Origin: Methanobrevibacter olleyae
GTDB taxonomy: Archaea > Methanobacteriota > Methanobacteria > Methanobacteriales > Methanobacteriaceae
Reading direction: 5' to 3'
Assembly (NCBI RefSeq): GCF_900114585.1
Contig: NZ_FOTL01000011.1
Location: 3,623 to 46,208 of the forward strand
Length of the DNA stretch: 42,586 bases
Below are positions 1 to 42,586 of the stretch, piece after piece. The notes below the pieces were generated by a model, which was not told where the DNA came from, did not search any database, and was given only the letters and a program-made list of their open reading frames with translations. Both the position numbers and the translations under genes were made by a program. Within the stretch, counting starts at the first letter, position 1. The number at the start of each line of letters is the position of its first letter.

Positions 1-1274
1 ATGGTGATAATGGTACTTTAAAGGATTGTTCTTTTGCCAATAACCATGCCAAATATGGTGGTGCTGTTGATTGGAATACTGATAATGGTTTTTTAAGTGA
101 TTGTTCTTTTGTCAATAACCATGCAGAGTATAATGGTGGTGCTGTTGATTGGTTTGGTGCTTATGGTTTTTTAAGTGCTTGTTCTTTTGCTAATAACACT
201 GCTAATCAGTCTGGTAATGCTATTTATGTGTATTCCAATACTACTAATGTATCTGATTGTTCTTTTAATATTTATCGTCCTAAAAATTCAGTAGTCAAAT
301 TTGATAATCTAATCTACTACCAGGAGAATAATTATGGGGTTAATTACTATGAAAATGGTAATATAATTAAGAGTGGTAATATAAATGATGATAGTGTTAC
401 TTTTTATAATTTAGACAATGGAAAACACAATATCCTAATGACTTATAGTAAAGGTGGTGGCAATAGCTTTTATAATTATATAAATATAAATGGTTATTCT
501 TACCTAAGTGCTGGTAATGTTTCTATGTTTTATAATGATGGTACCAAATACACCATAAAACTAGCAGACCACAACGGAAACCCTATAGCAAACCAAAACA
601 TCCAAATAACTATTGGAAATTTAAAATACAATGTAAAAACAGATATCAGAGGATATGCAATCTTAACCATTAAGCAGAAAGTTGGAAAATACAATATTAT
701 TGCTAAATTCGATGGTAATAGTGAGTATAATCCAAATAATCTTGTAAGTACTTTAAGAATTTTAGATTCTCCTATAACAAAGAATAAAAATCTTAAAATG
801 TATTTTAGAGGTGGAAGATTTAAAGTGCAAATAATAAATGCCAATGGTAAGCATGTTGGTGCTGGAAAAACAGTGAAATTCACAATAGCTGGAAAAACCT
901 ACAGTAGAAAAACAGATAAGAATGGTTATGCAAGCTTAAGAATATTACTAAAGCCAAAAACCTATTACATAACTACACAGTATGGTAAATTTATCAAAAA
1001 GAATAAAATCACTGTTAAACCTGTATTGACTGCTAAGAATATTGTAGTGAAAAAAGGAAAAACAATCAAATTTTCTGCTAAGCTGGTAAACACTAAAGGA
1101 AAACCACGAGCTAAAAAGACAATAAGATTTAAATTAAAAGGAAAAACCTACAAGGTCAAAACCAATAAAAGAGGAAAGGCAATACTAAAAATCAGATACC
1201 TAAAGAAAGGAAATTATAAGATTTACACACAATACGGTAAATCAAAAATAAAAAACACAATAAAAATTACATAA
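1..1274 (+). CDS. Adhesin-like surface protein, C-terminal fragment
   Basis: The reading frame is open from base 3, so the gene begins before the window and only its 3' end is here. The first roughly 75 residues are repeats built around the pattern NNxAxxxGGAVDW and DCSF, spaced about 30 residues apart, typical of right-handed beta-helix (Pmp-like) repeats in methanogen adhesin-like proteins. From about base 540 the protein changes to three Ig-like beta-sandwich repeats with the recurring pattern of GKxY, KT(D/N)xxG and AxLxI. The C-terminal third is very lysine rich. No C-terminal transmembrane anchor or sortase motif is visible, so attachment to the cell is unexplained by this fragment. Proteins of this type are thought to be exported and to contact host or microbial partners. 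The family call is firm; the ligand is unknown. Confidence 0.85.
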   Translation, partial: GDNGTLKDCSFANNHAKYGGAVDWNTDNGFLSDCSFVNNHAEYNGGAVDWFGAYGFLSACSFANNTANQSGNAIYVYSNTTNVSDCSFNIYRPKNSVVKFDNLIYYQENNYGVNYYENGNIIKSGNINDDSVTFYNLDNGKHNILMTYSKGGGNSFYNYININGYSYLSAGNVSMFYNDGTKYTIKLADHNGNPIANQNIQITIGNLKYNVKTDIRGYAILTIKQKVGKYNIIAKFDGNSEYNPNNLVSTLRILDSPITKNKNLKMYFRGGRFKVQIINANGKHVGAGKTVKFTIAGKTYSRKTDKNGYASLRILLKPKTYYITTQYGKFIKKNKITVKPVLTAKNIVVKKGKTIKFSAKLVNTKGKPRAKKTIRFKLKGKTYKVKTNKRGKAILKIRYLKKGNYKIYTQYGKSKIKNTIKIT

Positions 1275-1320
1275 AAAAAGATAATGAGGGTAAACACCCA
1301 TTTATCTTTTTTTTACTTTT
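1274..1320 (+). terminator. Hairpin plus T-tract after the adhesin-like gene
   Basis: Directly after the stop codon, an A-rich arm ending in GATAATGAGGGT pairs with ACCCATTTATC across a short AAAC loop, followed by a run of eight T and further T-rich DNA. This looks like a terminator made of a hairpin and a U-tract. The arms are nearly but not fully complementary. Confidence 0.6.
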
Positions 1321-2860
1321 TTTTAAAGTTTTAAAATTGATTCCATTTCTTTTAAATAATAAATGGCTTTATTTAAATTCTATTCACTTTAAAGCCATTG
1401 CTTATCTTTATAAAATATTTTTAAATTAGCTTAAATTCATTTAAAGTTAATCTAAAGTTCCTGATTTTTGCAAAAATACTAAAAACATATCTTTCATAAT
1501 TCAAATAAGCTTTATTTTTTTAAGTAAAACCTTATATAAAAAAAATACACGAATACCATTACTTTAGAATTATTTCCAGATCTACTAGCATATTATACAG
1601 CTATTTAGAAAAAGCCAGAAAAAATACCAACATTACAATAAATGCCAACATCCATAAGCCAATACCAATTAATTATAAAATGAGATTTCAACAAAGCCAA
1701 AATTATATATGATTTAGAAAAATATAAAATAATTTATATATTATGATAAAGATAATATTATTTGGATGCTAAAATCATATTTAAATTGATATTTGCAAAT
1801 ATTAATTAAGGATTATTACAATTATTATTAAAATTAAAGAGTTAAAGTAAGGGGAAATAAATTTTTATTAACTAAATTAAACTGATTATTCTAACTAAAT
1901 CACAGCAAACTACTTAAAATAAATGTTTATATTAAACATACTCTAAAAAGAATAAAATAAATGTTTATATTAATATATGATAAAAAAGAATAATTATCCA
2001 TTGATTTACACTAAATTAAATAATAAAAATTATTATATAAATAAAATTAATAGAAAATTTGAAATTAAAAAAATTAATCATAAAAAAAACAATTATTCAA
2101 ATCTATTAATAGATTAAATTACTTTTACCACTATATTAAAATCAAAGAATTTTAATAGTTAAAATTTATATAAATATAAAGTCTAAAACCATCTAAATTA
2201 AAATCAGTAGAATTTTAATTTTTTATGGTAAAACAGTTTAAATTTATTGATTTCTAAGATGAGACGGGAAATTAATGAAACTTAAATAGATTTAATGGAA
2301 TATTTAAATAATTATTTTCTTTAAGTTTTAATAGGTTTTTATTCAAGAATATCTTTTTTTGTATGGGTTAAATTAATAGAACCAAATCTTAAAATATTTT
2401 AAAAATGTTTTTAAGGGCTTCTATAAATTTTAAATAGTGTCTAATTTTATCAATTAATTTATTAGAAATTAATTAATCAATTTATTACGAATTACAGTAT
2501 AATTTAAAATTATAATCAATTATAAATTAAGACTTTATTAATTAAAATTAGTTATAATTAAGCTAGTAGTAAAAATTGTTATTATGCTAAATCTTAATTA
2601 AAAGAATTAATTTTAAATCATTATTAAATTAAAAAAAGTTTAAATTAAACTAAATATTAAATATTAAAATAAACACGTTTAAAATAAACTAATAAATGAG
2701 GTATTATTAATTATAAATGTTTAAAACTAAGTAAAATAAATGAAAAGATTTTAAGAGTTTTAAATTAATCTTTATGATAATTAGTTTAATAACAATTCTA
2801 TAAAAATTTAAAACTAGCTATTAAATTATCCTAATTACCAAAGCTCAAAGGAGGCTTATT
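1321..2860. other. 1.5 kb AT-rich gene-free region
   Basis: I see no credible coding sequence or GC-rich RNA gene on either strand. There is a 38-bp direct repeat around 1917-1980 (both copies contain AAATGTTTATATTA). An imperfect inverted repeat at about 2131-2158 (ACTATATTAAAAT against ATTTTAATAGT) and a second one at 2195-2221 (AAATTAAAAT against ATTTTAATTT) are present, the second followed by T's. The 2195-2230 element could end a short transcript. The dnaG promoter should lie in the last 100-150 bases, but many TATA-like runs make it impossible to single one out. Confidence 0.5.
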
Positions 2861-4222
2861 ATGGGAAAAGGAATAGAATTAACTACAACTAAATATCTTA
2901 TTCATGCTCAAATTAATGCAAACGGAATCGTAGAAAAACCTGATGTGGTAGGTGCGGTTTTTGGGCAAACTGAAGGTCTTTTAAGTAATGATTTAGATTT
3001 AAGAGAGCTTCAAAGAACTGGAAGAATTGGAAGAATCCAAGTTATTATACACTCAAATGGAGGACGTGCAAAAGGAGAAATTGTTATTCCATCTAGTTTA
3101 GATAGAATCGAAACTGCTATCCTTGCAGCATCCTTAGAAACCATCAATCGTGTAGGTCCTTGTGAAGCTTCTATTGAAATTCTTAGAGTAGAAGATGTTA
3201 GAGCTGTGAAAAGACAACAAGTTATCAATCGTGCAAAAGAAATTTATATGAGTATGATGGAAACTGTCTCTCCTGAAAGTATGAAAATGATTGAAGAAAT
3301 CAGAGAATCTATGAGAGTTCATGAAATTTCTGAATTCGGAGAAGAAAGACTTCCTGCAGGTCCAAATGTACATACTTCCGATGCAATCATCGTTGTAGAA
3401 GGAAGAAACGATGTCTTAAATTTATTAAAATACGGAATTAAAAACACTGTCGCAGTTGAAGGGGTAAACATTCCTAACAGTGTAGCTGAGCTAACTAAAA
3501 AAAGAACTGTAACTGCATTTGTTGATGGTGACCGTGGTGGAGAACTAATCTTAAAAGAGCTTTTACAAGTTGGAGATGTTGATTACGTTACAAGAGCTCC
3601 AAGAGGTAAAGAAGTAGAAGACCTTGAAAAAGAGGAAATCTTAATTGCTTTAAGAGATAAAGCTCCTACTGAACAAGTTATTAATAACCTTGATTTTAAC
3701 TTAGACACCCAAGTTAAAATACCTAAAAATAAAATCAACAGAACTGATAGAAAGTCCAGTGATAGAAGAACAAAGAACTTAAATAAGTCTGATAAATTCC
3801 ACGGAAACAAAAACGGCAGAGCTGATCGTAAAGATAAGTTTGATAGAAAAGATAGAAAAAATGGCAGAAACGATCGTAGAGGAAAAGACAGAAATTCCAG
3901 AGGCCGTAGAGATAGAAACAGTGACAAGATCCAAGACAGTAGAATAAAATTATTAAAGAACATGCTAAAAGATTTAGAAGGAACTGGAAACAGTGAAATC
4001 TTAGATGATTCTTTAAATTTATTAAAAGAAACTAAAGTAGAAACCCTTTATGAAGAGTTAAAACAAAACAATACCGATGCAGACACTGTTATTTTTGATG
4101 GTGTAATTAGTCAAAGACTAGTTGACATTGCATACTCTAAAGGAATAAAAACATTAGTTGCTTTTAAATCCAGTAGAGTAATTAAAAGACCAGATAAACT
4201 TAGATTAGTTACTTTAAATTAA
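2861..4222 (+). CDS. dnaG: Archaeal DnaG-like primase
   Basis: Archaeal DnaG homologue, a Toprim-domain protein able to make RNA primers and also found bound to the archaeal exosome. The Toprim signature is visible: VVEGRND with the catalytic Glu at residue 180, and the VDGDRGG motif with Asp222 and Asp224. The N-terminal region (1-165) is the usual archaeal DnaG domain. Residues about 290-355 form a hydrophilic linker very rich in Lys, Arg, Asp and Asn that joins the Toprim region to a conserved C-terminal segment (about 358-453). A strong Shine-Dalgarno AAAGGAGG lies six bases before the ATG, fixing the start. The gene stands alone on the + strand after a long non-coding stretch and is followed by a T-rich tandem array. 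Length (453 aa) fits the family. Confidence 0.96.
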
Positions 4223-4294
4223 ATAAAATTAAATACTTAGCTATTTAATCAGTTCCAATTAAATAGATAATTTTAAATAGAAATAAATCATTTT

Positions 4295-4480
4295 ATTTCT
4301 ATTCTTTTACTTTTTTTACTTAACCTTCACTTTTTAATTATTTCTATTCTTTTACTTTTTTTACTTAACCTTCACTTTTTAATTATTTCTATTCTTTTAC
4401 TTTTTTTACTTAATTTTCATTTTTTAATTATTTCTATTCTTTTACTTTTTTTACTTAACCTTTATTTTTTAATTATTTCT
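4295..4480 (+). repeat. 45-bp T-rich tandem repeat, four copies, after dnaG
   Basis: Copies begin at 4295, 4340, 4385 and 4430, with a six-base start of a fifth at 4475. Each carries a run of seven T's (ACTTTTTTTACTT) and a run of five or six T's on the dnaG sense strand. Copies differ at only a few positions, mostly in the last two. Read as RNA, the array gives several U-tracts in series, the known signal for archaeal termination, so it probably ends dnaG transcription. Confidence 0.85.
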
Positions 4481-4804
4481 GATTTGATAAATTAACTTTT
4501 TATGCTAATTTTTTTTAAAAAAAAATATTTTAAAAATTTTAATCATAAAAATTCAAAAATATTTAAATAAAACTATAAATATATAATGTATAACGAAGTA
4601 AATATTAATAAAATAAGAAAATTTAGAAAATAATTTTAATGAAAAATATTATTTAGAAAAATAATTATTCTAATTAAAACCATTATTTGGAAAAATAATA
4701 ATTTTAATGAAAACCATTATTTGGAAAAATAATTAATAAAAAATTATTTCAATCCTAGATTTAGATTGATGGGTTTGGTATAAAAATCTAAAGAAGGAAT
4801 ATAT
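4481..4804. other. AT-rich spacer with degenerate repeats before the recombinase
   Basis: No gene seen. At about 4620-4735 there are three related blocks containing CCATTATTTGGAAAAATAAT or its diverged form, with spacings near 40 bases. The promoter of the recombinase gene should lie within this stretch. Confidence 0.5.
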
Positions 4805-5791
4805 ATGAATCTTTTTTCCACTGATCAATTAAACTTATCAAATGAACCATCTTCTCTAGCTCCAATAAAATTACCTGTTTATGATGAAAATGGAGAGAGG
4901 AAACATTTAATGAAGGTATTTGACTTTGATGGTATGCTTGAAGACTATTTAATCGAATTAGAAATTAGAAACTATTCAGAAAATACCATAAAAACATATA
5001 GCTCTATAATCCATAACTTAATTGAATATATGAAAAATGAGGATAATTTATACGATGGAAGAAAATTCTTAGCTATTTTTAGAAAGTACATCCGCGATTT
5101 AAAAAGAAATAAGAACCTCAGTCAAAATTATATCTATTTAAATACAGTTGTATCTAAAAAATTTTTAGAATTTAATGAAATTTATTTTCTAGAGGATATT
5201 AAAAATCCTAAAAGAACAAAATCATTACCTAAATCATTAAATGAAAAAGAGGTTAGAGATTTAATTGATGCTGTAAATATAAATGAAAATGACACCTCCC
5301 TTAAGCTAAAGTCAAAAAGAAGAGATAAAGTTATACTTACATTACTTTATTCTACAGGCCTTCGTATTTCAGAATTAGTAAAATTATTAAAAATAGATAT
5401 TGATTTTGATGAGAGAACTATAAGGGTTAGAGGAAAAGGAGATAAAGACAGAATCGTTCTTTTTGATGAAGATACTAAAGAACTTTTACTAGATTATCTT
5501 AATAAAGATAATAATGGCTCCGAATTTATATTTGTAAATAGAAATGGAAATAAATTAAGTCCGAGATACCTTCAAATGATGATAAAAAACTATGCAAAAG
5601 AAGCTGGAATCAAAAAGAAGGTTACACCTCATGTTTTAAGACATTCCTTTGCAACACATTTGCTTAAAAATGGAGTGGACATTAGGGTAATTCAGCAATT
5701 ACTAGGACATTCAAGTCTTTCTACTACTCAGATCTATACTAGTGTAGATATGGATACAATAAAAACAGTTTACGACCAAGCTAGAGAATAA
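4805..5791 (+). CDS. xerA: Xer-type tyrosine recombinase
   Basis: Site-specific tyrosine recombinase of the Xer/phage integrase family; in archaea XerA resolves chromosome dimers at dif. The full catalytic set is visible: Arg187 in STGLR, Lys212 in GKGDK, His276 and Arg279 in [14 protein letters not shown], His302 in LLGHSS, and the nucleophile Tyr311 in TQIYT. Residues about 45-125 form the SAM-like N-terminal core-binding domain. The first roughly 40 residues are an extra leader. The start at 4805 is supported by AAGGA a few bases upstream. No phage or integron genes lie beside it, so a housekeeping role in dimer resolution is more likely than a prophage integrase. I did not find an obvious dif-like 28-bp site nearby. 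Confidence 0.9.
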
Positions 5792-5868
5792 TTAATTCAT
5801 TGCTAAGGTAAAAATATTAATCATATTAAAAAATAAATAATTTAAATTTACTGTCAGGGCTAAATATT

Positions 5869-7260
5869 ATGGAAAATTTACTCATTATGGGAATTAACAC
5901 AAGACCTATGGTTAATTCTGCATTAAAATTAGACTACAGGACATTTTCTCTAAGTTATTTTAAAACTCTTGATTTTAAAATGCCTTATGCAGAAAAACAT
6001 CTTTTAGACCAAGAAAGTGCCATATCCTGTGGAAAATTTGAAGATAATTATTCACCATACAAACTTCTTGAATTGTCAAAGGATTTTCTATATGGAAGGG
6101 CAGGTGAAATAAATAATCTAAGAAATAGTGAAATAGATAAAATCGTATTAACTGCAGGAATTAACCTAAATGATTTTTGTGGAAAATTTAAAAAATTTAG
6201 AAAAATTGTTTGTGGAAATAAAAACACCCATGATGTAGATAATAAATTTAGATTTTATAAAAAATTGAGAAATAAATTTAACATTCCACTTACATTTCAA
6301 GCAAGTGATGTAGATGAAATATGTGAAATTCTTAAAGAGCACAGTAACAGTCAATTTATTTTAAAACCCATTCAAGGAGGAGGGGGTTTAGGAATTTTCA
6401 TGCTAAATAATGGAAGTTCAAATGAAATAAAATATCTCAATGAAGTTTGTGAAAATATTTCATTAGAAAATTATATGCTTCAAGAATATATTGAAGGAAT
6501 AAATCTATCATCATCAGTTTTATCAAGTCATAGTGATAGAAAAAATTTAATAAATTCAAGATTAATTACTGAATCAGATTTAGGTAAAAATTCATTTGAA
6601 TATTCTGGAAATATTTTACCTTTAGATGAAAATAGTTTTAAAGTGTTTAATAATGTTCAAAGAAATATAAATTCTAAAGCTAAGACTAATTCTAAAAATA
6701 TTATTAATCCAAATATTACTAAAGCTAAGACTAATTCTAAAAATATTATTAATCCAAATATTACTAAAGCTAAGACTAATTCTAAAAATATTATTAATCC
6801 AAATATTAATATTGATGAATTAAATGATGAGATGAAAAATACCTCTGAAGATTTAATAAAAGAATTTAAATTAATTGGATCTAATGGTGTCGATTATATT
6901 TTAGATAAAAATGGAGAATTAAAAATTATTGAAATCAATCCAAGACTACAAGGAACATACGAATTAGTTGAAGAGGTAATGAATATAAATCTTTTAGATG
7001 CCCACATTAAAGCATGTGAAGGAGAATTAATTGATGTTCCTCAAGCTAATCAGTATTCAATTAAAAAGATAATTTATGCAAGAAAACAAGTTAGTGTTGG
7101 AGATTTAAATATTCCAAATGTGCGAGATATTCCATTTAAAGGAGTGAAAATAGAAAATAATCAACCAGTAGTAACTATTATAAGTTCAAATAAGAATTTA
7201 AATACTGCAATTAATTATCTGAAAATAGCTGAAAAAGAAGTTTATAAAAATATTGAATAA
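5869..7260 (+). CDS. ATP-grasp superfamily ligase (COG2232-like)
   Basis: ATP-grasp enzyme resembling the archaeal group of predicted carboligases of COG2232. Such enzymes activate a carboxylate with ATP and join it to an amine or thiol; the substrate is unknown. Visible motifs are the nucleotide-binding FILKPIQGGGGLGIF (about 165-180), the MLQEYIEG segment (about 205), and GSNGVDYIL followed by IIEINPRLQG (about 337-365), which holds the metal-binding Glu and Asn. Between the central and C-terminal parts (residues 271-315) is a 15-residue unit AKTNSKNIINPNITK present three times, encoded by 45-bp direct repeats; it is absent from the ATP-grasp core and probably forms a disordered loop. The start is only weakly supported by AGGGC upstream. 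Some relatives act in methanopterin or methanofuran synthesis, but I cannot assign that here. Confidence 0.8.
   Translation: MENLLIMGINTRPMVNSALKLDYRTFSLSYFKTLDFKMPYAEKHLLDQESAISCGKFEDNYSPYKLLELSKDFLYGRAGEINNLRNSEIDKIVLTAGINLNDFCGKFKKFRKIVCGNKNTHDVDNKFRFYKKLRNKFNIPLTFQASDVDEICEILKEHSNSQFILKPIQGGGGLGIFMLNNGSSNEIKYLNEVCENISLENYMLQEYIEGINLSSSVLSSHSDRKNLINSRLITESDLGKNSFEYSGNILPLDENSFKVFNNVQRNINSKAKTNSKNIINPNITKAKTNSKNIINPNITKAKTNSKNIINPNINIDELNDEMKNTSEDLIKEFKLIGSNGVDYILDKNGELKIIEINPRLQGTYELVEEVMNINLLDAHIKACEGELIDVPQANQYSIKKIIYARKQVSVGDLNIPNVRDIPFKGVKIENNQPVVTIISSNKNLNTAINYLKIAEKEVYKNIE
6679..6810 (+). repeat. In-frame 45-bp repeat, three copies, inside the ATP-grasp gene
   Basis: Copies start at 6679, 6724 and 6769 and are virtually identical at DNA level, diverging only at the end of the third. 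The unit length is a multiple of three, so the frame is kept. Identity at silent positions implies recent amplification. Confidence 0.95.
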
Positions 7261-7400
7261 AAATTAGATAGCAATTATTAAAAAATCACGAAATTATTAA
7301 AAAAAATATTGAATAAAAATTAGATAGCAATTATTAAAAAATCACGAAATTATTAAAAAAAATATTGAATAAAAATTAGATAGCAATTATTAAAAAATAT
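7245..7400 (+). repeat. 56-bp tandem repeat containing the end of the ATP-grasp gene
   Basis: The sequence AATATTGAATAA, which encodes the last codons (N-I-E-stop) of the ATP-grasp gene, recurs exactly 56 and 112 bases downstream together with the whole following spacer. Two full units and a partial third are present, essentially identical. The gene's 3' end has thus been copied twice. Confidence 0.92.
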
Positions 7401-7428
7401 TTAAAAAAATAGATAAATAAATTTAAAA

Positions 7429-7578
7429 TTAAATAATGCCTACCAATATTAAAATAAGAATTATAGTACCAATAACAACCAAAAAAGTAGTTATTATCAT
7501 AGCACCTGTAATACCCATAAATAACTTTGCCTTATTATCAGGATCTCTTAAAAACTGATGAATTGGATCTCTTCTCAT
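7429..7578 (-). CDS. 49-aa single-pass membrane protein
   Basis: A short gene. The protein starts MRRDPIHQFLRDPDNKAKLF and continues into one long hydrophobic stretch (about residues 21-49, rich in Ile, Leu, Val and Thr), ending in VGII. It should be a small membrane protein with a charged cytoplasmic N-terminus. Shine-Dalgarno GGTGA lies just before the ATG (GGTGAAATAATG), the same arrangement seen at other genes here such as serA. It lies downstream of and in the same direction as tRNA-Gln. I do not recognise the family; the clean start signal and the amphipathic-then-hydrophobic design support a real gene. Confidence 0.7.
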   Translation of the reverse strand: MRRDPIHQFLRDPDNKAKLFMGITGAMIITTFLVVIGTIILILILVGII

Positions 7579-7786
7579 TATTTCACCATTAAATCATAGA
7601 CTTATTTAATACAATATAATATATTAAAAAAGAACTTATTAAATTTTACTTAAAAAATTTAAAAAACTGGTTTTCTTGAAATTTAATAGTAATACTATAC
7701 AATAAGATATAAATAATTAATGACACCGAATAAAAAAAATAGTTATCAAGTATAACGACGTTATAATATTGTTTTAAAAAAATTGA

Positions 7787-7858
7787 TAGTCCCGAGCGGA
7801 GTCGAACCGCCGTCTCCGGGTCCAAAGCCTAGAAGGATTACCACTACCCTACGGGACT
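7787..7858 (-). tRNA. tRNA-Gln (anticodon UUG)
   Basis: A GC-rich island in AT-rich surroundings folds as a tRNA read on the minus strand. The acceptor stem AGTCCCG/CGGGACT is perfect, the discriminator is A, the T-arm is GGCGG-TTCGACT-CCGCT, and the anticodon loop CTTTGGA gives anticodon TTG. CCA is not encoded. In the anticodon stem CTAGG/CCCGG the middle pair (29-41) is A opposite C, a mismatch. No intron is present. Confidence 0.95.
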
Positions 7859-7888
7859 ATACAACATATAATATTATGTATAACATAA

Positions 7889-7896
7889 TATATAAA
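7889..7896 (-). promoter_or_regulatory. TATA box of tRNA-Gln
   Basis: TTTATATA on the minus strand is centred about 34 bases upstream of the tRNA 5' end, the spacing expected for an archaeal promoter with a short leader. Confidence 0.6.
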
Positions 7897-8020
7897 GTTA
7901 ACTAAAATTAAGATTTTAAAATAAAATAATAATCAAAAAACCATTATAAAAATTATAATATTAAAGAAAAAAAGACTAAATATTAAATAAAGATTAAAAA
8001 TTAATAAAAATTTAAAATTA

Positions 8021-8160
8021 AAAAAAAGAATAATTAAGAATAAAATAAAAATTAAAAAAGAATAATTAAGAATAAAATAAAAATTAAAAAAGAATAATTA
8101 AGAATAAAATAAAAATTAAAAAAAAAGAATAATTAATAATAAAATAAAAATTAAGAGAAT
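8021..8160 (-). repeat. 32-bp T-rich tandem repeat after atpD
   Basis: The motif GAATAATTAAGAATAAAAT recurs at 8028, 8060 and 8092, with a diverged fourth copy near 8127. On the strand transcribed from the ATP synthase operon, each copy presents T-runs (six or more T's), so the array probably works as a string of U-tract terminators for the operon. The remaining spacer 7897-8219 holds no gene. Confidence 0.8.
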
Positions 8161-8219
8161 AAACACATATTCTATTTTAAGTAAACAAAATATTGATTGC
8201 ATTTATTTCTAAATTTTAA

Positions 8220-8906
8220 TTATTCTTCTGCTATTTTTAATTGAGCTTTTGCTAAAGCTTCTTCTTCGTTTTTCTCGATTGTAGATCTGATCATCTTCAT
8301 TCTTACGAAGTTTTCCCTTTCCATCTCTTCAAGTTTCATATTAATAGATTTAATAGTAGCTTGGAATTTAGGAATCATAATGTGCTCAAGAGAGTTTACT
8401 CTACGTTTAGTAGCTTCAATCTCATCAGCTAAAAGATAAATGGTTTTTTCTATCTCTCCTAATTCAATAATATATACTAAAGCATTTTCGAATTTTTTAG
8501 CTGCTTCATCTAATTGAATAGAAGTATCAGATAAACCATATCCTCTATCAACTAAAGTTCTTGATTCCATTTCCATATCTGCAATAGGTACGGAAACCCC
8601 CATAATACTTCTTGAAGAAATATCTACTTTAACAGATTCTTTAACAGATAATGCTGCTTTTTGAACAGCTAAATCACCCATAGTAATTTGAGCTTCAGTA
8701 AGTGCTACGTAAGCATCAGATAAGTTAGTTTCTGCATTTTCACGAGCACCTTTAACTCTATCTAAGATGTCGAAAAACTCTTTAATTAAAGCATCCCTTT
8801 TTTGTTTTAACAAGCTGTGACCTTTAACTGCAAGTTTTTCTCTATCTTTAAGAGCCAATAACTCCATACGAGTAGGGTTAATACCATCAAGTATTTCTTC
8901 TGCCAT
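8220..8906 (-). CDS. atpD: A-type ATP synthase subunit D
   Basis: Central-stalk subunit of the A1 sector; it turns inside the A3B3 head and links it to subunits F and C and the membrane rotor. The 228-residue protein is mostly alpha-helical, with long heptad-like helices at both ends (about 5-75 and 130-215) as in other D subunits, and it carries the family's N-terminal pattern [13 protein letters not shown] strong AGGAGG Shine-Dalgarno lies five bases before the ATG. It is the last gene of the operon and is separated from atpB by 247 bases that hold a threefold repeat, unlike the tightly packed C-F-A-B genes. Confidence 0.97.
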
Positions 8907-8934
8907 ACTATCCTCCTAAAGATAATATTTCTAC

Positions 8935-9078
8935 CTAAAAACTTTAAAGTTCATTGAACTTAAAAAGCTAACATTTCTAGCTAAAAACTTTAAAGTTCAT
9001 TGAACTTAAAAAGCTAACATTTCTAGCTAAAAACTTTAAAGTTCATTGAACTTAAAAAGCTAATATTTCTAGCTAATA
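8935..9078 (-). repeat. 46-bp palindrome-bearing repeat, three copies, between atpB and atpD
   Basis: Copies begin at 8941, 8987 and 9033 and are nearly identical. Each contains AACTTTAAAGTT and the inverted repeat AAGTTCA-T-TGAACTT. In mRNA these can form small hairpins with a GAACTT/AAGTTC stem. A partial extra copy follows to about 9075. The array lies within a transcription unit and not at its end. Confidence 0.85.
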
Positions 9079-9153
9079 CTTAAGTTTTTGATGAATTTAA
9101 AATTAAAATATTGGAATTAGTTTAATGAAATAATATTAATAGTTTCAATAGAC

Positions 9154-10539
9154 TTATTCTGGGTAATATTTTTCAATAAATTCATCTTTTACTCTTTTAA
9201 GTTCAGATTTAGGTAATACGGTTAATAATTTCCAACCAAGATCTAAAGTTTCAATAATACTTCTATCTTCATCTTTAGCTTGAGTGATAAACTCTTTTTC
9301 AAAGTTTTCAGCAAATGCCAAGAAACTTTGATCTCTTTCAGTAAGAGCATCTTCCCCTACTACTGCAACAAGGTCTCTTAAGTTACGTCCTTCTGCATAA
9401 GCAGAATAAAGTTGGTCAGATACACCACTGTGGTCATCACGAGTTTTGCTATCACCAATACCACCACTCATCAAACGAGATAAGGATGGAAGTACGTCTA
9501 CAGGTGGATAAATACCATTCCTGTGGATATCCCTACTAAGTACGATTTGCCCTTCAGTAATATATCCAGTTAAGTCAGGAATTGGGTGAGTAATATCGTC
9601 TTGAGGCATAACTAAGATAGGCATCTGAGTAATAGAACCTTCTTTACCTGCAATACGTCCTGCACGTTCGTAAATACCTGCTAAATCAGTATACATGTAT
9701 CCCGGGTAACCTCTACGACCAGGTACTTCGTCCCTAGCTGCAGAAATTTCCCTTAATGCTTCACAATAGTTAGATAAGTCAGTAAGTATAACCAATACAT
9801 GCATATTGTGTTCAAACGCTAAGTATTCGGCAGTAGTTAATGCCATTTTAGGAGTAAGAATTCTTTCAATAGCTGGATCATCAGCTAAGTTCATGAATAC
9901 AGTTACTTTTTCTAATGCTCCAGTTCTTTCGAAATCTCTCATAAAGAAGTTTGCCTCTTCGTGAGTAATACCCATAGCAGCGAATATTACTGCAAACTCA
10001 TCGTCTGAACCTACTACTTTAGCTTGTCTTGCAATTTGAGCAGCTAAATCGTTGTGTGGTAAACCAGATCCTGAAAAGATTGGTAATTTTTGTCCTCTTA
10101 CAAGTGTATTCATTCCATCAATAGTGGAAATACCAGTTTGGATAAACTCTGCAGGGAATTCTCTTGATGCAGGGTTCATAGGACTTCCGTTAATATCGAG
10201 TTCCTTTTCAGGAATGATTTCTGGACCACCGTCAATAGGCTTACCGGTACCGTCGAAGATACGACCCATCATATCTTTTGAAACACCAATTTTAGCAGTT
10301 TCTCCAGTGAATCTTACTTTAGTGTTAAGGGTGTTTAAGTCAGTAGTACCTTCAAATACTTGAACAACAGCTACATCATCTTTTACTTCTAACACTTGCC
10401 CTCTTCTGTGTTCACCGGTAGGAGCTTCAATTTCTACGATTTCATTGTAAGCTACACCTTCAACACCTTCTACTATCATCAAAGGACCAGAAACTTCAGA
10501 AACTGTTGTATATTCTCTTGTTTTAATATCTGCGTTCAT
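9154..10539 (-). CDS. atpB: A-type ATP synthase subunit B
   Basis: Non-catalytic nucleotide-binding subunit of the A3B3 head. The 461-residue protein has the N-terminal beta-barrel domain, the central RecA-like domain and the C-terminal helical domain. In place of the Walker A loop it has the typical B-subunit sequence [17 protein letters not shown], and it keeps the conserved [24 protein letters not shown] segment near residue 330-355. It begins two bases after the atpA stop; its Shine-Dalgarno GAGGT lies inside the last codons of atpA, indicating translational coupling. Length matches the family. Confidence 0.98.
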
Positions 10540-10541
10540 TT

Positions 10542-12296
10542 TTATACCTCAGCACATTGTGTTACAACTTTTTCTTGAATTTCTTTAATTCTTGCTTCAA
10601 ATTCCTCTTCAGGGATGTATTTCATTCTAGCAATGTCCTCTTTAACAGTTAAAGCTGCAATCTCTTTTACATCTGCACCACGTACTACTGCTGCACCTGC
10701 TGCTTCATGGAATCTGAGAATGGTTGCTAACATACCTGCTTGTTTAGTTGGAGAACAGTAAGTATCCACATCGTCAAATGCATTTTGCTGCAAGAAGTCT
10801 TCTCTTAGCATACGGGTAGTTTCTAAGATTACTTGTTCAGAATCCGGTAATGCATCAGGACCTACTAATTGTACAATTTCTTGAAGTTCTGATTCTTTTT
10901 GTAAGAGAACCATAGCTTCGTCCCTGTTTGCTCTCCATTCTTCTGAAGCGTTTTCCTGCCACCAGTTGGTAATGCTTTCTACATATAAAGAGTAACTTTG
11001 TAACCAGTCAATGGAAGGGAAGTGACGTTTATCTGCAAGAGATGCATCTAATGCCCAAAATACTTTACAGATACGTAAGGTGTTTTGAGTAACTGGTTCA
11101 GATAAGTCTCCACCAGGAGGTGATACTGCACCTACTACAGTAACAGAAGATTCTTTAGGATCTTGACCAATAGTAATCACTCTTCCAGCCCTTTCATAGA
11201 ACTGAGCAAGTCTAGATGCTAAGTATGCAGGGTAACCTTCTTCCCCAGGCATTTCTTCTAATCTTCCAGAAATCTCTCTCATAGCTTCTGCCCATCTGGA
11301 AGTAGAATCTGCCATAAGTGCTACATCGTAACCTTGGTCACGGAAGTATTCTGCAATAGTGATACCAGTATATACACATGCTTCACGAGCTGCTACTGGC
11401 ATGTTAGAAGTGTTTGCAATAAGAACAGTTCTATCCATAATTGGATTTCCAGTTTTAGGGTCAGTGAGGAATGGAAACTCGGTAAGTACCTCAGTCATTT
11501 CGTTTCCACGTTCTCCACATCCAATATATACCACAATATCTGCATCTGCCCATTTAGCTAATTGTTGTTGAGTAACAGTTTTACCTGAACCGAAAGGACC
11601 AGGAATAGCTGCTGCTCCTCCTTTAGCTAAGCAGAAGAAAGTATCCTGTGCTCTTTGACCAGTGATAAGTGGAATATCCGGATCCAGTTTTTCTTTGTAT
11701 GGACGTCCTTTACGAACAGGCCATTTTTGTAACATTTGAATTTCTTTTATTTCATCAGCAGTTTCAATTTCTGCAATAGTTTCAAGTACAGTGTATTCTG
11801 CTTTTGTAGCAATAGATTTTACAGTACCTTCAACCATTGGAGGAACCATAATCTTTTGAACAACTGCAGATGTTTCTTGTACTTGTCCAAGAATATCTCC
11901 GCCAGTAACTTTATCCCCTACTTTAGCAATAGGCTCAAAAGTCCATTTTTTCTCTTTGTCAATAGAAGGTACATCAATACCTCTAGCAATATAATCACCA
12001 GAAATATCTTTAATTACCTCTAAAGGTCTTTGAATTCCATCAAAAATAGAACCCATTACACCAGGTCCAAGTTCTACAGATAATGGACCTCCAGTACTTT
12101 CTACTTTTTCGCCAGGTTTTACCCCAGCAGTTTCTTCATAAACTTGAATGGTAGCGGTGTCACCTTCGAGCTCGATAATCTCACCAATGAGCCTTGCTTC
12201 ACCGACTCTTACCACTTCATACATTTGAGTTCCTCTCATACCATCTGCAACGATAACAGGACCTGCAATTTTAATAATATTTCCTTCATTAATCAT
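10542..12296 (-). CDS. atpA: A-type ATP synthase catalytic subunit A
   Basis: Catalytic subunit of the A3B3 head. The A-type P-loop GPFGSGKT is at residues 233-240, and the family's large non-homologous insert (about 110-190) lies before it. The conserved [31 protein letters not shown] region follows around 325-355 (only part is quoted in other databases as the signature). No intein is present, although archaeal AtpA is a known intein site: the P-loop region is uninterrupted. The start overlaps the atpF stop by four bases (ATGA), showing coupling. At 584 residues the length is normal. Confidence 0.98.
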
Positions 12297-12610
12297 TTAA
12301 CCATCTCTACCCCGATAACTCTCTTTATAAGAGCTGCCATTTGATCAGCACCGCCTTCAGATGAACCAGATTTATCTGGTATCTCAATAATCATTGGTAA
12401 CACATCAGAACCAAGACGTTTATTAATATGTTCTCTTATGTTATCAGCTATCTTTTGTGTAATTATAATAATTGAAATTTCGTCCTTCAATAACTCATCA
12501 AGAGTGTTTTTAGCTTCATCATCATTATTTACAATAATACCTTTTTTAACTCCGCCAAGTTTAAAACCAGTGACAGTATCGATATCTCCTATAATAGCAA
12601 CATCACTCAT
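12293..12610 (-). CDS. atpF: A-type ATP synthase subunit F
   Basis: Small central-stalk subunit that sits against D and modulates ATP hydrolysis. The 105-residue protein has the Rossmann-like start [20 protein letters not shown], and [12 protein letters not shown] in the middle, both diagnostic of subunit F. It overlaps atpC upstream and atpA downstream by four bases each (ATGA), and a GGGAG Shine-Dalgarno lies eight bases before its ATG. Confidence 0.96.
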
Positions 12611-13761
12611 ACTAACATCTCCCTAATTTTAGATATTGGGAAGTCAGCTTCTCTTTTAGATCTTGCAATTATCTTTAAGTTTTTGATTTCAACTTCTTTT
12701 TGAGATAAGAATCCTATTATAGGTCCAATACCTAATGGTTTTTTCATAGAATAGGATTTTGCAGAGTCAACTAAAAACTTATCTAAAGCTTTTTCAAAGA
12801 GAGCTACAGATCCAGTTTCATTGTATTCCGGAAGAACATCACTAAGTACTTCAGAGTATTTGGTTCCTTCTAATGAAGAAATAACTCCAGTGACACCTTC
12901 TGTTTCCATGAGATCTTTAAGCTTCCATTCTCTTAATTGGTATCCGCTATTAATCATATATGGACTAATAGCATCGTAATCTAATCCATCAACTTTTGCC
13001 CTTAATATTAATTTAATATTAGCTACATCTACTTGATTACCGACATATGAATAGAGAATTTGTTTATTCTCATCAGATGGAGTTTCAGAGGAAGCAAGTA
13101 ACTTATCTAAATAATATTTATCTAAAGCAGATTCTAAAGGAAGAATCATAGCTGTTTTTTCATATTCAGGAAGTACTTCTTCTAAAACTGGCGCATATTC
13201 AGTTCCATCCAATCCTGCAACAACATCAGTTACAGTATCAACGTCAGATAAACGTTCTAAATCTCCATATAAAGAACCGGTAGGAATTAAAAGTTCTTCA
13301 GTAGCTTCTTTACTTAATCTTGCTTCTTTAGCAGTTAATAAGCTTTTAATATTAGCAATGTCAGATTTTTTTGCCATTACTTTAAATGAAGATTGAATTC
13401 CTTTAGGAGCCATTCTTGAAACTAAATCGTAAGTTTCACCAAGTTGAATATCTAATGCTTTTTCAAGTGTATAATTATCTAAGTATTCGGCATAGTCAGG
13501 AGATCCTCTAATATAATTAGTAATTTCATCAATGTTGTTTGCTTCAACAAGTTCAGAAATCTGTTTTTCATCAAACAATCTCCCTTTTCTTGCTCTTACT
13601 CTCGCATTAGGATGAAGATATGGATAAACATCTAAGATTGGTCTAGTTGCAACAATTACAATAATTGCACCAATAACTACAAATGCTAAAAGAACTATTG
13701 CTAAAAATGCCTCATTAGAAAGTCCTAAGGAACTTATGATTGTAGCAATTTCATCAGCCAT
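12607..13761 (-). CDS. atpC: A-type ATP synthase subunit C
   Basis: Funnel-shaped subunit (yeast V-ATPase d homologue) that couples the central stalk to the membrane c-ring. The 384-residue protein is built from repeated helical units of the form ELxxLSDVDTVxxxxxxLxxTxYxxxL. It has an N-terminal hydrophobic segment (about residues 17-40, VVIGAIIVIVATRP at its end), which gives it a membrane anchor, as in some Methanobacteriales homologues. Shine-Dalgarno AGGAGAG precedes the ATG. It starts 12 bases after atpE. Confidence 0.95.
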   Translation of the reverse strand: MADEIATIISSLGLSNEAFLAIVLLAFVVIGAIIVIVATRPILDVYPYLHPNARVRARKGRLFDEKQISELVEANNIDEITNYIRGSPDYAEYLDNYTLEKALDIQLGETYDLVSRMAPKGIQSSFKVMAKKSDIANIKSLLTAKEARLSKEATEELLIPTGSLYGDLERLSDVDTVTDVVAGLDGTEYAPVLEEVLPEYEKTAMILPLESALDKYYLDKLLASSETPSDENKQILYSYVGNQVDVANIKLILRAKVDGLDYDAISPYMINSGYQLREWKLKDLMETEGVTGVISSLEGTKYSEVLSDVLPEYNETGSVALFEKALDKFLVDSAKSYSMKKPLGIGPIIGFLSQKEVEIKNLKIIARSKREADFPISKIREMLV

Positions 13762-13773
13762 AATTCATCTCTC

Positions 13774-14457
13774 CTAATCAAATAAAGTTTTTGCAACTTC
13801 TGAACGTAATGATTTTTTAAATCTTAACATTCTGGATTCAATAGTGTTATTAACTTGAATTTCACCATTTCTAGTTCTTAATATAGCTCCACCGATGGTA
13901 TCGATAGGTTCACCAATTTCCAAAGTAGTTTCAACTTCAGTTTCAGAGAAAACATCTTTAGCTATAGCATTAAGATTAACAGGTTTATTTCTATCTTTGA
14001 TTAAAGATTTGACTTTATCAGCAATAGAATCTAATTTACCTTTAACTTTATCAATGTCATCCTCTTTTAATAAAACGATTAAATCTCCGCCACCAATTTC
14101 AGTAGCTGCTTCTTTAATCATTTCAATTAATGATTCTATATATTCTTCATCATCAGTAGCTGCTTTATTTTTTAAATCTTCAGTAGCTTTACTGAAAGTT
14201 TCTTCGATTACCTCTTCTTTTGCCCCTAATTCTGCCCTACGAGCATTCATTTTAGCTTCAGAAATAATTTGTTGATATCTCATTTCAGCCTGTTTTTTAG
14301 CATCTTCTGAGATTTTAACCTTAGTAGCTTCAGCTCTTTTTTCACCATCAGCTAAAATAGCATCAACTTTTACTTGAGCTTCACTACTATTTGCATCAGC
14401 TTTATTTTGAGCTTCAGACATTATGTTAGAGACAATTTTGTCTGCCCCAGAGCTCAT
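13774..14457 (-). CDS. atpE: A-type ATP synthase subunit E
   Basis: Peripheral-stalk subunit that pairs with subunit H as a right-handed coiled coil and holds the A3B3 head still. The N-terminal half (about 1-110) is a long charged helix rich in Ala, Glu and Lys; the C-terminal half is the globular head that binds subunit B and carries a conserved GGAILRTRNGEIQVNNTIESR segment (about 190-210). GGAGG lies nine bases upstream of the ATG. The gene follows atpK by 13 bases. Its 227 residues make it slightly longer than many E subunits because of the N-terminus. Confidence 0.95.
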   Translation of the reverse strand: MSSGADKIVSNIMSEAQNKADANSSEAQVKVDAILADGEKRAEATKVKISEDAKKQAEMRYQQIISEAKMNARRAELGAKEEVIEETFSKATEDLKNKAATDDEEYIESLIEMIKEAATEIGGGDLIVLLKEDDIDKVKGKLDSIADKVKSLIKDRNKPVNLNAIAKDVFSETEVETTLEIGEPIDTIGGAILRTRNGEIQVNNTIESRMLRFKKSLRSEVAKTLFD

Positions 14458-14470
14458 ATAATTGACCTCC

Positions 14471-14956
14471 TTAAGCTAATATTCCACCGAATACCATAAG
14501 TAAGATAGCAATCAAGAATCCGTAAATAGCCTGAGTTTCTGGTAATGCAGAGAAAATAATACCTCTTGCAAACATGTCATTATCTTCAACGATAGCGCCA
14601 ACAGAGGAAGCTGCTGCCATACCTTGTCCCATACCAGAACCTAAACCTGCAAATCCAATAGATGCACCTACACCAATAGCTACAATACCTGCAGTAGTGG
14701 AAATACCTTGGCCTTGACCTAATAATCCTGAAAATACAAGTAATAAAATAGCAATCAAGAATCCGTAAATAGCCTGAGTTTCTGGTAATGCTGAGAAAAT
14801 AATACCTCTTGCAAACATATCGTTATCTTCTGCTACAGCACCAACGGATCCAGCTGCTGCCATACCTTGTCCTAAACCAGAACCTAAACCAGCAAAACCA
14901 ATTGCCACACCAGCACCAATAGCTGCTAAAGCAGTACCTAAAGCAATTTCTACCAT
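14471..14956 (-). CDS. atpK: A-type ATP synthase rotor subunit K (double-hairpin proteolipid)
   Basis: Membrane rotor (c) subunit made of two fused hairpins, so four transmembrane helices in 161 residues. The two halves are offset by 81 residues and nearly identical. The ion-binding Glu is kept in both hairpins (Glu59 and Glu140, in LPETQAIYG), as are Thr60/141, Gln61/142 and the helix-1 Gln30/111 in GQGMAA. This set matches the ligands of sodium-binding V/A-type rings, and the ATP synthase of Methanobrevibacter ruminantium is reported to be sodium dependent, so sodium coupling is likely but inferred. AAGGAG lies before the ATG. A 214-base gap with a hairpin separates it from atpI, which may help give it higher expression than its neighbours. 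Confidence 0.97.
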   Translation of the reverse strand: MVEIALGTALAAIGAGVAIGFAGLGSGLGQGMAAAGSVGAVAEDNDMFARGIIFSALPETQAIYGFLIAILLLVFSGLLGQGQGISTTAGIVAIGVGASIGFAGLGSGMGQGMAAASSVGAIVEDNDMFARGIIFSALPETQAIYGFLIAILLMVFGGILA

Positions 14957-15024
14957 ATAATATATCTCCTTAATTAAATTGTTTAAATAAATAATTAAAT
15001 ATAATTTTTATTATATTTCTAAAT

Positions 15025-15039
15025 AGAACTTAAAGTTCT
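15025..15039 (-). other. Inverted repeat in the atpI-atpK gap
   Basis: AGAACTT and AAGTTCT flank a single base, forming a perfect 15-base inverted repeat in the leader of atpK, about 70 bases before its start. The same GAACTT/AAGTTC core is found three times in the atpB-atpD gap. A TATA-like TTTTATATTTAAGG on the minus strand (about 15100-15113) upstream could serve an internal promoter. The gap 14957-15170 holds no gene. Confidence 0.55.
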
Positions 15040-15170
15040 TGAATAAAGAACAGATGTCCTTTAAAAATTTTTAATATGATTTCTCATAATTTATAACCTT
15101 AAATATAAAATCACATTTCCAATAATTTCAATTTAAGTATTGAATTATAAAACTATAAATCTAAATTTGA

Positions 15171-17177
15171 TTATTTTTTGATTTTTGTAAATTGTCTTTT
15201 AGCTTTAAAAGCTTCAAATGAGTTTTTTCCACCCATATAGAATTGAGAGAAGAATTCCACATAGTTAAGACGCAAAGCGTTAACACCAGCACCTAACACT
15301 TGGAAAAGGAAGTTAGCAATATGCCCGCCAATAAAGACGAAAACAGCTAAAGCAATACCTACAACTGGAATCATCTCATTTACCATGTTAGTTAAGATGT
15401 TTACAGTCATCGCAATACCACCAGTAGCTAAACAAAGAGCTAAAAGACGAGCGTATGACAATACATCTCCCATGAATCCAAATACATCCATAAGTCCGTA
15501 AGCACCGTTACCCCATATAAGCATAGCAAGAGCAGCTATAATCAATACTGCACCTAATGCCATACCAATCATACCAAGAGCTGGGAATAAGTACCCTAAC
15601 GCCAATAGAATAATACCAAGTTCAAATACAAACCATACGATTTGAGAACCAATAGCGTCTTTTTTATTTCCATATCTTAAATTATCAATTGCACCTACTA
15701 TAAAACCAATATTGGTATAGATTAAACCAATTACAATTGCAATAACTAAGATAGTTGCCGGGTTTTTAAATGCATTAATAGAATCGATTACAGTTGGAAG
15801 TGCAGGACCCATACCTAAAATTCTGGTATATAAATCCCCAAGTAAACCATTAGTAAAGAGACCTAAAATAATAGACCAAATACCACTTGCCAAGATGATT
15901 AATCCACCATCATGCATAGTTTTGTTGATTTTACCCATTCCTCTGTATAAGATAATACCGATAATTACAACAAAAAGACCATATCCTGCATCGGTTAAAC
16001 AGAAACCGAAGAATAATGGAAAGGTAAGAGCTACAAATAAAGTAGGATCTATTTCATTGTATTTTAAAGGGGAGTACATTTCAACTAATAATTCATAAGG
16101 CTTTGCATATGTGCAATTTTCTTGTAAAACTGGAACATCTTCGGAATTATCTGGAACTTCTTCAACTTCCATAATTGCATGGCCATCAGTAGTAGTCTCA
16201 ATAATATTTTGAGCTTTTTCTACATTCTTTTCAGGTACCCATGCTTCGAAGACAAATGTTTTATCAGTTTCGGCAAAAGTAGCGAAAACCTCATTTTTCT
16301 CTTTTTCATTTTCTAATTGTTCTTTTAAAGCAAGAACTTCATCATCCCATTTTTCTGCTACAACTTTTAATTCAGCTTTAGCTTGGGATCTTTCACTTTC
16401 GATAGCTTGGAGTCTGGATTCAGAAGAGGAAATAAGACTATCCGGTCTTCCTTCTAAACTTTCAGTTTCAAACTTCTCGAATTCATTTTTCCTAAGTAAG
16501 GTATAGACATTATCTTTATACTTATTAGCAACGACTACAACCATGATATTATATTCTTTTTCTTCGTCTGGAACTAACTCATAAAAGAGCTTATCTGTAA
16601 TCTTACTGTATTCATCTTTGAATTTCTGAGCGGACTCAGCAGTGATCCTACCAACAATGGTAGAAGTGTACTTTGAATCAGTTAATAGACCTAAATCCAT
16701 ATCTAAATATTTTAGCTTTTTAGCTAATTCTTTATTTGATTCAAGCATACTCTCTTCACTGTCTAGTGCGGCTAACTTATCTTCAATACCTTTTGTTTCA
16801 CCTTCAACCTGGTCTAATGTTGATTCTGCATAAGCTATTAAGCTTTCAGTACCAACGTCCTCAACTTCTTTAGGAACCGGAAGATCTGGACTGATAAAAG
16901 ACATTATCAGCTCTTTCATACTCCTGCCTTCAGACAATGAATCTCCCAATAAATCAGAAAGTGCACTTGTCTTCATAAGAAGTGAAGAGATTTTGCCAGT
17001 ACGGGGTGTAACTTTTGAAGGTTTCAAAAGTTCTGCTAGCTTAGGATCTTGCTGAATACGTTCAGAAATATCATTTATTTGAACAACACCCTCGTCGTGA
17101 AGTGCCGCCACTGTCAAACTAGCGTATTTGTCCAAAGTTATAACGTTAAGTTTACGCATTCTCGCAGTTCTAAACAT
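15171..17177 (-). CDS. atpI: A-type ATP synthase subunit I (stator a-subunit)
   Basis: Membrane stator subunit that forms the ion half-channels against the K-ring. Residues 1 to about 350 are cytoplasmic, with two long coiled-coil stretches (about 90-150 and 250-300). The rest has about eight transmembrane segments. The essential arginine lies in DVLSYARLLALCLATGG, at residue 577, and a second conserved Arg at about 636 (NALRLNYVEFFSQFY). The gene starts ten bases after atpH, with GTGAGAT just upstream of the ATG. The length of 668 residues is typical. Confidence 0.97.
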   Translation of the reverse strand: MFRTARMRKLNVITLDKYASLTVAALHDEGVVQINDISERIQQDPKLAELLKPSKVTPRTGKISSLLMKTSALSDLLGDSLSEGRSMKELIMSFISPDLPVPKEVEDVGTESLIAYAESTLDQVEGETKGIEDKLAALDSEESMLESNKELAKKLKYLDMDLGLLTDSKYTSTIVGRITAESAQKFKDEYSKITDKLFYELVPDEEKEYNIMVVVVANKYKDNVYTLLRKNEFEKFETESLEGRPDSLISSSESRLQAIESERSQAKAELKVVAEKWDDEVLALKEQLENEKEKNEVFATFAETDKTFVFEAWVPEKNVEKAQNIIETTTDGHAIMEVEEVPDNSEDVPVLQENCTYAKPYELLVEMYSPLKYNEIDPTLFVALTFPLFFGFCLTDAGYGLFVVIIGIILYRGMGKINKTMHDGGLIILASGIWSIILGLFTNGLLGDLYTRILGMGPALPTVIDSINAFKNPATILVIAIVIGLIYTNIGFIVGAIDNLRYGNKKDAIGSQIVWFVFELGIILLALGYLFPALGMIGMALGAVLIIAALAMLIWGNGAYGLMDVFGFMGDVLSYARLLALCLATGGIAMTVNILTNMVNEMIPVVGIALAVFVFIGGHIANFLFQVLGAGVNALRLNYVEFFSQFYMGGKNSFEAFKAKRQFTKIKK

Positions 17178-17186
17178 TATCTCACA

Positions 17187-17501
17187 CTATAAAATATTTT
17201 TAACAATAATTGAAGCAGCTTCATCTATATTATTTCTAGCCTTATTTTTGATGGTTTCAACATCATTTTCAGCTTTAGAACTTATAGAAGTAGCTTCTTT
17301 CTTTGCATTTTCTTCTGCATCAAAAACAGTAGATTGAGCTTCTTCGTTAGCTTCATTCTTAGCAATTTCAACCATTTCATTTGCTTTTAAAGTAGCATCA
17401 TCAATCATAGCTTTCGCATCGACTGTTGATTGTTCTACTAAGGAATCAGCATCACTTTCAGCTTTTTTTATTTGGATAATAGCTTCTGATATCCCTGCCA
17501 T
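17187..17501 (-). CDS. atpH: A-type ATP synthase peripheral-stalk subunit H
   Basis: First gene of the operon. The 104-residue protein is one continuous helix rich in Ala, Glu, Lys and Asp, with hendecad/heptad spacing, as expected for the partner of subunit E in the peripheral stalk. GGTGAT lies a few bases before the ATG. An earlier out-of-frame ATG overlaps that site and is not the start. Confidence 0.92.
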   Translation of the reverse strand: MAGISEAIIQIKKAESDADSLVEQSTVDAKAMIDDATLKANEMVEIAKNEANEEAQSTVFDAEENAKKEATSISSKAENDVETIKNKARNNIDEAASIIVKNIL

Positions 17502-17536
17502 AATAAATCACCATGGTATATTAATTTCTATTTTTG

Positions 17537-17553
17537 TTAATATATATATTTTA
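17537..17553 (-). promoter_or_regulatory. Promoter (TATA box) of the ATP synthase operon
   Basis: On the minus strand AAAATATATATATTAA lies about 45 bases before the atpH ATG, which would place transcription start near 17519 and leave a leader of roughly 18 bases holding the GGTGAT ribosome site. The call is by position and composition only. Confidence 0.5.
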
Positions 17554-17958
17554 TTATAATAGGATAATAAAAGGAGAAATCATAATTAGAATATGATGAT
17601 ACAATGAGAATATAATTAGAATATAATTAGAATATAATGAGAAATCTATAGTGAAATTAAAAAATAAAATTTACTTGTAAAATCATAATAGCTTATGAAA
17701 AATGAATAAAAATCTAATAAAAAATTCTAGAGAAACTGAAAAAACATTTAGTAGATAAAAAACCTTAAAATTAATAAAAAGCAAAATAAAAGTATTAAAC
17801 TAAAGGTTTTAAAATTATTAAAAACAAATCTCATGAAAAAATCTAAGATTTCATGAAATAAAAAAAATAGTAAAAATTGTTAAGAAACTGGTCTGAAAAT
17901 AAATGAAAATTTTAATCAAATTTTAAAGATTCAAACTTAAATTATATATGGAACAGTC
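17554..17958. other. AT-rich spacer with an 11-bp repeat
   Basis: No gene seen. An 11-bp unit AGAATATAATT occurs three times in a row at 17607-17639. An AGGAG-like sequence on the + strand at 17571 leads only to a very short open frame. Complementary AAAACCTT and AAGGTTTT occur about 40 bases apart near 17760-17815. Confidence 0.5.
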
Positions 17959-18288
17959 TTAAAAAGACAGAGGTAATTTTCCAAGATATGCTGCAACAGC
18001 TATTGCAAGTAATATAATACCAAATAAAATGAAAATAAGATTATATGGCATTAATAAAAAGCTAATACCTACTGCAAGGAATATTAATCCATCCATAAAA
18101 ATTGCTGCTTTAGTCCAACTAGGTTCAAAAACAGTTAATGCAAGTGTCCATCCCACTGCAACAAGTACAACTGTTGAAGCAATAACATCTAAAGTTACTG
18201 GACTTGAATCAGCATAATTCCATAAGCCTAAAACGATTAAAATAGCTGAAAAAGCTAATAAAATAATAGATTTCTTTGTTAATCTCAT
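17959..18288 (-). CDS. Four-helix membrane protein of unknown function
   Basis: A 109-residue, very hydrophobic protein with four predicted transmembrane segments (about 7-25, 34-54, 60-80 and 83-103), short polar loops and a basic N-terminus (MRLTKK). The start is supported by GAGGAT seven bases upstream. I do not recognise a family; it resembles small integral membrane proteins of the DUF308 type only in general layout. It is followed on the same strand by intergenic DNA and lies between the ATP synthase promoter and a 49-bp repeat array. Confidence 0.7.
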   Translation of the reverse strand: MRLTKKSIILLAFSAILIVLGLWNYADSSPVTLDVIASTVVLVAVGWTLALTVFEPSWTKAAIFMDGLIFLAVGISFLLMPYNLIFILFGIILLAIAVAAYLGKLPLSF

Positions 18289-18358
18289 AATATCCTCTTA
18301 AATCTCTTTTTTGTAAAATGCATAATAATAGTTAATTATAATAATTATACTTAAATTG

Positions 18359-18540
18359 TTTTAATTCTAATTATTCTAATTCAAATAAATCTGATTCATA
18401 AGAATCATTTTAATTCTAATTATTCTAATTCAAATAAATCTGATTCATAAGAATCATTTTAATTTTAATTATTCTAATTCAGATAAATCTGATTCATAAG
18501 AATCATTTTAATTTTAATTATTCTAATTCAGATAGCTCAA
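18359..18540 (-). repeat. 49-bp tandem repeat overlapping the end of a membrane-protein gene
   Basis: Copies start at 18359, 18408, 18457 and 18506, exactly 49 bases apart. The last copy runs into the 3' end of the gene at 18518-18889, and the earlier copies each contain a copy of its terminal codons (reading E-L-E-stop on the minus strand). The units are nearly identical. Confidence 0.92.
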
Positions 18541-18889
18541 TAGCTTTATTCCAAGTTGATTCATCATAAAATACTTCTAACTCTCTTACACTATCAAATT
18601 CAAGTGGATTTCCCTCATCATCCTTATTTTCAGTTGTTATTAAAATTACATTAGATTTTTTAAAAATACTGTATGCAAAATAAACAACATTTACCAAAAG
18701 AACATAAGCATTAAAAAATATAGCAATAAGAAGAAAAGGAAGATGAATTAAAAGATTTCCATAATTATTTTTCTTCAATAATACAAAATTACTATCTTCC
18801 CCTTTAATAGAATACTTAGATTCTAGAAAAAGATCAGATAATTGATACATAACCTCACTATCACGTGCATGCACTATTTTTGGTTTCAT
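18518..18889 (-). CDS. Hypothetical protein with a central membrane hairpin
   Basis: A 123-residue protein. Residues 1-45 are polar, a hydrophobic block at about 47-80 (LLIHLPFLLIAIFFNAYVLL and onward) could form one long or two short membrane helices, and 81-123 is acidic with a predicted beta-then-helix ending (SVRELEVFYDESTWNKAIELSELE in part). No family is recognised. The start has only a weak GTTGAT upstream. Its 3' end is part of the downstream 49-bp repeat. Confidence 0.65.
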   Translation of the reverse strand: MKPKIVHARDSEVMYQLSDLFLESKYSIKGEDSNFVLLKKNNYGNLLIHLPFLLIAIFFNAYVLLVNVVYFAYSIFKKSNVILITTENKDDEGNPLEFDSVRELEVFYDESTWNKAIELSELE

Positions 18890-19075
18890 AATATCAACTA
18901 AGCTAAAGAATCGAATATTTCAACAATAAAGAATTGTTATATCAAATAAATAAAGAACTGAATATTAGTAAATCAATAATTATTTGTATAAAATATTGGC
19001 ATAAAAATTCAATGATCACTTCTATAGACTATAAACTATAGACTATAAAAAATTATAGACCATAAAAATTAATAG

Positions 19076-19582
19076 CTATTTGTATATAACCAATTCATCA
19101 ATAGATTTTCTAGGAGTGTCTCTTGGTTCTGCATTTCCATATCCTAAAGGAGTAAATAAGACAGCTTCCCATTCATCATCTAGGTCTAAGAATTCTTTTG
19201 CTTTATCTGGTTTAAATGCTGCAATAAAGCAAGTGTTTAAACCGACATCTTCAGCTGCAAGAATCATATGGGTCATTACGATAGTTGCATCAATATCAGC
19301 AATATTCTTATTGTCATATCTTCTAGTCCATGCTTTTTCTTTAGAAGCAAGAACACAAAGAGCTATTGGTGCTTGTGTAAACCAATCAGGACTATAAATA
19401 GCAGTTAATTCTTCTTTATACTTTCTAGTATCGATTACAACTACTTTAAAAGCTTGGAAATTTGCTCCAGTTGGAGCAAGTTGAGCAGCTTTTAAAACTT
19501 TATCTAATTTTTCCTGCTCCACCTCTTTATCTTCAAAACCCCTCATACTGTATCTTTGTTCAATAAGGTCAAAAAATTCCAT
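19076..19582 (-). CDS. Nitroreductase-family FMN protein
   Basis: FMN-dependent NAD(P)H oxidoreductase of the nitroreductase family (168 residues). Visible family features are the N-terminal RYSMRGF (FMN phosphate contact), the AAQLAPTGANFQ segment (about 32-43), the dimer-forming helices, and PLGYGNAEPRDTPRK near the C-terminus (about 145-160). Methanogens carry several such proteins, with roles from flavin chemistry to oxygen protection; the substrate here is unknown. The ATG at 19582 is preceded at nine bases by AGGAG, and this ribosome site is itself repeated upstream. It follows the organic-acid cassette on the same strand, separated by 241 bases, so membership of the cassette is uncertain. 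Confidence 0.9.
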   Translation of the reverse strand: MEFFDLIEQRYSMRGFEDKEVEQEKLDKVLKAAQLAPTGANFQAFKVVVIDTRKYKEELTAIYSPDWFTQAPIALCVLASKEKAWTRRYDNKNIADIDATIVMTHMILAAEDVGLNTCFIAAFKPDKAKEFLDLDDEWEAVLFTPLGYGNAEPRDTPRKSIDELVIYK

Positions 19583-19583
19583 T

Positions 19584-19630
19584 TAAATTTCTCCTATTTA
19601 AATTTCTCCTATTTAAATTTTTCCTATTTA
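19584..19630 (-). repeat. 15-bp repeat duplicating the ribosome-binding site
   Basis: The unit AAATTTCTCCTATTT (AGGAG on the minus strand) occurs three times at 15-base steps before the nitroreductase start, the AGGAG cores lying at 19591-19595, 19606-19610 and, degenerated to AGGAA, 19621-19625. Only the first is at a working distance from the ATG. Confidence 0.85.
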
Positions 19631-19823
19631 AATTATTAATAAAAACAATATAATATTTAAATTGCCCCTATTTAAAATATTAACCTAAATATTAACCTAT
19701 TTAAATTATTAATAAAAACAATATAAAACAAAATATAATATATTACTTAACATATATTATTATAATTACTAATTATTACTATTAATTTATTAATTATTTC
19801 ATATAATTTTATTTGTATGGTCT

Positions 19824-20666
19824 CTATTTTTCATCAATGTCTCTATTTTTAAAGCCTTCATAAACAATATTTTCTAAGTCACAGAAACGTCTGAATTTTT
19901 CTTCTTCTTGCATTTCTTCATAAGCATGAGCAACAAGTCCTGGTAACCTGCCAATCATAAAAATACCTAAACCTAATTGGCTATCAAAGCCTAAATCAGA
20001 AAGCAATCCTGCATTAACTCCATCAACATTTAAACAAACTCCCTTCTTTTCAGATAAAACGCTTTCTATAACAAGTGCTAATTTAGTATGTGGGCCAATA
20101 GCTGATTCTAAAATAGCCAAATCCAACAATCTAACTGCACGAGGATCTTTATCATGGTATCTGTGACCAAAGCCAGGTATTCTCTTTGATTCAGACTCAT
20201 ATTTATTTACAATTTCAATAGCTAATCTAGCAATTCTTTTATTAAGATCCCCTTTATCTGTATTTTCAAGATTTAAAGTTCTTATAGAATTTTGAAATAA
20301 ATTCATAGCTTTTTCAATAGCACCTGCATGGTTTTTACCAAATGACAGTAAACCTCCTGCAACAGCATTATTAATATTTGCCCCTGAAGATGCTATTAAT
20401 CTTGCAGACTGAGTGCTTGGAGGAGTTACACCATGATCACAAAATGAAACTAGTATATGGTTAAAAATCTTAGCTTCCCTTTCAGAGGGCAATCTTTCTT
20501 TAAGTAATAAAAATACCATTTCTGCAAAACTAAGATTTGTAATTAAATCTTCTTGCCTATAGCCTCTAGTAGATAGTTCATCAGGCTTTACATCAGTGAT
20601 ACTAGTTTTAATATTTTGTTCGGGAAATTTAAAACCATTTTTAATAGGTTTCTGATTATCTTTCAT
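19824..20666 (-). CDS. Short citrate synthase / citryl-CoA lyase family enzyme
   Basis: At 280 residues this is much shorter than classical citrate synthase (about 370-430) and has the size of citryl-CoA lyase, the enzyme that cleaves citryl-CoA (or a similar acyl-CoA) to acetyl-CoA and oxaloacetate; the direction and exact substrate are unproven. The active-site residues of the superfamily are all visible: His113 in KNHAGA, His168 in PGFGHR and Asp215 in LNVDG, and a DHG(x)nST-like motif is present at 77-85. AAGGAG precedes the ATG. It is the last of six co-directional genes with a PrpD-like protein, a fumarase-like protein and putative carriers, which suggests it finishes the breakdown (or starts the synthesis) of a tricarboxylate or branched hydroxy acid. 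Confidence 0.85.
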   Translation of the reverse strand: MKDNQKPIKNGFKFPEQNIKTSITDVKPDELSTRGYRQEDLITNLSFAEMVFLLLKERLPSEREAKIFNHILVSFCDHGVTPPSTQSARLIASSGANINNAVAGGLLSFGKNHAGAIEKAMNLFQNSIRTLNLENTDKGDLNKRIARLAIEIVNKYESESKRIPGFGHRYHDKDPRAVRLLDLAILESAIGPHTKLALVIESVLSEKKGVCLNVDGVNAGLLSDLGFDSQLGLGIFMIGRLPGLVAHAYEEMQEEEKFRRFCDLENIVYEGFKNRDIDEK

Positions 20667-20770
20667 AATATCTCCTTAGAATAATCATTAATAATCATCA
20701 ATAGTTTTTTATTTATATAATTATTTTTTATTATAATTGTTTTTAACTCATAGAAAAGTCAAACTCTTAA

Positions 20771-21655
20771 CTAAAATTCAAAACTTGAAACTCTTGGTTC
20801 TACAAAACATGCTGGGCGAGTTGCTACTATTCTAACTCCACTTGCTCTTTGGCTACCGATATTTACAAAGGAGCCTAAAACAGTTGTCCTGCCACCAAGA
20901 CCTAAAGGACCAATGTTTGTTTTATTCAACTCATCAGATATATATTTTTCAATATCCGATTGAATGTTTAAATTGCCATGAGCCATAGCTCTTAAGATAA
21001 GAGCATTTGCTTCAAAGTGAGTTCTGCCAATACCAATAGCCGGAATTGAAGGAGTGCAACCTAAGATGGATAAAGATTCTTTAAGCCAATCCAGCGCTTC
21101 ATTAAATACCCTCATTGAATCTCTTTTATGAAAGATTCTATAAGTTTTAGCCCTTATTTCAGGACCTCCCCCTTCCAATAAAACAGTGACTTTTATTTTA
21201 TCATCATCTTGAGCAATTGATCTTCCATAACTGGATTCATCATTTTCTTCTATTAAAAAAGAAACAGGTTTCACCATGCTGGACTCTTCAAAAAGGCCCT
21301 TTGATTGGTTTATCCTTTCAATGCCATTACCTTTAACTGCCATTGGCCTACCTGGAAGTTTATCTAAACCCTGAGCAATACCTATATTTATTTCATTGAA
21401 AAAGTCTTTAGGAATCTCTCTATTTTTGCCTATTTCCATTAAAACATGTGGAATTCCTGTATCATCACATAAAGGAAGTTTATTTTGACAAGCTACTTTA
21501 AAGTTTTCAATCATTCCCTCTAAAGCCCAAACTGCATTTTCATTATTCAATTCTTTTTCTAATTTTAAAGCATCCAGATAGGCATTTAATCTATCTTCAC
21601 TATATGAGCTACCTGCTTTAACAACTGCATTTTGAACTTTTTCAATTAAATCCAT
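20771..21655 (-). CDS. Class I fumarase/tartrate dehydratase alpha-like protein
   Basis: Fe-S hydro-lyase of the TtdA/FumA N-terminal family (294 residues). The three cysteines expected to bind the 4Fe-4S cluster are visible: Cys63 in PLCDDTG, Cys200 in LGCTPS, and Cys283 in ATRPACF, along with the GPLGLGGRTTVLG loop (about 249-261). Such enzymes add or remove water from fumarate, tartrate, mesaconate or related acids. In the two-subunit form a beta subunit (TtdB) is required, but no TtdB-like gene is found anywhere in this window. The motif QDTG is DDTG here. A weak GTTGAT lies upstream of the ATG. It sits between the U32-like and the citryl-CoA lyase-like genes, on the same strand. Confidence 0.85.
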   Translation of the reverse strand: MDLIEKVQNAVVKAGSSYSEDRLNAYLDALKLEKELNNENAVWALEGMIENFKVACQNKLPLCDDTGIPHVLMEIGKNREIPKDFFNEINIGIAQGLDKLPGRPMAVKGNGIERINQSKGLFEESSMVKPVSFLIEENDESSYGRSIAQDDDKIKVTVLLEGGGPEIRAKTYRIFHKRDSMRVFNEALDWLKESLSILGCTPSIPAIGIGRTHFEANALILRAMAHGNLNIQSDIEKYISDELNKTNIGPLGLGGRTTVLGSFVNIGSQRASGVRIVATRPACFVEPRVSSFEF

Positions 21656-21740
21656 AATATCAACAAATAAATTTTGAATTTTAAAAAACTATCCATATTT
21701 ATAAAAAAAATTCACTACTTTAAATTAAAAGATTTTTAAA

Positions 21741-22619
21741 TTAGAACTTACTCATAATAGCTTCTGGATAATGTCTTTCAATTAAATCTCTAATTAAAGC
21801 TACTTGTTTAGCTCTCTGTCTAGCTTCTTTATCACTTGTATCCCAACTGTGATGTTTGGCAACAGATCCACCAGTTTTTAGGTAAATTGGGCTTGTTAGT
21901 CTAATCATCTCAGGAACTTCATAATGACGGATAAATCCTCCTGTAGATTTAGGGTTTTCTGTATGTACATCAATTGGAATATCTATTGCATCACGTAAGG
22001 ATGCAAGCATTGGAATTTGTAAATCTCTTACAGGATTTAATGAATTTAAACCAATTGATTCAAATAATTTAGCTGAAGCAGGATTAGAACATCCTGCATG
22101 GGCAGATAATTTAAATTTTAAATCCTTTGGAAGTTCTCCTAGATTCCTCATTTTAGAAAGCACAAAGAGTAAGCCTTCATCATACAATAAAATTCCTCTA
22201 ACTCCCAATTCAACTGCTCTTTTAACATCTTCAATTGCATAAACAAGATTGTCATAACCTCTTAATCTGTATCCAATACGTTTTCCTTCCTCTGTTTGGA
22301 CAGTTGCACTTGTATCATATGGAGCTCTTGGACCTACAGCTAAAAATAATTGAATATTTGCTTCACTTGCCAAATCAAGCATTTGACAAATTTCATCATC
22401 TAATAAAAACATTATCCCCTTAGTTTGAGTAGCTCTATGAATAGTTAAATCATAATCATTACAAGCATTTAAAAGAGATTCAAGTGCAGAAGGGCCCTGT
22501 ATTCCAGGAACTTCAAATCTATATTGCCCTCCATCTTCAAATCGCTTTTCTGATTTGTAATCATTATCTATCTCATTTATTCCTAATTTTTCTAATGATT
22601 TTTTAGTTTCATCCATCAT
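21741..22619 (-). CDS. Peptidase U32-like TIM-barrel protein
   Basis: About 292 residues, resembling bacterial proteins annotated as U32-family peptidases: the pattern is GQYRFEVPGIQGP near the N-terminus, then a barrel-like alternation of strands and helices, including LFLAVGPRAPYD, LVYAIEDVKRAVELGVRGIL and LKFKLSAHAGCSNP, and the C-terminal RHYPEAIMSKF. Members of this superfamily range from proteases to RNA-modifying and ubiquinone-biosynthesis proteins, so a protease role should not be assumed; in this context a metabolic enzyme is equally possible. A longer reading frame begins at a GTG at 22628, but the ATG at 22619 (or the next codon at 22616) is better placed after the GTGAT ribosome site. 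Its 5' edge lies on a 54-bp repeat. Confidence 0.7.
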   Translation of the reverse strand: MMDETKKSLEKLGINEIDNDYKSEKRFEDGGQYRFEVPGIQGPSALESLLNACNDYDLTIHRATQTKGIMFLLDDEICQMLDLASEANIQLFLAVGPRAPYDTSATVQTEEGKRIGYRLRGYDNLVYAIEDVKRAVELGVRGILLYDEGLLFVLSKMRNLGELPKDLKFKLSAHAGCSNPASAKLFESIGLNSLNPVRDLQIPMLASLRDAIDIPIDVHTENPKSTGGFIRHYEVPEMIRLTSPIYLKTGGSVAKHHSWDTSDKEARQRAKQVALIRDLIERHYPEAIMSKF

Positions 22620-22623
22620 AAAA

Positions 22624-22731
22624 ATCACTTTTCATTGATAACAATTATATCTTTTAAAAACCATTTTAATTATAAAGATCACTTTTCATTGATAACAATT
22701 ATATCTTTTAAAAACCATTTTAATTATAAAA
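22624..22731 (-). repeat. 54-bp direct repeat upstream of the U32-like gene
   Basis: Two nearly perfect copies, 22624-22677 and 22678-22731, fill most of the gap to the PrpD-like gene. The first copy contains the GTGAT ribosome site of the U32-like gene, so the site exists twice. Confidence 0.92.
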
Positions 22732-22753
22732 TCTATAAAAAGATTGTAGAAAA

Positions 22754-24313
22754 TTATTTATTATCTAATAAATCTAATTGCTTAAAAACTTCATGAATTG
22801 ACTTACTTTCCATATGTTTAATTATTTGTAGTTTATTCATATTAAACTTAGGATTTAAAAGCTTGAACTTTTCTAAAATATCTTCTAATAACAAGGGGTT
22901 TTCCACTTCCCCTAATGGATAATAAGTAGTATACTCTAAATTATTTAATGAATTAAAATCATTGTCTTTAAATTTGATTATTACTTTAGATGGTCTTTTA
23001 TCAGGAGTTAATTGATTAAATTCATCATTATTAATAATATTAATCTTATTTATTGTTTCTTTAATTTTTAAAATATCTTTAGCAAAATCATCCCCATCAA
23101 AAATATCTTTATCAAAATTCACCCCATCAAAAAGACCATTATCAAAATTTACCCTATCAAAAAGACCATTATCAGCTAATTCATCAATTGAATCTAAACT
23201 TAAGTCATTAGAAACTAAAGAAATAGCTACAGCATATGGTAAGGATTGTTTTAAATCTTGAAGATTTTTTGGATTATAATTATCATGTTCACTTGCTATT
23301 TTATAAGTCTCTACATCAATTGATTTTATTAAATCAAGACAATCCGAATAATTTAGCTTAGAATTTGAATTTAAATCATTTAAATCATCTTTTAAAGCTA
23401 AAGCAGAATCAATAGCTGAATGAATATGTCTGCAAAATGGATATTTTTTTAAATAAACCTCATTTATATGGAATTTATTTAAATTGTCTTTTAAAAATTG
23501 AGATATCTTTAAAGAATCAATATCCCCTTTATTATCACTGAAACTATCATAAGATTTAGTAGCCATAGCTTTTAAAAAGCCTTCCTTACCATCAATTAAA
23601 GACTCCCCACCAGTAAAGCCATTTTTAGCTAAAAATGCTGATAAAATTCCATTATAGACAGCAGCTCCAGCATGTAAAGATTTACCCATAGTTCCAGCAT
23701 GATCTGCTTCAAGAAGACCTGATGATTGGGTAGCGGATAAAGCCAAGCAATGTTCAGTTTTTTCCAAATCTAATTTTAAAAGCTTAGATGCAACTGCACC
23801 GGATGTTAAAGCTCCAATAGTTCCTGTACTATGAAATCCTTGATTTCTATGACTTGGATTAACAAGCATACCTAATACAATAGCTACTTCATATCCAAGA
23901 ACAATAGCTTCAAAAAACTCTTCTCCACTGATATCCAAATCTAAATTACTATCACAAACCATAGCTAAAACAGTTGAAAAAACAACTGAACCAGGATGTA
24001 ATTGAGCCAATCTATGACCATCATCTAAATCTAAGCTATGAGATGCAATTCCATTAATAAATCCTTTATTTAATAAATTAAAATCATCATGAAAATCATT
24101 ATCATATAATTCAAATATTGTTTTAATAGCTATTTTAGAGTTTTCAGTTTCTAATCCTCTAAAATAAACTGCCAAATAATCTAAAAAGCATAATTTAGCC
24201 TTTTCAATAGATTCCTTAGGAATATCCTCATATCTTAAGTCAATCAAATATTTAGACAATTCATCAATAATCATAATCATATCTTTATAATTACTATATA
24301 ATAAATATGGCAT
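22754..24313 (-). CDS. MmgE/PrpD family protein
   Basis: Member of the MmgE/PrpD family, which includes 2-methylcitrate dehydratase, cis-aconitate decarboxylase and iminodisuccinate epimerase. Family patterns include SHSLDLDDGHRLAQLHPGSVVF (about 70-90, partial), GYEVAIVLGMLVNPSHRNQGFHSTGTIGAL and LLEADHAGTMGKSLHAGAA (His and Lys contacts around 200-220), and KKYPFCRHIHSAIDSALAL (about 289-307). Residues about 382-415 hold a 10-residue unit (DNGLFDGVNF-type) three times in tandem, an insertion in the second domain. The ATG at 24313 has no clear ribosome site; Met12 or Met14 (24280 or 24274) is an equally plausible start because homologues begin near IIDELSKYLIDL. It is fourth from the end of the cassette; dehydration, decarboxylation or epimerisation of an organic acid is inferred. 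Confidence 0.85.
   Translation of the reverse strand: MPYLLYSNYKDMIMIIDELSKYLIDLRYEDIPKESIEKAKLCFLDYLAVYFRGLETENSKIAIKTIFELYDNDFHDDFNLLNKGFINGIASHSLDLDDGHRLAQLHPGSVVFSTVLAMVCDSNLDLDISGEEFFEAIVLGYEVAIVLGMLVNPSHRNQGFHSTGTIGALTSGAVASKLLKLDLEKTEHCLALSATQSSGLLEADHAGTMGKSLHAGAAVYNGILSAFLAKNGFTGGESLIDGKEGFLKAMATKSYDSFSDNKGDIDSLKISQFLKDNLNKFHINEVYLKKYPFCRHIHSAIDSALALKDDLNDLNSNSKLNYSDCLDLIKSIDVETYKIASEHDNYNPKNLQDLKQSLPYAVAISLVSNDLSLDSIDELADNGLFDRVNFDNGLFDGVNFDKDIFDGDDFAKDILKIKETINKINIINNDEFNQLTPDKRPSKVIIKFKDNDFNSLNNLEYTTYYPLGEVENPLLLEDILEKFKLLNPKFNMNKLQIIKHMESKSIHEVFKQLDLLDNK
23094..23185 (-). repeat. In-frame 30-bp repeat inside the PrpD-like gene
   Basis: The segments DNGLFDRVNF, DNGLFDGVNF and DKDIFDGDDF follow each other without gap and are encoded by diverged 30-bp direct repeats. 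The length keeps the frame. Confidence 0.85.
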
Positions 24314-24446
24314 AGTTTTAATAATTATGGCATAGTTTTAATAATTTTAAAAAAATAACAAAAACAATGCTAATAAAAAAAGAGAAAATATTAAATCAAA
24401 AATAACAAAAGCAATGCTAATAAAAAAGAGAAAAGATTAAATTAAA
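24306..24446 (-). repeat. Two small arrays before the PrpD-like gene
   Basis: A 20-bp unit (TATGGCATAGTTTTAATAAT) occurs twice at 24306-24345 and contains the annotated ATG (CAT on the + strand). Next to it a 47-bp unit occurs twice at about 24353-24446, each copy containing AATGCTAATAAAAAA. They fill most of the 169-base gap to the membrane-protein gene. Confidence 0.85.
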
Positions 24447-24482
24447 GATTATAAAAATTAAAAAAAGAAAAAATAACTGAAA

Positions 24483-24965
24483 TCATATAGAGCCAGTCAT
24501 CATAAGAACCATTTGTGCAATAAATGCAGAACCTAAATAAGTTCCTGCAATTACAAATATTGTAATAACAATACCTCTCCAGCCTATCTTTTTAAATTTA
24601 TTCCAATCTTTACCAATTGCTATACCTACATAAGCAAGGAAAACAGTACAGATTGAAGACAATTCAATTTGAGACACATAATAAACAACTGTACTTGAAG
24701 CTGGAGAGAATGGTAAGGCCAAAGCTAAACCAATTAAACTTATATAAACAATTGAAGAAATATTAAAAGGCAATTCTCTCTCTAAAACCATGCCTACAAT
24801 AGTTATCACAGATAAAATAATCATACCAATAAAGGCTTCATTCATAGGATGTTTATAACCTACATAGTTACCTACACAAACAATAAATGAAAATATAAGT
24901 AAAAATACAGACCATCTAAATAATTTATTCTTACTTACATGTTGAGATTCTTCTATTAATTCCAT
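24483..24965 (-). CDS. Membrane protein of the organic-acid cassette (DUF3100 partner)
   Basis: A 160-residue protein with about four or five hydrophobic segments (about 18-38, 46-63, 68-90, 100-122 and 132-155). It begins inside the end of the DUF3100-like gene (10-base overlap), with GGAGGTT seven bases before its ATG, so the two are translated together and probably form one membrane complex. Its family is not recognised. A paired small and large membrane protein suggests a two-component carrier; by context the cargo would be an organic acid handled by the enzymes downstream. That function is inferred. Confidence 0.75.
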   Translation of the reverse strand: MELIEESQHVSKNKLFRWSVFLLIFSFIVCVGNYVGYKHPMNEAFIGMIILSVITIVGMVLERELPFNISSIVYISLIGLALALPFSPASSTVVYYVSQIELSSICTVFLAYVGIAIGKDWNKFKKIGWRGIVITIFVIAGTYLGSAFIAQMVLMMTGSI

Positions 24966-25849
24966 TTTTGAACCTCCTCTTTAGTTTCATCATCTTTTTC
25001 ATATTCCCTACCAATTATAGGTTCTAAGTGTTTGTATAAGAATTCAGTGAGAGGAATGGAAAGTAATATACATTCATAAATTCCAAAACAGAATGAAATT
25101 AAATTACTGCAACCTGCAAATGCTTCAATATTAGTAGCTAAAGCAGGATACATATGTACTAATGGAGATACTGCAGCAGCATTCATACTTGCACTTCCAA
25201 TACCACAAGCCATAGCCATAGCATATGGGTGTAATGGCAAAACAGAAGCAATGATACTTACTAAGAAACTAATAAAGATAGTTCCTATCATAGTACCAAT
25301 TACAAATACAGTTAAAACACCACGTGCTTCATCTGAATCAAAACCATACTTATCAATAATAATTCCCAGGTTAGGTTCACGGCAAATAGAACTTGTCATA
25401 CCAATAGTTTCACGTTTAAATCCAAGTAATAATGCAACAGGTAATGCTAAAAAGATTGTACCTAAATTACCTAATTCCTGAAGTAATAATGCAGGACCTA
25501 CCTGTAAAATTATATGAATAGATTGGCCGCTTGAAATAGCTAATTTTGCAATTAGCGGACCAATAAACACTAACATAGCACCTTGAGCCACTTTAGATTG
25601 CTTTTTACCTACAATCTTAAATGGTTTTAACAAGTAAAGAGCTAATCCTATAATCATTGCATAAAGTAAAGGCATTGTAACAATACTAATTGATGAACCA
25701 ATATTGAATGTTCTAATTCCAATTGTTTCTGCAATAATTACTAAAAAGAATACAACAATATGTAAATTATATTCCTTCCACGGAGGTCTTTTTTTTATCG
25801 CTTTGTCGGTTTTATCCCTAAAAGTATAATCGTAATTATCTTCACTAAT
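24956..25849 (-). CDS. DUF3100-like membrane protein, probable ATT start
   Basis: Polytopic membrane protein of the DUF3100 type, with about seven to eight hydrophobic segments and a conserved core GLALYLLKPF, GMTSSICREPNLGIIIDKYG and ACGIGSASMNAAAVSP. The only in-frame ATG is at 25675, but the frame stays open upstream and encodes a hydrophilic start (SEDNYDYTFRDKTDKAIKKR), then a good transmembrane helix (LHIVVFFLVIIAETIGI), which belongs to the family's normal N-terminus. The sole well-placed ribosome site, AAAGGAG, lies nine bases before an ATT codon at 25849-25847; no ATG, GTG or TTG occurs between. I therefore annotate 297 residues from ATT. It is the first gene of the cassette. Carrier function is inferred from context. 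Confidence 0.75.
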   Translation of the reverse strand: MSEDNYDYTFRDKTDKAIKKRPPWKEYNLHIVVFFLVIIAETIGIRTFNIGSSISIVTMPLLYAMIIGLALYLLKPFKIVGKKQSKVAQGAMLVFIGPLIAKLAISSGQSIHIILQVGPALLLQELGNLGTIFLALPVALLLGFKRETIGMTSSICREPNLGIIIDKYGFDSDEARGVLTVFVIGTMIGTIFISFLVSIIASVLPLHPYAMAMACGIGSASMNAAAVSPLVHMYPALATNIEAFAGCSNLISFCFGIYECILLSIPLTEFLYKHLEPIIGREYEKDDETKEEVQKWN

Positions 25850-25882
25850 AACTTCTCACTCCTTTAAGAAAATAAAATAATG

Positions 25883-25943
25883 AATATTATAAAAAGTCAA
25901 AATTTTTTAGTAATTAAAGCTATTTATCATGATTTATCATGAT
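25883..25943 (-). promoter_or_regulatory. Cassette promoter region with twin ATCATGAT palindromes
   Basis: Two perfect 8-bp palindromes ATCATGAT occupy 25926-25933 and 25936-25943, exactly 10 bp apart, so they face the same side of the helix. A TATA-like TTTTTATAATA on the minus strand lies at about 25885-25895, between them and the gene start. They could bind a dimeric regulator of the cassette. No protein is known for this site. Confidence 0.4.
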
Positions 25944-25949
25944 TTAAAT

Positions 25950-26239
25950 TGCATAAATTAGAATTAATTAAAAAACTATCTTTTACTTTTAGTTTTAAAT
26001 TTCTTACTTATAAATTAATCTATTTAATTCTAAAAAATTATAAATAATGATAATTTATTACCAATAAAGTAAAAAATATTAAAAAATGATTAACTTTATA
26101 AAAAATTTATGAAAATTATAACAAAGTGATAAAAATTTTTAATAAATAATAAAAAGCGAATAAAAAATCAGATTAAAAAATCGCCTTAATAATCAAAAAT
26201 AGCTTTAATAATATTAATAATTAAAGAAATTAATAAATC
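25950..26239. other. AT-rich spacer
   Basis: No gene, hairpin with a GC stem or RNA-like island is seen between the cassette promoter and the repeat array downstream of tiaS. Confidence 0.6.
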
Positions 26240-26461
26240 AATCTAAATCCATAGGAATAAGAAATTAATAATTAAAGAAATTAATAAATCAATCTAAATC
26301 CATAGGAATAAGAAATTAACAATTAAAGAAATTAATAAATCAATCTAAATCCATAGTAATAAGAAATTAATAATTAAAGAAATTAATAAATCAATCTAAA
26401 TCCATAGTAATAAGAAATTAATAATTAATCTAAATCCATAGTAATAAGAAATTAATAATTA
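26240..26461 (-). repeat. 51/34-bp tandem array copying the end of tiaS
   Basis: AATCTAAATCCAT recurs at 26240, 26291, 26342, 26393 and 26427, and the tiaS gene end AATCTAAGTTCAT at 26461 is a sixth, diverged copy. Steps are 51, 51, 51, 34 and 34 bases; the longer unit is the shorter one plus 17 bases. On the minus strand the copies read ATG-GAT-TTA-GAT-TAA, mirroring the tiaS ending ATG-AAC-TTA-GAT-TAA. Confidence 0.92.
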
Positions 26462-27712
26462 ATCTAAGTTCATACGAATTAGAGGTTTAGATAAATGACG
26501 TCTAGCTGAAACTGGAGTTTCATAAAATTTGCCATTGATTAAACTACGCTCTACTATCTCAGGAACCTTATCATCAGAGCCTATTTTCCTACCACAGTTT
26601 TTACATTTAAAACCCTTTCCTTTACCTGCTGAGGTCATCCTCTTACCACATTCACAAATAGGATTCTTGTAAAGAAATTGATTAAGCTTTAAAACTTGGA
26701 ACTTTTCAATATTAAAGGTATTTTGTTCACCTATTCCACCATAAACCTCTATTTCATCTCCAGCTTTTAATTCAGCTACAATTTTTCTAAAATTCTTAGT
26801 TGGTTCATATGCTCCACACTCAATTTCACCACTTTCATCATACAAAGTGAAAAACATGTGCCCCCCTTCAATTATATGAGGCTTGTCTTTAACAATCCCC
26901 CTTACTTTATAGCAGGAATACTGTTTAAGCTCACTTATCCTATTTGCATTTTGAATATGCATATCTGTATGTTGATTTGTTTTAAAAATACATGAATCGG
27001 CAATTCTTTCATTCGGTATAACGATATCCCTTGCAATATCCAAAACTTCAGGATTATTAGATCTTATACCATATAGAATAGGGCATGGAGTTTTAGGTTC
27101 AATAGCTAAATATTCACCATCAATATTTTCAAAAGTTTCAGGAAAAGTTTCTTTATCCATCCTAACAACAGAATCATAATCAATTTCACGTAAAGTTCCA
27201 TACCTAGAAGAATCCCTATATGCTAAAAGTTCATAGGTATAATCTTCTAAAGGACAGGAAATAGCTGCAATAGAGCCAATGATTCCTCTGCCTTTTTTAA
27301 ATTTATGAATTTCAGCACCGATTTGACTGGCAAATTCTTCTGCTTCTTCTATAGTTATTATTGAGTAAATGGCTTTAAATGCATATCTAATCATTTCTTC
27401 AGTGATTTCACCTTTATAGAAGACAACTCCAGGATTAGTGTTATCACAATCCATGATTGAAAGCTCGCTAACAAACTTAAGCACTATTTCTTTTGCCAGA
27501 TCTATCTTTTGATTTAAATCTAATTTAAAAGAGATCCCTCCGTTTCCCCTGGTTTTAAATTTGGCAAAGGGATTTAGGCGAATTAAACGTGGAAAGCCAA
27601 TAATTTCAATATCGTTCTTTTTAAACTCCTTTAAAATAGCAGATGCTAAAAATGTAGTGCACATTCCATCTGGAGAGTCTGTATCATCAATTCCTATATA
27701 AAAATAATCCAT
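26459..27712 (-). CDS. tiaS: tRNA(Ile2) 2-agmatinylcytidine synthetase
   Basis: TiaS joins agmatine to C34 of tRNA-Ile2, using ATP, so that the archaeal CAU anticodon reads AUA. The N-terminus DYFYIGIDDTDSPDGMCT is the family's ATP/metal-binding start. A kinase-like domain follows (about 1-250), then an OB-fold domain (about 265-345), and a C-terminal zinc ribbon with CECGKR and CKNCG (about 350-372). The open frame extends to a TTG at 27721, but the ATG at 27712 is the normal start, with GTGATT upstream; this gives 417 residues, typical of the family. The gene stands alone. Confidence 0.95.
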   Translation of the reverse strand: MDYFYIGIDDTDSPDGMCTTFLASAILKEFKKNDIEIIGFPRLIRLNPFAKFKTRGNGGISFKLDLNQKIDLAKEIVLKFVSELSIMDCDNTNPGVVFYKGEITEEMIRYAFKAIYSIITIEEAEEFASQIGAEIHKFKKGRGIIGSIAAISCPLEDYTYELLAYRDSSRYGTLREIDYDSVVRMDKETFPETFENIDGEYLAIEPKTPCPILYGIRSNNPEVLDIARDIVIPNERIADSCIFKTNQHTDMHIQNANRISELKQYSCYKVRGIVKDKPHIIEGGHMFFTLYDESGEIECGAYEPTKNFRKIVAELKAGDEIEVYGGIGEQNTFNIEKFQVLKLNQFLYKNPICECGKRMTSAGKGKGFKCKNCGRKIGSDDKVPEIVERSLINGKFYETPVSARRHLSKPLIRMNLD

Positions 27713-27962
27713 ATTAATCAATCACTGAATTTTATAAAAATAAATTTAAAATAGGCTATTTTTATTGATTATGAAAATTAAAATAGTCAATTTTATATTA
27801 ACCTTAAAAGATAATAATATTATTAAAATTTATTTAAACTAATTAATAAAAATTATCTTATAATATAATAAAGCCATCTGAAAAATAAATTAATTCATTA
27901 AGTAAAAAAATTTATTTCATTAGAAAAGATTTATTTTCATTAAATAAAAAAGGGGAGATCCT

Positions 27963-28946
27963 ATGGCAATAACTAATAGGAATCAATTAATAGGAGAAGT
28001 TTATCAATTACTAAATAAGGAAGGTTTTGAAACATCAAATATCTATGATCAAAGCTGTTTTGATTTAGTAGCCCGTAAAAAATTGCTCATTTTGCTTTTA
28101 AAAGTCCTCATAAATATTGACAGCATTAATGAAGCACATATTGAAGAAATTAGACAAATTTCTAATGTTTTCTTAGCTTCTCCAATTATTGTAGGTATCA
28201 AATCTAAAAATCATATCTTAGAAGAAGATGTTGTTTATGAAAGACATGGCTTACCTGCAATTGGCCTTGAAACTCTTAAAAACATGATTGTTTATGATGA
28301 GTATCCTGAAATTTTAGCAGACCGTGGAGGATACTATGTTCAAATTAATGGAAATGTTTTAAAAGAATACAGAGAAGAGTATAACTTATCTTTAAAAGAT
28401 TTAGCTGATTTGGCACATGTTTCAAGAGCTACAATGTATAAATATGAAAAGGGAATGGTTAGAGCCAATACAGAAACTGCTATGCTTCTTGAAGAGATTT
28501 TAAATACTAAGATAACACTTGACATAGATTTGTTTGAGCCATACCAAGAAGATATTAAATTAAAAGCAGATACAAGTAATTTAAATCAAACTCAAGGAAC
28601 CAATGCTCAAAATTTAGCTAAATTAGGCTTTGGAGTAGTTTCAACTAATAAAAGTCCATTTGATGCACTTGCTAAAGCAGAAATAGCTACTAAAAAGAAA
28701 GAGCAAAACCCATTAATAGCTAACTTAAATGTTCAAGACGAGCAAAATACAAAGACATTAAATAAAATGGCAATTAGTTTAAAAGATCTTTCCCTTGTAA
28801 CCTCTTCAAATCCCTTCTTTGTTCTTGAAGATGATAAAATTAAAGATTCAATTGATGGAATTCCAGTTATTAAATCATGGGAAATGAAAGAGTTTGAGAA
28901 TTCTAAAGAGTTTTTAAAATTAATTAAAGAAAGAAGAAATAATTAA
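27963..28946 (+). CDS. Archaeal HTH-type transcriptional regulator (COG1395)
   Basis: A 327-residue protein of the archaeal COG1395 group of putative regulators. Residues 1 to about 125 form a nuclease-like alpha/beta domain without obvious catalytic motif, and residues about 133-180 (LKEYREEYNLSLKDLADLAHVSRATMYKYEKG in part) form a classic XRE helix-turn-helix. Residues 190-270 are a Gln/Asn-rich linker, and the C-terminal 50 residues a conserved segment. Conservation in methanogens suggests a general role; the targets are not known. GGGGAG lies before the ATG. Its 3' end is the seed of a downstream repeat. Confidence 0.88.
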   Translation: MAITNRNQLIGEVYQLLNKEGFETSNIYDQSCFDLVARKKLLILLLKVLINIDSINEAHIEEIRQISNVFLASPIIVGIKSKNHILEEDVVYERHGLPAIGLETLKNMIVYDEYPEILADRGGYYVQINGNVLKEYREEYNLSLKDLADLAHVSRATMYKYEKGMVRANTETAMLLEEILNTKITLDIDLFEPYQEDIKLKADTSNLNQTQGTNAQNLAKLGFGVVSTNKSPFDALAKAEIATKKKEQNPLIANLNVQDEQNTKTLNKMAISLKDLSLVTSSNPFFVLEDDKIKDSIDGIPVIKSWEMKEFENSKEFLKLIKERRNN

Positions 28947-29047
28947 TTGATATTAATTAAAAAAAGAAGAAACAATTAATAATGAATATTAATTAAAAAA
29001 AAGAAGAAACAATTAATAATGAATATTAATTAAAAAAAGAAGAAAAA
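28931..29047 (+). repeat. About 36-bp tandem array copying the end of the COG1395 gene
   Basis: AAGAAGAAA, from the last codons of the regulator gene (E-R-R-N-N-stop), recurs at 28931, 28964, 29001 and 29037 (steps 33, 37, 36). The two central units are almost identical. Confidence 0.88.
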
Positions 29048-29108
29048 TTAAATCAATGATTAAATAAATTTATTTTGTATATGATTATTAAATTAAAAGG
29101 TGGATAAT

Positions 29109-29276
29109 ATGGATTTTAACAATAATAGAGCAATGATTATTCTTGTTCTTGCATTAATCTTAGCTGTTTTTTTAACTTTATATGTTGGAACTATAAATCC
29201 AGTAATAGCTGGATTAGGTATACTGGCGATAATTGTAATTGTAGCTAATATTTACATTGAAAAAGTTAAAAAATAG
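29109..29276 (+). CDS. 55-aa two-helix membrane protein
   Basis: A short gene encoding MDFNNNRAMI followed by two hydrophobic segments (about 9-26 and 31-49) separated by GTINP, and ending in the basic tail EKVKK. AAGGTGG lies six bases before the ATG, which is a strong start signal. It should sit in the membrane as a hairpin. The family is not recognised. It lies between the COG1395 regulator and the convergent fdhD gene. Confidence 0.72.
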   Translation: MDFNNNRAMIILVLALILAVFLTLYVGTINPVIAGLGILAIIVIVANIYIEKVKK

Positions 29277-29323
29277 ATAAAAATAGAAATAAAAAACCTA
29301 AAATAAAATAAGTTAAAAAAATT

Positions 29324-29410
29324 TTAATCCCTATTTTTCTATTGTCCAAAGCAACAAAAATCTTAATCCATAATTTTCTATTGTCCAAAGCAATAAAAAT
29401 TTTAATCCAT
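29324..29410. repeat. 39-bp repeat between convergent genes
   Basis: TTAATCC followed by a TTTCTATTGTCCAAAGCAA-type core begins at 29324 and 29363, with a diverged third start at 29402. It lies between the 55-aa gene and the end of fdhD. Runs of T and A may help end transcription from both sides. Confidence 0.8.
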
Positions 29411-29444
29411 ATTTTATGTTGTAAAAGGCAAGAGAAGATCTAGC

Positions 29445-30248
29445 TTAGCCATCTAAATTAATTCTCTCTGGTGCAGTATAAAGGTTAAATCTATCACCAC
29501 GTACAAAACCAATCATAGTAATATTTCCCTTTTCTGCAATATCATAACCAGAACCTGCAGGAGCAGCATTAGAAACCAAAATAGGAATACCTACCCTAAC
29601 TATTTTTATAAGCATGTCTGCAGGCATTCTGCCACTGTAGCTTATATAGGACTTAGACAGATCAAATCCTGATTTAGCTGCAGCACCAATTACTTTATCA
29701 ACTGCTACATGACGGCTTACATCTTCACGAGTGATGAACTGATTTCCATAAACCAATTGAGCAACATGAACGCTACCTGTAGCTTGCCAAATCTCTGCTT
29801 TATCTGTAAGTCTTTTCATATTTGCAATTATTTCACTTGCATTAACAACCAAATCAGCATCAATAGCTTCAATATTTTTAAGTTCACTTCTCCATCCACC
29901 TGCACTATCAGACATTATACATTGATAAGATAAAACATCCCTATCTAGTTCTGGTTTTTCATCATCATTCTCATCATCATTCTTACCATGATTAAATTTA
30001 GTTTTAATGCTTACATATTTATCTTCAATTTCAATACTAACTATATCATCAATAGAATTTACTAAACCATCACCTAAACAATATCCAACAGCAAAATCAT
30101 CTAAATCAGCAGGATATGTGGAAAACTTACGAGGAGGCAAATAATCAATATGGAAATAAATATTTTCATCTTTAACTGTTTGTTCTTCTACTTTTTGATA
30201 ATTTCCATTTTCCCATCTAATAGCAGGAATTTTCTTAATATGCTCCAT
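29445..30248 (-). CDS. fdhD: FdhD sulfur carrier for formate dehydrogenase
   Basis: FdhD transfers sulfur to the molybdenum/tungsten cofactor of formate dehydrogenase, making it active; methanogens use that enzyme to live on formate. Family motifs are DDFAVGYCLGDGLV (about 50-63), EIWQATGSVHVAQL (about 160), EDVSRHVAVDKVIGAA (about 182-197), SGRMPADMLIKIVRVGIPILVSNAAP and GFVRGDRFNLYT. The loop with the usual sulfur-relay CxxC has only one cysteine here (Cys110 in QCIMSD). An acidic insertion (about 88-103) precedes it. GGTGAT precedes the ATG. No formate dehydrogenase gene is in the window. Confidence 0.92.
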   Translation of the reverse strand: MEHIKKIPAIRWENGNYQKVEEQTVKDENIYFHIDYLPPRKFSTYPADLDDFAVGYCLGDGLVNSIDDIVSIEIEDKYVSIKTKFNHGKNDDENDDEKPELDRDVLSYQCIMSDSAGGWRSELKNIEAIDADLVVNASEIIANMKRLTDKAEIWQATGSVHVAQLVYGNQFITREDVSRHVAVDKVIGAAAKSGFDLSKSYISYSGRMPADMLIKIVRVGIPILVSNAAPAGSGYDIAEKGNITMIGFVRGDRFNLYTAPERINLDG

Positions 30249-30339
30249 AAAATCACCTTAAAACAATTAGTATAATATTTTAAAAATCATACAATATAAT
30301 TTATAACAATAGTTATATTTATAAGTTTATATTCATTTT

Positions 30340-30505
30340 AAATTAAAAACAATTACTTTTAAAAATTTAAATTACATTAATTTAAATTAAAAACAATTAT
30401 TTTTAAAAATTTAAAGTATATTCATTTTAAATTAAAAACTATTACTTTTAAAAATTAAATTATATTAATTTAAATTAAAAAACTATTACTTTTAAAATTT
30501 TAAAC
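30340..30505. repeat. About 44-bp AT-rich repeat, four copies, upstream of fdhD
   Basis: AAATTAAAAA recurs at 30340, 30384, 30429 and 30472 (steps 44, 45, 43), each followed by a CTATTACTTTTAAAA-type sequence. The array occupies most of the spacer between fdhD and the next gene; no other feature is seen. Confidence 0.8.
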
Positions 30506-30540
30506 TTTTTAAAAATTGAAGAATTTAATTCTATAAATCA

Positions 30541-31356
30541 TTAGATCTTATTTAAAATTCCAAAGGTTTCTTCTGCTTCCATCTCAGATGCTATACCTAC
30601 AGAAACCATTTCAGCATAGTCTAATGTTTTCAAGAAATTAAAAGCTTCTTCAGGTCTTTGAATACCAACTGCCAAAATCTTATTAATAATTATTTTTTTA
30701 TCAATCTTATTAAGTAAATTCACTAATTCCTCTTGTTTATTAGCTCTAAAATCTGGAACATCCATCATATATCCGACTTTATTTACTGGAATCATATAAA
30801 AGTCAAATAAACCTTTATCTTCAATAATTGGTGAATCAATTAATTTTTCACTTGTTTTAAAAGGAAAAGAAGTAATAATGCCTGATGGAATACCAGTATC
30901 ATTAATGGCTTCTAATATTTCAGTTATAAAATCCCAATCATAAGTATCTATAAGAAATTCATCTACAAGCATTAAAGAATTATCAAATTGTGCTAAATTT
31001 TCAATGTCTTCCTTCCAAGTAGCCTCTCTTCTTGCCTCATCATAATTCGGTAAAACATAATCCATTTCTGTCTTACCAATAGTTGAAACTGCTTGCATCT
31101 CCACTCCATCATTAGAAGCTATTTCAAATGCTTTTAAGAGATTTTCCTTGTTTGCTAAATTAATGGATCTTACTCCCAATTCATAGGATTTTTCAATGAT
31201 CTTGCTTACATTATTCGGGTTTCTAAGAAGGTCTAAATTGTATAAACGAGTCCTATGGCCAAAATAAGCATCTGCAAGAAATGGGGCATTTCCTAAAACT
31301 ACACGAGGGATTGATTTTCCTTTAAATTCTAAATCTTCATTAAAAATAATAAACAC
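30541..31356 (-). CDS. Conserved hypothetical protein, aldo/keto-reductase-like barrel
   Basis: A 271-residue protein with the strand-helix alternation of a TIM barrel. The opening IPRVVLGNAPFLADAYFG and SYELGVRSINLANKENLLKAFEIA resemble the start of aldo/keto reductases (LGTAPFG ... AYELGVRxIDTA), and the last third (INKILAVGIQRPEEAFNFLK) resembles their cofactor-side segment, but the catalytic Asp-Tyr-Lys-His set is not clear. I therefore call it a barrel protein of unknown function. No in-frame ATG exists near the start; a stop codon lies directly upstream and GTG at 31356 with AGGT before it is the only sensible start. Confidence 0.65.
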   Translation of the reverse strand: MFIIFNEDLEFKGKSIPRVVLGNAPFLADAYFGHRTRLYNLDLLRNPNNVSKIIEKSYELGVRSINLANKENLLKAFEIASNDGVEMQAVSTIGKTEMDYVLPNYDEARREATWKEDIENLAQFDNSLMLVDEFLIDTYDWDFITEILEAINDTGIPSGIITSFPFKTSEKLIDSPIIEDKGLFDFYMIPVNKVGYMMDVPDFRANKQEELVNLLNKIDKKIIINKILAVGIQRPEEAFNFLKTLDYAEMVSVGIASEMEAEETFGILNKI

Positions 31357-31588
31357 GACCTAAAAAAATAATAGTTATAATACTAGAATTGAAAATTGAA
31401 ACTGTTTAATTCTGAATAAAAATTTAATTAAATTAATTATTAAACTTATCGAAAAATAGTTGAATAAAAAAATAAATTGAAAAAATAAATAGATAAAAAA
31501 AGACTCTCTTAAAAGAATAAAAGAATAAGAATAAAAAAGACTCTTTTAAAGAATAAAAATGAGAATAAAAAAAGAAAAAAGAATAAAA
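31357..31588 (-). other. Spacer with T-rich repeated block
   Basis: An imperfect 37-bp repeat (two copies, about 31498-31570, both containing AAGACTCT) gives T-rich runs downstream of the YbjQ-family gene on the minus strand and probably ends its transcript. No gene is seen. Confidence 0.5.
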
Positions 31589-31927
31589 TTATTCTTTTTC
31601 AATTACAACAGCAGTTCCATAAGTTAAAACTTCTTGCATGTTTTGGGAAATACTGTCTGAATCCATTCTAACGGAGATAATTGCATTTGCACCTAATTCT
31701 TTAGCATGTTCAATGCAACGTGTAATAGATTCTTCTCTTGATTCTTCCATCATTGTAACATATTGCTTAATTTCTCCACCGAATAAGCCTTTAATACCTG
31801 CACCAATATCTCCACCAACACCACGTGCACGTACAGTTAAACCATAAACAAATCCTTTATTTTCTACAATTTTATACCCTGAGATATAATTTGCACTTGA
31901 AATAGGAAATTCATCCATACTTACCAT
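31589..31927 (-). CDS. YbjQ/UPF0145 family protein
   Basis: A 112-residue member of the YbjQ (DUF74) family, small pentamer-forming proteins once called heavy-metal-binding domains; the cellular role is unknown. The family pattern is clear: IVENKGFVYGLTVRARGVGGDIGAGIKGLFGGE, then AKELGANAIISVRMDSDSI, then the terminal TYGTAVVIEK (each quoted in part). GGAGG lies seven bases before the ATG. Confidence 0.9.
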   Translation of the reverse strand: MVSMDEFPISSANYISGYKIVENKGFVYGLTVRARGVGGDIGAGIKGLFGGEIKQYVTMMEESREESITRCIEHAKELGANAIISVRMDSDSISQNMQEVLTYGTAVVIEKE

Positions 31928-31985
31928 TTTTATGCCTCCATTATTTTTCTAGATTAACCGAAGTTAATTACTATAATATTTAGTT

Positions 31986-32002
31986 ATATTATATATAAAC
32001 CT
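31986..32002 (-). promoter_or_regulatory. Promoter of the YbjQ-family gene
   Basis: On the minus strand AAAAGGTTTATATATAAT combines a BRE-like purine stretch with a strong TATA box about 65 bases upstream of the start codon. Confidence 0.5.
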
Positions 32003-32383
32003 TTTTAAATTTATTTTATAGAATTTTAAACTTAAATCAATATTAAAAAAGATTAAATAAATTAAAATAGGAAAATGAAAAAACCAACAATTCAAAAATA
32101 TTTTAAAAAAAACTAATATAAAATAAATTAAAAACACTATCTTACAAATTATTTAAATATAATGTTAACGATAAATAATAACACTATAAGCTATCTAATC
32201 TTATCTTATAAATTTTAAAAAAATATGAAAATTAGATAATTTATCATAATTTTAAATATTAAAAAACTTTTATAAATTGAATAAATAGTAAAATAAAAGC
32301 AAAGGCTTAGGAATATTTAATTTATAAAAATAATTATTATTAAAATTACTAAAAACTTATTTCAAATAAAGAATGGTGAAATA
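32003..32383. other. Spacer between divergent YbjQ-family and serA genes
   Basis: AT-rich, no gene. TTTATAAAAA at about 32321-32330 is the best candidate TATA box for serA, roughly 55 bases before its ATG. Confidence 0.45.
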
Positions 32384-33958
32384 ATGAAAGCATTAGTCGC
32401 AGATGCAATAAATGAAAAAGGTATTGAAAACTTAAAGGAAATTGCTGAAGTTGTAGTGGATACTAGCATCAGCCCTGAAGAATTACTTGAAACTGTTGGG
32501 GAATATGATGCTATTATCGTAAGAAGTAGAACCAAATTACCTGCCGAAGTGATTGAAAAAGCAGATAAACTTAAAATCATTGCAAGAGCAGGTGTAGGTG
32601 TAGATAATATTGATGTAAATGCAGCTACCCAAAAAGGTATTATGGTAGTTAATGCACCGGAATCTACTTCAATCACTGTAGCAGAGCACACAATGGGATT
32701 AATCCTAAGTACCATCCGTAAAATAGCTATTGCTGATAAATCTACCAAAGCAGGAAAATGGGAGAAAAAGGCATTTATGGGAATGGAACTTAGAAACAAA
32801 ACCCTTGGTGTGATAGGTATGGGAAGAATTGGATCTCAAGTGGTAAACAGATGTAAAGCATTTGAAATGGATGCTATTGCATATGACCCATATTTACCTC
32901 CTGAAGTAGCTAAAAACATGGGTGTTGAATTATATGAAAATATTGAAGATGTCTTAACTAGAGCAGATGTAATTACAATTCACGTTCCATTGACTCCTGA
33001 AACTGAACATTCAATTTCTACTGAGCAATTTAAATTAATGAAGGACACCGCACTTATTTTTAACTGTGCACGTGGTGGAATTATTGATGAAGATGCATTA
33101 TACGATGCATTAGTAAGTGGAGAAATTCTTGGAGCAGGTCTTGATGTATATGAAGAAGAGCCTGCAAAGGACAATAAATTATTCCAATTAGATAATATAG
33201 TATGTACCCCCCACATTGCAGCATCCACTAAAGAAGCTCAAAGAGATGCAGCTATCATTGTAGCAAATGAAGTAATCACTTTATTCAAAGGAAAAATGCC
33301 TAAAAACATTATTAACATGCCTCGTATGCATAACAGTGAATTTAAAGAAACTAATAATTATCTGGAACTTTGTGAAAAATTAGGTAGTTTTATTTCACAA
33401 TCTGCAAGTAGCCCTATTAAAAAATTAGAAATTACCTACAAAGGAGAAATTGCAAAGCTTCCAAATAGAGAACTGTTTACAAGAACCATTCTTCAAGGTA
33501 TTTTAAATCCAATTACCGAAACTGTTGTAAATGCTGTTAATGCAACCACTGTAGCTAAATTTAGAGGAATTAGCATAACAGAGGCAGTAAGTGAAGACAG
33601 CGAAGGTTATGAAACTTTAATTAAAGTTTCTGCTAAAACTAAAGATGGGGAAATGTCTGCAGATGGTACTTACTTACATGAACCTAAAATCATTAAAATT
33701 AATGGTTATTGGGTAGATGTAAAACCTGAAGGAAATATGTTTATTGCAAAATATAAAGACATTCCTGGAAGTATTGGTGCAATCGGCACAAAATTCGGCC
33801 AGCAAAACATTAATATTGGCATCATGCAAGTAGGAAGAGACTCCACTGGCGGGGAAGCTATTATGATTCTTACTTTAGATGAACCAGCTACTAAAGAATC
33901 TGTTGAAGAAATTAAATCATTAGACAATGTATATGATGCAAGCAGTTTAATTCTTTAA
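32384..33958 (+). CDS. serA: D-3-phosphoglycerate dehydrogenase
   Basis: First enzyme of serine synthesis: oxidises 3-phosphoglycerate to 3-phosphohydroxypyruvate with NAD. At 524 residues it is the long form with a substrate-binding domain, an NAD domain ([20 protein letters not shown], about 143-160), an intervening domain (about 315-440) and a C-terminal ACT domain for feedback by serine (about 450-524). The catalytic Arg in [10 protein letters not shown] (about 230-238), Glu in EEEPA and His in PHIAAST (about 278-284) are visible. GGTGA lies just before the ATG. Its last codons seed a 24-25-bp repeat. Confidence 0.97.
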
Positions 33959-34041
33959 GTAGAAAAAAGTCTAATTCTCAAAGTAGAAAAAAAGTCTAAT
34001 TCTTTAAGTAGAAAAAATTCCAATTCTTTAAGTAGAAAAGC
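33945..34041 (+). repeat. 24-25-bp tandem array copying the end of serA
   Basis: TAATTCTTTAAGTAGAAA, which contains the last codons and stop of serA, recurs at 33948, 33972, 33997 and 34021 with small changes. Steps are 24, 25 and 24 bases. Confidence 0.9.
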
Positions 34042-34115
34042 AGTAAAAACTCATTAAAGTCAAATATTAAAAGCTGTAAAAAGTAGATTTTTTAAAAACA
34101 ACTTTCAAATACATT

Positions 34116-34160
34116 AGATTAGAATTCAGCTGAATTCTAATCTTTTCTTTTTTTACTTTT
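34116..34160 (+). terminator. Perfect 28-bp palindrome with T-tract
   Basis: AGATTAGAATTCAG and its exact reverse complement meet with no loop (34116-34143), followed by TTTTCTTTTTTTACTTTT. It lies between the convergent serA and JAMM genes and fits a strong hairpin/U-tract terminator for serA. Confidence 0.8.
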
Positions 34161-34189
34161 ATTTAAATGATTTATTAAAAAACAGCTTT

Positions 34190-35029
34190 TTATTCAATAT
34201 TATCATCATCTAAATTTTCATCATTTCTATTTTTAAATCCTTTTAAAATAGGTTTACCATCTCTAAATTCAATTACAATACCTAACTTAGGACTTTGGCC
34301 ATTTATAGATTCTCCACCTATCTCAACTACTTTTGGATTTAAATCAATAGAGCCTAATTCATCATCAGATACATTATAAGGACTATAATTATTAGATTGC
34401 TTAAAAGAATTATTTGAACTATCTAAATTAGAACCATCAAATTCATGAGAATATTTATTAGTTTTTTCCCTATCATCATCAAAGTATGATAAATCCTTAT
34501 CTAAATCAAAAAATGATGGATTGAGCTCTTCTTCACCTATTTCATCAAGTTCCTCTTTGATTTCTTTTAAATCTTCAAAAATTAAATCTTGATTAGAATC
34601 TGAATAATTGCCTACCTCAAATCTACTAGGCATGCCATAAGCATCATAAGCTTTCATTGTTTCTAAAGAATATGGTTCACAAAGGATTATATGAAATGGG
34701 CCATGTTTAGAAAAAGTCATCAAATCAGCATGAGAGGGATTTGCATTATTTCCAGGGTGAGAATGTACAGAACCCCATTTTTTCTGATTAGGCGGAATTA
34801 GCCAATCATTAAAAGATGCGCTTGTATGTGATCTTTCACCAGGTAAAAACAGCAATCCAGTTATATAAAGAACCTTATCTTTAACATAACCATCAAACAT
34901 AGCTAAAAATTCATTAGGATATGATTTTTTAGAATAAAAAACTACAGAATCAATTACTCCATTATCAACGCATACCTTTTCAAATTGATTCTTTTCATTC
35001 ATTTTTGATACTAAATCTTCAAATCCCAT
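34190..35029 (-). CDS. JAMM/MPN-domain metalloprotease-like protein
   Basis: Archaeal JAB1/MPN-domain protein (279 residues). The zinc site is complete: Glu40 in YPNEFLAMFDG, His89 and His91 in SVHSHPG, and Asp102 in NPSHADL, with exactly ten residues between the second His and the Asp. Such enzymes in archaea cut ubiquitin-like (SAMP) modifiers or sulfur-carrier proteins from targets; the substrate here is not known. Residues about 150-279 are an acidic, Ser/Asn/Asp-rich tail with a small conserved ending (LGIVIEFRDGKPILKGF), which is not usual for the single-domain form. No ubiquitin-like gene lies beside it. Confidence 0.88.
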   Translation of the reverse strand: MGFEDLVSKMNEKNQFEKVCVDNGVIDSVVFYSKKSYPNEFLAMFDGYVKDKVLYITGLLFLPGERSHTSASFNDWLIPPNQKKWGSVHSHPGNNANPSHADLMTFSKHGPFHIILCEPYSLETMKAYDAYGMPSRFEVGNYSDSNQDLIFEDLKEIKEELDEIGEEELNPSFFDLDKDLSYFDDDREKTNKYSHEFDGSNLDSSNNSFKQSNNYSPYNVSDDELGSIDLNPKVVEIGGESINGQSPKLGIVIEFRDGKPILKGFKNRNDENLDDDNIE

Positions 35030-35082
35030 AGTAATTCCTCATTAAATCCTGTATAGCCAGAAATAGCTAAAAATTTTAAAAA

Positions 35083-35270
35083 GCCCTAAGTAAAAATAAA
35101 AATTAATATTATTTTAAATTATTAAAAAACCCTTAATTAAAAATAAAAATTAATATTATTTCAAATTATTAAAAAACACCTAATTAAAAATAAAAATTAA
35201 TATTATTTCAAATTATTAAAAAACCCTTAATTAAAATAAAAATTAATATTATTTCAAATTATTAAAAAAC
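35083..35270 (-). repeat. 46-47-bp tandem array copying the end of thg1
   Basis: ATTAATATTATTT starts at 35102, 35149, 35196 and 35242. The last copy is the real end of thg1; the earlier ones each hold a copy of its final codons (F-F-N-N-L-K-stop on the minus strand). Units are nearly identical. Confidence 0.92.
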
Positions 35271-36010
35271 TCTCTATTAAAAATTTCTAATTCATAATCA
35301 ACATAAACTTCACTACGTGTAGATACTGTTTTTTCTCCTTTTACTGGATTGAAACCTTCTATTTCCCATGATTTTTTATAAATGCCAATGCCTCTCTTTT
35401 TCCAAGTATCAATATCATTTAGGTTTATTCCTCTCTCAAATAATAGATCATGAATTTCATTTGAGTTTAATCCTTTAATTTTTTCATTAGCTTCTTTGGT
35501 ACCATATTCTTTCTTCAGTGCCCAAATGCCATATCCATTGATACAATTTCTCCAAGCTTCATCTTGTCTCCATTTGAAGTACTTAGCTATAGATTCATCA
35601 TCTATTGGAATTATTCTTGAATCAAAGGATATGGGAAATACAATATTCCTATCATTGTCTGATAGTTTGTCTAAATTAAATTCACTTGAATAATCATTTA
35701 ATAGATGATATGTAAAGGAACTTGAAGCGATTGAAGAGAATACTGAATTTATCTTCTCAACTCTAGCTGAAAATGGAATTTCATCTAGGAGAATACTGAT
35801 TTCATCTGAGAAGGCATAAATAAATTTAGGTGAAAACTGATTAAAAATATCAATGCAAACATTAGCAATAATCTTATAAAATCTATCATCATAAGGTTTT
35901 GAAAGTTTTAAAGCCCTTGCCAAACTATGAAATTTACGGCCATCCAAACGTAAAATAATCTTAGAGTTCTTTGGAACCTTCATTGTTGAATAAATTTCAT
36001 AATCCTTCAT
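35249..36010 (-). CDS. thg1: tRNA-His guanylyltransferase family protein (Thg1)
   Basis: Thg1-family enzyme that adds nucleotides in the 3'-5' direction to tRNA 5' ends (G-1 of tRNA-His, or repair of damaged ends in archaeal Thg1-like proteins). Metal-binding residues are visible: Asp23 in ILRLDGRKFH and Asp69 in YAFSDEIS (with Glu70). The conserved WRQDEAWRNCINGYGIW segment (about 147-163) and RGIGIYKK (about 213-220) follow. The open frame starts at an ATG at 36028 with no ribosome site; GGTGAT lies five bases before the ATG at 36010, so I chose that, giving 253 residues. Confidence 0.92.
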   Translation of the reverse strand: MKDYEIYSTMKVPKNSKIILRLDGRKFHSLARALKLSKPYDDRFYKIIANVCIDIFNQFSPKFIYAFSDEISILLDEIPFSARVEKINSVFSSIASSSFTYHLLNDYSSEFNLDKLSDNDRNIVFPISFDSRIIPIDDESIAKYFKWRQDEAWRNCINGYGIWALKKEYGTKEANEKIKGLNSNEIHDLLFERGINLNDIDTWKKRGIGIYKKSWEIEGFNPVKGEKTVSTRSEVYVDYELEIFNREFFNNLK

Positions 36011-36090
36011 TAAATCACCTAAGTTCATTTTTTTAAATAGATAATTAAAACATATACCTTTAACATATAATTTTAAAAAAATATATTATT

Positions 36091-36233
36091 TACGTTCCTA
36101 CTGAGCATCCGATATATTAACTATGTCCCTACTGAGCATCCGATATATTAACTATGTCCCTACTGAGCATCCGATATATTAACTATGTCCCTACTGAGCA
36201 TCCGATATATTAGCTATGTCCCTACTGAGAAAG
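36091..36233 (-). repeat. 31-bp tandem array copying the end of nadX
   Basis: CCTACTGAG occurs at 36097, 36128, 36159, 36190 and 36221, always 31 bases apart. The last copy is the real 3' end of nadX (S-V-G-T-stop); the others are followed by CATCCGATATATTAA, which is not in the gene. Three central units are identical, so expansion is recent. Confidence 0.95.
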
Positions 36234-36975
36234 ATTCGTTAAAGCTTCTTAATAATTTGATAGCTGAAAATGCAGCTAACATACTTGTTTTTGGATTTGC
36301 AGCAAATGGAACGTTTTCAGAGCTTGTTCTAAATTCACCAAAATCACCTTTAACTAGAACTTCATGAACATTTCTATCTACCTTAGGATCTACAATAATT
36401 TTAACATCAATATCCATATTACAAGCAATACTTAAAGAAGCAGCTACGTTAATATTTACTGGAAACTTTTCAACAGCTTCGTGAGCTTTTCCTTCAAATA
36501 GAATCTCTTCTTCTTCAACTTCACGGCCTAATGATTTAGGTGCTTTTCTTGTAGTTAAAGAAGCCTGTGTGATTTTACCAATAGATGCCGCTTTAATACC
36601 ATCTAAACCTACAATTGCACCAGATGGAGCATATACTTTAGCCTTATGTTTTCGAGCAGTATTATGAACATTTTCTCTAAATTCCTTATCCATCAATGCT
36701 CCAACACTCATAACCATTAAATCTATACCTTTTTCTAAGATAGGTATAGCAATATTCTTTAAAGCAATTGGTGAAGCCGCTTCTACAACCAAATCAACTT
36801 TATCCAACATATCCTCTAATTTAATAATAGCTATTCCATTAGCAATGTGTGCTAGATTTTCTGCTCTTTCAATATCACGATCATAGAAATACTTGATTTC
36901 TATTCCTTCTTCAGACATGATTTCATTAACTATTGTATTTGCAATAGCTCCACATCCTACAATACCTACAATCAT
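36214..36975 (-). CDS. nadX: L-aspartate dehydrogenase
   Basis: Oxidises aspartate to iminoaspartate, the first step of NAD synthesis in many archaea that lack aspartate oxidase. The 253-residue protein has the NAD-binding start [15 protein letters not shown], the conserved [10 protein letters not shown] (about 62-71), the catalytic-region [13 protein letters not shown] (about 118-130), and [18 protein letters not shown] precedes the ATG. No nadA or nadC is beside it in the window. Confidence 0.95.
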
Positions 36976-37039
36976 CAGTTCACCTCAGCTTAATAAAATA
37001 AAATTTTAAAAAAACAATAGTTGAATTATTAATATCCCT

Positions 37040-37165
37040 ATCCTCAATATTAATTAATTTTCATTAAATAAAAAAAAATCTTTATCCTTAATATTAATTA
37101 ATTTTCATTAAATAAAAAAAAATCTTTATCCTTAATATTAATTAATTTTTATTAAATAAAAAACT
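37040..37165 (-). repeat. 44-bp tandem repeat upstream of nadX
   Basis: ATCCT followed by TAATATTAATTAATTTTCAT starts at 37040, 37084 and 37128. The units include runs of eight or nine A (T on the minus strand), so the array may end transcription from the PRC-barrel gene. The rest of 36976-37387 holds no gene. Confidence 0.88.
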
Positions 37166-37387
37166 ATCTTATTAAAAAATTTATAAATTCTAAGCTATTT
37201 ATAAAAATTGATAATAGCATTGATAATATCAAAGAAAATTTTATAAAAAATTATAAAAAAATAGAATAAAAAAAGAAAATAAAAAATAAATATGTTAATT
37301 AATCTGAAACTACATTTAGAAAAATAGGCTAATAATCAAAGGATATGGTAAAAATCTCAAAGATTAAAAACATATTTAGTTAAAAAG

Positions 37388-37798
37388 CTATTGTTGTCCC
37401 GGTATAGGAGCTTCTACAGGAGCTTCTTTTGGAGCTTCTCTAACTGGGTCAGGTTTTGGGCGTATAGACATTTCTTCCCCTGCAACTGGAGGTTTAGGTC
37501 TTTTCAAATCTTGAGGATCAATTAACATAATGTCTCCAATAGCAGTAACCCTATCAAACTCTATATTAAGTAAGCCTTCTTGGAAGGTTCTACCTACTTC
37601 TTCTTCAGGAACAAACTGAAATCCGCCTCTAAAGATATCTCTGAAACCTGCACTTTTCCTTTCAGGTTCTAAAGCTTTCACTTGAAGTCTAGAGATAGTT
37701 CCATATCTAATATTAAGAACTACGTCATGAACTTGACCTACATATTGTCCTGCCAATGTATATATATCCAAATCATAAAGAGAGGAAACTTCTACCAT
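37388..37798 (-). CDS. PRC-barrel domain protein
   Basis: A 136-residue protein with a PRC-barrel (about 3-95): LYDLDIYTLAGQYVGQVHDVVL is the typical first strands, and GDIMLIDPQDL the last. PRC-barrels act as binding modules in proteins related to ribosome maturation (RimM) and archaeal cell division (CdpB family). The C-terminal 40 residues are a Pro/Glu-rich tail (PVREAPKEAPVEAP) that is probably disordered and could be a docking segment. GGTGA lies before the ATG. The archaeal division link is a family-level idea, not shown here. Confidence 0.85.
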   Translation of the reverse strand: MVEVSSLYDLDIYTLAGQYVGQVHDVVLNIRYGTISRLQVKALEPERKSAGFRDIFRGGFQFVPEEEVGRTFQEGLLNIEFDRVTAIGDIMLIDPQDLKRPKPPVAGEEMSIRPKPDPVREAPKEAPVEAPIPGQQ

Positions 37799-38302
37799 TT
37801 TTTCACCATTCTAACTCAATAAATCAAAATAAAATACGTCTTATCAATGCATAAAAACATTGAAAAATCCTTTAATTTTTTAAAAATTTAGCCTATAAAG
37901 AATGAATCATTAATTAAAGATATGAATTTTTTAATTTAGATTTTTTAAAGAAATTCATATGGAATTTAACAATCAAAATATTAAATAAGCCTATTATATA
38001 ATATATGTCTATTTGCTTATATAAATACTTTATGATTTAAAGCTAAAAAAACCTTATAAAATTAGAATAGAATAATGAAATTTGAAGAAAAATAGAAAAT
38101 AAAAATGAACTATATGAAAAATAAAAAAAATAAGAAAGATTTTAAAGTGAAAATAAAAAATAACTTAATTTTCTTAATAAAAAATAAAATTTTTCAAAAA
38201 AATGATAATAACATGATATTATCATGAAAAATTCTGAAAAATTCCAAGAAAATGATAATAACATTGTAATATCATGAAAAAATCTTCTAAAGTTAATAAA
38301 TT
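37799..38302. other. Spacer with two tandem hairpins
   Basis: No gene. At 38202-38225 ATGATAATA and TATTATCAT form a perfect inverted repeat around a six-base loop, and 50 bases further (38252-38275) the same structure is repeated with small changes. It lies just upstream of the left end of the IS relic. Candidate TATA boxes for the PRC-barrel gene occur at about 37987-38029. Confidence 0.55.
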
Positions 38303-39582
38303 TTTAGGGGCCTGAATTTTTTCATATGAAAATTCCTTTGAATTTTCCCTATTTTTATTCATTATCCTAAAAAATTAGTTTTATTTCTAAAAATACAATT
38401 GTATTTTTAGTTATATAAAAAAATAGGTCTTCAGTACCGTTAAATTTAAATAATATGCTTAATAAATATATTATTGATGATAACAATGAAGCGTAGATTA
38501 AATTTAGATAGCAAAGACCCAAATTATATTTTGTTAAAAGAAATATTTAAAATTATTGATTCTAGAAAATCACAAGAAATATTAGCATCTTATGGATTTA
38601 AAAACCTAAATAAAAGAAGATTTACTTTTAAATCATTTTTATAAGCATATTCTTTGGTTTTGATATTCCATTCATTATAAATAAATTTAAATCCAAAAAA
38701 TAACTTCGTAAAATTCTTTAATATTTCAGAATTTTCAACTTCAAATCAAGTTTTATAAAATTTTTTCAGAAAAAATAAACTCTGAAAAACTTTAAAATCC
38801 TTAAACAGAATCTTAAACTCAAAAAATAGGATAAAAAGAATAAAAAAAGGCTTTTATCATTGATGCAACTCCAATAGACTCAGATATCAATATTCCAACA
38901 GATAATAAAAAGACTAAAAGAATCATCTTCAAAAATTAAATCTCAAAATTGGAGCTATTCATCCCTCTAAAAGGATATTATATATGGATTTAAAGTAACA
39001 ATTGTAATAAATTATGATTCCATGAACCCTGTATTATATTTTAATCCATTCTAGGGCTCCAAACGATGCAAAACTTTTGATAGTATTTTAGAAAACCTTC
39101 AAAAAAAGACGAATAATAAGAAAAATAGACATATTAATACTTTGATAAAGGATATTACAGCTATAAAAAATTACCAAATAGGAATATCAGCAAATATAAA
39201 ATTGTTTCCTTTTATTTTTCCAAAAGAAAAAATTCAACAAAAACAAGATTAGATGACATTTTAACCTATCCATTAGCCGTATTCAACAAAACAGAGAAAA
39301 TAATAAAAGAAAAAAGACTATACCAGATTAAAAATGGAATTATTGAAAAAATTAGATTCATGGGAAAAATTTAAACCAATAAGGGGTAAAATAGAAGATT
39401 TTTTCAAATTATTAAAACAAGGATTTTGAATATGAGAGAAATCCACAAATATACTCCAAAATCAGTTGAAAAAAACCGTTTATTTAAATGTATTTTTAGG
39501 AGCACTGATAGTATTACAAGGATTTTACTCAAAAACATCCATACAAAAATTATCAGAAAACTAAAATCTTAAGACTCCTAAA
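38303..39582 (+). mobile_element. Decayed insertion sequence 1 (about 1.28 kb)
   Basis: Bounded by degenerate terminal inverted repeats: left TTTAGGGGCCTGAATTTTTT at 38303-38322, and right (minus strand) TTTAGGAGTCTTAAGATTTT at 39563-39582, matching at about 15 of 20 positions. The right end of the second relic (41461-41480) matches the left end at 17 of 20. Size and layout fit a one-gene DDE element. A 24-bp palindrome at 38387-38410 (CTAAAAATACAA and its complement) lies inside the left end. No clear target-site duplication is seen. Confidence 0.72.
38486..39564 (+). pseudogene. Broken DDE transposase (IS relic 1)
   Basis: Starts as MKRRLNLDSKDPNYILLKEI and runs 52 residues to a stop at 38644; the homologous sequence continues across several stops and frameshifts. 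Recognisable pieces in order are FIIDATPIDSDI (first catalytic Asp, about 38845), GFKVTIVINYDSMNPV, DKGYYSYK (second Asp, about 39145), and WEKFKPIRGKIEDFFKLLKQG (catalytic Glu, about 39395). The tail IHKYTPKSVEK is followed by an extra A that shifts the frame, then TVYLNVFLGALIVLQGFYSK to the stop at 39564. IS4/IS5-type DDE fold is likely. It cannot make a working enzyme. Confidence 0.88.
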
Positions 39583-39639
39583 CTTCTTTTTTAATTATTA
39601 TAGCAAATTATATATATTTGTTTTATATTATAATAAATT

Positions 39640-39665
39640 AAATATTTAGGTTTACCTAAATATTT
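39640..39665 (+). promoter_or_regulatory. 26-bp palindrome before the methyltransferase gene
   Basis: AAATATTTAGGT and its exact reverse complement are separated by TT, and followed by a run of T's. It lies 35-60 bases before the ATG, next to TATA-like sequences (TTATATATATT at about 39608-39618, TTTTATATTATAA at about 39621). It may be an operator for a dimeric regulator or an RNA hairpin/terminator in the leader. Confidence 0.55.
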
Positions 39666-39699
39666 TTTATTTAATAAAATACAAAAGGAGAAAAATTTC

Positions 39700-40506
39700 A
39701 TGAAAGAAAGTTTAGATTTATCTGCAGTTAGTGAAACAATGCTTGTTCCTGTATATGCAAGAGCTTTAGAGAACAAAAGAAAAAATCCTGCATTTTATGA
39801 TGAAACAGCTATAAAAATCGTTAATAATCTTGATTATGATTTTGCTAAACGATTTAAAGCCTCTAAAAATAAAATGAACTTTTGGGGATGCTCTTCAAGA
39901 ACAATTATATTAGATAGGGAAGTTAATAGCTATATAAAAGAAAATCCAAATTCTTCAATAGTTAATTTAGCTTGTGGTTTAGATGATAGATTTAATCGTG
40001 TGGACAATGGAAGAATAATGTGGTATAATATTGATTTTAAGGATGTTATGAGTTTAAGGGAGAAATTCATAGATAAAAATGATAGAGTTGTTAATATTTC
40101 ATCTTCAGTACTTGACTTTAGTTGGATAGATAAAATAGAAAATAAAAATAAGGTTTTAATTATAGCTGAAGGCTTTTTAATGTATCTACCTGAAGAAGAT
40201 GTAAAAAAACTATTTTTAAAAATTTCTGAAAGCTTTAAAGAGGTTGAGTTACTTTTAGAGATAATGTCTCGTTGGATGGTAAAGAATCAAAAAAAGCATG
40301 ATACTATTAAACAAACTGGAGCTGTATTTAAATGGGGTGTAAATAGAACTAAAGATTTTGAAAATCTTTGTCCATCATTTAAAATAATTAGTGATTATAA
40401 TTTAACAGATGAAATGAAAAGATATTCTCCCATTTTTATTAGATTAATTTCTCCATTTCTAAAGTCTAGAAATAATAGAATAGGAAAATTTGTTAAAATA
40501 TTATAG
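39700..40506 (+). CDS. SAM-dependent methyltransferase, leucine carboxyl methyltransferase family
   Basis: A 268-residue class I methyltransferase of the leucine carboxyl methyltransferase/PKS O-methyltransferase type (COG3315). The SAM motif I is VNLACGLDDRF (about 88-98), with DFKDV (about 116) and the post-motif ILIIAEGFLMYLPEEDVKKLF (about 150-170). AAAGGAG lies nine bases before the ATG. The natural substrate is unknown; relatives methylate carboxyl or hydroxyl groups of secondary metabolites. The gene is intact, although both neighbours are broken IS copies, and a 26-bp palindrome fronts it. This suggests lateral acquisition with a mobile element and selection to keep it. Confidence 0.88.
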   Translation: MKESLDLSAVSETMLVPVYARALENKRKNPAFYDETAIKIVNNLDYDFAKRFKASKNKMNFWGCSSRTIILDREVNSYIKENPNSSIVNLACGLDDRFNRVDNGRIMWYNIDFKDVMSLREKFIDKNDRVVNISSSVLDFSWIDKIENKNKVLIIAEGFLMYLPEEDVKKLFLKISESFKEVELLLEIMSRWMVKNQKKHDTIKQTGAVFKWGVNRTKDFENLCPSFKIISDYNLTDEMKRYSPIFIRLISPFLKSRNNRIGKFVKIL

Positions 40507-40839
40507 AATATTGGTTTTTTAGAAATTTCTTATTATACACTTTGGAGTTTTTTTTCCTTTTTTCTATTTGAAGATATATTTTTGAGTTTATTGTAACACA
40601 TAGACCCTATACTATTATATCTGCAGATCAAATTTTACTTTTAAATGAGGGATAATAGCTGAGAGGGGAACTCATAATGAATTAATTAGTATAAATGGAT
40701 ATTATAATAAATTTTGGACTATGCAGGAAGAAAATAGAACTTGGAAATTTTAAATTTTTAGAGAGTGTTTTAATTAACATTGAACTATTCATTTAATTAG
40801 ATATCCATTAATCAAGGTTATATTCAAAGAAAACCTATT
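40507..40839. other. Spacer, possibly with remains of a transposase N-terminus
   Basis: Long T-runs at 40550-40580 could end the methyltransferase transcript. At about 40696-40752 a short open stretch encodes YYNKFWTMQEENRTWKF, which may be the lost N-terminus of the second transposase, but this is weak. Nothing else is seen. Confidence 0.4.
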
Positions 40840-41480
40840 CACAACCAGCTTTGTTTACAATAATTGCATTGAAATTATATTTAAAAATGAGTTTTCGCCA
40901 AATAAGGAATTATATAGTACTTTCAAAAGAAATAAAAGAATTTTTAAACATTGAAAAAGCACCCAACTACAGTACACTTCAAAAATTCTTCAAAAGATTA
41001 CCAACAAACATTTTGAATGAATAATCAACATAATAACTAACAAATTAAATATTAAAAACTGCATAGTTGCTTTAGATTGAAGTGGTTTCACTGGTGATAA
41101 CGCAGACAAATATTACTCAAAAATAAGAGGAAATGAAAGAAAACACTACACCAAAATGCCATATTGCAATAGATGTAGAAAGCAAAAATAATACTTTATT
41201 CACAAGCTTTAAAAGGACCAAAACATGAGACAAAATTTGCAATCGCATCAATAAAAACAATAAAAATGTATAAACCATCATAGATATTTAGCAAATAAAG
41301 CATACGATACAAAACACATCAAAAGATGCATAAATTTAGAATACACAAATACACACCAAAATCAGTAGAAAAAACCGTAAATCTGATTGTATTTTCAGGA
41401 GCACTAATCATAACACAAGGCTACACAACAAAACAGACCTACAAAAACTTTCAGAAAACTAAAAAATTCAAACCCATAAA
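40840..41480 (+). pseudogene. Chimeric transposase relic (IS relic 2)
   Basis: The first part (about 40840-41320) encodes, across stops and frameshifts, an IS5-type transposase: QPALFTIIALKLYLKMSFRQ, then APNYSTLQKFFKRLPTNIL, CIVALD-GSGFTGDNADKYY (catalytic Asp region), CHIAIDVESK and ANKAYDTKHIKRCIN. From about 41330 the sequence switches to the tail seen in IS relic 1: IHKYTPKSVEKTV and LIVFSGALIITQGYTTK, and ends in that element's terminal repeat at 41461-41480. Two unrelated IS types have thus been fused by insertion or recombination, then decayed. Confidence 0.78.
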
Positions 41481-41656
41481 ATTTTTATAAAAAATATTGA
41501 AATTCTGAAAAAATAAGAGTGGTTTAATGTTTATGAGATAAAAGTAATTTAAATTATAGAGAAGAAATTAATAAAAAACTAGATAAAAAATAAAATAATA
41601 TTAAATTAATAATAAAATAGATAAATAAAATTGATTATCAATTAATTAAACTAAAT

Positions 41657-42382
41657 TTAAGGTTTTAGGAAAGTTTCAATCATATTTTTAGTTTCTTTTA
41701 AAGAGTCCATAGGAATACCACTAGGCATTTGACCTAATTCACCATTAACTTCTTTTAAAATACTGCCATCCATACCTAAAAACATAGCTTCTGAAACAAT
41801 TTCCATGAAGCTTGCTGGAGGAAGTAATGAAACACCTACTCTATTACCTTCTTTAACATTTAAATCATTAGTAACAACTTTTAAAGATCTTTTTCCAACA
41901 TTTACATTACAAATCATAAGAGAATCAGCATTAGGATGTTTACTAACACTCATAATCTCTCCAACTTTTACATCAATACCAATAATCGGATCATCAATTG
42001 GGCCAAATTTAAATCTTAATCTAAGTCCTAAAATAGTATCTAAGAAAAATCTAACCTTAGCAATATTTTCTTCAGTTTTTTCTCTATCCTCTTTAGGAGT
42101 ATTTGACATAAACTTATGTGCCCAGTCTTCTCCACCTAAAAATTCAATGATTCTATAAGCCTTATCTTCCAATTTTTCAACATCTTCACAATTCGCTAGT
42201 GTATCTCCTTCTAAATAACAATAAAGTAAAGATTGTAAATCCGGCTCCATCCTTTTAGCTTCTTCAATAGTAGCTTTTTTATTCCAATTACCTCTAAAAC
42301 TACCAGTTTGAACAGTTCTTAAGAATAATTCTCTTGCTTTTAAAGCAATCAAAATCCTATAATCTTTAGCAGTGTCCCACAT
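41657..42382 (-). CDS. tRNA-binding domain protein
   Basis: A 241-residue protein of a group known in Methanobacteriales. Residues 1 to about 120 are mostly helical (WDTAKDYRILIALKARELFLR; GGEDWAHKFM). The C-terminal domain (about 135-241) is an EMAP/Trbp111-like OB-fold: DVKVGEIMSVSKHPNADSLM, ICNVNVGKRSL, VVTNDLNV, and GVSLLPPASFM in the usual order. Such domains bind tRNA and often assist aminoacyl-tRNA synthetases, for example methionyl-tRNA synthetase. The frame opens at a TTG at 42400, but the ATG at 42382, with GTGAT four bases upstream, matches the known N-terminus MWDT. Confidence 0.88.
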   Translation of the reverse strand: MWDTAKDYRILIALKARELFLRTVQTGSFRGNWNKKATIEEAKRMEPDLQSLLYCYLEGDTLANCEDVEKLEDKAYRIIEFLGGEDWAHKFMSNTPKEDREKTEENIAKVRFFLDTILGLRLRFKFGPIDDPIIGIDVKVGEIMSVSKHPNADSLMICNVNVGKRSLKVVTNDLNVKEGNRVGVSLLPPASFMEIVSEAMFLGMDGSILKEVNGELGQMPSGIPMDSLKETKNMIETFLKP

Positions 42383-42496
42383 AATATCACAATTGATCAA
42401 TAATAATTGTAAAAATCAAATAGAATTGATTCCATATATTTCTTATAATTCTTTAATAATATCCTTTTATTTAAATATATTTTATTTTTAAATATG

Positions 42497-42586
42497 TTTT
42501 ATTTAATATGTTTATTTTTAAATATTGCTTTATTTTTAAATGTGTTTTATTTAATATGTTTATTTTTAAATATTGCTTTATTTTTA
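42497..42586. repeat. 48-bp AT-rich tandem repeat, cut by the window end
   Basis: TTTTATTTAATATG occurs at 42497 and 42545; the units of 48 bases are nearly identical, and the second is cut off at the last base. It lies upstream of the tRNA-binding protein gene. Confidence 0.8.

Follow-up and report, generated by a model that had tools for sequence, protein, structure and literature searches.

Within the window (the whole 42,586-nucleotide stretch of Methanobrevibacter olleyae DNA that was analysed), six neighbouring genes at 19824-25849 join enzymes of organic-acid families to a putative transporter, which raises the question of whether they import and degrade such acids or make a product. 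All six open reading frames lie on the minus strand, as a sequence-only reading had described them. The genes and their neighbours are as follows.

17187..17501, minus strand: first gene of the A-type ATP synthase operon (ahaH-like); downstream border, outside the pathway
19076..19582, minus strand: nitroreductase-family flavoprotein; adjoins CCL in gut lineages only
19824..20666, minus strand: CCL, short citrate-synthase-type protein, 280 aa, citryl-CoA lyase subfamily NF004866; His, His and Asp retained
20771..21655, minus strand: HYD, fumarase/tartrate-dehydratase alpha-type Fe-S hydro-lyase, 294 aa
21741..22628, minus strand: U32-like TIM-barrel protein, 295 aa; listed with a GTG start, ATG at 22619 or 22616 being likelier
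22754..24313, minus strand: PrpD, MmgE/PrpD family, 519 aa, N and C domains
24483..24965, minus strand: small LysO-like membrane protein, 160 aa; partner of DUF3100, outside the conserved core
24956..25849, minus strand: DUF3100 membrane protein (288 bits), putative transporter subunit; outside the conserved core
26459..27721, minus strand: tiaS (tRNA-Ile2 agmatidine synthase); upstream border in most lineages, outside the pathway

A conserved four-gene core and a lineage-specific transporter pair

The sequence-only reading had taken the six genes as one cassette and had proposed conserved co-occurrence as a check. For the four enzyme genes this co-occurrence was found, which agrees with its view that they belong together and suit polycarboxylic acids: the order prpD-U32-hydrolyase-lyase, on the same strand, is kept in 27 of 32 loci across the order and in one Methanothermus-like genome, and this conservation of order exceeds chance. 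The core is positioned between tiaS and the ATP synthase operon in most Methanobacteria loci, including those of Methanothermus and Methanothermobacter-like thermophiles, and its joints are 4-bp overlaps in f2 genomes and, at two joints, gaps of 1-19 bp in f3. Since the U32-like and PrpD proteins occur in all 77 good-quality genomes outside genus g12, the earlier description of the set as unlike normal methanogen metabolism is not supported. On the other hand, the DUF3100/LysO-like pair adjoins the core only in gut lineages (g1, g6 and g9), and thermophilic lineages carry the core with no transporter adjoining. The cassette is two modules, a conserved four-gene core and a lineage-specific transporter pair, and the six-gene reading is supported in part.

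The DUF3100 gene begins at ATT (25849-25847) after AAAGGAG, with no ATG, GTG or TTG start, and it overlaps the small membrane ORF by 10 bp, an overlap that had been noticed before. The same order, DUF3100 followed by the small ORF, is also seen in loci away from the core, and in bacteria the pair adjoins amidohydrolases and M20 peptidases. The LysO match of the small protein is barely over the cut-off, the AlphaFold2 model of DUF3100 is poor (pLDDT 57.7), and our literature search found no paper on DUF3100. We regard the two as a putative separate transporter, apart from the core pathway. The nitroreductase-family flavoprotein is a possible but unproven candidate for an accessory reductase of the core.

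The core enzymes and their known relatives

CCL scores 430 bits against NF004866 (cut-off 245), and its His, His and Asp align with those of the solved citryl-CoA lyase PDB 6hxp, its best solved match (E 4e-57). It shares with citryl-CoA lyase (6hxp; NCBIfam PRK06224 group) the short citrate-synthase fold and catalytic His, His and Asp, but stands in no citrate-cycle context. CCL is present in the 77 good-quality genomes outside g12 but for one draft genome, and is absent from g12; the NF004866 cut-off was exceeded in Methanobacteria and in none of 14 control genomes.

PrpD carries both Pfam domains of the MmgE/PrpD family (N and C domains at 193 and 74 bits; cut-off 32), a family that includes 2-methylcitrate dehydratase, cis-aconitate decarboxylase and iminodisuccinate epimerase, the last two being its best solved relatives. 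Against the 2-methylcitrate dehydratase model it reaches 41 bits (cut-off 575), and unlike that enzyme it has no methylcitrate-cycle genes nearby. Its true start may be near 24274, since homologues align from about residue 14.

The barrel protein was earlier called U32-like, which holds as far as a weak match to Pfam Peptidase U32, below the cut-off (20.1 vs 22.4 bits); unlike U32 peptidases, it lacks cluster cysteines, and no conserved Cys was found in its family. An Fe-S U32 hydroxylase of the UbiU/TrhP type was rejected on account of the absent cysteines. Its model folds like class II aldolases, the U32 protein Mk0906 and 2-methylisocitrate lyase, and suggests, at TM-scores of only ~0.5, that it resembles aldolases most. 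The family is large in bacteria, where its neighbours are sugar-acid dehydratase, FAA-hydrolase, lactate-racemase and aldehyde-dehydrogenase genes. Homologues of the other core genes were found near none of the bacterial U32-like genes (80 loci, up to 10 kb), and the bacterial loci therefore do not reveal the substrate.

HYD (PF05681, 155 bits) resembles the alpha subunit of two-subunit class I fumarase and L-tartrate dehydratase (PF05681 alpha, PF05683 beta). It retains the DTG motif and the three cluster cysteines, C63, C200 and C283 being invariant when the HYD family is aligned with three canonical fumarase alpha subunits, and the earlier statement that the enzymes keep their catalytic or cluster residues is confirmed for HYD as for CCL. 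Its substrate loops differ from those of fumarase, with GGGPEIRA for GFGSENNN and GIGRTHFEA for GIGGSSDMA, and its scores fall under the cut-offs of the fumarase and tartrate dehydratase models (93/276, 82/101 and 48/365 bits). The window hydro-lyase is an alpha subunit only.

A second beta subunit gene follows mfnA in deep lineages

For each of the two fumarase-type subunits, alpha and beta, the genome holds two genes, the canonical fumarase pair among them. The other beta gene lies on another contig, outside the window.

G000:C1:35113-35610: HB, divergent fumarase-type beta gene

HB keeps the Thr and Lys motifs of the beta subunit (RD, PT[TS]S and IGKG), and in both HYD and HB the substrate-contact motifs are changed and conserved inside each new family. 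Unlike class I fumarase and L-tartrate dehydratase, the two are encoded far apart. HYD itself occurs at ~1e-90 or better in genomes outside g12, and the HB profile matches it, nearly every genome with the core carrying HB at 1e-39 or better; g12 has only the canonical fumarase, with its canonical beta. Together, these findings suggest that HB is probably the partner of HYD, forming one enzyme.

HB lies directly downstream of mfnA (TIGR03812, 557 bits) in f3, f2, the Methanothermus-like genome, g14, g15 and g16, with gaps of -4 to 196 bp, the two genes sharing 4 bp in one of these lineages. It is farther downstream in the window's genus. In g9, the genus of M. smithii, HB has been relocated from the neighbourhood of mfnA, and no known mfn genes were seen beside the four core genes in the core loci read; both observations count against a link to methanofuran. 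MfnA is the product of the first methanofuran gene and also serves as aspartate decarboxylase for CoA synthesis, so the neighbourhood of HB and mfnA is not specific to methanofuran.

The core is absent from Methanosphaera

The U32-like and PrpD proteins were found in 0/13 genomes of g12, and MoeA likewise in 0/13. Methanosphaera lacks molybdopterin and hence an active formylmethanofuran dehydrogenase (PMC6120340), and together with the absence of MoeA this identifies g12 as Methanosphaera. The core and formylmethanofuran dehydrogenase function are thus lost together, and the genus keeps mfnA and mfnB. The absence from Methanosphaera is one evolutionary event in a genus that also lost many other genes, which counts against a methanofuran reading. 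Among the control genomes, of which only two represent other methanogen orders, M. jannaschii and M. acetivorans have no MmgE/PrpD protein and no NF004866 match over the cut-off. The methanofurans of these two species end in glutamates.

Proposed role in making the methanofuran tail

Methanofuran is the carbon carrier of the first step by which methane is made from CO2. Its tetracarboxylic side chain is known in this order, and the gut methanogens of the order use methanofuran with this tail. We hypothesize, at about even odds (roughly 0.5), that CCL, HYD, the U32-like protein, PrpD and HB make the C10 tetracarboxylic side chain in Methanobacteria. The core is conserved metabolism, probably biosynthetic in direction, and since HB adjoins the methanofuran gene mfnA, synthesis of the tail is probable rather than digestion of imported acids. 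The earlier proposal that a tricarboxylate or C5 acid is converted to acetyl-CoA and a keto acid, or the reverse, fits best in its synthetic direction, and its degradative half is not supported. The likeness to the MfnA-MfnF pathway lies in its occurrence in the same organisms and in HB following mfnA; however, MfnA-F make the common methanofuran core, and side chains differ between methanofurans.

For the scheme that follows, we infer the union of HYD and HB in one enzyme, all substrates, the step order and the product, hexane-1,3,4,6-tetracarboxylate (the 2-hydroxy form in methanofuran-c). Through a new C-C bond, CCL, the U32-like barrel or both would join an acyl-CoA or an enol to a 2-oxo acid acceptor, likely 2-oxoglutarate. 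The tertiary alcohol so formed would then be dehydrated by PrpD in the manner of 2-methylcitrate dehydratase, and the HYD/HB Fe-S enzyme would add or remove water on a substituted fumarate-type intermediate. A further reductase would saturate the double bond, and a further ligase would couple the finished acid with the gamma-glutamyl core that MfnA-F produce; neither of these late-step enzymes was found, which counts against the hypothesis. Labelling work on the methanofuran side chain was reportedly done by White in 1987 and 1988. Our literature searches found no genes for the tetracarboxylate tail (a search by chemical name returned polymer and materials papers only) and no paper tying these enzyme families to methanofuran. 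Tentatively, five genes without an earlier assignment, prpD-like, U32-like, HYD, HB and CCL, would be the missing tail pathway. HYD and HB would then constitute a new kind of two-subunit Fe-S hydro-lyase, acting on a branched polycarboxylate, a U32-like family widespread in bacteria would gain its first assigned function, and Methanosphaera would have dropped the pathway on losing CO2 reduction.

Alternative readings

The core and HB may instead make another polycarboxylic metabolite unrelated to methanofuran, such as an osmolyte, a precursor of amino acids or an intermediate of the homocitrate/homoaconitate type, a possibility that we rate as serious if somewhat doubtful. The conservation, order and shared presence and absence fit any essential polycarboxylate pathway, one g9 genome has HB beside genes like those of a 2-oxoglutarate oxidoreductase operon, and the second role of MfnA in CoA synthesis points the same way. 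Against this, the deepest lineages have HB right behind mfnA, overlapping or nearly so, the loss of the core coincides with that of formylmethanofuran dehydrogenase function, and no further tetra- or tricarboxylate specific to the order and lacking assigned genes is known to us.

That the locus imports and degrades (or produces) citrate, aconitate, itaconate or mesaconate, its carrier being formed by DUF3100 and the small protein, is improbable. Six adjacent genes on one strand, enzyme families that act on such acids and a carrier pair beside the core in g1, g6 and g9 would suit such a cassette. However, the core is conserved class-wide, also in thermophiles with no adjoining carrier, and the pair adjoins it in gut lineages only, from which we conclude that the core is not a cassette of this kind; the pair stands elsewhere with unrelated hydrolases (M20 peptidases or amidohydrolases), and the gene that HB follows is mfnA rather than a catabolic one. 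This reading, including the earlier claim of a carrier with degradation, was rejected because conservation of the core does not extend to the transporter pair.

A 2-methylcitrate-type propionate cycle, in which CCL would be the synthase, PrpD the dehydratase, HYD the hydratase and the U32-like protein an unrelated methylisocitrate lyase, is very unlikely. It draws on the PrpD family and on 2-methylisocitrate lyase being among the better fold matches of the U32-like model, but class II aldolases score better there, CCL scores far under methylcitrate synthase models, these autotrophs have no obvious need for the cycle, and it was rejected for want of a PrpB-type enzyme (PEP-mutase/isocitrate-lyase family) in the genome. 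That HYD with either beta is a second fumarase or mesaconase among independent housekeeping neighbours is likewise very unlikely: the retained cluster and beta-subunit motifs would suit it, but against it stand changed and conserved substrate contacts in both subunits, a canonical alpha and beta pair in the same genome and four genes kept together across the class.

Should the methanofuran reading be true, five named genes would make a decades-old biosynthetic question testable, its enzymes would, within the genomes tested, be restricted to methanogens common in ruminants, and a role would be shown for the unannotated U32-like family. Should the product be wrong, the locus would still be a conserved, unassigned operon, probably of biosynthetic function, that nearly all Methanobacteria share.

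A four-gene core is conserved across Methanobacteriales

The sequence-only reading placed six open reading frames at 19824-25849, and all were present on the minus strand, with the gene for the DUF3100 protein the most upstream and that for CCL the most downstream.

Features of the six-gene stretch (window positions) and of HB, which lies outside the window
25849-24956, minus strand, DUF3100 protein
24965-24483, minus strand, LysO-like small membrane protein; overlaps the DUF3100 gene by 10 bp
24313-22754, minus strand, MmgE/PrpD protein (PrpD)
22628-21741, minus strand, U32-like protein; U32 family match under its cut-off
21655-20771, minus strand, fumarase-alpha-type hydro-lyase (HYD)
20666-19824, minus strand, short citrate-synthase-type protein (CCL)
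G000:C1:35113-35610 (window's genome; loci L160 and L161), second, divergent PF05683 beta subunit (HB), near mfnA

The catalytic residues noted earlier, three cluster cysteines in HYD and His-His-Asp in CCL, were both found. By family scoring, CCL is clearly a member of the citryl-CoA lyase subfamily, while HYD and PrpD fall inside their Pfam families yet score far under the models of well-known enzymes. Several near-identical AT-rich repeats of ~60 bp lie at 26195-26455, between tiaS and the DUF3100 gene.

We compared gene order in 32 regions fetched across the order. In 27, the PrpD, U32-like, HYD, and CCL genes form a cluster of constant order and strand; contig ends truncate two more, another contig breaks off directly past the U32-like gene, and in genera g5 and g13 the core genes are kept but scattered over contigs. 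A Methanothermus-like genome outside the order carries the same four genes. The set had been described as unlike normal methanogen metabolism, which is not supported, since U32-like and PrpD each occur in 77 of the 90 good-quality genomes of the order and CCL in 76 (U32-like in 128 of all 151). The 13 good-quality genomes without U32-like all belong to one genus, g12, where ordinary fumarase alone matches the HYD query, at 1e-12 or weaker; nearly all complete genomes give HYD matches of ~1e-90 or better. Among the controls, no MmgE/PrpD match was found in M. jannaschii or M. acetivorans, and none of 14 genomes reached the cut-off of NF004866, the CCL model.

In the window, as in thermophiles and Methanobacterium-like genomes, the block is flanked by tiaS on one side and the ATP-synthase operon on the other. 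Because its joints overlap or nearly touch in some lineages (4-bp overlaps in f2 genomes, two joints of 1-19 bp in f3 genomes, and two of 4-5 bp in g9, the genus of M. smithii), the core reads as an operon. A catabolic reading is not supported: the core is kept in thermophilic lineages without a transporter beside it and is therefore most likely biosynthetic; we put the probability that it is a biosynthetic polycarboxylate pathway of Methanobacteria at roughly 0.85. A second CCL paralogue occurs in thermophilic and Methanobacterium-like genomes (L162, L163, L164, and L165), adjoining phosphate-transport genes and close to canonical fumarase alpha; gut lineages have CCL only as the core copy.

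The DUF3100/LysO pair is a separate module

The DUF3100/LysO pair lies near the core in 12 of the 32 regions, in g1, g6, and g9 only, and in five records from bacteria and haloarchaea it adjoins M20 peptidases, aminoacylases, or an amidohydrolase rather than the core. We therefore regard the pair as a putative transporter distinct from the core, so that carrier, dehydratase, hydratase, and lyase do not make up the single unit that was proposed. Tandem pairs stand beside the core in two loci, with three copies in L038 (G036) and two in L062 (G042). The DUF3100 gene has no in-frame ATG, GTG, or TTG start and begins at ATT (25849-25847), preceded by a good Shine-Dalgarno-like sequence. The ATT start recurs in six DUF3100 genes of the window's genus and g9 (the window, L037, L038, L046, L061, and L064), and this conserved non-AUG start could serve translational control.

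HYD has a probable beta partner beside mfnA

Fumarase-type Fe-S hydro-lyases require two parts, alpha and beta, and genes for each occur twice in the window's genome: the alpha genes are a canonical one (334 bits) and HYD (154 bits), the beta genes a canonical one (144 bits) and the divergent HB (73 bits). HB falls under all NCBIfam cut-offs and is likely annotated merely as a generic fumarase-type protein. It is found in essentially all core-bearing genomes (E from 1e-108 to about 1e-39), and g12 genomes have the canonical beta only, at ~32% identity to HB. Compared with canonical beta, HB keeps the RD, PT[TS]S, and IGKG motifs but carries SNKE or SNKA in place of SMRM; likewise, HYD keeps the cysteines of canonical fumarase alpha, whereas GFGSENNN has become GGGPEIRA and GIGGSSDMA has become GIGRTHFEA. 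We infer that HYD and HB form one enzyme with a substrate other than that of fumarase.

The gene upstream of HB matches TIGR03812, tyrosine decarboxylase MfnA (557 bits; cut-off, 299), the enzyme with which the tyramine branch leading to methanofuran begins. Of two f2 genomes, one has mfnA and HB overlapping by 4 bp and the other has a 2-bp gap. Two f3 genomes have gaps of 18 and 110 bp, g14 has one of 55 bp, the Methanobacterium-like g15 and g16 have 170 and 196 bp, and the Methanothermus-like genome has ~10 bp between aligned ends. The window's genus keeps the order mfnA-HB, with about 0.5-1.3 kb between the two. Since the linkage is found in the deepest branches, it appears to be ancestral. 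HB has moved elsewhere in g6 and g9; one of the g9 genomes has it running divergently from ORFs that, read by eye, resemble 2-oxoglutarate oxidoreductase and succinyl-CoA ligase subunits.

The U32-like protein may act on 2-oxo acids

No solved relative of the U32-like protein was found by sequence. The protein lacks cluster cysteines, and its AlphaFold2 model is a confident TIM barrel (pLDDT, 85.5). In fold comparison, class II aldolases rank first, and 2-methylisocitrate lyase and the U32 protein Mk0906 also score high (TM about 0.5). The family has >580 matches in the genome collection, and its bacterial neighbors (IlvD/EDD dehydratase, FAA hydrolase, LarA-type, altronate-dehydratase-type, and aldehyde-dehydrogenase genes) belong to sugar-acid and 2-oxo-acid chemistry, which points weakly to a role in the C-C bond chemistry of 2-oxo acids. 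A distant homologue on an Enterobacter chuandaensis plasmid (L034, 7914-8852) has surroundings resembling a small-molecule biosynthesis cluster, with a phosphotransferase, an aminotransferase, an iron-containing redox enzyme, an M14 peptidase, and an MFS protein.

Methanofuran as a candidate destination

According to Leigh in 1984 and White in 1987 and 1988, methanofuran reportedly carries hexane-1,3,4,6-tetracarboxylate in Methanothermobacter, its 2-hydroxy form in M. smithii, and glutamate tails in Methanosarcina and Methanocaldococcus. MfnA also supplies beta-alanine for CoA, which weakens the case from HB for methanofuran. MfnA-F make a common core, to which five chemically distinct side chains are attached in different methanofurans (PMC11365854). 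For Methanothermobacter, a 2011 inventory that predates the discovery of MfnB-F put the methanofuran genes still unknown at an estimated seven (PMC3087415). We give about even odds that the core and HB make a methanofuran side chain.

MoeA is absent from all 13 g12 genomes and present in eight other genomes. The published mark of Methanosphaera is a lack of molybdopterin synthesis; it cannot make formylmethanofuran dehydrogenase in active form and depends on methanol plus H2 (PMC6120340). On this ground we identify g12 as Methanosphaera. The methanofuran core pathway appears to be retained there, as mfnA is kept and mfnB is found in 13 of 13 genomes. Loss of the four-gene core in g12 is one event and by itself slight evidence.

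Two schemes fit the kinds of enzyme in the core. In one, CCL would join 2-oxoglutarate and glutaryl-CoA into 3-hydroxyhexane-1,3,4,6-tetracarboxylate, by analogy with methylcitrate synthesis, before PrpD would remove water and a reductase would complete the product. In the other, a homocitrate-type acid would arise from 2-oxoglutarate and acetyl-CoA, PrpD and HYD/HB would form homoaconitate, and the U32-like barrel would add a pyruvate or PEP unit; reduction of the resulting 2-oxo acid would yield the 2-hydroxy form of methanofuran-c. For Methanobacteria, the more interesting outcome is a conserved operon, most likely biosynthetic, whose hidden partner HB lies beside mfnA.
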